Part shown: positions 1 to 64,000 of the stretch, piece after piece
How the letters are laid out: each line of letters opens with the position of its first letter
Position numbering within the stretch: the stretch's first letter is position 1
Assembly (NCBI RefSeq): GCF_000023865.1
Contig: NC_013159.1
Span: forward strand, 3,064,001 to 3,128,000
DNA length: 64,000 nucleotides
Source of the DNA: Saccharomonospora viridis DSM 43017
Lineage (GTDB): Bacteria > Actinomycetota > Actinomycetes > Mycobacteriales > Pseudonocardiaceae
Reading direction: 5' to 3'
Notes under the pieces: model-generated
Seen by the model: only the letters and a program-made list of their open reading frames with translations
What the model was told of the DNA's origin: nothing
Database searches by the model: none
Translations under genes and position numbers: made by a program

Positions 1-84
1 GATCGCCTTGAGCCCGGTTTGCGGGTCCTGGCAGTAGACCACCTGTTCATGGCCGCCGTCGCGGCCGAATACACCCTCGGTCAC
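1..84 (-). CDS. Glu/Leu/Phe/Val dehydrogenase, N-terminal 28 residues (cut by the window edge)
   Basis: The minus strand from a GTG at 84 reads MTEGVFGRDGGHEQVVYCQD and continues through PQTGLKAI to the window edge. The HEQVV(Y/F)C..P..GLKAI stretch is the characteristic N-terminus of leucine/valine-type amino acid dehydrogenases, which deaminate branched-chain amino acids with NAD. An AAAGGAG ribosome binding site lies 7-8 bases upstream and supports the start. Only the first 28 codons are present; the nucleotide-binding and catalytic parts lie outside the window. The family call is good; the substrate (Leu, Val or Phe) cannot be told. Confidence 0.8.
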   Translation of the reverse strand, partial: MTEGVFGRDGGHEQVVYCQDPQTGLKAI

Positions 85-250
85 GGTCGTGACTCCTTTG
101 TCTTGCCGTTCGCGCGGCTTGTGGCTCACGCATTCGGTGTTTCTGTTCGGTTGTGGACGGCGAGGCCCGAAAGGTCGTTTTCGGTCGGTCACCGCCGTCT
201 GCGAATCTAACCCACCCACCACCCCGCCGGAAACGGCTGACAGGCGGTCT

Positions 251-913
251 TTAAGACTTCGTCGAACGCAGCGCCTCGACGGCGGAGGCGAACATGGTGG
301 ATTTGATGGCGGCGAGCGTGCCCCGGTCCTTGCCCGCCAGCGCGCGAACCCGTTCGCACGCGCTCGACAGCACTTCGTCCTCCTCCGCGACGGCGTCCAC
401 GAGACCGATCTCGGCCGCCTCGTGCCCGCCGAAACGTCGGCCGGTGGTCATCGAGGCGACCGCCGCGGCCGGGGTGAGCTTGCTTTGGATGAGCGCGGCC
501 ATACCCGGTGTGAACGGGATGTTGATGTCGGCCTCGGGGAAGCAGAAGAACCCGCGGTCGGCACGCATGACCCGGAAGTCGTGCGCCATCGCCAGCATGG
601 CACCGGCACCGAACGCGTGACCGTTCACGGCGGCCACCGTGGGTACCGGCAGGGTGAGCACCCGGGCGAACAACTCGTGCACGTCGGTCACGTAACGCTC
701 GGCCTGGTCACCGTTGGCCAGCAACCACTCCAGGTCGAGGCCGTTGGAGTAGAACTTGCCGCGTCCGACGGTGACGAGCGCGGCGGGACCATCGTGTTCG
801 CAGACGGTGTCCAGTATGGAGTGGACGGACTTCAACCACTCCACGGAGAAGCGGTTCTCATCGTCGCCGAGTTCGAGCACGAACACGGACTCCTGACGGT
901 GCAATGTGGGCAT
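251..913 (-). CDS. enoyl-CoA hydratase/isomerase family protein
   Basis: A 220-residue crotonase-fold protein. The ATG at 913 has a strong GAAGGAGG site just upstream and begins MPTLHRQESVF; the open frame runs further upstream, but that extension lacks family character. The oxyanion-hole region NGHAFGAGAMLAMAHD is visible near residues 100-115. It is shorter than typical hydratases (about 255) and resembles short delta3,delta2-enoyl-CoA isomerase-like proteins, so isomerase rather than hydratase activity is possible. It would act on fatty acyl-CoA thioesters in the cytoplasm. It lies downstream of etfA on the same strand but behind a strong hairpin, so it probably has its own promoter. Confidence 0.85.
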   Translation of the reverse strand: MPTLHRQESVFVLELGDDENRFSVEWLKSVHSILDTVCEHDGPAALVTVGRGKFYSNGLDLEWLLANGDQAERYVTDVHELFARVLTLPVPTVAAVNGHAFGAGAMLAMAHDFRVMRADRGFFCFPEADINIPFTPGMAALIQSKLTPAAAVASMTTGRRFGGHEAAEIGLVDAVAEEDEVLSSACERVRALAGKDRGTLAAIKSTMFASAVEALRSTKS

Positions 914-1060
914 AGGACCCTCCTTCGATCGACGTGGCTTTGCAAGACGGCGGCCGCGGTACTCCCCAGGTGATTCACGCGGTCCCTCCACATGGACCAG
1001 CGAGGAAGGCTGGTCCGACGCGTTCACCGCGCACGGGGCCGGATGCCGGGGCGCAGACGA

Positions 1061-1105
1061 CGAAGGCCACCCCCGCCGCGAAGAACGCGGCGGGGGTGGC
1101 CTTCG
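1061..1105 (-). terminator. perfect 20-bp hairpin after etfA
   Basis: Two perfectly complementary 20-base arms (1061-1080 and 1086-1105) enclose a 5-base loop, 31 bases beyond the etfA stop codon. There is no T tract, as is usual in high-GC actinobacteria. It probably ends the etfBA transcript before the enoyl-CoA hydratase gene. Confidence 0.8.
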
Positions 1106-1136
1106 CGAGCGAACGCAGGGGGCTTGTCGAGCTGTG

Positions 1137-2096
1137 TCAGCCCTTGCGCTTGTTGATCTCCTCGGTCAGCTGCGGGGCGACGTCGAACAGGTCACCCACC
1201 ACACCGAAGTCGGCGATCTCGAAGATCGGCGCCTCGGGGTCCTTGTTCACCGCGACGATCGTCTTCGAGGTCTGCATACCCGCACGGTGCTGAATCGCGC
1301 CGGAGATGCCGAGCGCGATGTAGAGCTGCGGCGACACGGTCTTACCGGTCTGTCCGACCTGGAACTGGGCCGGGTAGTACCCGGAGTCCACCGCCGCACG
1401 GGAGGCACCGACGGCCGCACCGAGCGAGTCGGCCAGCTTCTCCACGACCTCGAACTTCTCCGCGGAACCGACACCACGGCCACCCGAGACCACGACCGAG
1501 GCCTCGGTCAACTCGGGGCGGTCACCGGCGACGACCGGCTCGACACCGGTGATCTTGGCGGACTTGGCCGGGTCCACAGCGGGCAACGAGACGGTCTCCT
1601 CGACCGCCGCACCCTCGGCCTGCTCCGCCTCGACGGAGCCGGGCCGCACGGAGACCACCGGCACGCCCCGAGTGGTCTTCGACTTCACGGAGAACGCGCC
1701 ACCGAAGATCGACTGTTCGACGCTGCCGTCGGCGTTCACACCCACGGCGTCGCCGATCCAGCCGGAGCCGATACGCGCGGCCAGCCGTCCGGACACTTCC
1801 TTGCCCTCGGCGGTCGCGGCGACGAGCACCGCAGCGGGTGAGGCCTGCTCCACGACGGCCGCCAGGGCATCGACCTTCGGCGTGACGAAGTAGGTCGCGG
1901 CGTCGTCGGACTCGGCCACGTACACCTTCGCGGCGCCGTAGGACGCCAGCGACTCCTTGGCCTTCGCCGCCGTACCGGGCGCGCCGACCACGACGGCCGA
2001 CGGTTCGCCGAGCGCACGGGCGGCGGTCAGCAGTTCGTACGTGACCTTCTTGACCTCACCGTCGACGTGGTCGACGAGGACGAGTACTTCGCTCAT
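1137..2096 (-). CDS. etfA: electron transfer flavoprotein alpha subunit
   Basis: A 319-residue protein with the usual EtfA/FixB length. The start MSEVLVLVDH at 2096 is preceded by AAGGAAAG; upstream in-frame codons do not look coding. The C-terminal FAD-binding region is present, with VSGGRGVGS near residue 195 and LYIALGISGAIQHRAGM near residue 265, typical of the FAD-binding domain. With EtfB it takes electrons from acyl-CoA dehydrogenases such as the one at 58493 and passes them to ETF-quinone oxidoreductase. It follows etfB by 34 bases, so the two form an operon. It corresponds to Rv3028c (fixB). Confidence 0.97.
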   Translation of the reverse strand: MSEVLVLVDHVDGEVKKVTYELLTAARALGEPSAVVVGAPGTAAKAKESLASYGAAKVYVAESDDAATYFVTPKVDALAAVVEQASPAAVLVAATAEGKEVSGRLAARIGSGWIGDAVGVNADGSVEQSIFGGAFSVKSKTTRGVPVVSVRPGSVEAEQAEGAAVEETVSLPAVDPAKSAKITGVEPVVAGDRPELTEASVVVSGGRGVGSAEKFEVVEKLADSLGAAVGASRAAVDSGYYPAQFQVGQTGKTVSPQLYIALGISGAIQHRAGMQTSKTIVAVNKDPEAPIFEIADFGVVGDLFDVAPQLTEEINKRKG

Positions 2097-2130
2097 GAGT
2101 TCTTTCCTTGTCTGTCGTCGTTCGATGAAG

Positions 2131-2916
2131 TCAGATGATCTTCTGGGCCACCAGGTACTCGGCGATCTTCGTGCCACCGTCGCCTTCGTCGGTGATCTTC
2201 TCACCGGCGGTCCGTGGCGGCTTCGGCGTCGCCTCCAGGACGGTGGACCCGGCGTTGGCGAGGCCGAGCTCGGCCGTGTCGACGTCGAGGTCGGCGACGG
2301 TCAGGGTCTCCACCGGCTTCTTCTTGGCGGCCATGATGCCCTTGAACGACGGGTAGCGCGGCTCGTTGATCTTCTCGGTCACGCTGACCACGGCGGGCAG
2401 GTTGGCCTCGAGGTGGGTGATGCCGTCCTCGGTCTCACGGTCGACCTTGATGGTGTCGCCCTCGACCGTCACGGAACGGGCGTGGGTGAGCTGCGGCATG
2501 CCGAGCAGTTCGGCCAGCACCGCGGGCACGGCACCGCTGCGGCCGTCGGAGGCCTCGTTACCGGCGATGACCAGGTCGACTCCCTCGACCTTGCGCACGG
2601 CCGCGGCCAGCACCTTCGCGGTGGCCAGCATGTCGGATCCGCGCAAGGCCTCGTCGGAGACGTGGATCGCCTTGTCGGCACCCATGGACAGCGCCTTACG
2701 GATCGCGTCGGTGGCGCGGTCGGGGCCGACGCACAGGACGGTCACCTCGCCCCCGTTGGCTTCCTTGATCTGGAGCGCCTCCTCGACGGCGCGCTCGTTG
2801 ATCTCATCGATCACCGCGTCGGCGGATTCACGGTCGAGGGTGTGGTCGTTCTCGTTGAGCTTTCGCTCCGAGTAGGTGTCTGGCACCTGCTTGACCAGAA
2901 CAACGATGTTGGTCAT
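2131..2916 (-). CDS. etfB: electron transfer flavoprotein beta subunit
   Basis: A 261-residue EtfB/FixA homologue starting MTNIVVLVKQVPDT at 2916, behind a GAAGGAG site. The AMP-binding family features GNEASDGRSGAVPA and the DL-rich C-terminal arm are recognisable. It is the first gene of the etfBA operon, corresponding to Rv3029c-Rv3028c. A TACTGT box on the minus strand at 2981-2976 is a reasonable -10 element and would give a leader of about 50 bases. A palindrome further upstream (3025-3038) may be an operator. Confidence 0.97.
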   Translation of the reverse strand: MTNIVVLVKQVPDTYSERKLNENDHTLDRESADAVIDEINERAVEEALQIKEANGGEVTVLCVGPDRATDAIRKALSMGADKAIHVSDEALRGSDMLATAKVLAAAVRKVEGVDLVIAGNEASDGRSGAVPAVLAELLGMPQLTHARSVTVEGDTIKVDRETEDGITHLEANLPAVVSVTEKINEPRYPSFKGIMAAKKKPVETLTVADLDVDTAELGLANAGSTVLEATPKPPRTAGEKITDEGDGGTKIAEYLVAQKII

Positions 2917-2975
2917 GGGTCTCCTTCGGCGCACACGCAAGGCGTTACTGGCCGGTAGATTACGGCTTTTCCCCC

Positions 2976-2981
2976 ACAGTA
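2976..2981 (-). promoter_or_regulatory. etfB: candidate -10 box of etfB
   Basis: TACTGT on the minus strand, 60 bases before the etfB start codon and compatible with its ribosome binding site. No convincing -35 hexamer is visible. Confidence 0.4.
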
Positions 2982-3024
2982 TGCGCCCCGGGGTGACTAC
3001 ATTCACCCGGATCCGGCATTTATT

Positions 3025-3038
3025 GGGACGATCGTCCC
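3025..3038. promoter_or_regulatory. 14-bp perfect palindrome in the etfB/degV divergent promoter region
   Basis: GGGACGATCGTCCC is perfectly self-complementary and lies midway between divergent etfB and degV. The symmetry suggests a dimeric repressor site (TetR-like). No regulator gene is adjacent, so the protein is unknown. Confidence 0.45.
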
Positions 3039-3130
3039 GCTATCTCGCCCCCAGCGTCGGGGACACGCACCGGAACGACCCATACGCAGAAAGTCGCAAT
3101 CCATTGCTTCTAATGGACGGATCAAGCCGT

Positions 3131-3136
3131 TAGCCT
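3131..3136 (+). promoter_or_regulatory. leaderless -10 box of degV
   Basis: TAGCCT followed by 6 bases and the GTG start at 3143. There is no Shine-Dalgarno sequence, which fits a leaderless mRNA. Confidence 0.55.
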
Positions 3137-3142
3137 GCGGGC

Positions 3143-3982
3143 GTGCCAGTAGCAGTGATCACCGATTCGACAGCGTGCCTGCCCGAGCAATTGACCGCCC
3201 AGTGGGGGATCACGGTCGTCCAGCTCCAAATTCAGGCAAACGGGCAAATTGACGACGAATCTCGCTTCGACAGGGCGGAATTGGTCAAGACCCTGCGTGC
3301 GGGGAAATCGGTCGCCACCGCTCCCCCTGACCCGGGGGCGTTCTTCTGGTCCTTCCAGGACGCCGTCAGCGCGGGCGCCGACGCCATCGTCAGCTTCCAC
3401 ATCTCCCGTCGTCTCTCGGCCACCGCGGACGCGGCCAGAGAAGCCGCAAGACAGGTACGCGTCCCCGTCCACGTCGTCGACAGCGCCACCACCGGCATGA
3501 GCCTCGGGTTCGCCGTGCTGTCCGCCGCACGCGCGGCGGCGGCGGGCGCCGGGCCACAGCGCATCATGGAAATAGCCCGACGTCGCTGTCTTGCCAGCAA
3601 GGAGTTCTTCTACGTCGACACACTGGAATATCTGCGCCGAGGTGGTCGCATCGGCACGGCCACCGCCCTGCTCGGCAATGCGTTCTCCATCAAGCCCATC
3701 CTGACCGTGCAGGACGGCGAAATAGCGCCGTTGGCGAAAGTACGCGGCAGTCAACGGGCACTGGACAAACTCCTCGACCTCGCGGTGCAACATGCGGGTG
3801 AGCAGGAGGTGGACATCGCCGTCTCCGGGGTGACACCGTCGGCGCGGGAGATGACCCTGGTGCAACAGCTGCGCAACCGCATCCCCACGCTGAACGACAT
3901 CATGCTCACGCACATCGGCACGGCGCTCACCGCGCACGTGGGCCCCGGCACGCTCGGCATCACCGTCGCTCCGGTCCAGTAA
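3143..3982 (+). CDS. DegV family fatty-acid-binding protein
   Basis: A 279-residue protein with the full DegV length. The N-terminus VAVITDSTACLP is the family signature, and the SFHISRRLSATADAAR and FYVDTLEYLRRGGRIG motifs follow. DegV/FakB proteins bind a single fatty acid; in Firmicutes they present it to a fatty-acid kinase, while in actinobacteria the role is less clear. The GTG start has no ribosome binding site but an ideally placed -10 box, so a leaderless transcript is inferred. It lies between etfB and the methylglucose polysaccharide genes; in M. tuberculosis those two blocks are adjacent, so degV may be an insertion here. Confidence 0.93.
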   Translation: MPVAVITDSTACLPEQLTAQWGITVVQLQIQANGQIDDESRFDRAELVKTLRAGKSVATAPPDPGAFFWSFQDAVSAGADAIVSFHISRRLSATADAAREAARQVRVPVHVVDSATTGMSLGFAVLSAARAAAAGAGPQRIMEIARRRCLASKEFFYVDTLEYLRRGGRIGTATALLGNAFSIKPILTVQDGEIAPLAKVRGSQRALDKLLDLAVQHAGEQEVDIAVSGVTPSAREMTLVQQLRNRIPTLNDIMLTHIGTALTAHVGPGTLGITVAPVQ

Positions 3983-4403
3983 CACGGCCGAGACCCGCCA
4001 CCGATCGCAACGCATCCGTACGTGAGTGCGACTTCACCGGGGCCTCCCGCACCACAGCGGGGCGACCGAGGCCGCCCACCCTTAAAAGCGGCGGACGCCT
4101 GCCACCGCGATCGACGGCACTCACGGACCGACCGCTGAGACCTCGCCTGCCCCGATCCCCACCTGGACCGAAGCGACCCTGAGCACGTTCGGCTGTGCCA
4201 CGACACGGCGGGTGGTGGACTGATCGACCCCGCGAGGGGATCTTGGACCCCGCGTCCCGTCACCGCCGGGGCGAACGCTCCGCCTCGCCGACCCGCGAAT
4301 TTCCCGCCCGAGGTAGTTTCCTCCAGAGGCCTTTGCACGAAAAACACGAGAACAACACGAAAACGCCGTACGGACGACGCCGAGCAGCCAGGAGAAAGCA
4401 CGA
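3983..4403. other. 421-base intergenic region without a recognisable gene
   Basis: It lies between the degV stop and the methyltransferase gene. No frame shows coding character or a family match. It presumably holds the promoter of the operon starting at 4404; the ribosome binding site GGAGA at 4391-4395 is the only clear signal. Confidence 0.5.
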
Positions 4404-5180
4404 GTGTCACTCACAGCCGAGGACAGAGCCATCGCCCTGCATCTCACCGGCGAGCGCACGGTCCCGGGGGTTCCCGAGGAGAACTACTGGTTCCGCAGGC
4501 ACGAGGCCGCCTACCACGCGCTGGTGCCGTTCTGTCGGGACGCGGTGGTCCTGGAAGCCGGCTGTGGCGAGGGCTACGGCGCCGCGCTGCTGGTCGAACA
4601 CGCCGCCCGGGTCGTGGCCATCGACTACGACGAACCCACCACGAGACATGTGGCCACACGCTACCCCGGGGTCGGGGTGGTCCGCGGCAACCTCGCGTTC
4701 CTGCCCGTGCGTACCGGATCGATCGACGTGGTCGCCAATCTGCAGGTGATCGAACACCTGTGGGATCAGGAGGGTTTCCTCGCCGAATGCCATCGGGTAC
4801 TGCGACCGGGCGGCCGCTTGTTCGTCACCACACCCAATCGACTGACCTTCACCCCGGACTCCGACACCCCACTCAACCCCTACCACACCAGAGAACTCTC
4901 CCCCTCCGAATTGGACCAACTGTTGCGTGAGGCGGGATTCACGGTGGAAAGCCTGCGCGGGCTGCGGCACGGTCCCGCACTGGCCGAATTGGACCGACGC
5001 CACGGCGGGTCGATCATCGAGGCCCAACTCGACGTCGTACTGGGTAGCCTTCCGGGACAGGCCGTGTGGCCACGCTCCCTGCTCGCCGATGTCGAGGCCG
5101 TCACCGCCGCGGACTTCGAACTCCACGACGACGACCTCGACGACACCCTCGACCTCATTGCCCTGGCGGTGCGCTCATGA
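4404..5180 (+). CDS. class I SAM-dependent methyltransferase (Rv3030-like)
   Basis: A 258-residue methyltransferase. The SAM-binding motif VLEAGCGEGYGAALL lies near residues 50-64, followed by the acidic VAIDYDE strand and a post-motif LRPGGRLFVTTPN. The GTG start at 4404 is set by GGAGA eight bases upstream. The stop overlaps the start of the branching-enzyme gene (ATGA), so the two are translationally coupled. Homologous genes in mycobacteria (Rv3030, beside Rv3031 and Rv3032) are proposed to methylate glucose residues of methylglucose lipopolysaccharide. The role here is inferred from this conserved order. Confidence 0.88.
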   Translation: MSLTAEDRAIALHLTGERTVPGVPEENYWFRRHEAAYHALVPFCRDAVVLEAGCGEGYGAALLVEHAARVVAIDYDEPTTRHVATRYPGVGVVRGNLAFLPVRTGSIDVVANLQVIEHLWDQEGFLAECHRVLRPGGRLFVTTPNRLTFTPDSDTPLNPYHTRELSPSELDQLLREAGFTVESLRGLRHGPALAELDRRHGGSIIEAQLDVVLGSLPGQAVWPRSLLADVEAVTAADFELHDDDLDDTLDLIALAVRS

Positions 5181-6694
5181 CCGAAACCGAAGGCACCTTC
5201 TGCCTGGTACTGCACAGCCACCTACCGTGGCTGCCCCACCATGGAAACTGGCCCGTCGGCGAGGAATGGCTCTACCAGGCGTGGGCGCACTCCTACGTAC
5301 CCCTGGTGGACCTGCTGCACCGGTTCGCCGACGAAGGACGTCGCGACGTCCTCACCCTGGGCGTCACCCCGGTGCTGGCGGCACAACTCGACGACCCGTA
5401 CGCACTGCGGTCGTTCTCCGAATGGCTCGGCCACTGGACCCTGCGGGCACAGCACGCGGCCTCCCTGTGGCGTGGACACGACCTGCTCTCCGACCTGGCC
5501 TCAGCCGAGTACCGAGCCGCACACCGTGTACTCGCCGAGGCGGAATCCCGATGGCGACACGGATTCTCCCCGCTGCTTCGGTCCTTGGTGGACTCACAGG
5601 TGATCGAACTGCTCGGTGGTCCGGCCACTCACCCGTTCCAGCCACTACTCGACCAGCGGGTGCGGGCGTTCGCGCTGCGCACCGGGCTGGCAGACACGAC
5701 GTTGCGGATCGGACACCGCCCCGACGGCATCTGGGCCCCCGAATGCGGCTACGCACCGGGCATGGAGGACGACTACGCCGCGGCCGGGGTGCACCGATTC
5801 CTCGTCGACGGTCCGTCCTTGCGTGGTGACACGGCCGCTGCCCGCACCGTGGGCTCGACCGACGTCGTGTGCTTCGGCCGCGATCTGGAAGTGACCTACC
5901 GGGTGTGGTCCCCCAAGGCCGGCTACCCGGGCCACAGTGCCTATCGCGACTTCCACACCTGGGCCCACGAAGTGGGCATCAAGCCCTCGCGCGTCACCGG
6001 TAAGCACATCGCCCCCGAGGACAAGGCCCCGTACGATCCGGCGCTCGCGGCCGACGCACTACGGCTGCACGTGAAGGATTTCGTCGAAACGGTGGTGCAG
6101 CGGCTACGTCAGCTACGGGAACGACACGGTCGCCCCTCCCTGGTGGTGGCCGCCTACGACACCGAACTCTTCGGCCACTGGTGGTACGAAGGCCCACAGT
6201 GGTTGGAGGCCGTGCTGCGGGCGCTGCCCGAGGCGGGCGTGCGGGTGACGACGTTGCGGGGCGCGTTGGAAGCCGGGCATCTCGGCGGTCCGGTGGAACT
6301 GCCCGCCTCCTCGTGGGGTTCGGGCAAGGACTGGCGGGTGTGGGACGGCGAACAGGTCGCCGACATGGTGGAGGCCAACGCCGCGCTCCAGCGCCGACTG
6401 CTGGCGTTGCCCGTGAACGACGCGGTCCGTGACCCCGTGGCCGACCAGGCCGTCACCGAGGCGCTGCTGGCCCTGTCGAGCGACTGGGCGTTCATGGTGA
6501 CGAAGGACTCGGCCGCCGACTACGCCCGCAGACGGGCACGCGAGCACACCGAACGTTTCGACCGACTCGCCGAGGCGCTGCGCGCCGGGCACCCCGACGC
6601 ACGCACCCTCGCCGAGCGCTACCGCGCCGCCTCCCTGCCCTTCGGGCATCTGGACGCGCGCGAGCTGTTCAGGACCGCGACCCCGCGGCGATGA
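5177..6694 (+). CDS. GH57 1,4-alpha-glucan branching enzyme (Rv3031-like)
   Basis: A 505-residue glycoside hydrolase family 57 protein. The start MTETEGTF at 5177 overlaps the preceding stop. The N-terminal barrel motif LVLHSHLPW, the region with the nucleophile glutamate (GIWAPECGY, about residue 190) and the AYDTELFGHWWYEGP motif with the conserved aspartate (about residue 330) are all intact, so it should be active. It transfers alpha-1,4-glucan segments to make alpha-1,6 branches. Next to the methyltransferase and (after one inserted gene) the GT4 transferase, it likely serves methylglucose lipopolysaccharide or glycogen assembly. Its 3' end overlaps the convergent GH2 gene by 26 bases. 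Confidence 0.92.
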   Translation: MTETEGTFCLVLHSHLPWLPHHGNWPVGEEWLYQAWAHSYVPLVDLLHRFADEGRRDVLTLGVTPVLAAQLDDPYALRSFSEWLGHWTLRAQHAASLWRGHDLLSDLASAEYRAAHRVLAEAESRWRHGFSPLLRSLVDSQVIELLGGPATHPFQPLLDQRVRAFALRTGLADTTLRIGHRPDGIWAPECGYAPGMEDDYAAAGVHRFLVDGPSLRGDTAAARTVGSTDVVCFGRDLEVTYRVWSPKAGYPGHSAYRDFHTWAHEVGIKPSRVTGKHIAPEDKAPYDPALAADALRLHVKDFVETVVQRLRQLRERHGRPSLVVAAYDTELFGHWWYEGPQWLEAVLRALPEAGVRVTTLRGALEAGHLGGPVELPASSWGSGKDWRVWDGEQVADMVEANAALQRRLLALPVNDAVRDPVADQAVTEALLALSSDWAFMVTKDSAADYARRRAREHTERFDRLAEALRAGHPDARTLAERYRAASLPFGHLDARELFRTATPRR

Positions 6695-8396
6695 CGGCGC
6701 GGTTGCGTTCGGCCACCACCGGTACCGTCACCTTCACGACCCTGCGGTCGTAGGTGAGCAGCCCGTTGACCTCGTTCTCCACGTCCGTGAGTTGGGTGTA
6801 GACGGCCCCGCAGAGGCGGTCGCGTGCCAGGACCTCCAGTTCCTCGCTGAGCTCCACGTATCGTGCGGTGAGCCGTTCCCGGTCGGGCACCATCTCGTAC
6901 GCCATCGGCTCACCGGGCCAGACGTGCCCGTCCACGACCAACCCCACGCCGCCGAACTCGCCGTCGACGACGGCTCTGGAATCGGTCACCTCCGGCCGCC
7001 CCGGCCCCACGTAGGTGTGATCGTCGTAGACGTCGCCCGCGCCCGAATCGGGCTGGGAATGGCAGCAGTTGACCCCGCTCGCCGCGATGACGAGTCTGGT
7101 CGGGTCGGCGGCCTTGACCTCCTCGGCGATGCGGGCGGTGTCGTACTCCCCCCACCCCTCGTTGAACACCACCCACAGCACGATCGACGGAACGTTGCGC
7201 AGCTGGTCGAGCAGTTCGTGCAGTTCGGCCTCGAAACGTCGCCTCGCCGCGGCCACCGGTGGGGCCTGGGGGCCGGGAGGGTTGTCCAGCACGACCGGCA
7301 ACGACGGCATGTCCTGCCACACCAACAGACCCAGCCGGTCGGCCCAGTGGTACCAACGCATCGGCTCCACTTTGACGTGTTTGCGCACGCTGTTGAAGCC
7401 GAGCGCCTTGACGCGCTCCAGGTCGAACCGCAGCGCCTCATCGGTGGGCGCGGTGTAGATGCCGTCGGGCCAGTATCCCTGGTCCAACGGCGCGTGGAGG
7501 AACACCGGCCGGTCGTTGAGCAGGATGCGTGGTGGTCCCTCGCCGGCTCGGACCTCGATCGTGCGCAGAGCGGCGTAGCTGGTCACCTCGTCGAGCACCG
7601 TTCCGTCGCCGTCGAGCAAGCGCACCCTCAGATCGTAGAGATGTGGGTCGTCCGGGCTCCACAGGCGCGGATCGGGCACGTCGAGGCGCAGTGGCCGACC
7701 GGGCTCACCACGTCCACGGGTCACCTGTCCGGCTTCCGAGGCGAGCGACACGTCGACCGTCACACCGTCGACCGCGCCCGCCACGTGGACGGTGAGATCG
7801 AGACCACGGAGGTCGGGCACGATGTCGAGATCGGCGATGTGCACCGTGGGCACGGATTCAAGCCACACGGTCTGCCAGATCCCCGAGCACCCGGTGTACA
7901 GGATGCCGCCGGGTTGGTTCGCCTGTTTGCCGACGGGGAACGTACCGCGGTTGCCCTCGTCCTCCGCCCGCACCAGGACCTCTTGTTCGGCGTCGGAACG
8001 CAGCACGTCGGTGATATCCACGGTGAACGCCGTGTAGCCGCCCTCGTGACGGGCGAGCAACTGGTGGTTCACCCACACCGTCGCGATCTGGTCGACCGCG
8101 CCGAAGTGCAGCAGCACCCGTCCGTCCCGCCAGTCCGCGGGCACCTCGACGGTGCGTCGGTACCACATCGTCTCGTCCCGACGTCCGATGCCCGACAACC
8201 GGGATTCCGGCGGATACGGCACCAGGATCCGCTCACCGCGATGAACGGTCCCGTTCTCGTCCCGTCCCACGTACTCCCAAAGACCGTTCAACGTGCGCCA
8301 GCGCGGACGCACCAGTTGCGGTCGGGGATGTTCGAAAAGAGCGTTGTCCGGACTCACCTGGTAGGTCCACGGCGTGGACATCGATCGCGCGCTCAT
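6669..8396 (-). CDS. glycoside hydrolase family 2 protein (beta-galactosidase/glucuronidase-like)
   Basis: A 575-residue GH2 protein with a sugar-binding jelly-roll domain (NGLWEYVGRDENG, WYRRTVEVPADW), an immunoglobulin-like middle domain and a TIM barrel. The acid/base glutamate is in VVFNEGWGEYD (about residue 395), and a candidate nucleophile glutamate is in DGEFGGVGL. No signal peptide is visible, so it should be cytoplasmic. The start is uncertain: ATG at 8396 or 8381. It is convergent with the branching enzyme and divergent from the GT4 gene, splitting the Rv3031-Rv3032 pair. The substrate cannot be assigned from sequence. Confidence 0.85.
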   Translation of the reverse strand: MSARSMSTPWTYQVSPDNALFEHPRPQLVRPRWRTLNGLWEYVGRDENGTVHRGERILVPYPPESRLSGIGRRDETMWYRRTVEVPADWRDGRVLLHFGAVDQIATVWVNHQLLARHEGGYTAFTVDITDVLRSDAEQEVLVRAEDEGNRGTFPVGKQANQPGGILYTGCSGIWQTVWLESVPTVHIADLDIVPDLRGLDLTVHVAGAVDGVTVDVSLASEAGQVTRGRGEPGRPLRLDVPDPRLWSPDDPHLYDLRVRLLDGDGTVLDEVTSYAALRTIEVRAGEGPPRILLNDRPVFLHAPLDQGYWPDGIYTAPTDEALRFDLERVKALGFNSVRKHVKVEPMRWYHWADRLGLLVWQDMPSLPVVLDNPPGPQAPPVAAARRRFEAELHELLDQLRNVPSIVLWVVFNEGWGEYDTARIAEEVKAADPTRLVIAASGVNCCHSQPDSGAGDVYDDHTYVGPGRPEVTDSRAVVDGEFGGVGLVVDGHVWPGEPMAYEMVPDRERLTARYVELSEELEVLARDRLCGAVYTQLTDVENEVNGLLTYDRRVVKVTVPVVAERNRAVIAAGSRS

Positions 8397-8454
8397 CGCC
8401 CTCGATGCTGGCACAGAAGTAGGACTGGCCGCCGCCACTCAAGCGACCGATGAG

Positions 8455-8460
8455 TAACCT
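8455..8460 (+). promoter_or_regulatory. leaderless -10 box of the GT4 gene
   Basis: TAACCT followed by exactly 6 bases and the ATG at 8467; no Shine-Dalgarno sequence. Confidence 0.55.
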
Positions 8461-8466
8461 CGCCCT

Positions 8467-9720
8467 ATGCGCGTGCTGATGTTGTCTTGGGAATACCCGC
8501 CGGTGGTGGTCGGAGGGCTCGCCCGACACGTCCACGCGCTGGCCAGGCACTTGGCGAACGCCGGCCACGACGTGGTGGTGCTGTGTCGGCACGACGCCGG
8601 CACCGACGCCGCGACGCATCCCACGACCGATGAGGTGGTCGACGGCGTCCGGCTGATCCGGGTCGCCGAGGACCCGATGCACGTGACTTTCGAACGTGAC
8701 CTCGTGGCCTGGACACTCGCCATGGGGCACGCGATGATCCGCGCGGGCATCCGGTTGTTCCGCACCTGGCGGCCCGACGTCGTGCACGCGCACGATTGGC
8801 TCGTCACCCACCCCTCGATCGCGTTGGCCGAAGCGGCCCAGGTGCCGCTGGTCGGCACCATCCACGCCACCGAAGCGGGGCGGCATTCGGGCTGGCTGTC
8901 GCATTCGCTCAACCAACAGATCCACTCCGTGGAGTGGTGGCTGGCCAACCGGGTGGACGCCCTCATCACCTGTTCGGAGGCCATGCGTCGCGAGGTGGTG
9001 CACCTGTTCGAGGTGCCGAGCGAGGACATCACCGTGATCCGCAACGGCATCGAGGAGCAGAACTGGTGGGTGGCCGAGGAACACATCGCCCGCGCCCGTG
9101 CCACGCACAGTCCCGACGACGCGCCGTTGCTGCTGTACTTCGGCAGACTGGAGTGGGAAAAGGGCGTCCAAGACCTACTCGACGCCCTGCCGGAGATCCG
9201 ACGGAGGCATCCCGGCACGCGACTGGTGGTGGCCGGTACCGGCAGGCATCGGGACGAACTGGTCGCGCAGACGGCCCGATTGGCCTTGGACGACGCCGTG
9301 GACTTCGTGGGTCACCTGTCCGACTCCCGGCTTCGGGCGGTGCTGTCGGCCGCCGACGCGGTGGTGCTGCCGAGCCGGTACGAACCGTTCGGCATCGTCG
9401 CGCTCGAGGCGGCCGCCGCCCGGGCCCCGTTGGTGGCGTCCACGGCCGGTGGCCTCGGGGAACTGGTGATCAACGGCGAGACGGGGCTGTCGTTCGCGCC
9501 CGGTGACGTCGACGGCATCATCCGCACGGTGGACGCGGTGCTCGCCGACGCCGAGGCGGCGGAACGCCGCGCACACGCCGCCCGCTCCCGGCTGGCGACC
9601 GACTTCGATTGGGGTCGCATCGCCCAGCAGACCGCGCAGGTCTACCGGCGGGCCAAGGCGTCCCCTCCGCAGGAATTCGGCCGCCCCAAGATCGCGACGG
9701 GGAACGCCTTCGAACCGTGA
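8467..9720 (+). CDS. GT4 glycosyltransferase, alpha-1,4-glucosyltransferase (Rv3032-like)
   Basis: A 417-residue GT-B fold glycosyltransferase. The N-terminal MRVLMLSWEYPPVVVGGLARH motif with its acceptor-site glycine pair, the C-terminal LLYFGRLEWEKGVQDLL strand and the EPFGIVALEAAAA nucleotide-sugar motif (ExxxxxxxE) are all clear. Mycobacterial Rv3032 elongates the alpha-1,4-glucan of methylglucose lipopolysaccharide and also contributes to glycogen, using UDP- or ADP-glucose. The gene is read from a likely leaderless transcript. It is two genes away from the branching enzyme and methyltransferase. Confidence 0.92.
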   Translation: MRVLMLSWEYPPVVVGGLARHVHALARHLANAGHDVVVLCRHDAGTDAATHPTTDEVVDGVRLIRVAEDPMHVTFERDLVAWTLAMGHAMIRAGIRLFRTWRPDVVHAHDWLVTHPSIALAEAAQVPLVGTIHATEAGRHSGWLSHSLNQQIHSVEWWLANRVDALITCSEAMRREVVHLFEVPSEDITVIRNGIEEQNWWVAEEHIARARATHSPDDAPLLLYFGRLEWEKGVQDLLDALPEIRRRHPGTRLVVAGTGRHRDELVAQTARLALDDAVDFVGHLSDSRLRAVLSAADAVVLPSRYEPFGIVALEAAAARAPLVASTAGGLGELVINGETGLSFAPGDVDGIIRTVDAVLADAEAAERRAHAARSRLATDFDWGRIAQQTAQVYRRAKASPPQEFGRPKIATGNAFEP

Positions 9721-9726
9721 ACGTGA

Positions 9727-9805
9727 CTCGTGGGCGTGGCCACACCCGCCGGCGTGGCGTCCCGACGACTTCTCCAGTCGCGGCGAGGCTGGCTCCGCCC
9801 ACGAG
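9727..9805. terminator. weak long-loop inverted repeat between convergent genes
   Basis: Ten-base arms CTCGTGGGCG (9727-9736) and CGCCCACGAG (9796-9805) are separated by 59 bases, directly after the GT4 stop. This could be a bidirectional terminator, but the loop is long. Confidence 0.3.
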
Positions 9806-9840
9806 AACGGAACCCTGAAGCACCGAGGGTGCGCTCGCGG

Positions 9841-10236
9841 TTACTCGGCACCCCTGCGGTACAGGGCGTTGTACCGGTCCCGCATCTCGGAGTCGGTCTC
9901 GGCACGTGCCGCTTCGCGGATCGCCCTCGCGGTACCGTACTCGTAGCCGTGCTTGGCTATGCGGTGCTCGCAGTTCTCGTCGGCATAGGCGAACGAGTAG
10001 AAGTAGCCGACCAACACCGCCAGCAGACACAGCATGAGCCGCAGCACCAACGGCCCCGGCAGTAGCAACCACACCGCCGCCAGCGGGGCGACGAGCACCG
10101 TGCTGCGAGCGGCGTGCCGCCACAGGTAATGCTTGCTCGTGACGTCGTGCAGTACCCATTCCCGGTACTCGGCGGGAAGGGCGCCCCCCGCGGCGTACCA
10201 CAACCACTGGATCGGATTCGGTCGTCGACGGGCCAT
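9841..10236 (-). CDS. small membrane protein, DUF5313-like
   Basis: A 131-residue protein starting MARRRPNPIQWLWYA at 10236. Two adjacent hydrophobic segments (about residues 45-85, including VLVAPLAAVWLLLPGPLVLR and LMLCLLAVLVGYFYSFAYA) are followed by a charged cytoplasmic tail. It resembles the actinobacterial DUF5313 family, of unknown function. The start is fixed by a TAGGGT box 7 bases upstream, giving a leaderless mRNA. The frame stays open upstream without coding character. Confidence 0.75.
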   Translation of the reverse strand: MARRRPNPIQWLWYAAGGALPAEYREWVLHDVTSKHYLWRHAARSTVLVAPLAAVWLLLPGPLVLRLMLCLLAVLVGYFYSFAYADENCEHRIAKHGYEYGTARAIREAARAETDSEMRDRYNALYRRGAE

Positions 10237-10243
10237 ACCGACC

Positions 10244-10249
10244 ACCCTA
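10244..10249 (-). promoter_or_regulatory. leaderless -10 box of the DUF5313-like gene
   Basis: TAGGGT on the minus strand, 7 bases before the ATG at 10236. Confidence 0.5.
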
Positions 10250-10719
10250 TCCCGCGACAGAGGGTCCCTTCCCGATGCGAGTGCCGCGGAGACCAACATC
10301 ACCGAGGGCCTTACGCGGGTGCGGTGCCGCCGCCTCGGCCCGGTGGCCGTAGGCCGTGTCGCGCACCAACACCGGCCCCTGGACGAGGAGCTCCGTGGTT
10401 CGGGTCCGTCGGTGCCCTCGGCGGTGTCCTCAACGACCCTGGCGAACAGGCCCGTCGATCCCACGGTGGGCCGACTGCTTCATGGAGTGAGAACGGGCAC
10501 GTCACCCGTGGTGACGGGACCGACGCGGCTCGCCCTGCCCCAGCGACTCACCGCCGAGGCCAGGACGTCGCCGAATCACCCGGGACGAACCCGTTGCACC
10601 GACGCTCCGGGACTTTTCTGCCGAACCCGCCTCGTCGCTCCCCGAGGATTCATTCTCATCGGTCCACAAAGGAGCAAGAAGCACACGTCGGGCGGAGCCC
10701 TCGTTCGCCGGCGCGGGGT
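10250..10719. other. 470-base region with no convincing gene
   Basis: Several frames are open simply because the DNA is GC-rich, but none shows a family match, a ribosome binding site or normal codon use. The region lies upstream of the DUF5313-like gene and downstream of the DUF1348-type gene, both on the minus strand. Confidence 0.45.
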
Positions 10720-11178
10720 TCAGAACACCGGCAGCAGCAGGCCGTGCTCCTCCTCCGAACGCGGACCGAAGATCCGACGCTGGGAGGCGTCGATCGGAAA
10801 GTCGTTGATGCTGGCCTCACGCCGGGACATCAGCCCGTCCTCGGTGAACTCCCACAGCTCGTTGCCGTAGCTGCGCCACCACTGTCCCGTGTGATCGCGG
10901 CTTTCGTACTGGAACCGTACGGCGATGCGATTTCCCCGGAACCCCCACAGCTCCTTCCGGAGCGCGTAATCAAGTTCACGTTCCCACTTCTCGGTCAGAA
11001 ACGCGATGATCTGCTCCCGACCGACGATGTGTCGATCGCGGTTGCGCCACACGGAGTCCTCGGTGTAAGCGAGCGCGACCCGTTCCGGGTCACGGGTGTT
11101 CCAGGCGTCCTCGGCCAGCTGGACCTTGTGCGCGGCGGTGTGTTCGTCGAAAGGCGGGAACGGCGGGCGTGATGTCAT
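10720..11178 (-). CDS. nuclear transport factor 2-like protein (DUF1348/SnoaL-like)
   Basis: A 152-residue protein matching the DUF1348 branch of the NTF2/SnoaL fold: [33 protein letters not shown] followed by ELWEF. These single-domain alpha+beta barrels bind small ligands; the function of this family is unknown. The ATG at 11178 follows a TATGGT box by 6 bases, implying a leaderless transcript. A perfect palindrome directly upstream, and a divergent tetR gene, suggest that TetR represses this gene in the absence of an inducer. Confidence 0.85.
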
Positions 11179-11184
11179 GGACCC

Positions 11185-11190
11185 ACCATA
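11185..11190 (-). promoter_or_regulatory. leaderless -10 box of the DUF1348 gene
   Basis: TATGGT on the minus strand, 6 bases before the start at 11178 and directly touching the palindrome at 11191-11206. Confidence 0.55.
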
Positions 11191-11206
11191 GAGAACGATC
11201 GTTCTC
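11191..11206. promoter_or_regulatory. TetR operator candidate, 16-bp perfect palindrome
   Basis: GAGAACGATCGTTCTC is perfectly symmetrical and lies between the divergent DUF1348 gene and tetR, next to the -10 box of the former and 17 bases before the tetR start. This is the classical layout of an autoregulated TetR divergon. Confidence 0.75.
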
Positions 11207-11223
11207 CATGCCAGGGTGGAGTC

Positions 11224-11790
11224 ATGGACGTCGAGGAAGTCACCACCCGCGTGCTGGACGCGGCCGAGGAGCAGTTCTACGAACGCGGCATCCAGGCCGT
11301 GGGCATGGACGCGATCCGCGCCCGTTCCGGGGTGTCCCTGAAACGGCTGTACCAGTGCTTTCCATCCAAAAACCACATCGTGGCCGCCTACCTACGACGT
11401 CGTGACACCCGCTGGCGGACCGAACTCGCCGAGTACGTGCGCACACACGGCCACACCCCCAGGCGCGCGGTACTGGCGGTGTTCGACTGGCTGTCCGAAT
11501 GGTTCCACCGCCCGGAGTTCCGAGGGTGCGCGTTCGTCAACTCGTTCGGCGAACTCGGTGGGGTGTCCCCGGCCGTGGCGAAGGCCGCACGGGAACACAA
11601 GGAAGCCGTCGCCGCCTATCTACGTCGGCTCGTGGAACCACTTCGAGTGTCCGATCCGGACGGACTCACCGCCCAACTCACCGTACTCCTGGAAGGAGCC
11701 ACGGTGGTGGCGGCGGTGACGGGCGACCTCGAGGCGGCCCGCGCAAGCCGCGCTTGCGCCGAGACAGCGCTCGATGCGGCGCTCGGCTGA
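11224..11790 (+). CDS. TetR family transcriptional regulator
   Basis: A 188-residue TetR protein. The N-terminal helix-turn-helix covers about residues 5-50 ([24 protein letters not shown], with the recognition helix in [12 protein letters not shown]). The C-terminal part holds the ligand-binding helices, including [18 protein letters not shown], typical of the LmrA/YxaF-like TetR branch. It is divergent from the DUF1348 gene over a 45-base region with a perfect palindrome and probably represses both genes. The ligand is unknown. Confidence 0.92.
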
Positions 11791-11794
11791 GTGC

Positions 11795-11847
11795 GGCCGT
11801 GGCGGCCACCGCCCGCCGGGCCCCCGACGACGGTGGCCGCCACGGCC
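11795..11847. terminator. bidirectional terminator between tetR and aceB
   Basis: Perfect 17-base arms (11795-11811 and 11831-11847) enclose a 19-base loop between two convergent genes. It starts 4 bases after the tetR stop. Confidence 0.75.
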
Positions 11848-11885
11848 TCCACAGTGACCTCCGACTTCGTCCGGCAGCCGGGTGG

Positions 11886-13490
11886 TCAGCTCGGCGTTGT
11901 CAAGTACCGCGCATAGGCACCCGTGGTGAAGAAACTCGGCAGCTTCTCACCCAGCGCCGTCTCGACGAAGATCTCCCGGGCCTCACTGAGCCGGTTGTCC
12001 GCACCGAGATCGGCGTACACGGCCGCGAGCTCGATGTCCAACCACTCCGTCACCCGCTCACGCGTGACCGCGGTGCCGTCGGCCAGTTTCGTGCCGTTGC
12101 GGACCCACTGCCACACCTGACACCGGGCGATCTCCGCCGTGGCGGCGTCCTCCATGAGGTTGAAGATCGCCGCGGCGCCCGTACCGCGCAGCCACGCATC
12201 GATGTAACGCAGAGCCACGTTGATGTTCGATCGGACGCCCTGCTCGGTGACCTCGCCACCCGCGCTCACCACGTCGAGCAGGTCGTGCGCCGTGACGGCG
12301 ACGTCCTCACGCAGTCTGCCGAGCTGATTCGGCCACCCGCCCAAGAACTCGTCGAACACCTCGCGACACACCGGCACGAGTCCGGGGTGGGCGACCCACG
12401 AACCGTCGAAACCGTCGCCGGCCTCGCGTTCCTTGTCCTGCCGCACCCGCTCCAACGCGGTCGCGTTCACCTCCGGGTCCCGACTCGGGATGAACGCCGC
12501 CATCCCACCGATCGCGTGTGCACCGCGCTTGTGACACGTGCGCACCAGCAACTCGGTGTAGGCCCGCATGAACGGCACCGTCATCGTGACCTGCGCCCGG
12601 TCCGGCAGCACGAAGTCCGCTCCGTGGGAGGCGAAGGTCTTGATGATGCTGAAGATGTAGTCCCATCGGCCCGCGTTCAACCCGGCGGCGTGTTCGCGCA
12701 GCTCGTACAGGATCTCGTCCATCTCGAACGCCGCGGTGATCGTCTCGATCAGCACGGTCGCGCGGATACTGCCCCTCGGGATGCCGAGCTCTTCCTGCGC
12801 CAGCAGGAACACGTCGTTCCACAACCGCGCTTCGAGATGGCTCTCCAGTTTCGGCAGATAGAAGTACGGGCCGCTACCGCGAGCCAACAGCTGTCGTGCG
12901 TTGTGGAAGAAATACAGGCCGAAGTCGACGAGACTGGCCGACACGGGACGGCCGTCGATCCGGATGTGCTTCTCCACCAGGTGCCAGCCCCTCGGCCTGG
13001 CGACGATCGTGGCCGGCTCGTCGCCGATCACGTACCGCTTGCCCCGGTCGGTGAAGTCGATGTTGCGCCGGATCGCGTCGTACAGGTTGAGCTGCCCCGA
13101 CACGATGTTGTGCCACGTCGGTGACGTCGCGTCCTCGAAATCGGCGAGCCACACCTTCGCCCCGGAGTTCAACGCGTTGACCGTCATCTTGCGGTCGGGC
13201 GGACCGGTGATCTCCACCCTGCGGTCCTCAAGACCGGGCGCGGGTGGAGCCACCTGCCACGTCTCGTCGTTGCGGATCCGTTGGGTCTGCGGCAGGAAAC
13301 CCAACGTCTCCTCTCCGGAGGCCAGCCGTTCCCTGCGCCGACGTCGCTCGTCGAGCAGTTCCCGGCGACGGCCCGCGAAGGTGTTGTCCAGTTTCGCGAC
13401 GAACTCCAGCGCGGCCGGAGTGAGGATCTCGTCGTAACGCTCGCGCATGGGACCGGCGACCTGCAGCCGGCCGTTCACCGTGTCAGCCAT
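11886..13490 (-). CDS. aceB: malate synthase A
   Basis: A 534-residue malate synthase A, condensing glyoxylate and acetyl-CoA to malate in the glyoxylate shunt. Family landmarks include [16 protein letters not shown], the [11 protein letters not shown] segment containing the catalytic arginine, and [10 protein letters not shown]. The ATG at 13490 follows AAGGGGAC. It lies 35 bases downstream of aceA and is probably co-transcribed, so growth on acetate or fatty acids would induce both. The A-type isoform contrasts with the GlcB (G-type) enzyme of mycobacteria. Confidence 0.97.
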
Positions 13491-13525
13491 GTCTCGTCCC
13501 CTTCGAGCCGATGACGCAGTTCGGC

Positions 13526-14824
<1,299 letters not shown>

Positions 14825-14837
14825 CGTGTTCTCCAAC

Positions 14838-14853
14838 TTTGCGAACGTTGCGA
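14838..14853. promoter_or_regulatory. RamB-like binding motif, copy 1 (aceA side)
   Basis: TTTGCGAACGTTGCGA lies directly upstream of the aceA start. It resembles the ACTTTGCAAA core of RamB sites in Corynebacterium glutamicum and recurs with one mismatch at 14944. Confidence 0.6.
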
Positions 14854-14909
14854 TCACTCGCCTGTTAACCGGGACCATGACATGTGCAGGGAAAACGGCG
14901 CCAGATCTC

Positions 14910-14924
14910 CAACTTGCCAAGTTG
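14910..14924. promoter_or_regulatory. inverted repeat in the aceA/ramB promoter region
   Basis: CAACTT-GCC-AAGTTG, six-base arms around a 3-base centre, midway between the two RamB-like motifs. It is a candidate second regulator site or part of the RamB-bound region. Confidence 0.4.
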
Positions 14925-14943
14925 TGCTAATTTTTCGTAGCAT

Positions 14944-14959
14944 TTTGCAAACGTTGCGA
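14944..14959. promoter_or_regulatory. RamB-like binding motif, copy 2 (ramB side)
   Basis: TTTGCAAACGTTGCGA differs from copy 1 at one position and contains the exact TTTGCAAA core. It lies about 80 bases before the ramB start, suggesting autoregulation. Confidence 0.6.
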
Positions 14960-15039
14960 ACCCTGAGGTTCACAACGACGTGGATTCCGGGTTCTTGATC
15001 GTTCCCGGCAAGGAAGTCCTTCACGGGGGATTCGATTCA

Positions 15040-16467
15040 GTGAGCAAGACTTTCGCCGGAGCGCGACTGCGTCATCTGCGAGAAAGCCGGTCGATGAGCC
15101 AAGCCGAGCTGGCTCGACTGCTCGAAATCTCACCGAGTTACCTCAACCAGATCGAGCACAACACCCGTCCGCTGACCGTTCCGGTACTGCTTCGCATCAC
15201 CGAAGCGTTCGGTGTGGACGCCGAGTTCTTCGCCAACAACGACACCTCCCGACTTGTCGCCGACGTCCGAGAGGCACTGTTGGACGAGTCGGTCAACGCC
15301 GACGTCTCCCCCGGGGAGATCAACGACTTGGCGAAGAACCTGCCCTCGGTGGCGCAGGCACTGGTCAAGTTGCACCGCAACTACCGCAACGCCATCGAGG
15401 CCACCGCGGCGCTCGTCACCGAGGACGGGCGCGGCACCCACGGCAGCCCCGCGGCACCCCTCCCCCACGAGGAGGTGCGGGACTTCTTCTACGAGCGCGA
15501 GAACTACGTCGCCGAACTCGACGAACGCGCCGAGAAGATGTACGAGGAACTGGGCCTGCGTCGAGACGAGATCCGAAACGGACTGCGCGATCGCCTGGCC
15601 GAACACTACGGCGTCACCGTGACCACCGAGGGACTCAACCTCGCCGCGGGCGAACAACACCGTTACGAACCCGACGCGAAGGTGCTGCGACTGGCGCCGA
15701 CACTGCGCATCGGACAGCAGGCGTTCCGCATGGCCTCGCAGATCGCGCTGCTGGAGTACGACGACCTGATCACCGAACTGGCCGATTCGTGGGCGTTCTC
15801 GGGCCCACCGGCACGCTCGTTGGCGCGGGTGGGCCTGGCGAACTACTTCGCGGGCGCGCTGATCCTGCCCTACAAGGCGTTCCTCAGCGCGGCCGAACGG
15901 TTCCGCTACGACATCGAGTTGCTGTGCGAGCACTTCGGTGTCGGATTCGAGACGGTGTGCCACCGCCTGTCCACGTTGCAACGGCCCAAGATGCGCGGTA
16001 TTCCGTTCTCGTTCGTCCGGGTCGACCGCGCGGGCAACATGTCGAAGCGCCAATCGGCCGCCGGGTTCCACTTCTCCCGCGTGGGCGGTGCTTGTCCGTT
16101 GTGGGTCATCTACGAGGCGTTCACCCGCCCCGGCAAGATCCTCCCCCAGGTCGTGACGCTGCCGGACGGCAAAAGCTACTTCTGGATCGCGCGCACCGTC
16201 TCCCGCAACATCGGCGGGTACGGCAGTCCGGGGAAGATGTTCTCGGTGGGACTCGGCTGCGAACTACGCCACGCCCACCGACTGGTCTACTCCGCGGGGT
16301 TGAACCTCGACGACAAGTCCGCAGCCACCCCCATCGGCATGGGCTGCAAGGTGTGTGAACGTCCCGCCTGCCCCCAACGGGCGTTCCCGACGATCGGCAA
16401 GGAACTGACAGTGGACGAGAACACCAGCACGTTCGTCCCGTATCCCGCGGTACCGAAGACGGACTGA
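15040..16467 (+). CDS. ramB: RamB/ScfR-type XRE family regulator of acetate metabolism
   Basis: A 475-residue regulator. An XRE-type helix-turn-helix at about residues 5-58 (ARLRHLRESRSMSQAELARLLEISPSYLNQIE) is followed by an IrrE-like domain and a C-terminal DUF2083 region ending in a cysteine cluster, GCKVCERPACPQR. This architecture is that of RamB and other short-chain fatty acyl-CoA responsive regulators, which control aceA, aceB and acetate activation. The GTG start at 15040 follows GGGGGA and gives the usual MSKTF N-terminus; an in-frame start at 14980 is less likely. Divergence from aceA supports local control. Confidence 0.92.
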   Translation: MSKTFAGARLRHLRESRSMSQAELARLLEISPSYLNQIEHNTRPLTVPVLLRITEAFGVDAEFFANNDTSRLVADVREALLDESVNADVSPGEINDLAKNLPSVAQALVKLHRNYRNAIEATAALVTEDGRGTHGSPAAPLPHEEVRDFFYERENYVAELDERAEKMYEELGLRRDEIRNGLRDRLAEHYGVTVTTEGLNLAAGEQHRYEPDAKVLRLAPTLRIGQQAFRMASQIALLEYDDLITELADSWAFSGPPARSLARVGLANYFAGALILPYKAFLSAAERFRYDIELLCEHFGVGFETVCHRLSTLQRPKMRGIPFSFVRVDRAGNMSKRQSAAGFHFSRVGGACPLWVIYEAFTRPGKILPQVVTLPDGKSYFWIARTVSRNIGGYGSPGKMFSVGLGCELRHAHRLVYSAGLNLDDKSAATPIGMGCKVCERPACPQRAFPTIGKELTVDENTSTFVPYPAVPKTD

Positions 16468-16484
16468 TCCCGACCGAGCCCCGT

Positions 16485-16537
16485 CCGGGGTGCGATCTCA
16501 CCGCCATGGGGAGGCGCTCAGGGGGACCGCACCCCGG
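16485..16537. terminator. inverted repeat between convergent ramB and the carboxypeptidase gene
   Basis: Ten-base arms CCGGGGTGCG and CGCACCCCGG (16485-16494, 16528-16537) with a 33-base loop. It is a plausible bidirectional terminator, moderate because of the loop length. Confidence 0.45.
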
Positions 16538-16550
16538 TCATCGGCCTCGA

Positions 16551-17876
16551 TCAGTGCGAGGCCACCGTCCGTGTGTCGTCGATGACGCTACCGATACTCG
16601 GACCACGCGGCGGGATCGCGTCGTAGTCGGCCGGGTCGAGCTGGTTCACCCGGCCGCTGGCCACCGCGGAGAGCATCCCGTCGAGTCCGATGTAGACAGC
16701 CCTGGTCAACGCCGCGCGATACTGCTGGCCGAGCGTCTGGGTCTGTCCGCGCACCTCGAACAACACCGTGCCGCTTCCGTTGAGCGCGAAACTCCCGAGC
16801 CCGGTCCCCGGCAGGTGGAGATCCTGAGGGTAGAGCGTGACGTTGCCGAACAACGGTCGGTTGTTCGCCGCCCCCTGCAGCGCGTTGTAGACCGCGACGT
16901 TGAGCCGTTTGGAGTAGTCCAGGTCGTAGTCCGCGGCGTACTGCTCGTATCCCGGCGTGGTGGCCGGATCGTCGACGAACTTGCCGGAGATCGACAGGGT
17001 GACGAATTCGTCCGGGTCGTCCGGCATCACGTAGCACGCGCCCTGGTGGTGCAGGTCGACGTAGACGTCCACCTTGCCGAATTCGGCCTGCAACCCACGG
17101 TAGACGTCTCGCACCGTCCTACTCTCCGGTGTGATGTACCACCCGGGGGACTCGGAACTACCGGGGAAGTCCTCGGCACGCGGCACGTAGTTCAGATCCG
17201 GGTGATAGTCACGGTTGACGTCGAACCCGGGCCGCTCCGAATAGTCGTCCCCCTGGAGCGTGCCGGTGTAGTAGTTCCAGGCGGGCTCGCTCCCCCGCAG
17301 CTGCGGGAACCGAGCCGTCACCTCCTCCCACGTCATGTCATTGCCGCGCCGGTCCAGTTCGGCACCGTCGGGGTTGATCTTCGGGATCGCGACGATGGTC
17401 AGTTCGTCAAGCCACCGCCGTGCCTTCGCCGAGTCACTGGTGGCCAGCCAGTCCAACAGGTCGAGTATGGCGTCGGTACCGGTCTTCTCGTTGCCGTGGA
17501 TCTCGCTGGTGATCAGTACCGCCTTGGGGCCCGTCCCCGCCCTCGCGCTCCAGATCTCGCGCCCGCGGTTGCTCATGCCGATCTGCTGGACGTCCACCTT
17601 GCCGTCGCTGATCCGCTCGATGCGGTCCAGCTCGATGCCGAGTTCGCGATGGTCGGTGAACTCGTTGATCGGCAGGTCACGCGGCTCGTCGCTGCACTCC
17701 TGAGCCGCGGAGACGAACGCCTCGTCCGTTGCCCGAGGACGATCGAGCTGGGTCGAGTAGGCGGGTACCTCGGAGAGGTCGGTCGACTCCGCGATGGCCG
17801 GGGAAGCGGTCGCGAGCAACGCGAACACTCCAGCGCCGACCAGCGCCGCCCGCGCGGGGCGTCTGATTGCTACCAC
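16551..17876 (-). CDS. secreted M14 family zinc carboxypeptidase
   Basis: A 441-residue secreted metallocarboxypeptidase. The GTG at 17876 (behind a GGAG 6 bases away) gives MVAIRRPARAALVGAG plus a hydrophobic core and an ASPAIAES cleavage region, a Sec signal peptide. A more distal GTG at 17903 overlaps its own Shine-Dalgarno sequence. Zinc ligands are visible in SEIHGNEKTG (HxxE, about residues 127-130) and DLHHQG; the general-base glutamate is in VLFEVRGQT. It should remove C-terminal residues from extracellular peptides. A TAACTT box at 17943-17938 is a possible -10 element. Confidence 0.9.
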   Translation of the reverse strand: MVAIRRPARAALVGAGVFALLATASPAIAESTDLSEVPAYSTQLDRPRATDEAFVSAAQECSDEPRDLPINEFTDHRELGIELDRIERISDGKVDVQQIGMSNRGREIWSARAGTGPKAVLITSEIHGNEKTGTDAILDLLDWLATSDSAKARRWLDELTIVAIPKINPDGAELDRRGNDMTWEEVTARFPQLRGSEPAWNYYTGTLQGDDYSERPGFDVNRDYHPDLNYVPRAEDFPGSSESPGWYITPESRTVRDVYRGLQAEFGKVDVYVDLHHQGACYVMPDDPDEFVTLSISGKFVDDPATTPGYEQYAADYDLDYSKRLNVAVYNALQGAANNRPLFGNVTLYPQDLHLPGTGLGSFALNGSGTVLFEVRGQTQTLGQQYRAALTRAVYIGLDGMLSAVASGRVNQLDPADYDAIPPRGPSIGSVIDDTRTVASH

Positions 17877-18060
17877 GGGTGACTCCGAAAGGACAGGGAC
17901 CACTCCTTGCTGAGAGTGATCACGACGTCACGGACGGAAGTTAGTTGTAGCAACGAACGTCCCCGCCGAAAAGGGCCGGGAAGGGCAGGCGTCGGGTTTG
18001 CCTGTTTCACAGCGACGCTCGACTACGCCCACGTTCGACGTGCTCGTGCCACCTTTCACG

Positions 18061-18240
18061 CTGCGGACACGGCGACACAATCTGCGGACACAGCTGCACA
18101 GGCTGCGGACACGATTGCGCAGCCTGCGGACACAGCTGCACAGGCTGCGGACACGGTGACACAGGCTGCGGACACGATTGCGCAGCCTGCGGACACAGCT
18201 GCACAGCCTGCGGACACGGTGACACAGGCTGCGGACACGG
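18061..18240. repeat. 21-bp minisatellite, eight and a half units
   Basis: Units start at 18061, 18082, 18103, 18124, 18145, 18166, 18187, 18208 and (partial) 18229, always with CTGCGGACAC. Four unit types alternate in the order A-B-C-B-D-C-B-D. The period is divisible by three and several frames on both strands are open, but no gene is evident. C-type units form a 7-bp hairpin (GGCTGCG/CGCAGCC). The array begins 14 bases beyond the acetyltransferase stop codon. Confidence 0.9.
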
Positions 18241-18254
18241 AGTACGGGTGGGCG

Positions 18255-19013
18255 TTAAGTGGCTTCGCCGAGGGTCTTCTTCAACGCCTTGTTCGCCTTG
18301 CGGGCCATGTCCTTGATGGCCTCGCGGCGTTCGGCGTCGGCCTCGTAGTCGGCCTTGCGGTCCCGCACCACACGCGCCGGCGCCCCGACCGCGATGCCGT
18401 AGTCGGGGATGTCACCACGCACGACGGCGTGGGCCCCCAGCACACAGCCCCGTCCCACGCGGGTTCCCCGCAGCACCGACACCTTGGTGCCGATCCACGT
18501 GTCGGGACCGATCCGCACCGGGGACTTCACGATGCCCTGATCCTTGATGGGCACGGTGATGTCCGACGTCACATGGTCGAAGTCGCAGATGTAGACCCAG
18601 TCGGCGACGAGGGTGGCCGCGCCGATCTCGATGTCGAGATAGCCGTTGACCACGTTCTGGCGGCCGAACACCACCTTGTCGCCGATACGCAGTGAGCCCT
18701 CGTGGCAACGGATGGCGTTGCCGTCACCGATGTGCACCCAACGTCCGATCTCCATCCGGCCGTAGCCGGGACGGCAGTGGATCTCCACGTCCCGTCCGAG
18801 GAACACCATCCCGCGCAGGATGATGTGTGGATTGGCGATCCGGAACTTGAGCAGCCGCCAGTAGCGCACCAGGTACCACGGCGTGAAGGCACGATTGCGC
18901 CATACCCAGCGCAACGACTCGACCGTGAGAAACCGTGCCTGTCGAGGATCACGCCGGGCCCGGCGCCATGCCTGCACCCGCGACAACACGGGAGAGCCCC
19001 ACATCGACGTCAT
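18255..19013 (-). CDS. hexapeptide-repeat acyltransferase (Rv3034c-like)
   Basis: A 252-residue left-handed beta-helix acyltransferase. Hexapeptide turns are visible in GRWVHIGDGNAIRCHEGSLRIGDKVVFG and in VRIGPDTWIGTKVSVLRG. A GCVLGAHAVVRGDIPDYGIAVGAPARVV tail is typical of maltose/galactoside O-acetyltransferases. A charged N-terminal extension of about 80 residues precedes it. Rv3034c, an acetyltransferase in the mycobacterial methylglucose lipopolysaccharide region, is the likely counterpart; acylation of the polysaccharide is thus an inference from order. The ATG at 19013 follows a TACGGT box by 6 bases (leaderless). Confidence 0.85.
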   Translation of the reverse strand: MTSMWGSPVLSRVQAWRRARRDPRQARFLTVESLRWVWRNRAFTPWYLVRYWRLLKFRIANPHIILRGMVFLGRDVEIHCRPGYGRMEIGRWVHIGDGNAIRCHEGSLRIGDKVVFGRQNVVNGYLDIEIGAATLVADWVYICDFDHVTSDITVPIKDQGIVKSPVRIGPDTWIGTKVSVLRGTRVGRGCVLGAHAVVRGDIPDYGIAVGAPARVVRDRKADYEADAERREAIKDMARKANKALKKTLGEAT

Positions 19014-19019
19014 GGGGTG

Positions 19020-19025
19020 ACCGTA
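19020..19025 (-). promoter_or_regulatory. leaderless -10 box of the acyltransferase gene
   Basis: TACGGT on the minus strand, 6 bases before the ATG at 19013. Confidence 0.5.
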
Positions 19026-19061
19026 ACGTGTGTATCGCGAGCACGGACGAGGGAGTGACGC

Positions 19062-20024
19062 GTGGGCACCAAGCTGATCATCGACACCGACCCGGGAGTG
19101 GACGACGCCTTCGCCATCGCGTTGGCAGCGCAGTCCGACGACGTCGAGCTGCTGGGCGTGACGACGGTGTTCGGCAACGTGCCGATCGAGACGACCACCC
19201 GTAACGCGCGCCGGATACTGGCGCTGTGCAAGCGTGGCGACGTCCCGGTGGCGGAGGGTGCCGCCCGCCCGCTCGTGCATCCCCACCTGCGCAGGGCGAA
19301 GTACGTACACGGCCTCGACGGCTTGTCGGGGCGTTCGGCGGCGCTGCCCGAAGCGGAACGTCCCGTCGAACCCGGGGGCGCGGTGCGGCTCCTGTCCCGA
19401 CTGCTGGAAAGCTCCACGGAACCGGTGACGATCGTGCCGATCGGACCGCTCACGAACATCGCCACGCTCCTGGCGGCCCGCCCGGATCTACACCACAGGA
19501 TCGCCAGGTTGGTGATCATGGGCGGTGCGCTGACGCACGGCAATTCCAGCGCCGCGGCCGAGTTCAACGTCTGGAGTGACCCGGAGGCCGCGCACCGGGT
19601 GCTCACAGGCGGGGAGGTGCCGTGCGTGCTGGTGCCCATGGACCTCACCTATCGCTGCGCAGTGGACAGGGAGTGGCTCGACACACTCGCGGCCTCGGGA
19701 TCGCTCGGGGCCGCGCTGGCCGCGCTGACCCCCGACTATCTCGCCCACTACCGCAAAGCGCTCGGCTGGGAAGGCATGGTGCTGCACGACGCGGTGGCGG
19801 TCGCGGAGGCCATCCGCCCCGGAATACTGCGCACCGAATCGCTGCCCGTCTCGGTGGAGACGTCGTTCGGACCCGCCCGTGGCGCGACGGTGGTCGACCG
19901 GCGTCGTCCCGAAGTACGGGCCGAGACCGAGGTACCCGACGGGGTCACATCGGTGGACGTCGCCGTGGACGCCGACCTGGACGCTCTTCGCGCGTTTCTC
20001 CTGGAGCGGCTCACACTGCGCTGA
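19062..20024 (+). CDS. inosine-uridine preferring nucleoside hydrolase
   Basis: A 320-residue nucleoside hydrolase that splits ribonucleosides into base and ribose for salvage. The calcium-binding N-terminal motif IIDTDPGVDDAFAI, the GPLTNIA and VIMGGA strands and the catalytic histidine in VLHDAVAVAE are all intact. The GTG at 19062 follows GAGGGAG by 6 bases. It is divergent from the acyltransferase gene with a 48-base gap. Exact nucleoside specificity is not predictable. Confidence 0.93.
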   Translation: MGTKLIIDTDPGVDDAFAIALAAQSDDVELLGVTTVFGNVPIETTTRNARRILALCKRGDVPVAEGAARPLVHPHLRRAKYVHGLDGLSGRSAALPEAERPVEPGGAVRLLSRLLESSTEPVTIVPIGPLTNIATLLAARPDLHHRIARLVIMGGALTHGNSSAAAEFNVWSDPEAAHRVLTGGEVPCVLVPMDLTYRCAVDREWLDTLAASGSLGAALAALTPDYLAHYRKALGWEGMVLHDAVAVAEAIRPGILRTESLPVSVETSFGPARGATVVDRRRPEVRAETEVPDGVTSVDVAVDADLDALRAFLLERLTLR

Positions 20025-20100
20025 TCGCACCACCCGATGCGAGGAGCCATTCGTTCGCACCAACGCGGGATGCCCTCACGCACCGTGGCCTTTCAGTGCT

Positions 20101-20106
20101 TATCCT
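20101..20106 (+). promoter_or_regulatory. leaderless -10 box of the NlpC/P60 gene
   Basis: TATCCT followed by 6 bases and the ATG at 20113. Confidence 0.55.
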
Positions 20107-20112
20107 GTGCCC

Positions 20113-21249
20113 ATGAGGGCTGTCGGCGGACCGCGGATCCGAAAGCTGTTGCTCGCGGTGTTATCGGCAGCGGTCGCCGTGAGCGTGTTCGTCGTGGCAC
20201 TGCGCCTCACCCCGCAGAGCGCCGAGAGCACAGCGGCCTCACCGCCGAGTTCGGACCCGAGTCCGTCGTCGGTTCCGTCCACACCGCCGAGCGCCGAGCC
20301 ACCGACGTCGTCGGTTCCCCCCACGTCGAGACTGCGCTTCGAGGAGTGGGTGGACGACGTGGCCGACTGGCTCGACATCCCGCACCGGGCGATGCACGCC
20401 TATGCGACCGCGACGGTGCTGCTGACCGAGGAACAACCCGACTGTCACCTGTCGTGGGTGACGCTGGCCGGAGTCGGTCGCACGGCCACCGATCACGGTC
20501 GGGTGAACGGGGGCACGATCACCGAGGACGGCACCATGTCCGAGCCCATCGACACGGTGGAGGTCCGCGACTTCGCCGGCGACCTGGTGTCCGTACCCGG
20601 CGCGGCGGGACCGCTGCAGCTTTCACCGGACGTCTGGGAACGTTTCAAGGCAAGCCCCACCGAGGGGACCCCGGACATCCAGAACATCGACGACGCCGCT
20701 TTGACGGCGGGCAGGGCGATGTGCGCGGGTGGTCGGGACCTCTCCGACGGCGACGGCTGGTTGGACGGCGTGTCGGTGCTGCAGGACGAACCGTTGTTTC
20801 TGCATCGCGTGTTGGCCACCGCCAACGTCTACGGCACAGTGGGCGAGAACCGCAGCGAACCGAACACCGCCGCGTTGCAGGCCGTCATGTTCGCCGTCGA
20901 CAAGATCGGCCTGCCGTACGTGTGGGGCGGTAACGGCGAGGAAGCCGGTCACGACGGTTTCGACTGCTCGGGGCTGACCACGGCCGCGTACGCCAGCGCC
21001 GGGATCACACTGATGCGCACGGCGCACACGCAGTACCACAGTGTCCCGTTGGTGCCCGCCGACGAGGAACTGCAACTCGGGGACCTCGTGTTCTTCGGCG
21101 ATCCCGCGACCAAGATCCATCACGTGGGCATCTACATCGGCAACCGACAGATGATCGACGCGCCGACCTTCGGCCAGGCCGTGCAGGTGCACAACTATCG
21201 CAAGCCGGGCGACAACTACGCGGGCGCGGGCAGGCCGACCGCGGCGTAG
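20113..21249 (+). CDS. membrane-anchored NlpC/P60 peptidoglycan endopeptidase with lytic-transglycosylase-like domain
   Basis: A 378-residue cell-wall hydrolase. An N-terminal membrane anchor or signal (KLLLAVLSAAVAVSVFVVAL) is followed by a Ser/Pro/Thr-rich linker (about residues 38-75) and a lytic-transglycosylase-like domain of about 150 residues. A C-terminal NlpC/P60 domain follows, with catalytic cysteine in GFDCSGLTTAAY and histidine in IHHVGIYIG. It likely cleaves peptide stems of peptidoglycan during growth or division. The upstream -10 box places the transcript start at or near the ATG. It converges on the UvrA-like gene with only 16 bases between. Confidence 0.9.
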   Translation: MRAVGGPRIRKLLLAVLSAAVAVSVFVVALRLTPQSAESTAASPPSSDPSPSSVPSTPPSAEPPTSSVPPTSRLRFEEWVDDVADWLDIPHRAMHAYATATVLLTEEQPDCHLSWVTLAGVGRTATDHGRVNGGTITEDGTMSEPIDTVEVRDFAGDLVSVPGAAGPLQLSPDVWERFKASPTEGTPDIQNIDDAALTAGRAMCAGGRDLSDGDGWLDGVSVLQDEPLFLHRVLATANVYGTVGENRSEPNTAALQAVMFAVDKIGLPYVWGGNGEEAGHDGFDCSGLTTAAYASAGITLMRTAHTQYHSVPLVPADEELQLGDLVFFGDPATKIHHVGIYIGNRQMIDAPTFGQAVQVHNYRKPGDNYAGAGRPTAA

Positions 21250-21265
21250 TACGCATCCAGCGGCC

Positions 21266-23665
<2,400 letters not shown>

Positions 23666-23673
23666 AATTGGAA

Positions 23674-23679
23674 ACCCTA
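23674..23679 (-). promoter_or_regulatory. leaderless -10 box of the UvrA-like gene
   Basis: TAGGGT on the minus strand, 8 bases before the GTG at 23665. Confidence 0.45.
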
Positions 23680-23910
23680 TGGCGGGCACCGACACTCTCG
23701 GGCGGGCAAATACGGTCGTGCCGACGGCCTCGAACCCGAGCCGATCGGACCGGAGGTCGAGACGGTGTCCGGTCGCCTCGCCCCGCACGGCACCGCGGCC
23801 CAGCGACGCGATCACGTCCCCGCTCAGCGCCCCACCATCGCCGAGGGATCTTCGAGACACTCGGTGATACGGCCGTAGTGAAAAACCAGACCTCCGGTGA
23901 GGAACCCACC

Positions 23911-24043
23911 ATGCGCGAGGCCTTGCGCCGTGACCTGACCGTCGCCCTCAAAGCTCGCGACCGAGTACGAGGAGAGGGGCCGCACCGACCACGCCGACCG
24001 GCTCCGCGCCGAGGCCGAGGTGCTGAGTCGACACCTCGCCTGA
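23911..24043 (+). pseudogene. GatB/YqeY family protein, internally deleted and frameshifted
   Basis: An ATG at 23911 opens MREALRRDLTVALKARDR, the start of a GatB/YqeY-domain protein. From about 23957 the +1 frame reads ATEYEERGRTDHADRLRAEA and continues VLSRHLA to a stop at 24043, the normal YqeY C-terminus. Together they encode about 45 residues, whereas the family has about 150. The central 100 residues are missing and the two ends are in different frames. The join falls in CTCGCGACC, which could encode both KARD and LAT contexts, so a deletion between short direct repeats is a plausible origin. The gene is not expected to be functional. Confidence 0.75.
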
Positions 24044-24096
24044 TATCCGGCCGAAGACCCGGTCGCCCGACGACAGCCCCCTCGAAGGCGGGCGTC

Positions 24097-25296
24097 TCAA
24101 CCCTGCTCGGCGTCGCGCTGCGCCGGGACCCGCTCCGCACGACACACGAACGCCGTGGGGGCACGACCGATGCGGGTGAGCACCACGCTCACCTCGTTGG
24201 CCCCCCGTGGTTTGAGCCTGCGACGCAACGCGTCGGGGTCGATGTCGAGACCCCGCACCAGGATCTCCAACCGGCCCACGTCGTGTCGCCGCAACGCCGC
24301 TCGCAGCGCCTTCTCGCTGTAGCGGCCCGACTCCAGCACCCGAAACGCCCGTACCCCCGGCGGCGGCGTGTCCCCGGTGAGGTAGGCGATGCGTGGATCG
24401 AGCTGCCACAGCCCGTGCCGGGCGGCGTAGTGCCGCACCAGTCCGGCCCGCACCACGGCGCCGTCGGGGTCGACGATCCACTCGCCCACCTCGTCCACCC
24501 CGACGTCGTCGGGTTCGGCATCGGTGATCGACCACGCCTCACCGGTGGAGTTCAGCACGGTGGCCCGCCGTGACGCGGTGGCCAGTCCCTCGCTGTACAG
24601 ACTCGCCTCACGCACGCGACCGTCCAACGAGATGATCTCCACTTCACGCGCCCAGGGGGCGACCTGTGGATCAAGGCCCGGCGAGCACTTCACCACCAGC
24701 TCGCGCCCCGCGTACACCGAGGCGAGGTCGTCGAGCGCGGGCACGAAGTCCTCCGGCCGCCAACGTCGTCGTCCTGATGCGTCCCGACGCGCGGGATCGG
24801 CGACCACCACGGTGTCCCGGGTCACGGGGCGCAGTGCGTCCGCCCGCACGAGCGCGGGCCGCACCCCGGACACCGCGCAATTGTGCTCGGCCATCGCCAG
24901 TCGCACCGCGTCCACATCGGACCCCACGCAGCGGCGTGCCGTGCGGGCCAGCTCCACCAGATCGGCCCCCACCGAACACGTCACGTCGTGCACGTCGCGT
25001 CCCGCCAACCGCTTCGCCCGATACGCGGCAACGGCGGACGCGCTCGCCTGCTGCAACGCCTCGTCGGTGAACAGCCACCGGCAACCGCCGTCCACCTTGT
25101 CCCCGGCTTTGCGGCGGAGCAGCAGGGTCTCCAGCACCGCGGCGGCGTACCGGGCACCGACCACACGACGTGCGGCGGCCACGTCGGAGAGCCTGCTCGA
25201 CTCCGTGAGGTCGAGCCCGGAACACGCCTCCAACGCCGCACCGCCCTCCCGCGAACGCAGGAACGCGACGTCGTCGAGCGAGAAGGCGTACGACAC
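24097..25296 (-). CDS. THUMP-like / class I SAM methyltransferase (Rv3037c-like)
   Basis: A 399-residue protein with a Rossmann methyltransferase core: DVTCSVGADLVELA as SAM motif (about residue 105) and VVADPARRD as the catalytic-strand motif. A C-terminal THUMP-like domain ending LKPRGANEVSVVLTRIG follows. This is the Rv3037c type, conserved in actinobacteria and listed among methyltransferase candidates of the methylglucose polysaccharide region. RNA modification is an equally fair reading of the fold. The GTG start follows the stop of the next upstream gene directly (TAG-GTG), so the two are co-translated. Confidence 0.8.
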   Translation of the reverse strand: MSYAFSLDDVAFLRSREGGAALEACSGLDLTESSRLSDVAAARRVVGARYAAAVLETLLLRRKAGDKVDGGCRWLFTDEALQQASASAVAAYRAKRLAGRDVHDVTCSVGADLVELARTARRCVGSDVDAVRLAMAEHNCAVSGVRPALVRADALRPVTRDTVVVADPARRDASGRRRWRPEDFVPALDDLASVYAGRELVVKCSPGLDPQVAPWAREVEIISLDGRVREASLYSEGLATASRRATVLNSTGEAWSITDAEPDDVGVDEVGEWIVDPDGAVVRAGLVRHYAARHGLWQLDPRIAYLTGDTPPPGVRAFRVLESGRYSEKALRAALRRHDVGRLEILVRGLDIDPDALRRRLKPRGANEVSVVLTRIGRAPTAFVCRAERVPAQRDAEQG

Positions 25297-26274
25297 CTAC
25301 AGTTCCGTGGGCGCGGCCGGTTTCGTGCCGGTGATCATCACGTTGTAGAACAGCTCCCTCGGCAGCACCTTGGACAGCACCTTGCGGTCCAGGGCCGACA
25401 ACCGCAGCCAGGTGTGGTAGGCGAACAACCGCCACCGCAACGTCAGCTTCTCCTGCGGAACGGCGGCCTCGAACGTCCGCACGGGCCACCCCACCAAAGC
25501 GGCGCTGAACTCGTCCGTCACCGCCCGCACGTCCACCGCCCCGGCACCGAGCGCCATCCGCTCCAATTCGGAGGGATCGAACGTGTGCAGGTCGACCACC
25601 GCCTCCAACGCCGCCGCCCGAGACGACTCGTCGAGCTCCCGCTGCGGACGACGCCAGTCACGCAGCGGTGGCAGCTTGGTGATGTTCGTGGTCAACCACC
25701 AGGTGAGCCTGCCGAGTCTGCGGGCGTAGAAGTCACCGATCTTGGTCGGTTCGCCCGCGAAGACGAACCGACCGCCGGGCTTGAGCACTCGCAGCACCTC
25801 GCGGAACGCGGCCCGCACGTCGGGGATGTGATGCAGCACCGCGTGTCCGACCACGAGGTCGAAACTGTTGTCGTCGTACGGGATGCGTTCGGCGTCGGCC
25901 ACACGGCCGTCCACGTCGAGTCCGAGGTTCTTCGCGTTGCGCAACGCGACCTGCACCATGCCCGGCGACAGGTCGGTCACCGACCCCTTCTTGATGACCC
26001 CGCCCTGCATGAGGTTCAGGAGGAAGAACCCGGTGCCGCTGCCCAGTTCCATGGCATGGCCGTAGGGCTGGTCCTGCGTGCCCGCGACGGCGTTGAACAC
26101 CTCGGTGGCGTACGAGATGCACCGCTCGTCGTAGGAGATCGACCACTTCTCGTCGTAGGTGCCCGCCTCCCAGTCGTGGTAGAGCACATTGGCGAGCTTG
26201 GGGTCGTGGTAGGCGGCCTGAACCTCCTCGGCGGTGGCGTGCGGATTCGGCGCGGGATCGGACACCTGGGTCAC
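25297..26274 (-). CDS. class I SAM-dependent methyltransferase (Rv3038c-like)
   Basis: A 325-residue methyltransferase. Motif I is ELGSGTGFFLLNL (about residue 75), motif II VTDLSPGMVQVA and the post-motif LRVLKPGGRFVFAGEP, as in UbiE-type enzymes. A C-terminal tail of about 120 residues contains a DEFSAALVGWPVRTFE region. It corresponds to Rv3038c. The GTG start lies one base after the stop of the enoyl-CoA hydratase gene, so three genes form a tight operon. The substrate is unknown; a role in the methylglucose polysaccharide region is only inferred from position. Confidence 0.88.
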   Translation of the reverse strand: MTQVSDPAPNPHATAEEVQAAYHDPKLANVLYHDWEAGTYDEKWSISYDERCISYATEVFNAVAGTQDQPYGHAMELGSGTGFFLLNLMQGGVIKKGSVTDLSPGMVQVALRNAKNLGLDVDGRVADAERIPYDDNSFDLVVGHAVLHHIPDVRAAFREVLRVLKPGGRFVFAGEPTKIGDFYARRLGRLTWWLTTNITKLPPLRDWRRPQRELDESSRAAALEAVVDLHTFDPSELERMALGAGAVDVRAVTDEFSAALVGWPVRTFEAAVPQEKLTLRWRLFAYHTWLRLSALDRKVLSKVLPRELFYNVMITGTKPAAPTEL

Positions 26275-26275
26275 G

Positions 26276-27055
26276 TCACTTCCCCTCGAAGGTGGCCTTG
26301 CCCGGCCCGTTCTCGATGAACGACTGCATACCGCGCTTCTGGTCCTCGGTCGCCCACAGGCCGGTGAACAGCTGGGTCTCCAGCTTCAACCCGTTGCGCA
26401 GGTCCATGTCGAGACCGGCGTCGATGGCGATCTTCGCCGCCCGCAGCGCCACGGCCGGGCCGTTCACGAACTGCGAGGCCCACCGATGCGCGGCGGCGTA
26501 CACCTCGTCGGGCGCCACGACCTCGTCGACCAGACCGATGGCCAGCGCCTCCTCGGCCTTGACGAACCGGCCGGTGAACACGATGTCCTTGGCCCGGCTC
26601 GGTCCCACCAACCTGGCGAGTCGTTGGGTACCGCCCGCTCCGGGGATGATGCCGAGCTGGATCTCCGGCTGTCCCACCTTGACGTTGTCGCCCGCCACCC
26701 TGCGGTCGGCGGTCAACGCCAGCTCGAGCCCACCACCCAGCGCGTAACCGGTGATCGCGGCGACCGTGGGCTTCGGCAGCTCCGCGATCAGGGTCAACGA
26801 CTCCGACAGCGCCGTGCCGAACCGCTGCATCTCGACATAGGACTTCGCGGCCATCTCCTTGATGTCGGCGCCGCCCGCGAAGGTCTTCTCCCCGCCGTAG
26901 AGGATGACGGCCCGCACGTCGTCGCGCTCCGCCGCTTCCTTCGCGGCCTCGGCCAGTTCCGCCTGCACCTGGTTGTTCAGGGCGTTCACCGGCGGCCGGT
27001 CCAGCCGGATGGTGCCGACACCCGCGTCGACCTCGAGACGCACGAACTCGCCCAC
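26276..27055 (-). CDS. enoyl-CoA hydratase (EchA17/Rv3039c-like)
   Basis: A 259-residue crotonase. Oxyanion-hole residues lie in FAGGADIKEMA (about residue 62) and GYALGGGLELAL (about 105). The catalytic glutamates are present in GQPEIQLGIIPGAGGTQRL (about 130-140), so hydratase activity is expected. The GTG at 27055 has an excellent AAGGAGG site. It is the first gene of the hydratase-methyltransferase-methyltransferase operon, in the same order as Rv3039c-Rv3038c-Rv3037c. The NUDIX gene that follows in M. tuberculosis (Rv3040c) is absent here. Confidence 0.93.
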   Translation of the reverse strand: MGEFVRLEVDAGVGTIRLDRPPVNALNNQVQAELAEAAKEAAERDDVRAVILYGGEKTFAGGADIKEMAAKSYVEMQRFGTALSESLTLIAELPKPTVAAITGYALGGGLELALTADRRVAGDNVKVGQPEIQLGIIPGAGGTQRLARLVGPSRAKDIVFTGRFVKAEEALAIGLVDEVVAPDEVYAAAHRWASQFVNGPAVALRAAKIAIDAGLDMDLRNGLKLETQLFTGLWATEDQKRGMQSFIENGPGKATFEGK

Positions 27056-27142
27056 GCCTTCCTCCTTCGTTACCGCGATCGGGGACCGACCGGATCGGTC
27101 TCCGCTTTCACCCTCCCGCAGGCTACCCGCCGGTAAAAGAGG

Positions 27143-27964
27143 TTATCGACGTCGGGCGAAGTAGCGGTCCCCCGAACGTTGCAGCATCAGTTCCTGTCCG
27201 AACGCCTGCGACAGGTTCTCACTGGTCAACACGTCGTCCATGAGACCGGCCGCCACGACCCGACCCCCCGACAGCAACAACGCGTGGGTGAACCCCGGCG
27301 GAATCTCCTCGACGTGGTGGGTCACGAGCACCATCGCGGGCGCGTCGGCGTCGTACGCCAAGGCCGACAGCCTGGCCACCAGGTCCTCTCGACCACCGAG
27401 GTCGAGTCCGGCCGCGGGCTCGTCCAACAACAGCAACTCGGGGTCGGTCATCAGCGAACGCGCGATCAGCGTCCGCTTGCGTTCTCCCTCGGAGAGGGTG
27501 CCGTAGCTGCGGTCGGCGAGGTGTCCGATGCCCAACGCCGCCAACAGTTCCTCGGCTCGATCGGTGTCGAGTTCGTCGTAGGTCTCACGCCAACGGCCCA
27601 GCACCGCGTACCCGGCGCTGACCACCACGTCCCGCACCTTCTCCTCGGCCGGGACCCGGCCGTTGACCGCGGCCGAGGTGAACCCGATCCTGGTGCGCAG
27701 TTCGAACACGTCCACCCGGCCGAGCCGCTCGCCCAGCACGTGCACGACGCCCGTCGTGGGGTGCAGTTCAGCGGCGGCGAGTTTGAGCAACGTGGTCTTG
27801 CCCGCGCCGTTCGGGCCGAGCACCACCCACCGTTCGTCCAGCTCCACCGACCAATCGAGGTCGGCGAGCAGGTTGTTCTTCCCCCTCCTGACCCCCACAC
27901 CGGACATGTGGATCACGAGATCAGCGAGGTTCTCCGGGACCGCCACGTCATTCACGTGGGTCAT
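27143..27964 (-). CDS. ABC transporter ATP-binding protein (Rv3041c-like)
   Basis: A 273-residue ABC ATPase. Walker A GPNGAGKTTLL (about residue 48), signature LSEGERKR, Walker B LLLLDEPAAGLDLGG and the H-loop VTHHVEEIPP are complete. No permease gene is adjacent, so it may work with a distant partner or, like ABC proteins of the ModF/YlmA type, in a non-transport role. The start is uncertain: ATG at 27964 (MTHVNDVAVPENL, chosen from similarity) or 27994. It corresponds in position to Rv3041c. Confidence 0.9.
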   Translation of the reverse strand: MTHVNDVAVPENLADLVIHMSGVGVRRGKNNLLADLDWSVELDERWVVLGPNGAGKTTLLKLAAAELHPTTGVVHVLGERLGRVDVFELRTRIGFTSAAVNGRVPAEEKVRDVVVSAGYAVLGRWRETYDELDTDRAEELLAALGIGHLADRSYGTLSEGERKRTLIARSLMTDPELLLLDEPAAGLDLGGREDLVARLSALAYDADAPAMVLVTHHVEEIPPGFTHALLLSGGRVVAAGLMDDVLTSENLSQAFGQELMLQRSGDRYFARRR

Positions 27965-28021
27965 TGTCACCGACCGACGGAAGAAGACGTGCATGGCCCC
28001 GCGTTCGACGTGTCGGCGTGC

Positions 28022-30577
28022 TCAGGCCAACACGACCCTGCCCAGTTCGGCCGGGGTCGCCAACAGCGGATGCTTGGGCAGCACACGCACGGTGTAACCG
28101 AGGGACCCGGCGAACGGCAGTCGCAGGGAAGTCACGAACTCGCCGCGTCCGCACGGCGCCATGGTGGCGGTCACGACGTCGCTGAGGTCGTCGGTGTCCC
28201 CGACCCTGCCCACGACGGCCTGGACCTCCACATCGTCCTCATCCAATTCCGCGAGCTCGACGCGGGCGGTGATCCGGGCGCGGGCGCCCACGACGGGCAC
28301 GTCACTGTCCTCCACCGACAACTCCGTGGACACCACACGCAACAACGGCCAGCACGCGTCCACCCGGGCCCGGTAGGCGGCCAGCGAACGCGCCCCCGCG
28401 TAGTCGTCGGCCACCGCGGCCGCCACGGTGGTCGCCGCGGGACGGTAGAAGGACTCCACGTACTCACGCACCATGCGCGACGCCTGGACGCGCGGTCCGA
28501 GTGTGCGCAGGGTGTGCCAGATCATCGACAACCAACCCCGCGGCACCCCGTTCTCGTCCCGGTCGTAGAACAGCGGCGCGACCTGTTGGCCCAACAGGTC
28601 GTACAACGCGGCGGCCTCGAGATCGTCCCGCAGCAGCGGATCGGTGACGCCGTCGGCGGTGGGGATGGCCCACCCGTTGCTGCCGTCGTAGTACTCGTCC
28701 CACCACCCGTCACGGATCGACAGGTTCAGACACCCGTTCAACGCGGCCTTCATGCCCGAGGTACCGCACGCCTCCAACGGCCGGGTCGGGTTGTTCAACC
28801 ACACGTCGCAGCCGCGGTACAGGTACCGGGCCATCGACATGTCGTAATCGGGCAGGAAGACGATGTGCTCCCGCACGGCCGGGTCGTCGACGAACCGCAC
28901 GATCTGCTGGATGAGCGCCTTGCCACCCTCGTCGGCCGGATGGGACTTACCCGCGACCACGATCTGGATGGGCCTTTCGTCGTCCAACAGCAACGCACGC
29001 AACCGTTCGGGGTCCCGCAGCATCAGGGTGAGCCGCTTGTAGGTGGGGACACGTCGGGCGAAACCGACGGTGAGCACGTCGGGGTCGAAGATGCGCTCGG
29101 TCCAGCCGAGTTCCAACGCCGAGGCGCCGCGCTGCAACCACGCCTCCCGCGCCCGACGCCGCACCTCGGCCACCAGATTGCCGCGCAACTCCCGGCGCAA
29201 CGCCCACAGCTGTTCGTCGGTGACGTTCGGGTCGATCCCCGAACCGTTGCCGTCATGGCCCCATTCCTCGTCGCTGCCGCCCAGCAGGGCGCTCATCTCC
29301 CGGGCCACCCAGGTCGGGCCGTGCACACCGTTGGTCACCGAGGAGATCGGCACCTCCTCGATGTCGAAGCCGGGCCACAGCCGGCTGAACATCCGCCGCG
29401 ACACCTTCCCGTGCAGGGCCGACACGCCGTTGGCGCGCTGCGCCAACCGCAACCCCATGTGCGCCATGTTGAACCGCTCGGGGTTGTCCTCGCTGCCGAG
29501 CGCGAGCACCCGCTCGACGTCCACCCCCGGAAGCAGCCGCCCGTCACCGAAGTAGTGCCTGACCAGGTCCACCCCGAACCGGTCGATGCCGGCCGGCACC
29601 GGTGTGTGCGTGGTGAAGACCGTGCCCGCCCGCACGGCCGACAACGCCTCCTCGAACGTCAGCTCCCCCTCGGCCAGCACCTCCCGGACCCGTTCCAGCC
29701 CGAGAAACCCGGCGTGGCCCTCGTTGGTGTGGAACACCTCGGGCTGCGGATGTCCCGTCAGCTCGCAGTAGCGCCGTACCGCGCGCATCCCGCCGATCCC
29801 CGCGAGGATCTCCTGCCGGATGCGGTGGTCGTCGTCGCCGCCGTACAGCCGGTCGGTGACACCACGCAGATCCTCGTCGTTGCCCTCCACGTCGGTGTCG
29901 AGCAACAACAACGGCACCCGACCCACCCGCGCCAGCCAGATCTGCGCCAGCAGGTCCCGCCCCCCGGGCATGGCCACGTGCACGTACACCGGCTCCCCCG
30001 ACGGCTCGGTGAGCAACTCCAGCGGCAGCCCACTGGGATCGATCACCGGGTAGTGCTCCACCTGCCAGCCGTCCAAGGACAACGACTGCCGGAAATACCC
30101 CGCCCGGTACAGCGGTCCGACACCGATCACGGGCACGCCGAGGTCGGAAGCGGCCTTGAGGTGGTCTCCCGCCAGCACGCCGAGTCCGCCGGAGTAGTTC
30201 GGCAACGCCTCGTGGACCCCGAACTCCATGGAGAAGTACGCGATGGCCCGCGGGAAACGTTCGCCGTCCTCGGCCTGCTCCATTCGGCGCTGGTACCACC
30301 GCGGCTCGGTGAGATACCGCTGCAGGTCCTCACTCGCTTTGCGGGTGCGGTCCAGAAACTCCGGATCGCGTGCCAGTTCGTCCAACCGGGAAGCGGGCAC
30401 TTCGGCGAGCATGCGCAGCGGATCCCGGATCCGCCGGAACAGGGCGTCATCCATCGACGCGAACAGGTCGCGCGTCGGCGGATGCCAGGTCCACCGAAGA
30501 TTGGTGGCCAATTCGGCCAGACCCGACAACTCGTCGGGCACACGCGCGTGCACGGTGAACCGGCGGACAGCTTTCAT
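28022..30577 (-). CDS. glgP: alpha-glucan phosphorylase
   Basis: An 851-residue glycogen/maltodextrin phosphorylase (GT35, long TIGR02094-like form) that releases glucose-1-phosphate from alpha-1,4-glucan. The pyridoxal-phosphate lysine sits in EACGTSGMKAALNG (about residue 610). IAYFSMEFGVHEALPNYSGGLGVLAG near residues 115-140 and THTPVPAGIDRF are family hallmarks. The ATG at 30577 is preceded by a TATGGT box with 8 bases between, suggesting a leaderless message. It fits the alpha-glucan theme of the neighbourhood. Confidence 0.95.
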   Translation of the reverse strand: MKAVRRFTVHARVPDELSGLAELATNLRWTWHPPTRDLFASMDDALFRRIRDPLRMLAEVPASRLDELARDPEFLDRTRKASEDLQRYLTEPRWYQRRMEQAEDGERFPRAIAYFSMEFGVHEALPNYSGGLGVLAGDHLKAASDLGVPVIGVGPLYRAGYFRQSLSLDGWQVEHYPVIDPSGLPLELLTEPSGEPVYVHVAMPGGRDLLAQIWLARVGRVPLLLLDTDVEGNDEDLRGVTDRLYGGDDDHRIRQEILAGIGGMRAVRRYCELTGHPQPEVFHTNEGHAGFLGLERVREVLAEGELTFEEALSAVRAGTVFTTHTPVPAGIDRFGVDLVRHYFGDGRLLPGVDVERVLALGSEDNPERFNMAHMGLRLAQRANGVSALHGKVSRRMFSRLWPGFDIEEVPISSVTNGVHGPTWVAREMSALLGGSDEEWGHDGNGSGIDPNVTDEQLWALRRELRGNLVAEVRRRAREAWLQRGASALELGWTERIFDPDVLTVGFARRVPTYKRLTLMLRDPERLRALLLDDERPIQIVVAGKSHPADEGGKALIQQIVRFVDDPAVREHIVFLPDYDMSMARYLYRGCDVWLNNPTRPLEACGTSGMKAALNGCLNLSIRDGWWDEYYDGSNGWAIPTADGVTDPLLRDDLEAAALYDLLGQQVAPLFYDRDENGVPRGWLSMIWHTLRTLGPRVQASRMVREYVESFYRPAATTVAAAVADDYAGARSLAAYRARVDACWPLLRVVSTELSVEDSDVPVVGARARITARVELAELDEDDVEVQAVVGRVGDTDDLSDVVTATMAPCGRGEFVTSLRLPFAGSLGYTVRVLPKHPLLATPAELGRVVLA

Positions 30578-30585
30578 GAAGATCG

Positions 30586-30591
30586 ACCATA
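30586..30591 (-). promoter_or_regulatory. glgP: leaderless -10 box of glgP
   Basis: TATGGT on the minus strand, 8 bases before the ATG at 30577. Confidence 0.5.
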
Positions 30592-30706
30592 ACGCCACGG
30601 GCGGTAACCGGCGCGAGCGCTCACTCCGCCGCGCAACAGCCGCGCCACGTCAGCCGTATCACAGCCGAGTTCCCCGGGACCGCCCCGGAAGGACCAGCCG
30701 GTCCGC

Positions 30707-30712
30707 TACTGT
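30707..30712 (+). promoter_or_regulatory. leaderless -10 box of the lipoprotein gene
   Basis: TACTGT followed by 8 bases and the ATG at 30721. Confidence 0.45.
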
Positions 30713-30720
30713 CCCCAGCC

Positions 30721-32172
30721 ATGGAACGCTCAGGGGGACGAAAAAGAAAGCGACCCTTACTGACCATCGCCGCCGTTCTCTCCATGCTCGCGGTCACGGG
30801 CTGTGCCAACGAGATCCACGGTGAGCCGTCCAGCGAAGGCGAGATCGCCGGTCTGCCCATCACGCACTTCGAGAGCGGGCTCAAGGACGAGGCTCCCACT
30901 CCGAATCTGTCGGTGACGAACATGTCGAGCAGTCAGGAGGACCAACTCGCGGTCGCCGCCATCGCCGACGTGTCCGCGTTCTGGAGCAAGCAGTTTCCCC
31001 TGCACTTCGGCCAGGAGTTCGAACCGGTGGCGGAGCTGCTGTCGTACGACCCCCACGAAGACGACATGGAGGTGTGCGGGGCGAGCACCTCCGAGGCCGC
31101 CATGAACGCCTTCTACTGTCCGGCCGCGGACCTGGTGGCGTGGGATCGTGGAATGTTGCTGCCGCTGCTAAGGCAACAGTTCGGGCCGATGGCCGTCGTG
31201 ACCGTGCTCGGCCATGAATTCGGTCACGCGGTGCAGTACCGGCTCGGCGAACAGGCCGGCATCAACCAAGGGACCTCGACGATCGTCAAGGAACAGCAGG
31301 CCGACTGCTTCACGGGCGCGTACTTCCGGTGGATCGCGGAAGGCAACAGCGAGTACTTCAGGGTGTCGACGTCCGAGGGACTCAACCAAGTGATGGCGTC
31401 GCTGTTCTTCATCCGCGACGAGCCGGGCCAGTCGGCCTCCGCCCAGGGCGCGCACGGAACCGCGTTCGACCGCACGTACGCGTTCCAACTCGGGTTCGAA
31501 CAGGACGCCTCGAGGTGCGCGGAGATCGACCAAGCCGAGGTGGACTCGCGCATCACCGAACGACCTTTCGCCCCCAACGACACCGGCATGGGCGACATCC
31601 CCGTCAACGACAACACGATGGCCATGCTTCAGACGAGTCTCGACGAGTCCTTCGCGGGCACCGGTGTGCAGGGGCCGAGGATCGTCAACGACGGCGGCTC
31701 GTGCCCCCAGGGTGTCTCCACCCCACCGGCCTCCTACTGCCAGGAGACCAACACCGTCTCCATCGACATGGCCGCCCTGGCGGAACTGGGACAGCCCATC
31801 GACCGGGAGGCCGAGTTCACCGGACGGGATTCAGGAGGTGGGCTCGGGGACTTCGCCGCGTTCGCCGAGGTCGTGTCCCGGTACGTGCAGGGCATCCAAG
31901 CGGGCCTGGACATCCCGATCGACAACCGCAACGCGGGGCTCCGCACCGCGTGTCTGGTGGGCGCGTGGACCAAGGCCCTCGAAAGCGGCGGCACCGCCCT
32001 GCAGCCCTCCCCCGGCGACCTCGACGAGGCGATCGCCGAACTCCTCCAGCCCCGCAGCCTCATCGCGGCCGATGTCAACGGACATCCCGCCGCGAACGGA
32101 TTCGCCCGCATCGAGGCGCTGCGGCTCGGCTACTACGACGGCTCACCGGCCTGTAGCCAGAAATACCCCTAA
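30721..32172 (+). CDS. lipoprotein, neutral zinc metallopeptidase
   Basis: A 483-residue exported lipoprotein. A basic N-terminus (GGRKRKRP) and hydrophobic core end in the lipobox LAVTGC (cysteine at about residue 27). The zinc-binding HExxH motif is in VLGHEFGHAVQYR (about residue 165), and a downstream EQQADCFTGAY supplies the third ligand as in YpfJ-like peptidases. It should act on the outer face of the membrane. The extended C-terminal half has no recognised domain. The substrate is unknown. Confidence 0.85.
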   Translation: MERSGGRKRKRPLLTIAAVLSMLAVTGCANEIHGEPSSEGEIAGLPITHFESGLKDEAPTPNLSVTNMSSSQEDQLAVAAIADVSAFWSKQFPLHFGQEFEPVAELLSYDPHEDDMEVCGASTSEAAMNAFYCPAADLVAWDRGMLLPLLRQQFGPMAVVTVLGHEFGHAVQYRLGEQAGINQGTSTIVKEQQADCFTGAYFRWIAEGNSEYFRVSTSEGLNQVMASLFFIRDEPGQSASAQGAHGTAFDRTYAFQLGFEQDASRCAEIDQAEVDSRITERPFAPNDTGMGDIPVNDNTMAMLQTSLDESFAGTGVQGPRIVNDGGSCPQGVSTPPASYCQETNTVSIDMAALAELGQPIDREAEFTGRDSGGGLGDFAAFAEVVSRYVQGIQAGLDIPIDNRNAGLRTACLVGAWTKALESGGTALQPSPGDLDEAIAELLQPRSLIAADVNGHPAANGFARIEALRLGYYDGSPACSQKYP

Positions 32173-32179
32173 GTGAAGG

Positions 32180-32215
32180 CAGGCCACCGCGTCCGCACGG
32201 TGACGCGGTGGCCTG
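32180..32215. terminator. bidirectional terminator
   Basis: Perfect 13-base arms (32180-32192 and 32203-32215) with a 10-base loop, between the convergent lipoprotein and thioredoxin-TPR genes. Confidence 0.8.
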
Positions 32216-32244
32216 TTCGGCTCACGGACACGGGCCGATCCGCT

Positions 32245-33216
32245 CTAGAACAACGCGCTGGCCAAGTCGCGCCGTGCCTTGGCGACCCGTTCGTCGGCGG
32301 GGTCGAACAGTTCGAACAACCCCACCAGGTGCTCCCGCACCCGGTCACGGTCGCTGCCGCTCGTCCTGCGGATGGCGGCGATCAGCCTGGCGAAGCCCTG
32401 CTCCACCTCACCGCGAGCGACCTCCACATCGGCGGCGGAGAGTTGGGCGTCGAGGTCGTTCGGATCCTCGTCGGCCTTGGCCACGACCGACGGGTCGACG
32501 TTCGCGGCTCGTTCGGCGAACTCCACCTGAGTCAGCGCCGCCTTGGCCTGCTCGTTGTTCGGTTCGCTGTCGAGGATGCGCTGATAGGCAGCCTTCGCGG
32601 CGGCGTAGTCACCCTGCGCGAAGGCGTTCTCGGCCTCGGCGAACCGGGGGTCCTGCGGCTCTTCGGGCTGCGCACCGCCCTGTTGCGCGGCCTGGATACC
32701 GGGAAGCTTGTCCCGCAGGGCGTCCAACAACTGGGTCAACCACTGCCTGATCTGCGGTTCGGGCAACGCTCCCGAGAACGCGTCCACCGGCTGCCCGCCC
32801 GCGATGGCGATGACGGTGGGGATCGACTGGACTCCGAACAGTTGCGAGATTCGCGGGTTGGCGTCCACGTCGACCTTGGCGAGCACCCAGGCACCGTTGC
32901 TTTCGCCCGCGAGCTTCTCCAACACGGGGCCGAGCTGCTTGCACGGCCCACACCAATCGGCCCACAGGTCCACCACGACCAGCTGCCGCAGCGACCTCTC
33001 CACGACCTCGGCCTGGAAGGTGGCTTCGGTGACGTCGATGACGTTCCCGCCCGCCGCCCCGTTCGTCGCCTGGCCACCGGCGCCGCCCTGCGACGCCTGC
33101 CGTGCCGCCGCCTCGGCCCGCGCCTTCACGGCCGACAGGTCCACGGCTCCGGAGAGCGAGGCGGAGACGGCTGGTGAGTTACTTCCTGATCCGCGTGGCT
33201 GTGTCACGGTGTCCAT
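32245..33216 (-). CDS. thioredoxin-TPR fusion protein (CnoX/YbbN-like)
   Basis: A 323-residue protein. A low-complexity Ala/Gly N-terminus (about residues 1-55) precedes a thioredoxin fold with the active site [11 protein letters not shown] (about residue 90), then tetratricopeptide-type helices in the C-terminal half ([23 protein letters not shown]). YbbN/CnoX proteins act as redox-linked holdases or chaperones; unlike E. coli YbbN, this one keeps the CxxC. It should be cytoplasmic. Confidence 0.9.
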
Positions 33217-33279
33217 CCTGGCATGGACGGTCGACGACGTCAGCGCTGGTCCGAGGCTTGTTGAAAGACCTCACCGGAG

Positions 33280-33585
33280 TCACCCGTCGTTTCGTGCCAG
33301 GTGTTGTTCCACCCGCTCGACCTTCGCCGCCAACTGCCCCTCGTGCCCTGGGCGGATGTCGGCTTTGAGCACCAGGCTCACGCGAGCAGCCCCTTCACCC
33401 GCCGCCTCGACGGCCCGCTTGACGACGTCCATCACCTCGTCCCACTCGCCCTCGATGTTGGTGAACATCGCGTTGGTCTCGTTCGGCAGTCCCGACTCCC
33501 GAACGACCTGCACGGCACGGGCCACGGCCTCGCTGACGCTGCCGTCCTCCCCACCCGACGGACTCACGCTGAACGCCACGATCAA
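33280..33585 (-). CDS. thiamine-binding protein (MTH1187/YkoF family)
   Basis: A 101-residue protein of the MTH1187/DUF77 family: MIVAFSVSPSGGE, then TNAMFTNIEGEWDEVMDVVKRAVE. These small ferredoxin-like proteins bind thiamine or related ligands and form tetramers. The start is a TTG at 33585, chosen because it gives the conserved MIVAFSV N-terminus and has AGGAGG nine bases upstream; a GTG two codons later is the alternative. No thiamine riboswitch is visible upstream. Confidence 0.85.
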   Translation of the reverse strand: MIVAFSVSPSGGEDGSVSEAVARAVQVVRESGLPNETNAMFTNIEGEWDEVMDVVKRAVEAAGEGAARVSLVLKADIRPGHEGQLAAKVERVEQHLARNDG

Positions 33586-33676
33586 TGTCCTTCGCCTCCT
33601 CTTTCACACCGGCTTCGGTGACATCACACCGTCCCCGTCCTCAGCCTGCCGGGGATCACTGCTAACTTCGAGCCTC

Positions 33677-34177
33677 ATGAAAGGTCCGTTGCCGTTCGAC
33701 CCGATCGCGCGCGCGGCGCAACTGTGGGAGGACCGCATCGGGCCTTCCACCACGATGGCCGCCGTCACCGGGTTGATGCGCGTCCAGCAGATCATCCAGT
33801 CTGCCGTCGACACGGCGCTCAAACCCCACGGCCTGACGTTCGCGCGGTTCGAGGCGCTGACACTGTTGACCTTCGCGCGGCAGTCACGGTTGCCGATGCG
33901 GGTCATGGGCGAACGTCTTCAGCTCCACCCGACGAGCGTGACCAACATCGTGGACCGGCTTGAGAAGGACGGTCTCGTCGAACGGCTTCCTCATCCCACC
34001 GACCGGCGGACGACGCTGGTCGAGATCACCGAGGAAGGCATGCGGCGACGGGAGGAGGCCACCAAGGCCATCACCGACATCAACTTCGGCCTCGTCGGAC
34101 TCACCCAACGGCAGACGGAACAGCTCACCGAGCTGCTGACGAAGGTGCGTAAGGCCGCGGGCGACTTCATCGACTGA
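33677..34177 (+). CDS. MarR family transcriptional regulator
   Basis: A 166-residue winged-helix regulator. The recognition helix lies in LQLHPTSVTNIVDRLEKDGLVERLPHPTDRRTT, the MarR signature including the wing (about residues 75-110). MarR dimers usually respond to small aromatic or lipid-like ligands. TAACTT ends 8 bases before the ATG and could be a leaderless -10 box. It is divergent from the thiamine-binding gene over about 90 bases; no strong palindrome is visible, so its target is not clear. Confidence 0.9.
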   Translation: MKGPLPFDPIARAAQLWEDRIGPSTTMAAVTGLMRVQQIIQSAVDTALKPHGLTFARFEALTLLTFARQSRLPMRVMGERLQLHPTSVTNIVDRLEKDGLVERLPHPTDRRTTLVEITEEGMRRREEATKAITDINFGLVGLTQRQTEQLTELLTKVRKAAGDFID

Positions 34178-34198
34178 GAAGCCGCCCGCTGAAGCGGA

Positions 34199-34573
34199 TC
34201 ACGCGCTGGCGACCGCGTCGCCGTCGTCACGGCGCACGAACAGAGCGGTGCCGCCGTAGCGCAGCCGCTCGGGGCCGTCGAGCTTGCCGCGGCGCAGCGC
34301 CCACCTTTCGAACAACCAGGTGAACAGCGGCGGGACGGCGGCGAGCAGGGCAGCCAGCACGGTGCCGAACCGCCAGCCGAGCGGACGTGCGACCGCGAGT
34401 GTCGTGACGGCGTAGATGACGAACAGTGCGCCGTGCACAGCGCCCAGTACCGGGACGCCCCCCTCGCCGAGCTCCACGACATATTTCAGGAACATGCCGA
34501 CCAGGAGCCCCATCCACGAGAAGGCTTCAGCGATGGCCACGACACGGAACAAGACAGCAGCCTTGTTCGACAA
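34199..34573 (-). CDS. DUF3817 integral membrane protein
   Basis: A 124-residue membrane protein with three predicted transmembrane helices (about residues 5-30, 40-62 and 65-85). The pattern FRVVAIAEAFSWMGLLVGMFLKY and LGAVHGALFVIYAVTTL fits the DUF3817 family, of unknown function. The TTG start at 34573 is selected by AGGAGG 5-6 bases upstream. It converges on marR with 21 bases between. Confidence 0.85.
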   Translation of the reverse strand: MSNKAAVLFRVVAIAEAFSWMGLLVGMFLKYVVELGEGGVPVLGAVHGALFVIYAVTTLAVARPLGWRFGTVLAALLAAVPPLFTWLFERWALRRGKLDGPERLRYGGTALFVRRDDGDAVASA

Positions 34574-34948
34574 GGAATCCTCCTCGGATCGCTGATCGCC
34601 GGGTCAGGCGATCGCACAGCACACTTGAAAAACCACGTCAACCACGCTGTCGGGACGTCGCGATATCCAGTGTGAGCCGTGATGTCCGTCACCGGCCTAC
34701 CGGGGCGGTACACGCGGCGTCGACAAGGTCGTGGCCCTGGTCGGAGCCTCCAACATAAAACCTTCTACGGGACGACCTCACCATGCCATCGCGCAAATCA
34801 CAGGGATGTCGAATCTCCTCGCCCGCGCCCGGGCACAACCTCCTTCCGAGGACCCGGCCGTTCTCGGGCAGGGAGGCGGGGTACGTGATCGACGATGGGG
34901 CACCGGGAACGGCGAACCCCGATCATGGAATCGGCGATCGACACGGAG

Positions 34949-34984
34949 GCATACAGAGGCATTCCGGCATACAGAGGCATTCCG
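34949..34984. repeat. 18-bp perfect tandem duplication
   Basis: GCATACAGAGGCATTCCG occurs twice without a gap, about 55 bases before the mannose-6-phosphate isomerase gene. A recent slippage event is likely. Confidence 0.85.
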
Positions 34985-35026
34985 GTATCCCGCGCCGACC
35001 ACCACCACACGGAGCGAGCCCGCCGG

Positions 35027-35032
35027 TAGATT
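35027..35032 (+). promoter_or_regulatory. manA: leaderless -10 box of manA
   Basis: TAGATT followed by 8 bases and the ATG at 35041. Confidence 0.4.
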
Positions 35033-35040
35033 CCACAATC

Positions 35041-36090
35041 ATGATCGCACCGCTGCGTCCCGTCCGACTTCCCGCGAACCAACCCACGCAGTTCTACCGG
35101 GGCGGCACGGCCATCGCCGCGTTCCGCTCGGCGGGAGCTCCCACCGGATCGACCGGGCGCGCCGACGCCTTCGGCCCGGAGGACTGGGTGGCGTCCACGA
35201 CCACGTTGTTCGGACACAGCACCGAGGGCTTGACGCGGCTGCCCGACGGGCGGTGGTTGCGCGACGCGGTGCAGGCCGACCCGATCGGTTGGCTCGGCCG
35301 ACGCCACGTCGACGCCCACGGCACCTCGACGGCACTGCTGGTGAAGCTGCTCGACGCCGGGCAGCGGCTGCCGGTGCACTTCCACCCGGACGACGATTTC
35401 GCACGTCGCCACTTCGACTCGCACTTCGGCAAGACCGAGGCGTGGATCGTCGTGGGAACACGCGATGCGGACCCCACGGTGTACGCGGGTTTCCGGGAGA
35501 CCCTCGACGCCCGCACCATCCGTGACTGGGTCGCGGAACAGGACGCCCCCTCGATGGTGAACGCGTTGAACGCGATCACCGTGGAACCGGGCGACACCGT
35601 GTACATACCGGCGGGCCTACCGCACGCGATCGGCGAGGGCGTGTTCGTGGTCGAACTGCAGCAACCCACTGACTTCTCACTGACCTTGGAATGGCGTGAC
35701 TTCCTCGGCTCCGCGGAGAGGGGTCATCTCGGTCTCGGCTTCGACACGGCTCTTCAAGCACTGGACCGCTCGGGCTGGGACGCCGAACGACTGGCGGGTC
35801 TGATTCGGCGTACGGCTGGCGTGACCGAGTCCAGAAGTGACCTGCTCGTACCGGATTCGCGGAGGTTCTTCCGCGCCGACCGGCTCCGGCCAGCGACGCC
35901 ACTGGCTGTCGACCCGTCGTTCGCGGTCCTCATCGTCAGCGAAGGAGAGGGACGGCTGCGCACCGAACACGGCGAGGTCTACCCACTGTCCACAGGGGAC
36001 ACCTGGGTGGTGCCGTACGCGGCGGGCGAACTCGAACTCGACGGCGACATCACCGTCCTGCGCTGCCGCCCGCCCGCGGCCGCCGCCTGA
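35041..36090 (+). CDS. manA: class I mannose-6-phosphate isomerase-like cupin
   Basis: A 349-residue cupin of the class I mannose-6-phosphate isomerase type. Metal-binding histidines appear in LPVHFHPDDDFARRHFDSHFGKTEAW (about residues 110-135), and the second half carries PGDTVYIPAGLPHAIGEGVFVVELQQ. The enzyme would interconvert fructose-6-phosphate and mannose-6-phosphate. It is shorter than E. coli ManA (391), so a sugar-isomerase relative with another substrate is possible. No ribosome binding site; leaderless start inferred. Confidence 0.8.
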   Translation: MIAPLRPVRLPANQPTQFYRGGTAIAAFRSAGAPTGSTGRADAFGPEDWVASTTTLFGHSTEGLTRLPDGRWLRDAVQADPIGWLGRRHVDAHGTSTALLVKLLDAGQRLPVHFHPDDDFARRHFDSHFGKTEAWIVVGTRDADPTVYAGFRETLDARTIRDWVAEQDAPSMVNALNAITVEPGDTVYIPAGLPHAIGEGVFVVELQQPTDFSLTLEWRDFLGSAERGHLGLGFDTALQALDRSGWDAERLAGLIRRTAGVTESRSDLLVPDSRRFFRADRLRPATPLAVDPSFAVLIVSEGEGRLRTEHGEVYPLSTGDTWVVPYAAGELELDGDITVLRCRPPAAAA

Positions 36091-36129
36091 GCAGGCGCTC
36101 GACGACGCACATCGGCTTGGTGAGACCTC

Positions 36130-36162
36130 ACCGCCCCGGCCCACTGACCGTGCCGGGGCGGT
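36130..36162. terminator. bidirectional terminator between manA and thiolase
   Basis: Perfect 11-base arms (36130-36140 and 36152-36162) with an 11-base loop between two convergent genes. Confidence 0.75.
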
Positions 36163-36217
36163 CGGTCCCGAAAACCCCGTCGGTTCGGCCGCTGTCCACG
36201 CCTCGGCGCGGGAACGG

Positions 36218-37396
36218 TCAGACCTTGATCAGCAGCGCGTCGCCCTGGCCGCCACCGCCGCACAGCGCCGCCGCACCGAGCCCACCGCCCCGACGACGCA
36301 GCTCGTGCACCAGGTGCACCACGAGCCGAGCACCGGACGCCCCGATGGGGTGTCCCAGCGCGATCGCCCCGCCGTTGACGTTGACCCTCTCCTCGTCGAG
36401 GCCGAGTTCGCGCATCGACACCAGGCCCACCGCGGCGAACGCCTCGTTGATCTCCACGAGGTCGAGGGCGCTCGCCTCCAACCGCGCCTTGGCCAACGCG
36501 GCCTTGATGGCGTTGGAGGGCTGTTCGTGCAGGCTGGCGTCCGGGCCCGCCACCACACCGTGCGCACCGATCTCGGCCAAGGGGGTGATGCCCAGCTCCT
36601 CGGCCTTGGCCTTGCTCGCCACGACCACGGCGGCGGCGCCGTCGGAGATCTGGGACGACGACCCCGCGGTGATGGTGCCGTCCGCGGCGAACGCGGGCCG
36701 CAGCCTCGCCAGCCCCTCGACGGTCGTGTCGGGTCGCACGCCCTCGTCCGCGGTGAACTTCACCGGATCTCCCTTGCGCTGCGGGATCTCCACGGCCACC
36801 AGCTCGTCGTCGAAGACCCCGTTGGCCGCCGCCTTGGCGGCACGCTGGTGCGACCGCGCTGAGAAGGCGTCCTGCTCCTCGCGGGTCAACCCGTAGCGGG
36901 CGTTGTACCGCTCGGTGGACTCGCCCATGGCCACCTGGTCGAACGCGCAGAAGAGGCCGTCATAGGCCATGTGGTCCACCAACGTCGTGTCGCCGTACTT
37001 CACACCGGTACGCGACTTCGGCAGCAGGTGCGGAGCCTGCGACATCGACTCCTGCCCACCCGCGACGACGAGGTCGAACTCACCCGCGCGGATCAACTGG
37101 TCGGCCAACGCGATCGCGTCGAGCCCCGACAGACACACCTTGTTGATCGTCAGCGCGGGGACCTCCATCGGGATACCCGCGGCCACCGCCGCCTGTCGCG
37201 CCGGGATCTGTCCCGCCCCCGCGGTGAGCACCTGCCCCATGATCGTGTACTGGACGGCCTCGGGGGATACACCGGCTCGCTCCAAGGCCGCCTTGATGGC
37301 GATCCCGCCGAGCTGTGCGCCGGAGAAGTCCTTCAACGAGCCGAGAAGCCGACCAATGGGGGTACGGGCGGCACCCAGGATCACGGAACCGGACAC
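36218..37396 (-). CDS. acetyl-CoA C-acetyltransferase (thiolase)
   Basis: A 392-residue thiolase that condenses or splits acetoacetyl-CoA. The nucleophilic cysteine lies in [11 protein letters not shown] (about residue 90), with the conserved [10 protein letters not shown] histidine and a C-terminal CGGGGQGDA cysteine. The GTG at 37396 is preceded by AGGAGG six bases away, which decides against longer starts at 37417 and 37450. It is divergent from methylmalonyl-CoA epimerase, an arrangement seen in other actinobacteria. Confidence 0.95.
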
Positions 37397-37535
37397 AACG
37401 GGCCTCCTGCGAGTCATCGACGTCGACGCTGCCGGACTGTTACAGCGCATCAGCGATGATCCGACGATACCGCTTCCGAGGCCATTACCGGTCGAGGGCG
37501 ATCGACGTCACGCTGACGCCGACCGATGTCATGCC

Positions 37536-37541
37536 TATCCT
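37536..37541 (+). promoter_or_regulatory. leaderless -10 box of the epimerase gene
   Basis: TATCCT followed by 7 bases and the ATG at 37549. Confidence 0.5.
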
Positions 37542-37548
37542 CCTGCTC

Positions 37549-37992
37549 ATGCAGCAGGCATTGCAGCCTTTCGTCACCGCCGTCGATCACGTCGGCGTCG
37601 CGGTTGCCGACCTGGACGCCGCCATCGCCTTCCACACCGAGCATTTCGGCCTGGAGGTCACCCACGTCGAAGTGAACGAGGAGCAGGGCGTGCGGGAGGC
37701 CATGCTGCGCGCACCGGGGGACGCGGACGGCACCGCCATCCAGCTGCTCGCGCCCTTGAACGACGAGTCGACGATCGCGAAGTTCCTCGACCGTAACGGA
37801 CCCGGCCTGCAACAACTCGCCTATCGGGTGACCGACGTCGAGGCCGCCGCGGAGGCGTTGCGGAACAAGGGCTTGCGGGTGCTGTATCCACAGGCCCGTC
37901 GAGGCACGGCAGGCAGCAAGGTCAACTTCGTGCATCCCAAGGACGCCGGCGGTGTCCTCGTGGAACTGGTCCAGCCCGGAGACGAGCACTAA
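37549..37992 (+). CDS. mce: methylmalonyl-CoA epimerase
   Basis: A 147-residue vicinal oxygen chelate protein. Two beta-alpha-beta-beta-beta modules start with VDHVGVAVADLDAAIAFH and QLAYRVTDVEAA; the metal ligands His (DHVGVAV) and Glu (VLVELVQP) are present. It interconverts (S)- and (R)-methylmalonyl-CoA in propionyl-CoA metabolism. The ATG at 37549 matches the family N-terminus, and a TATCCT box lies 7 bases upstream. Confidence 0.93.
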   Translation: MQQALQPFVTAVDHVGVAVADLDAAIAFHTEHFGLEVTHVEVNEEQGVREAMLRAPGDADGTAIQLLAPLNDESTIAKFLDRNGPGLQQLAYRVTDVEAAAEALRNKGLRVLYPQARRGTAGSKVNFVHPKDAGGVLVELVQPGDEH

Positions 37993-38091
37993 CCACTGAG
38001 CCGACCGCGCCCGACGCCGCCGCGGACGGACCCGAAACTCCCGTCCTCGCTCCATCGGACTCTCCGAGACGTGCTCGACCGACACGACCGC

Positions 38092-38097
38092 TAGGGT
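38092..38097 (+). promoter_or_regulatory. leaderless -10 box of the DivIVA-like gene
   Basis: TAGGGT followed by 7 bases and the ATG at 38105. A GGAGGT between them would be an unusually close ribosome binding site. Confidence 0.45.
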
Positions 38098-38104
38098 GGA
38101 GGTC

Positions 38105-39292
38105 ATGAGCCTTGGCGAGGAACGGGAGCTCGTGCCACTGGGAGCCGGTTTCGACTTCGAGAAGCGTGGCTACAACCGCGCGCAGGTCGACGAGCACTTG
38201 GAACGGCTCGACGCCGACATCAAGATGCTCATGTCCGATCGCGACGCGGCCATCTCGCAGGCCGATGACTTAGCGAGGCAGCTGGAAGCCGCCCGGATCG
38301 AGATCGACGACCTGCGTGGACAAGTGGAACGACTCGCGCAGCCGCCCACCACCATCGAGGGGCTGTCCGAGCGGCTGCAGCGCATGCTTCGACTCGCTCA
38401 GGAGGAAGCGAGTGACACGAAGGCACGCGCCGAGGCCGAGGCGAGCCATATCCGTGCGAAGGCCGAGTCCGACGCCAGCGCCATGCGGGCCCGTTACGAG
38501 CAGATGCTCACCGAACTGGCCGAACGGCGTAAGCAGATGGAGGCCGAGCACGCCAAGGTCCTCGAGGACGCGCGCGCCGAGGCCCAACGCATCCTCACCG
38601 AAGCCGCCGAGGAACGCGACCGACTCGACCGCGAGGCCGAGCAACGGCGTACGCAGATCGAGGAAGACTTCGAGATCGCGATGTCACAGCGGCGCACCGA
38701 AGCGATGCGCGTGCTCGCCGAACAGGAAGCCGCGAGCAAGGCGGAAGCCGAGCGCCGGGTCCGGGAAGCGAGCGAGGAGGCCGCGGCCATCCGCGCCCAG
38801 GTCGCCGACGAGAAGGCCAAGGCCCAGGCGGAGATCGAACGCAGGCGTCGCGAGTCGATCGAGGACGCCAACCGGCGCAAGCAGGACTCGATCAGCGAGG
38901 CCAACGCCCGGGTGGCCGAAGCCTCCGACGAGGCCAAGCGTCGCGTGCGGGAGGCGGCCGAGGAGGCCGACCGGCGGATCAACGAAGCCACCGCCAAGGT
39001 CGAGGAGCTGCGCAAGTTGCGTGCCCGCATCGCCGCGCAGGTCCAGGCCGCGAGGTCCATGCTGGCGGAGGCCGAGGCCGCTCTCGGACACAGCGAGACC
39101 AGAAACGGCGACTCCGGCGAAGCCAAGGGCAAGGCCGGCACCGCGGACACTTCCGACAAAGCCGCCAAGCCTTCCGACAACGGCGAGGTGAGCGGGCAAC
39201 CGGACGGTACCGCGCCATCCAACGGGAACAACGCGGATCAGCCGACGGTGCAGGTGCCCACGGCGGCGACACCAAAACCGACTCACGAGTAG
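38105..39292 (+). CDS. DivIVA-domain coiled-coil protein
   Basis: A 395-residue protein. An N-terminal DivIVA-type motif (GFDFEKRGYNRAQVDEHLERLDADIKML, residues 15-45) is followed by an almost continuous Ala/Glu/Arg-rich coiled coil (about 50-330) and a disordered Ser/Thr/Pro tail. Such proteins organise polar growth or septation in actinobacteria (Wag31, Scy and FilP-like proteins). It lacks a membrane segment, so it is likely a cytoplasmic scaffold. It ends shortly before a uspA gene. Confidence 0.85.
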   Translation: MSLGEERELVPLGAGFDFEKRGYNRAQVDEHLERLDADIKMLMSDRDAAISQADDLARQLEAARIEIDDLRGQVERLAQPPTTIEGLSERLQRMLRLAQEEASDTKARAEAEASHIRAKAESDASAMRARYEQMLTELAERRKQMEAEHAKVLEDARAEAQRILTEAAEERDRLDREAEQRRTQIEEDFEIAMSQRRTEAMRVLAEQEAASKAEAERRVREASEEAAAIRAQVADEKAKAQAEIERRRRESIEDANRRKQDSISEANARVAEASDEAKRRVREAAEEADRRINEATAKVEELRKLRARIAAQVQAARSMLAEAEAALGHSETRNGDSGEAKGKAGTADTSDKAAKPSDNGEVSGQPDGTAPSNGNNADQPTVQVPTAATPKPTHE

Positions 39293-39322
39293 GTAACTGC
39301 TGCGAGGGGGCGGCCGACCGGC

Positions 39323-39328
39323 TACTGT
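39323..39328 (+). promoter_or_regulatory. -10 box of the universal stress protein gene
   Basis: TACTGT, about 40 bases before the ATG at 39369, leaving room for the GGAGGA ribosome binding site. Confidence 0.4.
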
Positions 39329-39368
39329 CAGCCTCCAGACCCGGTACGACACCCCATTGGAGGACCGG

Positions 39369-39818
39369 ATGGCCGCCTACAACACCATCGTCGTCGGCAC
39401 CGATGGTTCGGACTCGTCACTGGCCGCCGTGGAACGCGCAGCGAGGGTCGCGGCCGACTCCGCCGCCACCCTCGTCATCGCCTGCGCCTACTACCCCGCG
39501 GGCAAGGACAAGATCGACAAAGCTCAGGACGTGCTCGGTGCGGAGGCGTATCAGGTGGTGGGGTCCGCCCCTGCCGAGGAGACGCTGCGCACGGCCCGGG
39601 AGCGGGCTCTGAAAGCGGGCGCCACCTCGATCGAATGCACCGCCGTCGTCGGTGAGCCGGTGAGTTCGCTGCGCAAGGTCGTCAAAGAGCATGCGGCCGA
39701 TCTGCTCGTGGTCGGTAACCGTGGGCTCAACACGCTCGCGGGCCGCATCCTGGGTTCAGTGCCGTCGGAGGCGGCCCGTAAGACGGGTGTGGACGTGTTG
39801 ATCGTCCACACCACCTGA
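39369..39818 (+). CDS. universal stress protein (UspA family)
   Basis: A 149-residue single UspA domain: NTIVVGTDGSDSS at the N-terminus and the nucleotide-binding motif VVGNRGLNTLAGRILGSVPSEAARK (G-2x-G-9x-G-S/T) near residues 120-145, so ATP binding is expected. The ATG follows GGAGGA. Its stop overlaps the start of the cyclase gene (TGATG), a sign of translational coupling. Confidence 0.93.
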   Translation: MAAYNTIVVGTDGSDSSLAAVERAARVAADSAATLVIACAYYPAGKDKIDKAQDVLGAEAYQVVGSAPAEETLRTARERALKAGATSIECTAVVGEPVSSLRKVVKEHAADLLVVGNRGLNTLAGRILGSVPSEAARKTGVDVLIVHTT

Positions 39819-40858
39819 TGCGCATGTCCGACGAGCTCCAACGCAAACTCGAACACGCCCTCCTCGGCGGCCCACGTCGGTATACCCGGCTGGAAGTGGC
39901 CGCGAAGTCGGGTGTCTCCCCGGAGCGGGCTCGCCAGTTGTGGCGGGCCCTCGGGTTCGCCTCGGTCGGCGACGACGAGGTCGTCTTCACCGACGCGGAC
40001 GTCGAGGCGGTCCGCATCGCCGACCGGCTTGTGGGCGAAGGCCTGCTCGATCGGGACCTGGAGACGTCGGTGGCCAGGGCCGTGGGGCTGCACATGTCCC
40101 GCTTGGCCGAATGGCAGTCGCAACTGTTGCGCTCGCTGATCGCCGACAACCCGCATCTGGCCGAGCGGCCCGAACAGTTGGCCGAACTCGTCGAACGGTT
40201 ACTGCCCCAGCTCGGCCGCCTCCACGACTTCGCCTGGCGACGGCATCTGGTGGCGTACTCCGGACGGGCCCTGGCCGCCTCGCACGAACAGCTGGAGTCC
40301 CGTCACCAGGTCGTCGGTTTCGTCGACATGGTGGGCTACACGCGCATGGTGCGCCGATTCGACGAGGCCGAACTGAGCGCCGTGCTGGAGCGGTTCGAGT
40401 CCCTGGCCACGGAAGTGGTCGTCGAACACCACGGCCGTGTCGTCAAGCTCATCGGTGACGAGGTGTTGTTCGTCTGCTCGCAACCCGTGGAGGCCGCCGA
40501 GATCGCCTTGACGCTCACCGAACAGGCCGGTGCGGACGAGAGGTTGCCCGAGGTTCGTGCCGGGCTGGCCTCGGGCAGGGTGTTGAGCCGGTTCGGGGAC
40601 GTCTACGGCTCGGTGGTCAACCTCGCCAGCCGACTCACCGAGCTCGCCCGGCCAGGCACGGTCCTGGTGAACGCCACGCTGGCCGACGCGCTCGCCGAGG
40701 AGCCCGGCTATTGGGTACGCCAGCTGCGGACGATGCAGGTGTCCGGTTTCCGGCGGGTGCGTCCCGCTGTCCTTCGTCGGGCTCGGCGGAGACCGAACTC
40801 CGAGTCGATCACCGGGCCGTCCGACGCTCGCGGCGAACGATCACTTTCCGGCCCTTGA
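39818..40858 (+). CDS. class III adenylate/guanylate cyclase
   Basis: A 346-residue cyclase. A regulatory N-terminal domain of about 165 residues resembling the Rv1264-type adenylate cyclase regulatory domain (YTRLEVAAKSGVSPERARQLWRALGF) precedes a class III catalytic domain. Metal-binding aspartates are in VGFVDMVGYT and LIGDEVLF, and the transition-state Asn/Arg are in SVVNLASRL, so activity is likely. It makes cyclic AMP (or GMP). It starts at the overlapping ATG (39818) or at the ATG two codons later. It is coupled to uspA; its 3' end overlaps the convergent helicase gene by 50 bases. Confidence 0.9.
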   Translation: MRMSDELQRKLEHALLGGPRRYTRLEVAAKSGVSPERARQLWRALGFASVGDDEVVFTDADVEAVRIADRLVGEGLLDRDLETSVARAVGLHMSRLAEWQSQLLRSLIADNPHLAERPEQLAELVERLLPQLGRLHDFAWRRHLVAYSGRALAASHEQLESRHQVVGFVDMVGYTRMVRRFDEAELSAVLERFESLATEVVVEHHGRVVKLIGDEVLFVCSQPVEAAEIALTLTEQAGADERLPEVRAGLASGRVLSRFGDVYGSVVNLASRLTELARPGTVLVNATLADALAEEPGYWVRQLRTMQVSGFRRVRPAVLRRARRRPNSESITGPSDARGERSLSGP

Positions 40859-42521
40859 TGCTGCTGTCCCGCAGCGCCGTGATCACCTCGTCGGCAGCGG
40901 CGTCCGGAACGTCCACCAAGGAGAAGCGGTCGGCGATTTCGATGGCACCGACGTCCTTACCCCGCAGGCACGATTCGCCGGCGATGGCGCCCACCAGGTC
41001 CTGCGGACGCACCCCGGCCTGACGACCGAGGCTGACGAACAGCCGCGTCATGCCTCCGCTCGTGCGCCTCCCCTTACGACCGTTCTTCGGGAGCCGACGA
41101 GTCCGGACTTCGGGCCGTAATTCGACGTCCGGGATCTCCTCCTCGTCGGTGGCGTGTTCGGCGTCGTGTGCGAGCTTCACCGCGGCGAGCGCGATCTCGG
41201 TGACGTCGAACTCCTCCGTCAGAGGTTCCACCACGGCGCGGTATCGGTCGAGGTCCTCGTCACCGGCCAGCACCTCACGCAGAGCGGCGCGGGTCAGTTC
41301 CAGCCGCCGTGCCCGCAGGTCGGCCACGGTCGGCAGTTTGCGTATCGGGACCGGCTGCCCGGTCACCCGCTCGATCGCCTTGATCATGCGGTGCTCCCCG
41401 GGCTCGGCGAGGGTGATGGCGCTGCCCTGACGTCCGGCCCTGCCGACCCGCCCGATGCGGTGCACGTACACCTCGGGTGCGCTCGGGACATCGTAGTTGA
41501 CCACGTGGGTGAGCTGATCGATGTCCAGCCCGCGGGCCGCTACGTCGGTCGCCACCACGAGGTCGGCGGTCCCGGTCCGTAGGCGTCCGACGACCCGGTT
41601 GCGTTGGTGCTGATCCATTCCACCGTGCAGCGCTTCGGCACGGTAGCCGCGTCCGTTCATGGTCTCGGTGAGGCGGTCGACCTCCTCCCTGGTACGGCAG
41701 AAGACGACCGTCGCCTCCGGCGTCTCGATGTCGAGCACGCGGCCGAGCGCCGCGGGTTTGTGGCCCCGGGGCACGACATAGGCGGTCTGGGTGATCGATG
41801 CGGCGTCGCCGTCGAGCGATTCGGCCCTGCTCAGTTCGATCCGGCGGGGGTCGCGAAGGTAGCGGCGCACCAAACCGGCGATGCGCGGCGGCATGGTGGC
41901 GGAGAACAGCATGGTCTGGCGGTCGTCGGGGGTCCGCTCGAGGATCGTGTCGATGTCCTCGGCGAAGCCCATGTCGAGCATCTCGTCGGCCTCGTCGAGG
42001 ACGACCATCCGCAACGCCGAGAGGTCAAGCGACCCCCGTGACAGGTGGTCCAACGCCCGTCCCGGCGTGGCCACGACGACGTCGACGCCCTCTTCCAGGG
42101 CACGCAACTGCCTGCTCATCGACTGCCCGCCGTAGACGGGCAGGACCCGGACACCGAGGCGACGGCCGTAACGGCGCATCGCCTCGCACACCTGCGCGGC
42201 GAGTTCCCGGGTGGGCACGAGCACCACGGCGCTCGGGGCTGCCCCGCGTTGGGCACGCGCACCGCGCTCGCCCCGTTCCCCATCGCGGATGCGATGCAGC
42301 ACGGGCAGCGCGAACGCGGCGGTCTTCCCCGTGCCGGTGGCGGCTTGTCCGACGACGTCGCAGCCGTCGAGCAACGGTGGAATCGCCGCCCGTTGGATGG
42401 GCGTGGGTTCCTCGTAACCGAGCTCGGCCAACGCCTGGAGCAACTCCGGGCGCAGTCCCAGCTCACTGAAACCGGTGGGAGTGTCGATGAGGTGTTGAGG
42501 TTCCGCCGTGATGGCGACCAT
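40809..42521 (-). CDS. DEAD-box RNA helicase (DeaD/CsdA type)
   Basis: A 570-residue RNA helicase. Motif I ATGTGKT, motif II VLDEADEMLDMG, motif III SAT and motif VI HRIGRVGRAGR are complete. A C-terminal DbpA-type RNA-binding domain (VSLGRQAGVRPQDLVGAIAGE, last 75 residues) follows a charged linker. Such helicases aid ribosome assembly and mRNA turnover, particularly in the cold. The ATG at 42521 follows AGGAG; an upstream in-frame start is not supported. The leader contains a small hairpin (GCCAC/GTGGC) and a possible 18-codon ORF at 42596-42652. Confidence 0.95.
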   Translation of the reverse strand: MVAITAEPQHLIDTPTGFSELGLRPELLQALAELGYEEPTPIQRAAIPPLLDGCDVVGQAATGTGKTAAFALPVLHRIRDGERGERGARAQRGAAPSAVVLVPTRELAAQVCEAMRRYGRRLGVRVLPVYGGQSMSRQLRALEEGVDVVVATPGRALDHLSRGSLDLSALRMVVLDEADEMLDMGFAEDIDTILERTPDDRQTMLFSATMPPRIAGLVRRYLRDPRRIELSRAESLDGDAASITQTAYVVPRGHKPAALGRVLDIETPEATVVFCRTREEVDRLTETMNGRGYRAEALHGGMDQHQRNRVVGRLRTGTADLVVATDVAARGLDIDQLTHVVNYDVPSAPEVYVHRIGRVGRAGRQGSAITLAEPGEHRMIKAIERVTGQPVPIRKLPTVADLRARRLELTRAALREVLAGDEDLDRYRAVVEPLTEEFDVTEIALAAVKLAHDAEHATDEEEIPDVELRPEVRTRRLPKNGRKGRRTSGGMTRLFVSLGRQAGVRPQDLVGAIAGESCLRGKDVGAIEIADRFSLVDVPDAAADEVITALRDSSIKGRKVIVRRERRTAR

Positions 42522-42646
42522 GAATAAAGCTCCTGCTTCTGGGGGTTGTTCTTCTCGGTGACGCCACAGCCGTGGCACCACCCAGGCAGGGGCAGTTACC
42601 TACGGTACTCTTCGAACGAGTGATCGATCACCGTGGTGACGGCCTT

Positions 42647-42670
42647 CGACACATCACCGCACCTGTGTCG
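42647..42670 (-). terminator. short hairpin after proA
   Basis: CGACACA/TGTGTCG arms (42647-42653, 42664-42670) with a 10-base loop, about 60 bases beyond the proA stop. It is a weak terminator candidate. Confidence 0.35.
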
Positions 42671-42728
42671 GACGCCGCCGGCGACGCGGGCGTTCCCGGC
42701 TGAGGTTCCGGCGGCCGACCGCGCAGGC

Positions 42729-43970
42729 TCACCGTTCGACGGGCAACACCGCGTACTGACGGACGTACAGATCCGGGTAGGTGACGGGACCGCGGGGACC
42801 GGGAACCTTGTCGAGGTTGATGCCCGTCTCCGGGACCCCGAGCAGTTTGAACCCGTCAAGCAGCCGGGTGGGCGCGTTCCAGAACACACCGGTGCCCTGG
42901 TAACCGTCGAAGAATTCCTCGGCCGCCCGCGCGTCCTCGGTGGCGATGCCCGCGGCGAGTCCGGAGGTCTCCTCGTTGGCGATGCGCACCGCCTCCGCTA
43001 CCCCGTCGACCCGCGCCACCGTCACCGTGGCCTCCCGTTCGGAATCGAGCGCCCATTCGTAACCGATGGGATGGTCGTACGGCGGCAGGGACGGCGACAC
43101 CCCCCTCTCGGCGAGGGCCTCCGACACCACCGGCCAGAACTCCTCGTAGACGGCGTCGTGGATCAACAGCAGGTTCAGTCGGTTGCACACACCCAACCGG
43201 TCGAGGCTGTTCACGACGAGCGAGCGCACCGTGTCGCGGTCGGCCTTCTCGTCGACGTACAGCACTCCCCCGCCGTCAGCGTGCGCCAGAGTACGCACTC
43301 CGTGCTGGGCGGCCTCCAGGGCAAGTGCCCGCGTGCTCTCCCCGCTGCCCCGCAGAATCACCAACGGCACCAGGTCGGGCAGTCGGACGAGAGCCCCCGC
43401 CGCCTCCCGTTCGGGGCGCGGCACGAGCTGCACGACGTTCGCATCGATGCCCGAGTCGGTCAACGCCGGACGAATCACCACCTCGAGCAGACGCTGCGCC
43501 GACTTCAGTGCCGCCGAGCCGGTGCGCAGCACACCCGCGTTCCGGGACTTCACCAGCTGCGAGGCCACGTCAACCGTCACGTTCGGCCGAGCCTCGTAGT
43601 TGGCTCCGATCACACCGACCGGTCGGCGACGCTCGACGAGCCGCAGTCCGCCGTCGAGCGTGGACAGTTCCACGGTCCGCTGCGGATGAGGGGCACCGGC
43701 GAGCAGCCGAAGCTGATCGGCCATATCCGTCAATCGGCTCTCGGTGATCGTCAACCGATCGAGCAGGCCCGCGCTCATACCGCCCGCTTCCGCCTTGGCG
43801 ATGTCCTCGGCGTTGGCCGCCAGCACCGCGTCACGGTGGGCGAGCAGTCGATCGGCCATGCTCTCCAAAGCCGCGTCGATGGCCGTGTCCGGCGCACCGG
43901 ACAGCGAGGGCGCGGCACTCTTAGCCGCTCGAGCGCACTCCTCGACAGCCTTCGCCACCTCGTTCGTCAC
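42729..43970 (-). CDS. proA: glutamate-5-semialdehyde dehydrogenase (gamma-glutamyl phosphate reductase)
   Basis: A 413-residue ProA-type aldehyde dehydrogenase, reducing gamma-glutamyl phosphate in proline synthesis. The catalytic cysteine is in LGVCNRLNLLLIHD (about residue 255). The GVIGANYEARPNVTVD and VLYVDEKAD motifs match the family. Its C-terminus (VTYPDLYVRQYAV) diverges from the standard LTTYK-type end, so a ProA paralogue with another substrate is possible. The GTG at 43970 has AGGAGG upstream. No proB is adjacent. Confidence 0.87.
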   Translation of the reverse strand: MTNEVAKAVEECARAAKSAAPSLSGAPDTAIDAALESMADRLLAHRDAVLAANAEDIAKAEAGGMSAGLLDRLTITESRLTDMADQLRLLAGAPHPQRTVELSTLDGGLRLVERRRPVGVIGANYEARPNVTVDVASQLVKSRNAGVLRTGSAALKSAQRLLEVVIRPALTDSGIDANVVQLVPRPEREAAGALVRLPDLVPLVILRGSGESTRALALEAAQHGVRTLAHADGGGVLYVDEKADRDTVRSLVVNSLDRLGVCNRLNLLLIHDAVYEEFWPVVSEALAERGVSPSLPPYDHPIGYEWALDSEREATVTVARVDGVAEAVRIANEETSGLAAGIATEDARAAEEFFDGYQGTGVFWNAPTRLLDGFKLLGVPETGINLDKVPGPRGPVTYPDLYVRQYAVLPVER

Positions 43971-44106
43971 CGCACCGCCCTCCTGACGACCGGCACGGTC
44001 ACCACCGTTGCCGGCTGCTGTATCCGACTGCTCGATCTGGTTCTCGACTGTTACGTCTGTTGACTACCTCAGTGTGCCCCACCGCGAAGGTCGGGCCTGC
44101 GACCGG

Positions 44107-44880
44107 TCAGCCCGTGGCCGCGGTGAACCCGCTCGGTACCACCACGGGTTCGGTGAGCAACATCCCACCGACCACCACGCATGTCGCCGCGAGCGCTCCC
44201 AACACGAGCAGCCACAGCAGCGCGGGAAGCCCGGTCAGGCGTGCCAATTGGTCGATGTCCGAATCCCGGGCCGCCCCCCTCCGCCGCTTGGCCTGGAGCT
44301 CGAACAGGGGACGCACCGCGCCGAACAGGAGGAACCATGTCATCAGGTAGACGAATGCCGCCTGCACCCCCGGCCCGGCGAACAGCGCGACCGCACCGAG
44401 TACCGACGCGGACAACAACACCGAGAACACGCCGTAGGCATTGCGCACCATCACCAGCACGCCCAACAGCAACACGGCGGCGATGCCGAGTACCGCGCTG
44501 AGCCGTTCGGCCGAGACCAGCCCCGCGAACACGAGACCGAGCACGGCGGGCGCGGGGTAACCGGCGAGCGCGGTCAGCACCATGCCGGGCCCCGTGGGTT
44601 TACCTTTCGACACGGTGACGCCGGAGGTGTCGGAGTGCAGGGTGATGCCCTGCAACCGGCGGCCCGCCAGCAGGGCGACCAACGCGTGCCCGGCTTCGTG
44701 CACGATCGTCACCACGTTTCGGGCCAATCGCCATGGCCTCCCTACGACGACCACCGCCAGCGCGACGAGACCGGTGACCCCCGCGATGGTGCCGGCCGCT
44801 TCGACATCGAGCTCGAAAGCACGTTCGAGGTCGAGATCGAAGGCCCGTAACACAATGGCGTTCTCGTCCATCCCCTTCAC
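44107..44880 (-). CDS. M50 family membrane metallopeptidase-like protein
   Basis: A 257-residue membrane protein. The zinc motif HExxH appears as VTIVHEAGHALVALL (about residue 60) inside the first membrane region, and several further hydrophobic segments follow. It resembles the M50B-like family of actinobacteria and yeast; intramembrane proteolysis is suggested but the second metal-ligand motif is not obvious. Start uncertain: GTG at 44880 or ATG at 44871. Confidence 0.8.
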   Translation of the reverse strand: MKGMDENAIVLRAFDLDLERAFELDVEAAGTIAGVTGLVALAVVVVGRPWRLARNVVTIVHEAGHALVALLAGRRLQGITLHSDTSGVTVSKGKPTGPGMVLTALAGYPAPAVLGLVFAGLVSAERLSAVLGIAAVLLLGVLVMVRNAYGVFSVLLSASVLGAVALFAGPGVQAAFVYLMTWFLLFGAVRPLFELQAKRRRGAARDSDIDQLARLTGLPALLWLLVLGALAATCVVVGGMLLTEPVVVPSGFTAATG

Positions 44881-44950
44881 GACGTCAGCTCATCACAACC
44901 GACGCGGTGGCCTAACACCCCCACCTCGATCACGCAAGGCACGAGGGACA

Positions 44951-45841
44951 CTACTGTTCGTCGGTTACCGTTTCCCTGAGGAAGAACGCGCCCCATCCGC
45001 GATACGGTCGCCACCGTTCGGTCACCACCCCCACGTCGTCGACGCCGTAGCATCGCCGCAGCGTGGTGGCGAGTCCGGCTTCCGACGCGGGGAACAGATC
45101 AGGATGTCCTGCTCCTCTGCCGACGACGAGTTCGGCCGAGAACGGGCCGAGCCCCGGCAGTCGCCGCACCGCCTCCACAGCCGCAAAGACGGGAAGCGCC
45201 CGCAACCGGTCGGCGTCGAGCTCTCCCGACAGCGCTGCGTCGGCTATCGCGCTCAGACTGCGTCGTTTCCGTTCCGAGACACCGTACGAGGAATCCAGGA
45301 CGCCGAGCTCCTGCGGCACGGGAAAACTGGGTATCTCACGGCCACCCACGTGGAACACTCGGCCCCGGTTCATGGCGATCCGCCGGATGACGGCGTCGGC
45401 CTGGGCCACCCGGAACCGATGACAGACGACGGCCCAACACGCCGCTTCATAAGGCGAACAGAACAGTACGGGTCGCAGTCCTGGGTTCGCGCGGAGACGG
45501 TGCCTCAGCACCGGATCGCCGTCCGCCACCGCGGCGAACCCACCACCGTCGACGTCGAGCGACAAGGCCCGACACACCTGCTCCACCACGGTCTCCACGC
45601 TCTCCGGCGGTGCGTCCACCTCGATCCGGACGACACCGGGTGCCCGTTGCCGCACGAGCACACCGGCATAACACCATCGTCGCTCCACGGGAAACGCGAG
45701 CGACACGGTCGCCGGTTCGCTCCCGGCGACGATTCCGCAGCGCTGGAAACGCGAAAGATACATGGCGTAATCCGCAAGATCGATCACACCACGTATCTCC
45801 GCGTCGACGACCGTGCTCCGACCGGCCCCCGCCGTTGCCAT
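44951..45841 (-). CDS. DNA-3-methyladenine glycosylase-like protein (AlkA family)
   Basis: A 296-residue AlkA-like protein. The helix-hairpin-helix LPGLGPFSAELVVGRG (about residue 225) precedes HPDLFPASEAGL. In AlkA-type glycosylases the catalytic aspartate falls in this FPxDD segment; here Ser-Glu is seen and no aspartate is present at that point. Base-excision activity is thus uncertain. The N-terminal AlkA-like beta domain is recognisable but weakly conserved. The ATG at 45841 follows GGGAGGG. Confidence 0.75.
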   Translation of the reverse strand: MATAGAGRSTVVDAEIRGVIDLADYAMYLSRFQRCGIVAGSEPATVSLAFPVERRWCYAGVLVRQRAPGVVRIEVDAPPESVETVVEQVCRALSLDVDGGGFAAVADGDPVLRHRLRANPGLRPVLFCSPYEAACWAVVCHRFRVAQADAVIRRIAMNRGRVFHVGGREIPSFPVPQELGVLDSSYGVSERKRRSLSAIADAALSGELDADRLRALPVFAAVEAVRRLPGLGPFSAELVVGRGAGHPDLFPASEAGLATTLRRCYGVDDVGVVTERWRPYRGWGAFFLRETVTDEQ

Positions 45842-46206
45842 GATCCCTCCCACCGACCGTGAATCGCGTGAACCGTCGATCCGAAACCGTTGCGCCACCG
45901 AACGGTTCACCACCGAGCGGTTCACTCGCCACCACGCACACCCCGACACCGAGGATGCTGTGCACACAGTGGACACTCGGACACCCGTTGCGGCCGAGTA
46001 CCGCACGAGCGCGTCGACACAGACGCTAGGGCCGGGTGATCCGAATCGGAAGGAACCGAGTACGCGAACGGTAACGGCCACACACGAAGTTGCTCTCGTC
46101 GAGTGATGACACGACAAGGGCTGTTGGAAGTGGGCCCAGCCGGAAAACGAACCGAGCCCGCTCTCGACCGAGGAAAATCGGTTGCTGCCGTCGTTATCGT
46201 GGTCGC
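45842..46206. other. 365-base region upstream of the erm leader
   Basis: No convincing gene is visible; minus-strand frames continuous with the AlkA-like gene lack coding character. Its right end holds the -10 box (46195-46200) for the leader ORF of erm. Confidence 0.45.
46195..46200 (+). promoter_or_regulatory. -10 box of the erm leader
   Basis: TATCGT, exactly 6 bases before the ATG of the leader ORF, the same spacing as the other leaderless genes in this window. Confidence 0.5.
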
Positions 46207-46248
46207 ATGCGTTGTTTCACCGTTGTGATCCGACCCTGGCTGCCCTGA
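46207..46248 (+). CDS. 13-residue candidate leader peptide upstream of erm
   Basis: The ATG at 46207 opens MRCFTVVIRPWLP and stops at 46248, ending 206 bases before erm. The start lies 6 bases after a TATCGT box, so translation would begin at the 5' end of the mRNA. The last codons lie in a hairpin (46239-46255), and a second hairpin follows at 46271-46291. This layout resembles the ribosome-stalling leaders that control inducible erm genes by attenuation. The peptide has no arrest motif that I recognise (no IFVI or RLR), so the role is inferred from position. Confidence 0.5.
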   Translation: MRCFTVVIRPWLP

Positions 46249-46255
46249 CGGCAGC
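46239..46255 (+). promoter_or_regulatory. hairpin overlapping the end of the erm leader ORF
   Basis: GCTGCC-CTGAC-GGCAGC includes the last two leader codons and the stop. A ribosome on the end of the leader would block it. Confidence 0.4.
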
Positions 46256-46270
46256 GGCCGCGATCCTTCC

Positions 46271-46291
46271 CGGCGTGGGTCTTTCACGCCG
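46271..46291 (+). terminator. candidate attenuator hairpin between leader and erm
   Basis: CGGCGTG-GGTCTTT-CACGCCG, perfect 7-base arms, 22 bases after the leader stop. There is no T tract. A further hairpin, CGCGCG/CGCGCG, lies at 46374-46394. Confidence 0.4.
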
Positions 46292-46454
46292 TCACACACG
46301 CTGATTCCGCCGCCCTCTCGGCCTTCTTGCATGACGGGCTCAGGAGTCCGCGGTCGCTGCGACACGACGTCCTCGCGCGTTTCGTCGACGCGCGCTGTCG
46401 ACCACGACGTGACCGCTTCCGACCGCTTCTTCCGGATTCCCACGGAGCCCTCGC

Positions 46455-47264
46455 ATGCCCAGGAACAGGCGGAGCCGCCTCCGCGCCGATCGACCCAACC
46501 CTTCCGGAGTCCACTTCCTCGTCTCGAAGGACGTACTCGACACGCTGGTACGCACGTGTACACCCGGTCCGGACGATCTCGTCCTCGACCTCGGCGCCGG
46601 ACCCGGTGTGGTGACCGCCGCACTGGCCCGCACCCACGCCCGAGTGCTCGCCGTCGAACGCGATCCCGAGTTCGTGCGCACGCTGAACTCACGCTTCCGC
46701 CACAACGACCGGGTCCGCGTCATCCAAGCGGACATCCGCACGGTCGCGCTGCCTCGCCGCGATTTCCTCGTCGTGGCGAACCCTCCGTACTCACTGTCGA
46801 CACCGCTGCTGCGCCGCTTGCTCGGCGGCCGTAGACCCAACCTGCGCAGCGCGGCGTTGACCGTGGAGTGGGGATTCGCCAAACGCGTCACGACACCCGT
46901 CCCCGCATCCCGGGAACTCGCGTGGTGGGCAAGCCGATTCGACATCAGGCTCGTTCGGAAAGTACCCGCCGACCACTTTCGACCACAGCCCACTGTGGAC
47001 TCCGCCGTGCTCGCCATACGACGGCGACCCCTCAGCCGCACCACCGAGATCCTGCTCGGCGAGATCCTCGACGCGGTGGAGCGATCCCCCTACCGGTCGG
47101 CACACGCCCTCGTTCGGCGTATCGGCCTTGGCGACGCCCGCCGACTTCTCAAGCGATGTGACATCGAACCCGGCAGACGTGCGGCGACCATCACACCACG
47201 GGAGTGGAGGAGAGTCGCCGAGACCGTCTCGGCGCGTCTCGGACGAGGAACCGACGCGGTATGA
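46455..47264 (+). CDS. erm: Erm-type 23S rRNA (adenine-N6) methyltransferase
   Basis: A 269-residue rRNA adenine methyltransferase. SAM motif I is DLGAGPGVVTAAL (about residue 45), motif IV the catalytic NPPYSLSTPLLRRLL (residues 109-123), and the N-terminal SGVHFLVSKDVL corresponds to the Erm SGQHFL motif. The NPPY (rather than NLPY) motif and the streptomycete/ErmE-like style favour Erm over KsgA. It would methylate A2058 of 23S rRNA and give macrolide-lincosamide-streptogramin resistance. GGAG lies 7 bases upstream of the ATG. A leader ORF with hairpins in front suggests induction by drug-stalled ribosomes. Confidence 0.85.
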   Translation: MPRNRRSRLRADRPNPSGVHFLVSKDVLDTLVRTCTPGPDDLVLDLGAGPGVVTAALARTHARVLAVERDPEFVRTLNSRFRHNDRVRVIQADIRTVALPRRDFLVVANPPYSLSTPLLRRLLGGRRPNLRSAALTVEWGFAKRVTTPVPASRELAWWASRFDIRLVRKVPADHFRPQPTVDSAVLAIRRRPLSRTTEILLGEILDAVERSPYRSAHALVRRIGLGDARRLLKRCDIEPGRRAATITPREWRRVAETVSARLGRGTDAV

Positions 47265-47311
47265 CAGCATGTGGGAAGGAGCGTGACAAGGGACACAGAC
47301 ACCGCTCGCGT

Positions 47312-47317
47312 TAGGGT
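47312..47317 (+). promoter_or_regulatory. orn: leaderless -10 box of orn
   Basis: TAGGGT followed by 6 bases and the GTG at 47324. Confidence 0.55.
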
Positions 47318-47323
47318 TTGCCA

Positions 47324-47932
47324 GTGACCGACCGTCTTGTCTGGATCGACTGCGAGATGACGGGCCTCGACCTTGCCAAGGACGCCCTCATCGAGATCGC
47401 CGTGCTTGTCACGGATGCCGAACTGAACGTGTTGGGCGACGGTGTCGACCTCGTCATCCACGCCGACGACGAGGCACTGGCGAACATGCCCGACGTCGTC
47501 CGCGAGATGCATGCCCGCTCGGGTCTCACCGAGGAGGTTCGTCGTTCGACGATGACGCTCGAGGAGGCCGAACGACGTGCGCTCGCCTACATCCGCGAAC
47601 ACGTCCCGGAGCCTAAAACGGCGCCGTTGGCGGGGAACTCGATCGCCACCGACCGCGGCTTCATCGCGCGGGACATGCCGACGTTGGATTCGTACCTGCA
47701 CTACCGGATGGTGGACGTGTCCTCCATCAAGGAATTGATCCGCCGTTGGTACCCCCGCATCTACTACGCGAAGCCGGAAAAGGGCCTCGCGCACCGGGCC
47801 CTGGCCGACATCAAGGAGTCGATCGGGGAGCTGAAGTACTACCGGAAGACGGCGTTCGTGCCGCAACCCGGACCGAGCAGTGAAGAGGCCAGGGCCGCTG
47901 CCGAGGAGGTGGCACGTTCCCAGGAGGGGTAG
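47324..47932 (+). CDS. orn: oligoribonuclease
   Basis: A 202-residue DEDDh exonuclease that degrades 2-5 nucleotide RNAs, including the products of c-di-nucleotide breakdown. The four acidic residues and histidine are visible: [21 protein letters not shown], and the C-terminal [15 protein letters not shown]. The GTG start is chosen over a TTG two codons earlier because of the -10 box 6 bases upstream. It is followed by a tRNA-His gene. Confidence 0.95.
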
Positions 47933-47939
47933 CCCCGTG

Positions 47940-47967
47940 CAGCGCCCTGAAAAGGGCGCGCTATGAT
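47940..47967 (+). promoter_or_regulatory. tRNA-His promoter with hairpin spacer
   Basis: CAGCGCCCT begins 22 bases before the -10 box TATGAT (47962-47967), with GCGCCCT-GAAA-AGGGCGC forming a hairpin in the spacer. The same module with identical spacing precedes tRNA-Lys (61108-61135). The hairpin could also help end the orn transcript. Confidence 0.55.
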
Positions 47968-48000
47968 GTCCTAGCCGAGGTGCTCAAGCGCCTCGACACG

Positions 48001-48073
48001 GTGGGTGTAGCTCAGCTGGTAGAGCACCTGGTTGTGGTCCAGGGGGCCGCGGGTTCAAGTCCCGTCACTCACC
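48001..48073 (+). tRNA. tRNA-His (GTG anticodon)
   Basis: The cloverleaf folds completely. Acceptor GTGGGTG pairs with CACTCAC, the D arm is GCTC/GAGC, and the anticodon arm is CCTGG-TTGTGGT-CCAGG with anticodon GTG. The T arm is GCGGG-TTCAAGT-CCCGT. The base before the acceptor (48000) is G and the discriminator is C, the extra G-1:C73 pair required by histidyl-tRNA synthetase. CCA is not encoded. Confidence 0.97.
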
Positions 48074-48081
48074 CCGGTTGG

Positions 48082-48136
48082 ACGAGGCCCGAACTTCCGG
48101 CCAAGGAGTCACCTTGGTCAGGGGTTCGGGCCTCGT
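48082..48136 (+). terminator. nested hairpin after tRNA-His
   Basis: Outer arms ACGAGGCCCGAAC and GTTCGGGCCTCGT (48082-48094, 48124-48136) enclose an inner CCAAGG/CCTTGG hairpin (48101-48117). TTCTCGTTTC follows. It probably ends the tRNA transcript. Confidence 0.7.
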
Positions 48137-48170
48137 TCTCGTTTCGGGCGTCCGCGGCTCCAGCGAGGTT

Positions 48171-48196
48171 CCACGATCGACGTCCACGATCGACGT
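48171..48196. repeat. 13-bp tandem duplication
   Basis: CCACGATCGACGT occurs twice without a gap. Each copy contains the palindrome CGATCG. Confidence 0.8.
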
Positions 48197-48646
48197 CGTC
48201 GCGGCGGACGCGGCTTCGAAGCGGTGTCCCAGTTCGGCGGGTTCTTCCGAGGCACCCGGGTCTTGGCGCACTCGCCGTGACGGGGTCGGGGCTTCGGCCG
48301 ATGTCGTCCGGCAAGGCGCAGGCCCCGTGTCATCAGGAAATCCGGCGAGCCCAGGGCTCGAGGCCTGGGCCTTGTTCCGCCGAGTGGGTTCGTCGGTGAG
48401 TCCGCCCGACAGTCACGTCCGCATCGACCGGGCAGCCGGAAACGATCGGGAGAACGGGTGTCCGTCGGGAACCCGCCGGGATCGACTCACGGGTAACGTC
48501 GCCCAGCCGCGACATCGTCCCGCCTACTTTTTCGAACCGCGGCACCGGAGCGGTGAATCCACCTCCGGACGCCAACGATGGATGCCCGAACGGGCCCCTG
48601 CGACTCCTGGATGCGTCGCTGGAGCCCGTTCGCTCGGGGATCGTGG

Positions 48647-49411
48647 TTAAGAGTCGGTGGAGTTGTGGGCCGTGGCGATGTCCAACAGCGCCAGGAAGCC
48701 CTCGACCTCCCATGCGGCCCGCCCGACGAACAACCCGTCGACACCGTCGATACGGAGCAGGTCCGGGGCGTTGTCCTGGTTCACCGACCCGCCGTACAAC
48801 AGGCCCCGCACGCGGTCGCCGAATCGTTCACGCAGTGCCGCGAAGGGACCGCGCAGCTCCTCCGGTGTCGCGGGGCGCCCGGCCTCACCGATGGCCCAGA
48901 TCGGCTCGTAGGCGATGAGCACGGACCGGAGTTGCTCGTCGGACAAACCCGCGAGCGCTCCCTCGGCCTGCTCGAGGATGTAGGCGGTGCTCCGCCCGGC
49001 GTCCCGGACCTCGGCGGGTTCCCCGACGCAGAGGAGAGCCAGTGCCCCGTGCCGGAGCGCGGCTGCGACTTTCAGCCTCGTCGTCTCGATGGTCTCCCCG
49101 AAGTGCTGCCGACGCTCCGAGTGGCCGATCTCGATGATGCGTGCGCCGGCGTCGAGCGCTTGGGGTACGGAGATCTCGCCCGTCCAGGCCCCCGCGTCAT
49201 CCCAGTGCGCGTTCTGGGCGCCGAGGATGACGCGGGGATCGTCCACCGCGATCTCGCGTACCGTGGCGAGTGCGGTGAACGGTGGAATGATGAACGGCTG
49301 TACGCCGGTGAGGTCGCGATCCCCCAACTCCTTGACGAGCCGGACGGTGTAGTCACGCGCCTGCGCCAGCGTCTTGTTCATCTTCCAGCTGGTGCCCATC
49401 CATACCGGCAC
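48647..49411 (-). CDS. triosephosphate isomerase-like sugar phosphate isomerase (LerI/EryH type)
   Basis: A 254-residue TIM-barrel isomerase. The N-terminal lysine (GTSWKMNKT), catalytic histidine (EIGHSERRQHFGE) and catalytic glutamate (AYEPIWAIGEAG) are intact. The start differs from glycolytic TpiA, and the gene sits with a DhaKL kinase and an RpiB-like protein. That trio is the L-erythrulose route (LerK, LerI, DerI) described in mycobacterial tetritol and D-apionate pathways. L-erythrulose-1-phosphate isomerase is the best functional guess. The GTG start lies 3 bases beyond the RpiB-like stop. Confidence 0.85.
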   Translation of the reverse strand: MPVWMGTSWKMNKTLAQARDYTVRLVKELGDRDLTGVQPFIIPPFTALATVREIAVDDPRVILGAQNAHWDDAGAWTGEISVPQALDAGARIIEIGHSERRQHFGETIETTRLKVAAALRHGALALLCVGEPAEVRDAGRSTAYILEQAEGALAGLSDEQLRSVLIAYEPIWAIGEAGRPATPEELRGPFAALRERFGDRVRGLLYGGSVNQDNAPDLLRIDGVDGLFVGRAAWEVEGFLALLDIATAHNSTDS

Positions 49412-49414
49412 AGG

Positions 49415-49873
49415 TCACACACCCTCGTAGGCGCAGATCGCGTCGACCTTGGGGCCGGAGCTGGAGTTCGGGTCGAAGGTGAGCCCGAGCCACTCCTTGA
49501 CCAGGGCGCGTGCGAGTTCGAGTCCGATGACCCGCTCTCCCATGCAGAGGACCTGTGCGTTGTTCGACAGCACGGAGCGCTGCACGGAGTAGACGTCGTG
49601 CGCCGTGACCGCGCGCACGCCCTTGACCTTGTTCGCGGCGATGGCCACCCCAAGACCCGTGCCGCAGATCAGCAGGGCTCGATCCGCCTCACCGGCGGCG
49701 ATCTTCTCCGCGGCGGCGATCGCGACGTTCGGGTAGTAGGTCTCGTCCTCGGTACCCGTGACGCCGACATCGACGACCGAGTCGACGCGTTCGTCCGCCT
49801 CGAGGTCCTTCTTGAGGGCTTCCTTGTAGTTGTAGCCGGCGTTGTCACCGCCGACGATGATCCGCAGTCCCAC
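49415..49873 (-). CDS. RpiB/LacAB-like sugar phosphate isomerase (DerI/EryI type)
   Basis: A 152-residue RpiB-fold isomerase: [18 protein letters not shown] at the N-terminus, the catalytic-cysteine motif [17 protein letters not shown] (about residue 75) and an [19 protein letters not shown] helix. The GTG at 49873 is selected by AAGGAGG; the longer frame is not. In this neighbourhood D-erythrulose-4-phosphate isomerase, giving D-erythrose-4-phosphate, is more likely than ribose-5-phosphate isomerase. It is the middle gene of a kinase-isomerase-isomerase operon. Confidence 0.85.
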
Positions 49874-49896
49874 TGAATCCTCCTTGTTCGGACCTT

Positions 49897-51642
49897 TCAC
49901 GCCTCGATCTGGGGCGGGTTCTCCAGGAACGTGGCCAGCGCGTCCACAAGCACCGAGAACGACACGGCACCGGGGTCGGGGGTGCCCAGGCTCTTGGCAC
50001 CCAGGACACGGGAACGGCCGAGGCGAGCGGTGATGTCCGCGGTCTGCTGGGCGGCCGTCGCGGCAGCGTCGGCCGCGGCACGCGCAGCGGCTGCGACGTC
50101 ACCGTTGCCTGCGAACGCCTCGCGCAGGGCCGCACGGTAGGGAACGGCGGCGTCGATCATGGTCTTGTCGCCCACCTCCGCGCCGCCCAGTCGCTGCACG
50201 GCGTCGACGGCGGCCTCCAACGCGGCGACGACCCGGGCACCGTCGGCGGTCTCTTGATCGTCGAAGACACCGCCCGCCGCGGTCAGAGCCGCGCCCCAGA
50301 GAGCACCGGAGGTCCCGCCCGCCGCTTCCGACCAGGCACTACCGGCTCGCACCAGAACGGTCCGGGCACCCGCACCGCGGTCGAGTGCCGCACGGGCCGC
50401 TTCGACGGCTCCGCGTGTTCCGTAGACCATGCCCTGGCCGTGGTCGCCGTCACCGGCGACGGCATCGAGCTTGCCGAAGTTCTCCTCGTTGGCCTCCGCC
50501 GTTTCCCGCAGGGTCTCAAGGGCCGCCACGATCCTCGTGGCCAGCTCTTGCGACTCCTGCGAGGCGGCCGGTACTTCCTGATCCTCGTCCTCGGCCCGAT
50601 AGATCCAGGTACGCGCGGGACGGTCGACCGCCGGCATGGCCCCCCGCCGGTACGCGGGCGTGTCGACCGGTGCGACCCAGAACCGTTCGAGTTCCTCGTC
50701 CAGGAACACCAGGGTCAGGGAAAGGCCGGCCATGTCCAGGCTCGTCACGAACTCGCCCACCTCGGGCTGCACGGGGGTGAGACCGTGGGCTTCGAGCCGC
50801 TCGGCGATCCGCGAGTAGACCACGAACAGTTCTTCGTACTTGACGGTCCCCAAACCGTTGAGGATGACCGCGACCCGACCGGAATACCCTCCGGCCTTCC
50901 GTTCGGGCTCCTCGGCGATGACGCCGTCGAACAACAGGTCGGCGACTTCGGCGGCGGTGCCGAGCGGCACCTCTTTCACACCGGGTTCCCCGTGGATGCC
51001 GAGGCCGACGGCCATGACCTCGTTCTCCACGTGGAACAGGGGCTCGTTCGCGCCGGGGATGGTGCAGCCGTCGAAAGCCACGCCGAGCGACCGGGTGGCG
51101 TCGTTGGCCTTCCACGCGATCCGCTCGGCCTCGTCGAGGTCCGCTCCGGCCTCGATGGCGGCGCCGACGATCTTGAAGACGGGCAGGTCACCAGCGATAC
51201 CCCGACGGTCCCGGTGACGATCCGGTTGGTTGGAGGCGATGTCGTCACTGACGCGGACGATGCGGACGTCGATGCCCTCGGCACGGAGTTTCTCCGCCGC
51301 GGCCCCGAAATGCAGTACGTCACCGGCGTAGTTGCCGAATCCCAGGATGACCCCGCCGCCGTTCTCCGCCGACCGGGCCACGGAGTACACCTGGGAGGCC
51401 GAGGGGGAGGCGAAGATGTTCCCGCAAGGGGCACCGTGTCCCATTCCGGGACCGACCCAACCGGCGAACGCCGGATAGTGCCCGGATCCGCCGCCGATGA
51501 CGAGAGCGGGTTGACCTTTCGGTGTGGCAGTGGACCGGACCACACCTCCGGGGACCCTCGTCACGTACTGGGGGTGCGCGGCGGCGAAACCGCGCAGGGC
51601 GTCAGCGGCGAACTCGTCTGGGTTGTTCAGGAGGTACGTCAC
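49897..51642 (-). CDS. DhaK-DhaL fusion kinase, probably for erythrulose
   Basis: A 581-residue fused dihydroxyacetone kinase-type enzyme. The DhaK domain (about 1-330) has the substrate-anchoring histidine in [12 protein letters not shown] and the motif [15 protein letters not shown]. The DhaL domain (about 370-581) binds ATP through [10 protein letters not shown] and GDKTMIDA. The GHYPAF variant replaces the GHEPAH of true dihydroxyacetone kinases, which fits tetrulose kinases such as LerK. It would phosphorylate L-erythrulose with ATP. It is downstream of the gntR gene on the same strand, with a GTG start at 51642. Confidence 0.88.
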
Positions 51643-51687
51643 CGTCGTCGTTCCCCAATCTGATTCGCGGTGCCTGACCGGTGGGAG

Positions 51688-52398
51688 TCAGGACAGTTCG
51701 GTGGATGCCGCGGTCTGCTCGATCTTGCGGCGGTCGGCGAGGGCCCTGTCCCTGACAGCCGCGACGTGCGCCCGCATGCGTTGCGCCGCCTCTTTGCAAT
51801 CCCCCGCCCGTATCGCATCCAAGATGTGGGCGTGCTCGGCCACCGCGAACTCAGCGTCCGTCACGCCGAGCCCGGAAAAGAGCCGGAAGCGTTGGACGTG
51901 CCCACCGAGGGAGTCGTAGGCGCGGAGCATGTAGTCGTTGCCGCACTGTGTCGCTATGAGTCGATGGAAGCGCTCGTCGGCTTCGAGGTAGTCCCGGTAG
52001 TCGTTGAAGCGCGGGCCGCTCGGGGCGCTCCGCAGGTCCGCCACCGCCACCTCGAGCTCCTCCAGGAAGGTGTCGTCCCTGGAGGCGCACGCCAGCTCGG
52101 CCATCCTCGGCTCGATCGTCATGCGCACGTCCATGAGGTCGGCGATCTGCTTCTCGGTGGGCAGAGGCGGGACTCGGTACCCTCGCATCGCCTCGCGGGC
52201 GACCATCCCGGTCGACTCGAGGCGCGCCAACGCCTCTCGTACGGGCGTCGGTGAGACGTTGAACTCACGCGCCATACCGTCGATGCTCACCCGGTCACCG
52301 GGTTGCAGGCGACCGTCCATAAGCCACTGCAGCAAGGCGTTGTAGATCTGATCGGCCAGCACCGACCGGCTCACGGCATACGTGCTGGACCTTTGCAT
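51688..52398 (-). CDS. GntR family regulator with FCD domain
   Basis: A 236-residue regulator. The winged helix-turn-helix (about residues 10-75) reads LADQIYNALLQWLMDGRLQPGDRVS and FNVSPTPVREALARLESTGMV. An all-helical FCD ligand domain follows, with the metal-binding Asp/His pattern (RFHRLIA, EHAHILDAI). The ATG at 52398 has GGAG 6 bases upstream; ATG at 52419 is less likely. It is first in the kinase/isomerase operon and divergent from the sugar isomerase gene. Two palindromic sites in between are probably its operators, with a sugar acid or tetrulose as inducer. Confidence 0.93.
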   Translation of the reverse strand: MQRSSTYAVSRSVLADQIYNALLQWLMDGRLQPGDRVSIDGMAREFNVSPTPVREALARLESTGMVAREAMRGYRVPPLPTEKQIADLMDVRMTIEPRMAELACASRDDTFLEELEVAVADLRSAPSGPRFNDYRDYLEADERFHRLIATQCGNDYMLRAYDSLGGHVQRFRLFSGLGVTDAEFAVAEHAHILDAIRAGDCKEAAQRMRAHVAAVRDRALADRRKIEQTAASTELS

Positions 52399-52492
52399 TG
52401 AGCTCTCCACGCCGTCCATCGTCTCCCGACGCTCTCCGGGAGACCCCGGAGCCGGTACCGAAAAGAGTTGACCTCCGCCGCCTCTTTCCTTC

Positions 52493-52504
52493 ATCCTACA
52501 CGAT
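52493..52504. promoter_or_regulatory. GntR operator candidate, site 1
   Basis: ATCCTACACGAT matches 10 of 12 positions of the perfect palindrome at 52527. It lies closer to gntR. Confidence 0.45.
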
Positions 52505-52526
52505 ATACCGGCAGTCTCTATCCTGC

Positions 52527-52538
52527 ATCCTATAGGAT
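52527..52538. promoter_or_regulatory. GntR operator candidate, site 2
   Basis: ATCCTATAGGAT is a perfect 12-bp palindrome about 30 bases before the sugar isomerase start. The AT-rich core stands out from the surrounding GC-rich DNA. Confidence 0.6.
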
Positions 52539-52566
52539 ATTCATATCCGCAACGAGAGGCTGTTCA

Positions 52567-53490
52567 ATGTTCACCGCTGAGCAGTGGCCCATCGCCTGCA
52601 ACATGCTGCCCTTCGGCAACGTCGCTCCCGATGGGTCCCACATCAAAGACGCCCCCGCCACCGTGTGGGCGAGCCAGATGCGCCAGGTGCGCGAGCTGGG
52701 CTTCGACCACATCGACCCGACCGACGCATGGGTGCCGCTGGGCAGCATGCCGGAGCACAGGGTCAAGGAGTTCCAGCAGGTCCTGGCGGACGAAGGCCTC
52801 AAGGTCTCGTCCATCTCCATGACCCGCAGCAGCATCGTGGACGTCAAACACGGCGAGGAGAACCTCGCCGCCGCGCACCGACTCATCGATCTCGCACCCG
52901 AATTCGGCGCGACGATCGTCAACATCGGCTTCATGCAGGCGCTGACCGCCGAGCAGCAGAAACAGCTGTGGTTCTGGCTGGTGGACGGGCACAAGGACGA
53001 CCCGGAACTGCGCCCGCTGGCCATCGAGCGCACCCGGGAACTCGGGGAGCACGCGCAGCGCAACGGCATCCAGATCAGCCTGGAGATGTACGAGGACACC
53101 TACGTCGGCACCCCCGACGACGCGGTTTCCTTCGTCAAGGACGTCAACCACCCCGCCGTCGGCCTCAACCCCGACATCGGCAACCTGATCAGGCTGCACC
53201 GGCCGATGCCGCCCTACATGGAGATGTTCGAGAAAGTGCTGCCGTACTCGAACTTCTGGCACATCAAGAACTACATGCGTGACGAAGACCCCAAGACGGG
53301 CTCGTACGCATCGGCGCCCATGCCCCTGAAGTACGGCGTCATCAACTACCGGGCCGTCATCCGGCGGGCTCTCGAACTGGGTTACTCCGGTCCGTTCTGC
53401 TGCGAGCACTACGGCAGTGACTCGCTCGGTGTGTGTGCCGAGAACCGCGATTACATCCGGCAGGTTCTGCGTTCCGCGCTGAGTGAGTGA
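52567..53490 (+). CDS. TIM-barrel sugar isomerase/decarboxylase (AP endonuclease 2 superfamily)
   Basis: A 307-residue xylose isomerase-like TIM-barrel protein. Divalent-metal ligands are seen in ISLEMYEDT (Glu), GLNPDIGNL (Asp), FWHIKNY (His) and CCEHYGSDS (Glu). Related enzymes include hydroxypyruvate isomerase-type epimerases and OiaC, the 3-oxo-isoapionate decarboxylase that yields L-erythrulose. Because the divergent operon encodes an erythrulose-type kinase and isomerases, a decarboxylase producing erythrulose is an attractive inference. The ATG at 52567 follows GAGAGG. A hairpin comes right after its stop. Confidence 0.82.
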   Translation: MFTAEQWPIACNMLPFGNVAPDGSHIKDAPATVWASQMRQVRELGFDHIDPTDAWVPLGSMPEHRVKEFQQVLADEGLKVSSISMTRSSIVDVKHGEENLAAAHRLIDLAPEFGATIVNIGFMQALTAEQQKQLWFWLVDGHKDDPELRPLAIERTRELGEHAQRNGIQISLEMYEDTYVGTPDDAVSFVKDVNHPAVGLNPDIGNLIRLHRPMPPYMEMFEKVLPYSNFWHIKNYMRDEDPKTGSYASAPMPLKYGVINYRAVIRRALELGYSGPFCCEHYGSDSLGVCAENRDYIRQVLRSALSE

Positions 53491-53792
53491 CAGCTCAAGC
53501 GACACGGGCGGCTCCGGCCAGCCAGAGCCGCCGCCTCGGCTCCCGCCAGGCCATGGCCCGCCGAGGCCTCTCGACATCGGTCATCAAGTGGTGAGTGTGA
53601 GGGGGCAACGATGCCTTCCGTCAGGACTGACACACAGTCCACCGACACGAACGCGACACTGCACGAAACCTCGTCCCGTCGACGGCCACAGATGCGCCGA
53701 TGCGGGACGGTGACACCACTCGCGATTCGCTTCCGGTCTCGAGGCAGTCGCTGCCCGGCTCGCACGACCGCAGCACGAATGGATGAGAACAC
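53491..53792. other. 302-base gap holding a hairpin and a doubtful small ORF
   Basis: A GGCGGCTC/GAGCCGCC hairpin lies at 53507-53532, 17 bases after the preceding stop. A 61-codon frame (53611-53796) starts behind GAGGGGG and its stop overlaps the next ATG, but its codon use is poor and it has no recognisable features. Confidence 0.45.
53507..53532 (+). terminator. hairpin after the sugar isomerase gene
   Basis: Eight-base arms (53507-53514, 53525-53532) with a 10-base loop. It may end or attenuate the transcript before the SDR gene. Confidence 0.5.
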
Positions 53793-54572
53793 ATGAGTCG
53801 GACCAGCACCGGAGCCTCCGAGGCCGCCACAGCGATCGTGACCGGCGCCGGCGCGCAGCGCGGCATCGGTCGCGCCGTCGCCCGCAAACTCGCGGAACAG
53901 GGTTGGGCCCTCGCCCTCGTGGACCTCGACGAGGAAGGAGTCCGGGACGCAGCACAACAGCTGCGCCGGGAGGGCTTCCAGGCCGTCGCGGCCCCGGCCG
54001 ACGTCAGTGATCCCGACTCGGTCGCGGCCTGCTTCTCGGTCATCGACAAGGAGCTGCCACCGGTACGCGCACTCGTCAACCTGGCGGGGATCCCCTCACC
54101 GGTACCGCTTCTCGAGATCAGCCTCGAGGAGTGGGAGCGTGTGCTGGCGGTCAACGTCACCGGGAGCCTGCTCATGCTCAAGGAGGCGACCCGGCGGATG
54201 ATCGACAACGCCCGGGGAGGACGAGTGGTCAACACCTCGTCCATCACGGCCTTCGACGGCGGTGGCACCTTCTCCAAGGGCGCCTATGCCGCGGCGAAGG
54301 CAGCGGTCCTGGGGCTCACCCGGGGCGCCGCACGCGAACTGGGCGAGCACGGCATCACGGTCAACGCCATCGCCCCGGGTCCCATCGACACCGACATCAT
54401 GGGCGGGACCCTGACCGAGGAACGCAAGGCGGCGATGGCGGCCAACATCCCGGTGGGCCGCGTCGGCCAGCCGGACGAAGTCGCCGCCCTCATCGCCTTC
54501 CTCCTCTCCGACGAGGCGGGCTTCATCTCGGGTGCCACCTACCAAATCGACGGTGGGAGGTACATGCACTGA
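53793..54572 (+). CDS. short-chain dehydrogenase/reductase
   Basis: A 259-residue classical SDR. The nucleotide-binding motif is VTGAGAQRGIGRAVA (about residue 17), with NLAG, the catalytic Ser (TSSITAF) and YxxxK (GAYAAAKAAVLG, about residue 165). An aspartate after beta-2 (ALVDLDE) indicates NAD preference. In this cluster it could oxidise a sugar alcohol or sugar acid, or reduce a keto intermediate. The substrate is unknown. It is followed by the dehydrogenase and permease genes on the same strand. Confidence 0.9.
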   Translation: MSRTSTGASEAATAIVTGAGAQRGIGRAVARKLAEQGWALALVDLDEEGVRDAAQQLRREGFQAVAAPADVSDPDSVAACFSVIDKELPPVRALVNLAGIPSPVPLLEISLEEWERVLAVNVTGSLLMLKEATRRMIDNARGGRVVNTSSITAFDGGGTFSKGAYAAAKAAVLGLTRGAARELGEHGITVNAIAPGPIDTDIMGGTLTEERKAAMAANIPVGRVGQPDEVAALIAFLLSDEAGFISGATYQIDGGRYMH

Positions 54573-54645
54573 GCCAGCGAACCGCACGAACCAGCTCGAC
54601 GGACAGCGAACAGTGAGAACCGACTTCTAGAACGGACAAGCGATC

Positions 54646-55614
54646 ATGACCAGAACCATCAACACAGTCACTGTCGTGGGTGCCGGCTACATGGGAGGAG
54701 GGATCGCGCAGAGCCTCGCCCTCGCCGGAATGGACGTCCAGATCATCGACACCGACCCCGACACCACGGCCAAAGGGCTGGAACGGCTGCTGAAGGAGGC
54801 CCAGGAGTTCGAGGACCAGGGCCTCTACGAACCGGGAAGCACCGAGACGATCCGGAAGAACCTGCGTGCCGGGACGAGCCTCGAGCAGGCGGTGTCCGAT
54901 GTGGACTTCATCGAAGAGGCCGTCTTCGAGGTCGTGGACGTGAAGAAGGAAGTGCTCGCCGCCATCTCCGAGCACGCGCGTCCCGACGCCATCATCGGCA
55001 CCAACACCTCCACGATCCCGGTCCACGTCCTGGCGCCCGCGGTGCGGAATCCGGAGCGGTTTTTGACCGTCCACTTCTCCAACCCCGCCCCGTTCATCCC
55101 GGGTGTCGAGCTCGTCGCGGGTGAGGCCACGACCCCGGAGGTCATCGAGGCCGTCAAGGACGTGCTGGCACGGGCCGGCCGCGAGGGGGCCCAGGTGGCG
55201 GACACCCCCGGCATGGTGCTGAACCGTCTCCAGTACGCCCTGCTGAAGGAGGCGACCTCGATCGTCGAGGAGGGCGTGGCGACGCTCGAGGACGTCGACA
55301 CGATCGTGCGTACCACCTTCGGGTTCCGGCTCGGCTTCTTCGGTCCGTTCGCCATCGCCGACCAGGCCGGCCTCGACGTCTACGTGAACTGCTTCAAGAC
55401 CTTCGAGGAAGCCTACGGCTCGCGCCTTGCGACCCCGCAGATGCTCAAGGAGGCGGTCGAGGCCGGTCGTCTGGGCGTGAAGAACGGCAAGGGACTCACC
55501 GGGGACTTCGACGAGGAGACCAAGGCCGCTCTCATCGCCTACCGCAACAAGGCGTACTCCCGGATGGGAGAGCTGCTTCGGGAACTCGGCCCCGCCCCGC
55601 GGCCCAAGAAGTAG
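54646..55614 (+). CDS. 3-hydroxyacyl-CoA dehydrogenase family oxidoreductase
   Basis: A 322-residue dehydrogenase with an N-terminal NAD domain (VVGAGYMGGGIAQSLALAGMDVQIID) and the HxxNP motif in VHFSNPAPFIPGVELV, containing the catalytic histidine (about residue 140). The C-terminal helical domain has GMVLNRLQYALLKEA and ends GVKNGKGL. Besides 3-hydroxyacyl-CoA dehydrogenases, the family contains L-gulonate 3-dehydrogenase and carnitine dehydrogenase. Beside a GntP permease and sugar enzymes, oxidation of a sugar acid at C3 is the better guess. This would set up a beta-keto acid for decarboxylation. Confidence 0.85.
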   Translation: MTRTINTVTVVGAGYMGGGIAQSLALAGMDVQIIDTDPDTTAKGLERLLKEAQEFEDQGLYEPGSTETIRKNLRAGTSLEQAVSDVDFIEEAVFEVVDVKKEVLAAISEHARPDAIIGTNTSTIPVHVLAPAVRNPERFLTVHFSNPAPFIPGVELVAGEATTPEVIEAVKDVLARAGREGAQVADTPGMVLNRLQYALLKEATSIVEEGVATLEDVDTIVRTTFGFRLGFFGPFAIADQAGLDVYVNCFKTFEEAYGSRLATPQMLKEAVEAGRLGVKNGKGLTGDFDEETKAALIAYRNKAYSRMGELLRELGPAPRPKK

Positions 55615-55642
55615 GCCCGCCCCAACCGTCGTCGCGGCGGGC
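55615..55642 (+). terminator. hairpin between the dehydrogenase and permease genes
   Basis: GCCCGCC/GGCGGGC arms with a 14-base loop, immediately after the dehydrogenase stop. It could be a partial terminator or RNA-processing site. Confidence 0.4.
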
Positions 55643-55716
55643 TGGCTCGACCTGTCAGCTCGCCGCATCCCCCTCTCTTCCCCTCCCCCCGACATCTCTA
55701 TCAAAGGCGATTGCAG

Positions 55717-57135
55717 ATGAACGAAGTTGTTCTCGCGGCGCAAGACGAGATCGTGCTGGCCGACAGACCGGCCGGCCTGCTTCTGGCGATCACCGGCGTC
55801 GCGATCGCGGTTCTGCTCTTCCTCATCATCAAGGTGAGGCTTCACGCGTTCTTCTCACTTCTCATCGTCAGCCTGCTGACGTCTCTTGCGGCCGGTGTGG
55901 GCATCGGTGACGTCGTCGACGTCGTCATCGACGGTTTCAGCTCCACGGTGGGCACCGTGGCCCTGCTCGTCGGCTTCGGTGCCGTGCTGGGTCGCTTGGT
56001 CGAGGTCACCGGAGGCGCACAGGTCCTCGCCGATCGCATGCTGGACAAGTTCGGAACGCGCCGGGCACCGCTCGCCCTCGCGGTGGCGTCACTGCTCTAC
56101 GCGTTCCCGATCTTCCTCGACGCCGGCTTCATCGTGATGCTGCCCATCATCTACACGGTGGCACGGCGGCTGGGCGGGTCGTTCATGCTCTACGTCCTGC
56201 CCTCGATCGGCGCCTTCCTCATGATGCACGCGCTGACGCCACCGCACCCCGGTCCCACCGCCGCGGCGACGGTCATGGGGGCGGACGTCGGCCTCGTCGT
56301 CATCGTGTCGTTGCTCGTCGGGCTGCCCACCTGGTACCTGGCCGGCTACCGGCTCGGGTTGCTGCTGGCCAAGCGGTACCCCGACTGGCCGGTTCCGAGC
56401 CTGCTCGGTGAGCCCGAGGAACGGGACGAGTCCGAGCGTCCGGGCTTTTGGACCACCGTCTTCTGCCTGCTGCTCCCGCTCGTCCTCATCTTCTTCAACA
56501 CGATCTTCTCCACGCTGGAGCAGTCGGGCGCGGTGTCGGCGGAGAACTTCTTCTACCAGCTGTCCCGCCTGATCGGGACCACGTCGGTGGCCCTGCTCAT
56601 CTCGGCCATCGTCGCCATGTGGCTGCTCTACATCCGGCCCCGGAAGGACCGGAAGGTCGGCAACCTGCTCGAGGATCTCGTCGACAACGCCCTCGCCCCC
56701 GTCTGCTCGATCATCCTGATCACCGGTGCCGGTGGGGCCTTCGGCCACGTCCTGACCGTGTCCGGCATCGGTCAGACCATCGCCGACGGCCTCGACGCAG
56801 CGGGCATGCCGGTGATCCTCGCCGGCTTCCTCGTCGCCATCGCGTTCCGGGTGGCCCAGGGGTCGGCGACCGTGGCGGCCACGACCGCGGGTTCGATCAT
56901 GGCCCCCGCCGTCGCCGGGATGGACCTCAACCCCATCGCGCTCGCGGCGATCGTCGTGGCGATCACCGCCGGGTCGATCACCTTCTCCCACGTCAACGAC
57001 TCCGGGTTCTGGCTCATCGGTCGGTTCTGTGGCTTCGACACAGCGACCACCTTCAAGACCTGGACGGTGATCGGCACCGCGGTCGGCTTCATGGCGTTCG
57101 GCCTAAGCTGGGTCGTCTTCGCCATCGCCTCGTAG
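55717..57135 (+). CDS. GntP family gluconate/sugar-acid permease
   Basis: A 472-residue polytopic membrane protein with about 12 hydrophobic segments. The family motifs AFPIFLDAGFIVMLPIIY, the ALTPPHPGPTAAATVMGADVG loop and GSATVAATTAGSIMAP are intact. GntP permeases import gluconate and related aldonic acids with protons. The start is ATG at 55717 with AAAGGCG upstream. As the last gene before a strong terminator, it points to an acidic sugar as substrate of the whole cluster. Confidence 0.93.
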   Translation: MNEVVLAAQDEIVLADRPAGLLLAITGVAIAVLLFLIIKVRLHAFFSLLIVSLLTSLAAGVGIGDVVDVVIDGFSSTVGTVALLVGFGAVLGRLVEVTGGAQVLADRMLDKFGTRRAPLALAVASLLYAFPIFLDAGFIVMLPIIYTVARRLGGSFMLYVLPSIGAFLMMHALTPPHPGPTAAATVMGADVGLVVIVSLLVGLPTWYLAGYRLGLLLAKRYPDWPVPSLLGEPEERDESERPGFWTTVFCLLLPLVLIFFNTIFSTLEQSGAVSAENFFYQLSRLIGTTSVALLISAIVAMWLLYIRPRKDRKVGNLLEDLVDNALAPVCSIILITGAGGAFGHVLTVSGIGQTIADGLDAAGMPVILAGFLVAIAFRVAQGSATVAATTAGSIMAPAVAGMDLNPIALAAIVVAITAGSITFSHVNDSGFWLIGRFCGFDTATTFKTWTVIGTAVGFMAFGLSWVVFAIAS

Positions 57136-57140
57136 CGTCG

Positions 57141-57184
57141 CACCGGCCCTGGGCGTCGACCGACGTCGACGCCCAGGGCCGGTG
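57141..57184 (+). terminator. strong terminator after the permease gene
   Basis: Perfect 20-base arms (57141-57160 and 57165-57184) around a 4-base loop, starting 5 bases after the GntP stop codon. It ends the catabolic operon. Confidence 0.85.
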
Positions 57185-57620
57185 GGCCTTCGCAAGAACA
57201 CAAAGGGCTCGGCGCGGGACCCGGTTCCCCGGATTCGCCGAGATCAGCGCACGGACACACCGTTCCCCCTCACGATCGCCCCCGCACGTCCTCCGACCTC
57301 CGGCGAAGAGGTCACCGAGGCCTCGTGCACCCTCGGCCGACCCCTCCACCGTCAGCGGATCACCAGGGTTTTCGTGCCGGAACGCGCCACATCGGGGCCC
57401 CGTCGAGAACCCGGATGTCGATGCCCCCGTCCGGGTCCTATGCTCCTGCACCCCGGTCGAAGCCGGGTACAAGCCGGGTACAGACGCCGTTGACCCCCTC
57501 GCGCCCATCGCTGAGACTCGTGCCTGTCGTTGAGAGCAGAATCGCACGCTCTCACGTAGGAATTAGTAGGACGCCCTACTAAACTCGCCGGTAACGCGAG
57601 AGGCAGCAGGAAGGATCGTC
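57185..57620. other. 436-base intergenic region with a regulatory palindrome
   Basis: No gene is apparent. A short direct repeat GCCGGGTACA occurs twice near 57463-57483. Near the right end lies the palindrome at 57563-57582. The region separates the sugar island from the fatty-acid genes. Confidence 0.45.
57563..57582. promoter_or_regulatory. TetR-type operator candidate before the hydroxyacyl-CoA dehydrogenase gene
   Basis: TTAGTAGG-ACGC-CCTACTAA has perfect 8-base arms, is AT-rich against the background, and lies 38 bases before the ATG at 57621. TetR regulators often control such beta-oxidation genes in actinobacteria; none is encoded nearby. Confidence 0.6.
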
Positions 57621-58490
57621 ATGGGTGACATCACGCGGATCGGCGTGATCGGCGCAGGGTTGATGGGATCGGGAATCGCGGAGGTCGCCGCCCGGGCCGG
57701 CCGCGACGTGGTCGTCGTCGAGGCCAACGCCGCCGCGGCGGACGCCGGCCGCGAACGGATCGAGAAGTCCCTCGCCCGGGGCGTCGAGAAGGGTAAGTTG
57801 TCCGCCGAGGATCGGGACGCCGCTCTCGGCCGTCTGACGTTCACCACCGACATGGAAGCCTGCTCCGATCGGGAGCTGGTGGTCGAGGCGATCGCCGAGA
57901 ACGAGGCCCTCAAGCTCGAGGTGTTCGGCAAGCTGGACCGGATCGTGCAGAGCAAGGACGCCATCCTCGCGTCCAACACCTCGTCGCTTCCGATCATGCG
58001 GTTGGCGATGGCCACCCAACGGCCGGAGTACGTGGTCGGGCTGCACTTTTTCAACCCGGTCCCGGTGCAGAAACTCGTCGAACTGATCCCGTCGCTGCTC
58101 ACCGGCGAGGAGACCGCCAAACGGGCGGAGGCGTTCGCCTCCGAGGTCCTCGGCAAGACCGTCATCAAGGCACCGGACCGTGCGGGCTTCGTCGTCAACG
58201 CGCTTTTGGTCCCCTACCTGCTCTCGGCCATCCGCATGGTGGAGGCCGGCCACGCGACTCCGGAGGACATCGACAACGGCATGGTGCTCGGCTGCGCCCA
58301 CCCGATGGGTCCGCTGCGGCTGACCGACCTCGTGGGGCTCGACACCACCATGGCCGTCGCCGAGTCGATGTACGCGGAATACAAGGAGCCCCTCTACGCC
58401 CCGCCACCTCTGCTGCGCCGCATGGTCGAGGCCGGGCTCTACGGCAAGAAGTCGGGTCGCGGCTTCTACGACTACACCCGGGGAGAGTGA
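57621..58490 (+). CDS. 3-hydroxybutyryl-CoA dehydrogenase
   Basis: A 289-residue dehydrogenase with the NAD motif IGVIGAGLMGSGIAEVAARAG, the catalytic histidine in LHFFNPVPVQKLVE and the C-terminal NALLVPYLLSAIRMVE. It oxidises (S)-3-hydroxyacyl-CoA to the 3-oxo ester in beta-oxidation or runs the reverse in butyryl-CoA synthesis (FadB2-like). AGGAAGG precedes the ATG. The stop is directly followed by the acyl-CoA dehydrogenase gene, so they form an operon. Confidence 0.93.
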   Translation: MGDITRIGVIGAGLMGSGIAEVAARAGRDVVVVEANAAAADAGRERIEKSLARGVEKGKLSAEDRDAALGRLTFTTDMEACSDRELVVEAIAENEALKLEVFGKLDRIVQSKDAILASNTSSLPIMRLAMATQRPEYVVGLHFFNPVPVQKLVELIPSLLTGEETAKRAEAFASEVLGKTVIKAPDRAGFVVNALLVPYLLSAIRMVEAGHATPEDIDNGMVLGCAHPMGPLRLTDLVGLDTTMAVAESMYAEYKEPLYAPPPLLRRMVEAGLYGKKSGRGFYDYTRGE

Positions 58491-58492
58491 CG

Positions 58493-59635
58493 ATGTACCA
58501 GTTGCCGGAGGAACACGAGGAGCTCCGTGCCGCGGTCCGCGCGCTGGCGGAGAAGGAGATCGCTCCGTACGCCGCCGAGGTCGACGAGCAGGAGCGGTAT
58601 CCGGTGGAGGCGCTGCGCGCGCTGACCGAAGCCGGCTTCCACGCGCTGCACATTCCCGAGGAGTACTCGGGCCAGGGCGCGGACGCGGTGGCGACCTGCA
58701 TCGTCATCGAGGAGGTGGCGCGGGTCGACGCGTCGGCCTCGCTCATCCCCGCCGTGAACAAGCTCGGCACGCAGCCGATCCTGCTGTCGGCGTCGGAGGA
58801 GCTGAAGCAGCTCGTACTGCCGTCCATCGCCTCGGGGGAGGCGTCGGCGTCCTACGCGCTGTCGGAGCGGGAAGCGGGTTCCGACACGGCGTCGATGCGC
58901 ACCCGAGCGCACCTCGACGGCGACCACTGGGTGCTCAACGGCACGAAGTGCTGGATCTCCAACGCCGGTGAGTCCAGCTGGTACACGGTCATGGCCGTCA
59001 CCGACCCGAACGCGAAGAAGAAGGCTCACGGCATCTCGGCGTTCGTCGTGCACAAGGACGACCCGGGCTTCTCGGTGGGGCCGAAGGAGCGCAAGCTCGG
59101 GATCAAGGGCTCGCCCACCCGGGAGATCTACTTCGAGAACTGCACGATCCCGGCGGACCGGATCATCGGCGAACCGGGGACGGGGCTGAAGACCGCGCTG
59201 GCCACGCTCGACCACACCCGGCCGACCATCGGCGCGCAGGCCCTGGGCATCGCGCAGGGCGCGCTGGACGCCACCGTGGAGTACGTCAAGGAGCGTAAGC
59301 AGTTCGGTCAGTCCATCAGCCAGTTCCAGGGCGTGCAGTTCATGCTCGCCGACATGGCCATGAAGATCGAGGCCGCGCGGCACATGGTGTACGCGTCGGC
59401 GGCGGCCACAGAACGTGGTGACGCCCGGGCGAGTTTCCTCGCCAGCGCCGCCAAGACCTACGCCTCCGATGTCGCCATGGAGGTCACCACCGACGCCGTG
59501 CAGCTGTTCGGCGGCGCGGGTTACACCCGTGACTTCCCGGTCGAGCGCATGATGCGGGACGCGAAGATCACACAGATCTACGAGGGCACCAACCAGATCC
59601 AGCGCATGGTCATGGCCCGGCAACTACTGAAGTGA
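58493..59635 (+). CDS. acyl-CoA dehydrogenase
   Basis: A 380-residue FAD enzyme. The FAD/substrate motif YALSEREAGSDTASM, CWISNAGE, and the C-terminal catalytic glutamate in ITQIYEGTNQIQRMVMAR (about residue 365) are typical of short/branched-chain acyl-CoA dehydrogenases (FadE25-like). It introduces the alpha-beta double bond and passes electrons to EtfAB. The ATG at 58493 follows GGGGAGAG; an earlier GTG overlaps the previous stop. A hairpin follows 14 bases after the stop. Confidence 0.95.
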   Translation: MYQLPEEHEELRAAVRALAEKEIAPYAAEVDEQERYPVEALRALTEAGFHALHIPEEYSGQGADAVATCIVIEEVARVDASASLIPAVNKLGTQPILLSASEELKQLVLPSIASGEASASYALSEREAGSDTASMRTRAHLDGDHWVLNGTKCWISNAGESSWYTVMAVTDPNAKKKAHGISAFVVHKDDPGFSVGPKERKLGIKGSPTREIYFENCTIPADRIIGEPGTGLKTALATLDHTRPTIGAQALGIAQGALDATVEYVKERKQFGQSISQFQGVQFMLADMAMKIEAARHMVYASAAATERGDARASFLASAAKTYASDVAMEVTTDAVQLFGGAGYTRDFPVERMMRDAKITQIYEGTNQIQRMVMARQLLK

Positions 59636-59648
59636 CGTCCCCGAACAC

Positions 59649-59678
59649 GATGGCCCCCGGGATGTCCCGGGGGCCATC
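59649..59678 (+). terminator. terminator after the acyl-CoA dehydrogenase gene
   Basis: Fourteen-base complementary arms (59649-59662, 59665-59678) with a minimal loop, then CCGTTGTTCG. Confidence 0.75.
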
Positions 59679-59799
59679 CGTTGTTCGAACGGTTCCTCAC
59701 TGTCCGACTTTGCCGGTCGACGTCTTGCAGGGCCCGGCGGACCCTTCCGATCACCGGGCACCGGGGACGGATCACACGGGTGTTCGCGGTATCCGGTCG

Positions 59800-60999
59800 C
59801 TACTGGCTCCGCCATTCCTCCCACGACAGCTGCCACACACTCCAGCCGTCCGTGGGGTCGAGCTCGGGTCCTCCGCTGTTGCGGACCTCAAACAGGTCAC
59901 CGCGGTTGCTCTTGTTCATCAACCAGGCGGCGTTCTCCGTGGAGAGGTTGATGCAGCCGTGGCTGACGTTGGTCCGTCCCTGATCGCCCAGTGACCAGGG
60001 CGCGGAGTGGTAGAAGATACCGCTGTTGGACAACCTCACCGCGTACTCGACGTCGAGGCGGTAGCCGCCGGGACTGTCCGCGGGGACGCCGTAGGTGCCG
60101 GAGTCCATGGTGTACCAGTTGTGCTCGCTCATGACGGTGTAGATGCCCTTGGGGGTGGGCGTCGACGGTTTGCCCATGGAGATGGGCATCGTCTTCACCT
60201 TCTTGTCGTTGATCGACACCGTCAGCTTGTGACTCTTGCCGTCGGCGACGGCCACGAGTTTGTCCCCCACGGTGAAGCTCACCGTCTTGTCCTCGGCGCC
60301 GAAGGTGCCCTCGCCGAAGTCCTTGCCGTAGATCTCGGCGTCGATGGTCACCTCGGTTCCGGGCTCCCAGTACTCCTTCGGCCGCCAGATCACCTGGCTG
60401 TCACCGAACCAGCGGAAATCACCTTCCGTTTCGGGGTCGGCGGTGATGGTGATCGCGTCCTCCGCGGCGTCCCGGTCGGGCACCGGGCCGGTGAAGGTGA
60501 AGATCAGCGGCATGCCGACGCCCACGGTCTCGTCGTCCCACACGTTGATGGACACGGCGACGGTGCGGTCGGGGGTCGCGGTGGTGAACGTCGACTCCTC
60601 GGTGACGGTCTTGCCGTCCTCCCCCTTGGCCTCGACGGTGAGCGTGTAGGTCTTGCCGTAGCCGAGGGGCTCGGTGGTGGTCCAGAACGTGCCGTCCGAC
60701 CGTAGGTCGTCCTTGACGTGTGTGCCGTGTTTGCCGATCAACGAGGCCTTGGTGATGGCACCGTACTCGGCGCGCACCGTCACGGGCTGTCCCGGTTCGA
60801 CATCCTCCTCGTCATCGGACACCGACAGCGCCAACAACACCGGCTTCGGGGGTTCGCTGGAGGTCGTGGCAGGGGAGGACGGCCCGCCTTCCGCGGCGCT
60901 CGAAGTACATCCCGTGACGACGATCGCAGCCAGCAGAAACGAGACCCAACGACCACTCGATCGTGCCAAACGGCCACGTACGCGCCCCACAAGCACCAC
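59800..60999 (-). CDS. L,D-transpeptidase lipoprotein
   Basis: A 399-residue cell-wall cross-linking enzyme. A signal sequence with lipobox (SFLLAAIVVTGC, cysteine at about residue 31) is followed by two immunoglobulin-like domains and a C-terminal YkuD domain. The catalytic motif is SHGCINLS with HSAPW upstream (about residues 330-355), as in M. tuberculosis LdtMt2. It makes 3-3 cross-links in peptidoglycan and is a carbapenem target. The GTG start at 60999 is uncertain because the Shine-Dalgarno match is weak. Confidence 0.92.
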   Translation of the reverse strand: MVLVGRVRGRLARSSGRWVSFLLAAIVVTGCTSSAAEGGPSSPATTSSEPPKPVLLALSVSDDEEDVEPGQPVTVRAEYGAITKASLIGKHGTHVKDDLRSDGTFWTTTEPLGYGKTYTLTVEAKGEDGKTVTEESTFTTATPDRTVAVSINVWDDETVGVGMPLIFTFTGPVPDRDAAEDAITITADPETEGDFRWFGDSQVIWRPKEYWEPGTEVTIDAEIYGKDFGEGTFGAEDKTVSFTVGDKLVAVADGKSHKLTVSINDKKVKTMPISMGKPSTPTPKGIYTVMSEHNWYTMDSGTYGVPADSPGGYRLDVEYAVRLSNSGIFYHSAPWSLGDQGRTNVSHGCINLSTENAAWLMNKSNRGDLFEVRNSGGPELDPTDGWSVWQLSWEEWRSQ

Positions 61000-61107
61000 C
61001 CGTTCCAGTCATGAACTCCCCGAACGTGTCGAGAGTCTGCCGCACCCGTAGCAGTGCGTGCACGGACTTCACCAACTTGTGTCCAAGGCTCAATGGGGGG
61101 CCCGTGT

Positions 61108-61135
61108 CAGCGCCCTTTCGGGGGCGTGCTAATGT
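61108..61135 (+). promoter_or_regulatory. tRNA-Lys promoter with hairpin spacer
   Basis: CAGCGCCCT starts 22 bases before the -10 box TAATGT (61130-61135), and CGCCC/GGGCG pairs in the spacer. The design and spacing match those before tRNA-His. Confidence 0.55.
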
Positions 61136-61187
61136 TTCACACGTCGCCGCGAGGGAACGGTGAAGCAGCCGGACCCGACAACGACAA

Positions 61188-61260
<73 letters not shown>

Positions 61261-61263
61261 CAG

Positions 61264-61294
61264 AACCCCCAGGTCGGCCGGCCTGGGGGTTTTT
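61264..61294 (+). terminator. rho-independent terminator of tRNA-Lys
   Basis: AACCCCCAGG/CCTGGGGGTT arms with an 8-base loop, ending in TTTTT. It is the most canonical intrinsic terminator in the window. Confidence 0.9.
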
Positions 61295-61584
61295 CGTCTC
61301 TACGGCGGGCCAACCGAAGCCCGCCGGTGTTCGACACTCGAAGGCACAGCGGCGCGTGACATCGCGGCATTCGGAAAAGACCCGAAAAGCACGAAGAAGC
61401 CGTATTCCGCTCCACCGCCGAGCCCCTCAACCCACCGGCCGTCGCCGCGGACCGTCGACGATCCCCACACCGCTCGGCCTCACCCACGATCGCCTCGTAC
61501 CCTGCCCTCCTCATCGCCTTGTGAGACTGGAGGACACCTCGAAGAGGCCGAAGCGATGTCGTCTAGACGGAAGAAGGACCGACC

Positions 61585-62685
61585 ATGATCGTCACCGCTG
61601 CTGTCGCCCGCGAACGACGCGAACCGTTGCTCATCGAGGAACTCGAACTCGATGAACTCCGACCCGATGAGGTCCGCGTCCGGATGGTCGGTTCCGGCAT
61701 CTGTCGCACCGACGCCGTCGCCCGGGACGGGATCTATCCGGTCCCGATGCCCTCGGTCTTCGGGCACGAAGGGTCGGGTGTCGTCGAGGAGGTCGGGTCC
61801 CGGGTTCGGAACGTCAGGGTCGGCGACCACGTCGTCCTCGGTCCCTCCTTCTGCGGACGCTGCGAGTACTGCCGCGACGGGGAACCGATGTACTGCGAGA
61901 ACGCCTACCGGGAGATGTTCGGCTGCCGACGTCGCGACGGCACCACCGCCTTCAGCAAGAACGGCGAGAAAGTGGGTTCCCACTACTTCGGCCAGTCCTC
62001 CTTCGCCACGTACTCCAACGTCGCGGAGAACAGTGTCGTCGTCGTGGACAAGGACGCACCGCTGGAATTGCTCGGCCCGCTCGGCTGCGGCCTCATGACC
62101 GGCGCGGGAGCCGTCCTCAACGAGATGCGTCCCGAACCCGGATCCTCGATCGCCGTCTTCGGCACCGGCGCGGTCGGCTTCGCCGCGTTGATGGCCGCCG
62201 CGGCGGCGTCGTGCACCACCGTCATCGGCATCGACGTCCACGACTCCCGGCTGGAACTCGCCCGCCGGCTCGGTGCGACCCACACCGTCAACCCCCGCAC
62301 CCACGATCTTCGAACCGAGCTGAGGAAGATCACGGGCGGCAGGCGGGTGAACTACGCGCTGGACACCACCGGTGATCCCGCCGTCCTCCGGGCCGCCGCG
62401 GACGTACTCGGCAAACGCGGCGAACTCGTCGCCGTGGGAGCCGCGACACCGGGAACCGAGGTCAGCTTCGAGATCGGCAACTCGCTGCTCAAAGGCTGGA
62501 CCTTCAAAACCGTCGTCGAAGGCTCCTCGGTGCCACAGACCTTCATCCCCCGCCTGGTGAGCCTGTGGAAACAAGGCAGGTTCCCGTTCGACGAACTCGT
62601 CAGGACCTACTCGCTCCAGGACATCAACCAGGGCTTCGCCGACTCCGAGTCAGGAAAGACCGTCAAACCGGTCCTCGTGTACTAG
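61585..62685 (+). CDS. zinc-dependent NAD(P) alcohol dehydrogenase (aryl/benzyl alcohol type)
   Basis: A 366-residue medium-chain dehydrogenase. Catalytic zinc ligands lie in GSGICRTDAV and FGHEGSGVVEEVG; the four structural-zinc cysteines are in CGRCEYCRDGEPMYC. The nucleotide motif is VFGTGAVGFAAL, followed by GIDVHDSRLE (Asp, so NAD). A GGWTFKTVVEG-like segment resembles aryl-alcohol dehydrogenases. The ATG at 61585 has GAAGGA upstream. It converges on the nitronate monooxygenase gene; the physiological alcohol is unknown. Confidence 0.92.
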   Translation: MIVTAAVARERREPLLIEELELDELRPDEVRVRMVGSGICRTDAVARDGIYPVPMPSVFGHEGSGVVEEVGSRVRNVRVGDHVVLGPSFCGRCEYCRDGEPMYCENAYREMFGCRRRDGTTAFSKNGEKVGSHYFGQSSFATYSNVAENSVVVVDKDAPLELLGPLGCGLMTGAGAVLNEMRPEPGSSIAVFGTGAVGFAALMAAAAASCTTVIGIDVHDSRLELARRLGATHTVNPRTHDLRTELRKITGGRRVNYALDTTGDPAVLRAAADVLGKRGELVAVGAATPGTEVSFEIGNSLLKGWTFKTVVEGSSVPQTFIPRLVSLWKQGRFPFDELVRTYSLQDINQGFADSESGKTVKPVLVY

Positions 62686-62713
62686 ACCACCGGACCCCGG
62701 GTACGACTCCGCC

Positions 62714-64000
<1,287 letters not shown>

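What the first reader, a model, noticed from the sequence alone, without database searches (positions are those of the whole stretch)
46195..46455. Leaderless 13-codon leader ORF and hairpins in front of an erm methyltransferase
A TATCGT box lies exactly 6 bases before an ATG that opens a 13-residue peptide ending RPWLP, followed by stop. The last codons lie inside one hairpin (46239-46255). A second perfect 7-bp hairpin (46271-46291) and a third (46374-46394) fill the 206-base gap before erm. Inducible erm genes are often controlled by drug-dependent ribosome stalling in such leaders. The peptide lacks the known IFVI or RLR arrest motifs, so this could be a new macrolide- or ketolide-sensing attenuator that works from a leaderless start.
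Basis: partly seen in the sequence, partly recalled or inferred. Interest (0 to 1): 0.75.

Follow-up and report, generated by a model that had tools for sequence, protein, structure and literature searches.

The report
Leaderless leader peptide controlling erm
Just ahead of a macrolide-resistance methyltransferase gene in a compost actinomycete sits a tiny gene that apparently begins at the very first base of the messenger RNA; relatives keep it with an antibiotic-stalling signature and a matching RNA helix, so it is very probably a drug sensor of a known kind with an unusual start.

Summary
In detail: box, 13-codon ORF, stop and three hairpins lie where stated. The genome has the exact size published for Saccharomonospora viridis P101T. 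Relatives decide the matter. A TANNNT box 6-8 nt before an ATG/GTG opening a short ORF with Arg/Lys-X-Arg/Lys near its end stands upstream of 82 of 97 related erm loci examined, against 2 such ORFs in 128 kb of window. The three genus orthologs also have 13-codon leaders, ending RPRLS, RLRLS, RLRLF. So the window belongs to a leaderless-type leader family, not a new motif class. Its RPW fits +X(W) and XP(W), published erythromycin arrest motifs; Trp there relieved ketolide stalling of ErmDL. Most likely: an ErmC/ErmD-like translational attenuator on a leaderless transcript. Weak points: no transcript-start, stalling or induction data; a global folding test did not beat shuffles; the window has diverged near its Shine-Dalgarno.

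The parts
46173..46185 (+). GAAAATCGGTTGC, conserved promoter element
   Evidence: In 36 clade-A loci aligned on TANNNT, positions -22 to -10 read GAAAACCGGTTGC by majority. A pattern of this element, box and start codon occurs once in this whole genome and once in one other of 12 genus genomes searched.
46195..46200 (+). TATCGT, -10-like box 6 nt before the leader ATG
   Evidence: Sequence. In 36 clade-A loci the spacing is 6 nt in 23 and 7 nt in 13 (the loci were selected to have TANNNT at 6-8 nt).
46207..46248 (+). leader ORF MRCFTVVIRPWLP, probably leaderless
   Evidence: Same 13-codon length in the three genus orthologs.
46231..46239 (+). Arg-Pro-Trp codons, predicted arrest site (Pro in the P site, Trp in the A site), at the place of +X+ in relatives
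   Evidence: First + of +X+ at -5 from the stop in 67 of 86 leaders chosen; RPW fits +X(W) and XP(W).
46239..46255 (+). hairpin 1:2 around the leader stop
   Evidence: Shuffle p 0.15 in the window; a 1:2 duplex has p <= 0.05 in 15 of 79 loci.
46251..46261 (+). segment 2, just after the stop; pairs with 46350-46360 (11 bp, one G-U)
   Evidence: conserved and covarying in relatives.
46350..46360 (+). segment 3
46271..46291 (+). second hairpin, between segments 2 and 3
   Evidence: Other stems lie in that interval in relatives; at p <= 0.05 against shuffles in 4 of 25 loci.
46374..46394 (+). third hairpin, between segment 3 and the Shine-Dalgarno
   Evidence: A stem of at least 5 bp in this interval in 24 of 25 A_long loci, G+C-rich, with sequence changes such as GCGTGC/GCACGC; but at p <= 0.05 against shuffles in only 1 of 25.
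46329..46349 (+). 5' arm of the helix predicted to hold the erm Shine-Dalgarno and start codon shut
   Evidence: 18 pairs in the minimum-energy fold. No comparative support: its 3' arm lies where the window differs from relatives.
46434..46458 (+). 3' arm of that helix
46444..46447 (+). GGAG, erm Shine-Dalgarno
46455..47264 (+). erm-like 23S rRNA adenine-N6 methyltransferase, 269 aa
   Evidence: NCBIfam Erm23S_rRNA_broad 3e-49, 167.6 bits, below its cut-off of 212; Pfam RrnaAD 120.2 bits, cut-off 24.

Best explanation
46195-46454 is the control region of a macrolide-inducible erm gene. Transcription probably starts at or next to the A of the ATG at 46207, so the 13-codon leader is translated from a leaderless mRNA (inferred). 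Without drug, ribosomes finish the leader; the leader end pairs with the stretch after its stop (1:2), segment 3 joins the downstream structure and the erm Shine-Dalgarno is hard to reach. With a macrolide in the tunnel the ribosome stalls with Pro of Arg-Pro-Trp in the P site. Its leading edge then reaches about the stop codon: segment 1 is covered, most of segment 2 is free, 2 pairs with 3 as soon as 3 is made, and the erm start is released for translation. Shown here: the conserved leader, the usually fixed place of the arrest motif, the covarying 2:3 helix in relatives, and on average easier Shine-Dalgarno access once segment 3 is taken away in two of three groups. Inferred: leaderless start, stalling, order of folding, and the translational rather than transcriptional level. 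From its RPW the window's leader is predicted to answer erythromycin-type drugs and hardly ketolides.
For: Leader type in 82 of 97 erm upstream regions against 0.006 expected per 400 nt. +X+ starts exactly five residues before the stop in 67 of 86 chosen leaders. At -5, 71 of 82 distinct leader sequences have Arg, by five different codons, and at -3, 66 of 82 have Arg, by three, which points to selection on the peptide. 2:3 helix on a 32-sequence alignment: 95.3% of cells paired (0 of 500 shuffles as high), 8 cells changed on both sides (0 of 500), covariation score 0 of 500, 3 pairs with such changes (4 of 500); partner slid by 1-3 columns 21-65% paired. RNAalifold on the same alignment predicts this helix and nothing else. 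The A-U to G-C change lies in three separate places of the Erm tree (L043; L048-L051; L053; read off by eye). Own 2 with own 3 binds at -21.9 against -18.2 kcal/mol with swapped partners, 0 of 10,000 permutations as good. Mean Shine-Dalgarno openness rises at segment 3: from 0.35-0.41 to 0.50 in A_long (25 loci), from 0.31-0.34 to 0.49 in group B (13 loci). RPW needs two changes on the Erm tree, each among RPR/RLR leaders; +X(W) and XP(W) are erythromycin motifs. Leaderless ATG/GTG initiation is documented in mycobacteria. Promoter-plus-start pattern found once in the genome.
Against: No transcript ends, no ribosome data, no induction data. A global equilibrium fold test (75 loci, stalled against free) gave openness 0.33 to 0.43, the same as shuffles, 0.34 to 0.43; the window itself did not change, 0.26 to 0.26. 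In A_short (11 loci) the step at segment 3 goes the other way. Masking segment 3 against masking elsewhere: p = 0.086 over 48 loci (16 up by more than 0.1, 8 down), and in the window masking lowers openness, 0.26 to 0.20. In the window, forcing 2:3 raises openness only to 0.36-0.40 and costs about 5-10 kcal/mol, so it would have to be a kinetic state. The window has about 33 extra bases just before the Shine-Dalgarno and lacks the CATG core of a CGTCATGA/TCATGACG repeat that 27 of 32 aligned loci keep on both sides (counted). In one search the number of further pair types is not raised (479 of 500 shuffles as high). In one search the own segment 3 is the best partner of its segment 2 in only 10 of 41, and the segment-3 windows were chosen by pairing, which flatters. 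A 2:3 duplex passes p <= 0.05 in 36 of 79 loci and 1:2 in 15 of 79.
Confidence: 0.78

Rival explanations
1. Same sensor, but the output is transcriptional: stalling prevents premature termination (intrinsic or Rho-dependent) in the 206-nt gap, as described for resistance ABC-F genes.
For: Attenuation of ARE-ABCF genes is described as abortive transcription termination, and in C. difficile cplR both levels act (PMC10201436, passages). The equilibrium translation-level fold test was negative, and in the window's predicted fold the Shine-Dalgarno is not held by segment 3 itself.
Against: No terminator-like site in 46100-46500, by a scan that needs a T run. A step in mean Shine-Dalgarno access at segment 3 in two groups, 38 loci. 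A GGAG at a sensible distance before an in-frame start was found in 75 of 86 loci.
Confidence: 0.2
2. The window's copy is drifting: the arrest motif has changed to RPW and the Shine-Dalgarno region carries extra bases, so erm here may be constitutive or silent although relatives are inducible.
For: RPW in only 3 of 86 chosen leaders (L005, L048, L051); repeat next to the Shine-Dalgarno degraded; no modelled switch at equilibrium.
Against: Leader frame, length, start, stop, box and segments 2 and 3 all kept; the 2:3 duplex in the window has shuffle p 0.005; RPW arose separately elsewhere, in L048 and L051 as RPWPW, and is in an erythromycin motif class.
Confidence: 0.15
3. The leader senses general translation stress or arginine shortage rather than a macrolide in the tunnel.
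For: Arg-rich leader ends; the whiB7 leader of actinobacteria is said to respond to several inhibitor classes, and whiB7 to starvation (PMC12121999, passages).
Against: The downstream gene is an Erm-like methyltransferase; Arg, any residue, Arg at a usually fixed place with Leu or Pro at -4 in 59 of 82 distinct leaders is the macrolide motif, not a run of Arg codons.
Confidence: 0.08
4. Chance ORF and chance hairpins.
For: The hairpins of the window alone do not beat shuffles.
Against: 82 of 97 relatives against 0.006 expected per region; covariation.
Confidence: 0.01

Closest known systems
ErmDL-ermD and the RLR class of erm leaders
   Same: Arg-X-Arg in the leader, erm downstream, RNA rearrangement expected; stalling with X in the P site (PMC8298421, passages).
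   Different: Here the leader has no 5' UTR by its promoter spacing; the window has Trp in the place of the second Arg.
ErmCL-ermC translational attenuator
   Same: Stalled ribosome reshapes the RNA and exposes the ribosome-binding site (PMC13410324, passages); the four-segment scheme is recalled.
   Different: No IFVI motif (motif recalled); the 2:3 helix is the best supported part here; Shine-Dalgarno shielding differs between groups and in the window is not by segment 3 itself.
ErmSV leader of Streptomyces (sequence likeness recalled, from no call)
   Same: L151 encodes a leader that I recall as ErmSV-like, with GTG 7 nt after TAGCGT, so leaderless-type leaders of actinomycete erm genes may already be in print in a paper that I could not open.
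   Different: 37 residues with RMR mid-leader, unlike the short leaders here.
whiB7/wblC uORF
   Same: Actinobacterial upstream ORF through which antibiotics control a resistance regulator (PMC12121999, passages).
   Different: Controls a transcription factor; according to the passage its stalling has not been tested.
Leaderless mRNAs of mycobacteria
   Same: [quoted passage not shown] hundreds of small 5' ORFs suggested (PMC4633059, passages).
   Different: The passages read do not concern erm.

Membership tests
erm leader-peptide attenuators (RLR / +X+ class) | short ORF upstream of erm on the same strand | tested here: met
erm leader-peptide attenuators (RLR / +X+ class) | Arg/Lys-X-Arg/Lys in the leader | tested here: not met
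   Window has RPW; 82 of 97 related loci have +X+ in a leader of this type. The window is therefore placed with its orthologs and under the wider erythromycin motifs +X(W)/XP(W), not filed under +X+.
erm leader-peptide attenuators (general) | alternative helices linking leader and gap, with covariation | tested here: met
   2:3 helix; 1:2 weak.
erm leader-peptide attenuators (general) | Shine-Dalgarno shielded when not induced, freed when induced | tested here: inconclusive
   For: (groups A_long and B). Against or neutral: A_short in 37, window in 61.
erm leader-peptide attenuators (general) | drug-dependent stalling and induction | not testable with these tools
   Needs toeprinting and reporters.
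Leaderless mRNA | -10 box 6-7 nt before ATG/GTG | tested here: met
   Six nt in the window; 6 or 7 nt in 36 of 36 aligned clade-A loci, which were selected to have TANNNT at 6-8 nt.
Leaderless mRNA | mapped transcription start at the start codon | not testable with these tools
   No transcript data.
WhiB7-activated promoter | AT-rich stretch immediately upstream of a -35 hexamer at normal distance from -10 | tested here: not met
   GAAAA and CGGTTG are present, but TTG begins only 13 nt before TANNNT; criterion from passages of PMC3905903, normal spacing recalled.
Erm 23S rRNA methyltransferase | scores above the curated NCBIfam cut-off | tested here: not met
   167.6 bits against 212; still its best family, ksgA 116.9 against 171. 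The stronger RrnaAD match of the genome, probably KsgA, is another gene. Hence 'Erm-like'.

The most novel reading that the evidence does not exclude
A large, old class of actinobacterial erm switches works from leaderless mRNAs, with the stall site, stop codon and switching helix in one register; within it the stall motif has moved at least twice from RXR (macrolide and ketolide) to RPW (macrolide, not ketolide), so that drug specificity evolves through single residues of a leader peptide.
Probability: 0.4. Interest if true: 0.7.

Novelty: new variant of a known kind. Interest (0 to 1): 0.55.

Why it matters
Leader-peptide control of erm is textbook in Firmicutes, where leaders have ordinary ribosome-binding sites (recalled). 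A type kept in most of the 97 Pseudonocardiaceae-family loci examined, and found at 15 of the 30 best-scoring erm loci of a class-wide sample, that starts on the first base would make leaderless ribosomes the sensing particles, and would test whether macrolide arrest works the same after leaderless initiation. The natural RXR and RPW leaders offer a ready comparison of macrolide and ketolide sensing. It also suggests that resistance in these genera may be inducible and missed in drug-free tests (inference).

Tried and rejected
WhiB7 promoter: the AT-tract and GGTTG look like one, but the spacing to the -10 box is too short. Intrinsic terminator: none found. Sigma-70 consensus promoter: none found by a strict scan, so the -10 box rests on comparison alone. 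Known RNA family: one match up to E = 1, antisense P17 at 15.9 bits, gathering score 45. Global equilibrium on/off folding as proof of the switch: no better than shuffles. Masking of segment 3: p = 0.086. The CGTCATGA/TCATGACG repeat as a covarying helix: 90.6% paired but no change on both sides, so unproven. Genome-wide scan in the Python box: not available. In print: the searches listed no paper that, by its title and abstract start or by the passages I read, describes leaderless erm leaders in Pseudonocardiaceae; most listed papers were not opened. A 2024 survey of erm upstream regions (PMC11264731; one section read and a term search) has neither 'leaderless' nor 'Amycolatopsis' in its main text. 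Subscription papers, including the ErmSV paper, were not held, so priority is not settled.

Full report
What is there. The window is bases 3,064,001-3,128,000 of a single-contig genome of 4,308,349 bases, the exact size published for Saccharomonospora viridis P101T (PMC3035233, passages). At 46455-47264 lies a 269-aa gene whose best NCBIfam family is the broad Erm 23S rRNA methyltransferase (3e-49, 167.6 bits, below the cut-off of 212; ksgA 116.9 bits); among solved structures a small-subunit methyltransferase A and Erm(38) score alike (1.7e-18 and 2.2e-18). It is a divergent Erm-like protein. Every element in the finding is at the stated place.

Relatives. Of 12 genomes of the genus, four including the window's own carry this gene; the other three orthologs are 68, 66 and 61% identical. 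All four have a leader of exactly 13 codons with a TANNGT box six bases before ATG, ending RPWLP here and RPRLS, RLRLS and RLRLF in the others. Of 390 genomes of the family, 229 had a match at E <= 1e-16. I examined 97 loci: 30 delivered fetched further down the ranking (two places, in G016 and G381, passed over), and seven more from the genus; the rest were not looked at. A TANNNT box 6-8 nt before ATG/GTG with an ORF of 8-25 codons and +X+ in the last seven residues is upstream of 82 of 97; in 67 of 97 the motif sits exactly at -5 to -3 from the stop. The box spacing and the motif were learned from the same loci. The window's 128 kb of both strands holds two such ORFs, 0.006 per 400 nt.

The 15 without: L005 (window), L048 and L051 (these three have RPW); L054 (an odd leader); L089 (RLR leader, box 11 nt away); five loci of one genus (L078, L079, L080, L086, L087); three of another (L100, L103, L105); and two where the match begins inside the gene (L107, L108). 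Elsewhere in the class, with a looser rule (box 5-9 nt away, up to 40 codons, Trp allowed in the second place, 550 nt searched), 15 of the 30 best-scoring Erm loci have the type, 14 of them outside the family; 13 of the 15 are followed by TAGCGGCGG at the stop.

Peptide. 86 leaders were chosen by eye by box and motif (or RPW), so these counts describe a selected set. Among their 82 distinct DNA sequences, position -5 is Arg in 71 (five codons), -3 Arg in 66 (three codons), -4 Leu in 41 or Pro in 18. Varied codons with a fixed residue point to the peptide as the selected thing. Trp stands at -3 in three leaders, two of which carry it doubled (RPWPWRA). On the Erm tree of 42 loci the RPW label needs two changes, each inside RPR/RLR groups. 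Seip et al. [quoted passage not shown] Beckert et al. (PMC8298421, passages) report that Trp in place of the second Arg of ErmDL relieved telithromycin stalling, whereas erythromycin stalling tolerates almost any residue there. Hence the prediction of macrolide but hardly ketolide sensing. Both studies used E. coli ribosomes.

RNA. For 79 loci I compared the stretch just after the leader stop (segment 2) with the gap downstream: the best duplex beats dinucleotide shuffles at p <= 0.05 in 36 of 79, in the window at p = 0.005. In a MAFFT alignment of 32 clade-A loci, made without regard to pairing, ten columns after the stop pair with a conserved block upstream of erm in 95.3% of cells, with 8 cells in three pairs changed on both sides; 0 of 500 shuffles reach the pairing, the cells or the covariation score, 4 of 500 reach the three pairs, and the number of further pair types is not raised. 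RNAalifold finds this helix alone. In the tree the A-U to G-C change lies in three separate places (L043; L048-L051; L053; by eye). The shuffle control does not remove relatedness, so the separate places are the safer evidence. With swapped partners the duplex weakens from -21.9 to -18.2 kcal/mol, 0 of 10,000 permutations as good; the own partner is the best one in 10 of 41, and segment 3 was picked by pairing.

Switch. With X of the motif in the P site four codons before the stop, a ribosome edge 15-17 nt ahead lies about at the start of segment 2 (footprint size recalled): it hides segment 1 and leaves most of 2. If 3 is removed by a 2:3 helix, mean Shine-Dalgarno access rises at just that boundary in A_long (25 loci) and B (13 loci), but falls in A_short (11 loci). 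Other tests were negative or weak: global on/off folding equals shuffles (75 loci); masking gives p = 0.086 over 48 loci. In the window the Shine-Dalgarno and ATG are predicted in an 18-pair helix, 46329-46349 with 46434-46458, that would cross 2:3; forcing 2:3 lifts openness from 0.26 to 0.36-0.40 at a cost of about 5-10 kcal/mol. So the switch is plausible as a folding-order effect but is not shown for the window, whose Shine-Dalgarno region has about 33 extra bases compared with relatives.

Promoter. GAAAACCGGTTGC, by majority, lies 10-22 nt upstream of the TANNNT box in 36 clade-A loci. It recalls WhiB7 sites but lies too near the -10 box. This fits a promoter used for erm alone rather than a regulon in this genome.

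Verdict. A leaderless-type, drug-stalled leader peptide controlling erm is very likely; the working mode follows ErmC/ErmD; the new parts are the leaderless start as a family trait and the RPW variant. Direct evidence of start, stalling and induction is missing.

Noticed in passing
L078, L079, L080, L086, L087 (one genus) and L100, L103, L105 (a second genus): Related erm genes without any TANNNT/+X+ leader in the stretch searched; possibly constitutive or controlled otherwise.
   Followed up: no
L130-L139, L142, L143, L148, L151, L155: Leaderless-type +X+ leaders in front of erm across the class (L143 is of the window's family, the rest are not); 13 of the 15 followed by TAGCGGCGG at the stop.
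   Followed up: partly
alignment A2 columns 201-208 and 260-267: CGTCATGA ... TCATGACG inverted repeat next to the Shine-Dalgarno; CATG core on both sides in 27 of 32 loci, degraded in the window; no covariation, role unclear.
   Followed up: partly
L054, leader at -197 to -137 from the match start: A leader of the same start type whose end reads ARRPWARAV, unlike the ARLRRA of several leaders of its genus.
   Followed up: no
window 47318-47932 and 48001-48075: RNase T-type exonuclease gene (orn-like; Pfam) and tRNA-His follow erm; in L007 and L008 the sequence beyond erm also looks orn-like by eye.
   Followed up: no
window 44951-46117, minus strand: Next open frame upstream, 388 aa from a TTG, divergent from the leader; the 292-aa part that I scanned (44951-45829) has no Pfam match.
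   Followed up: no
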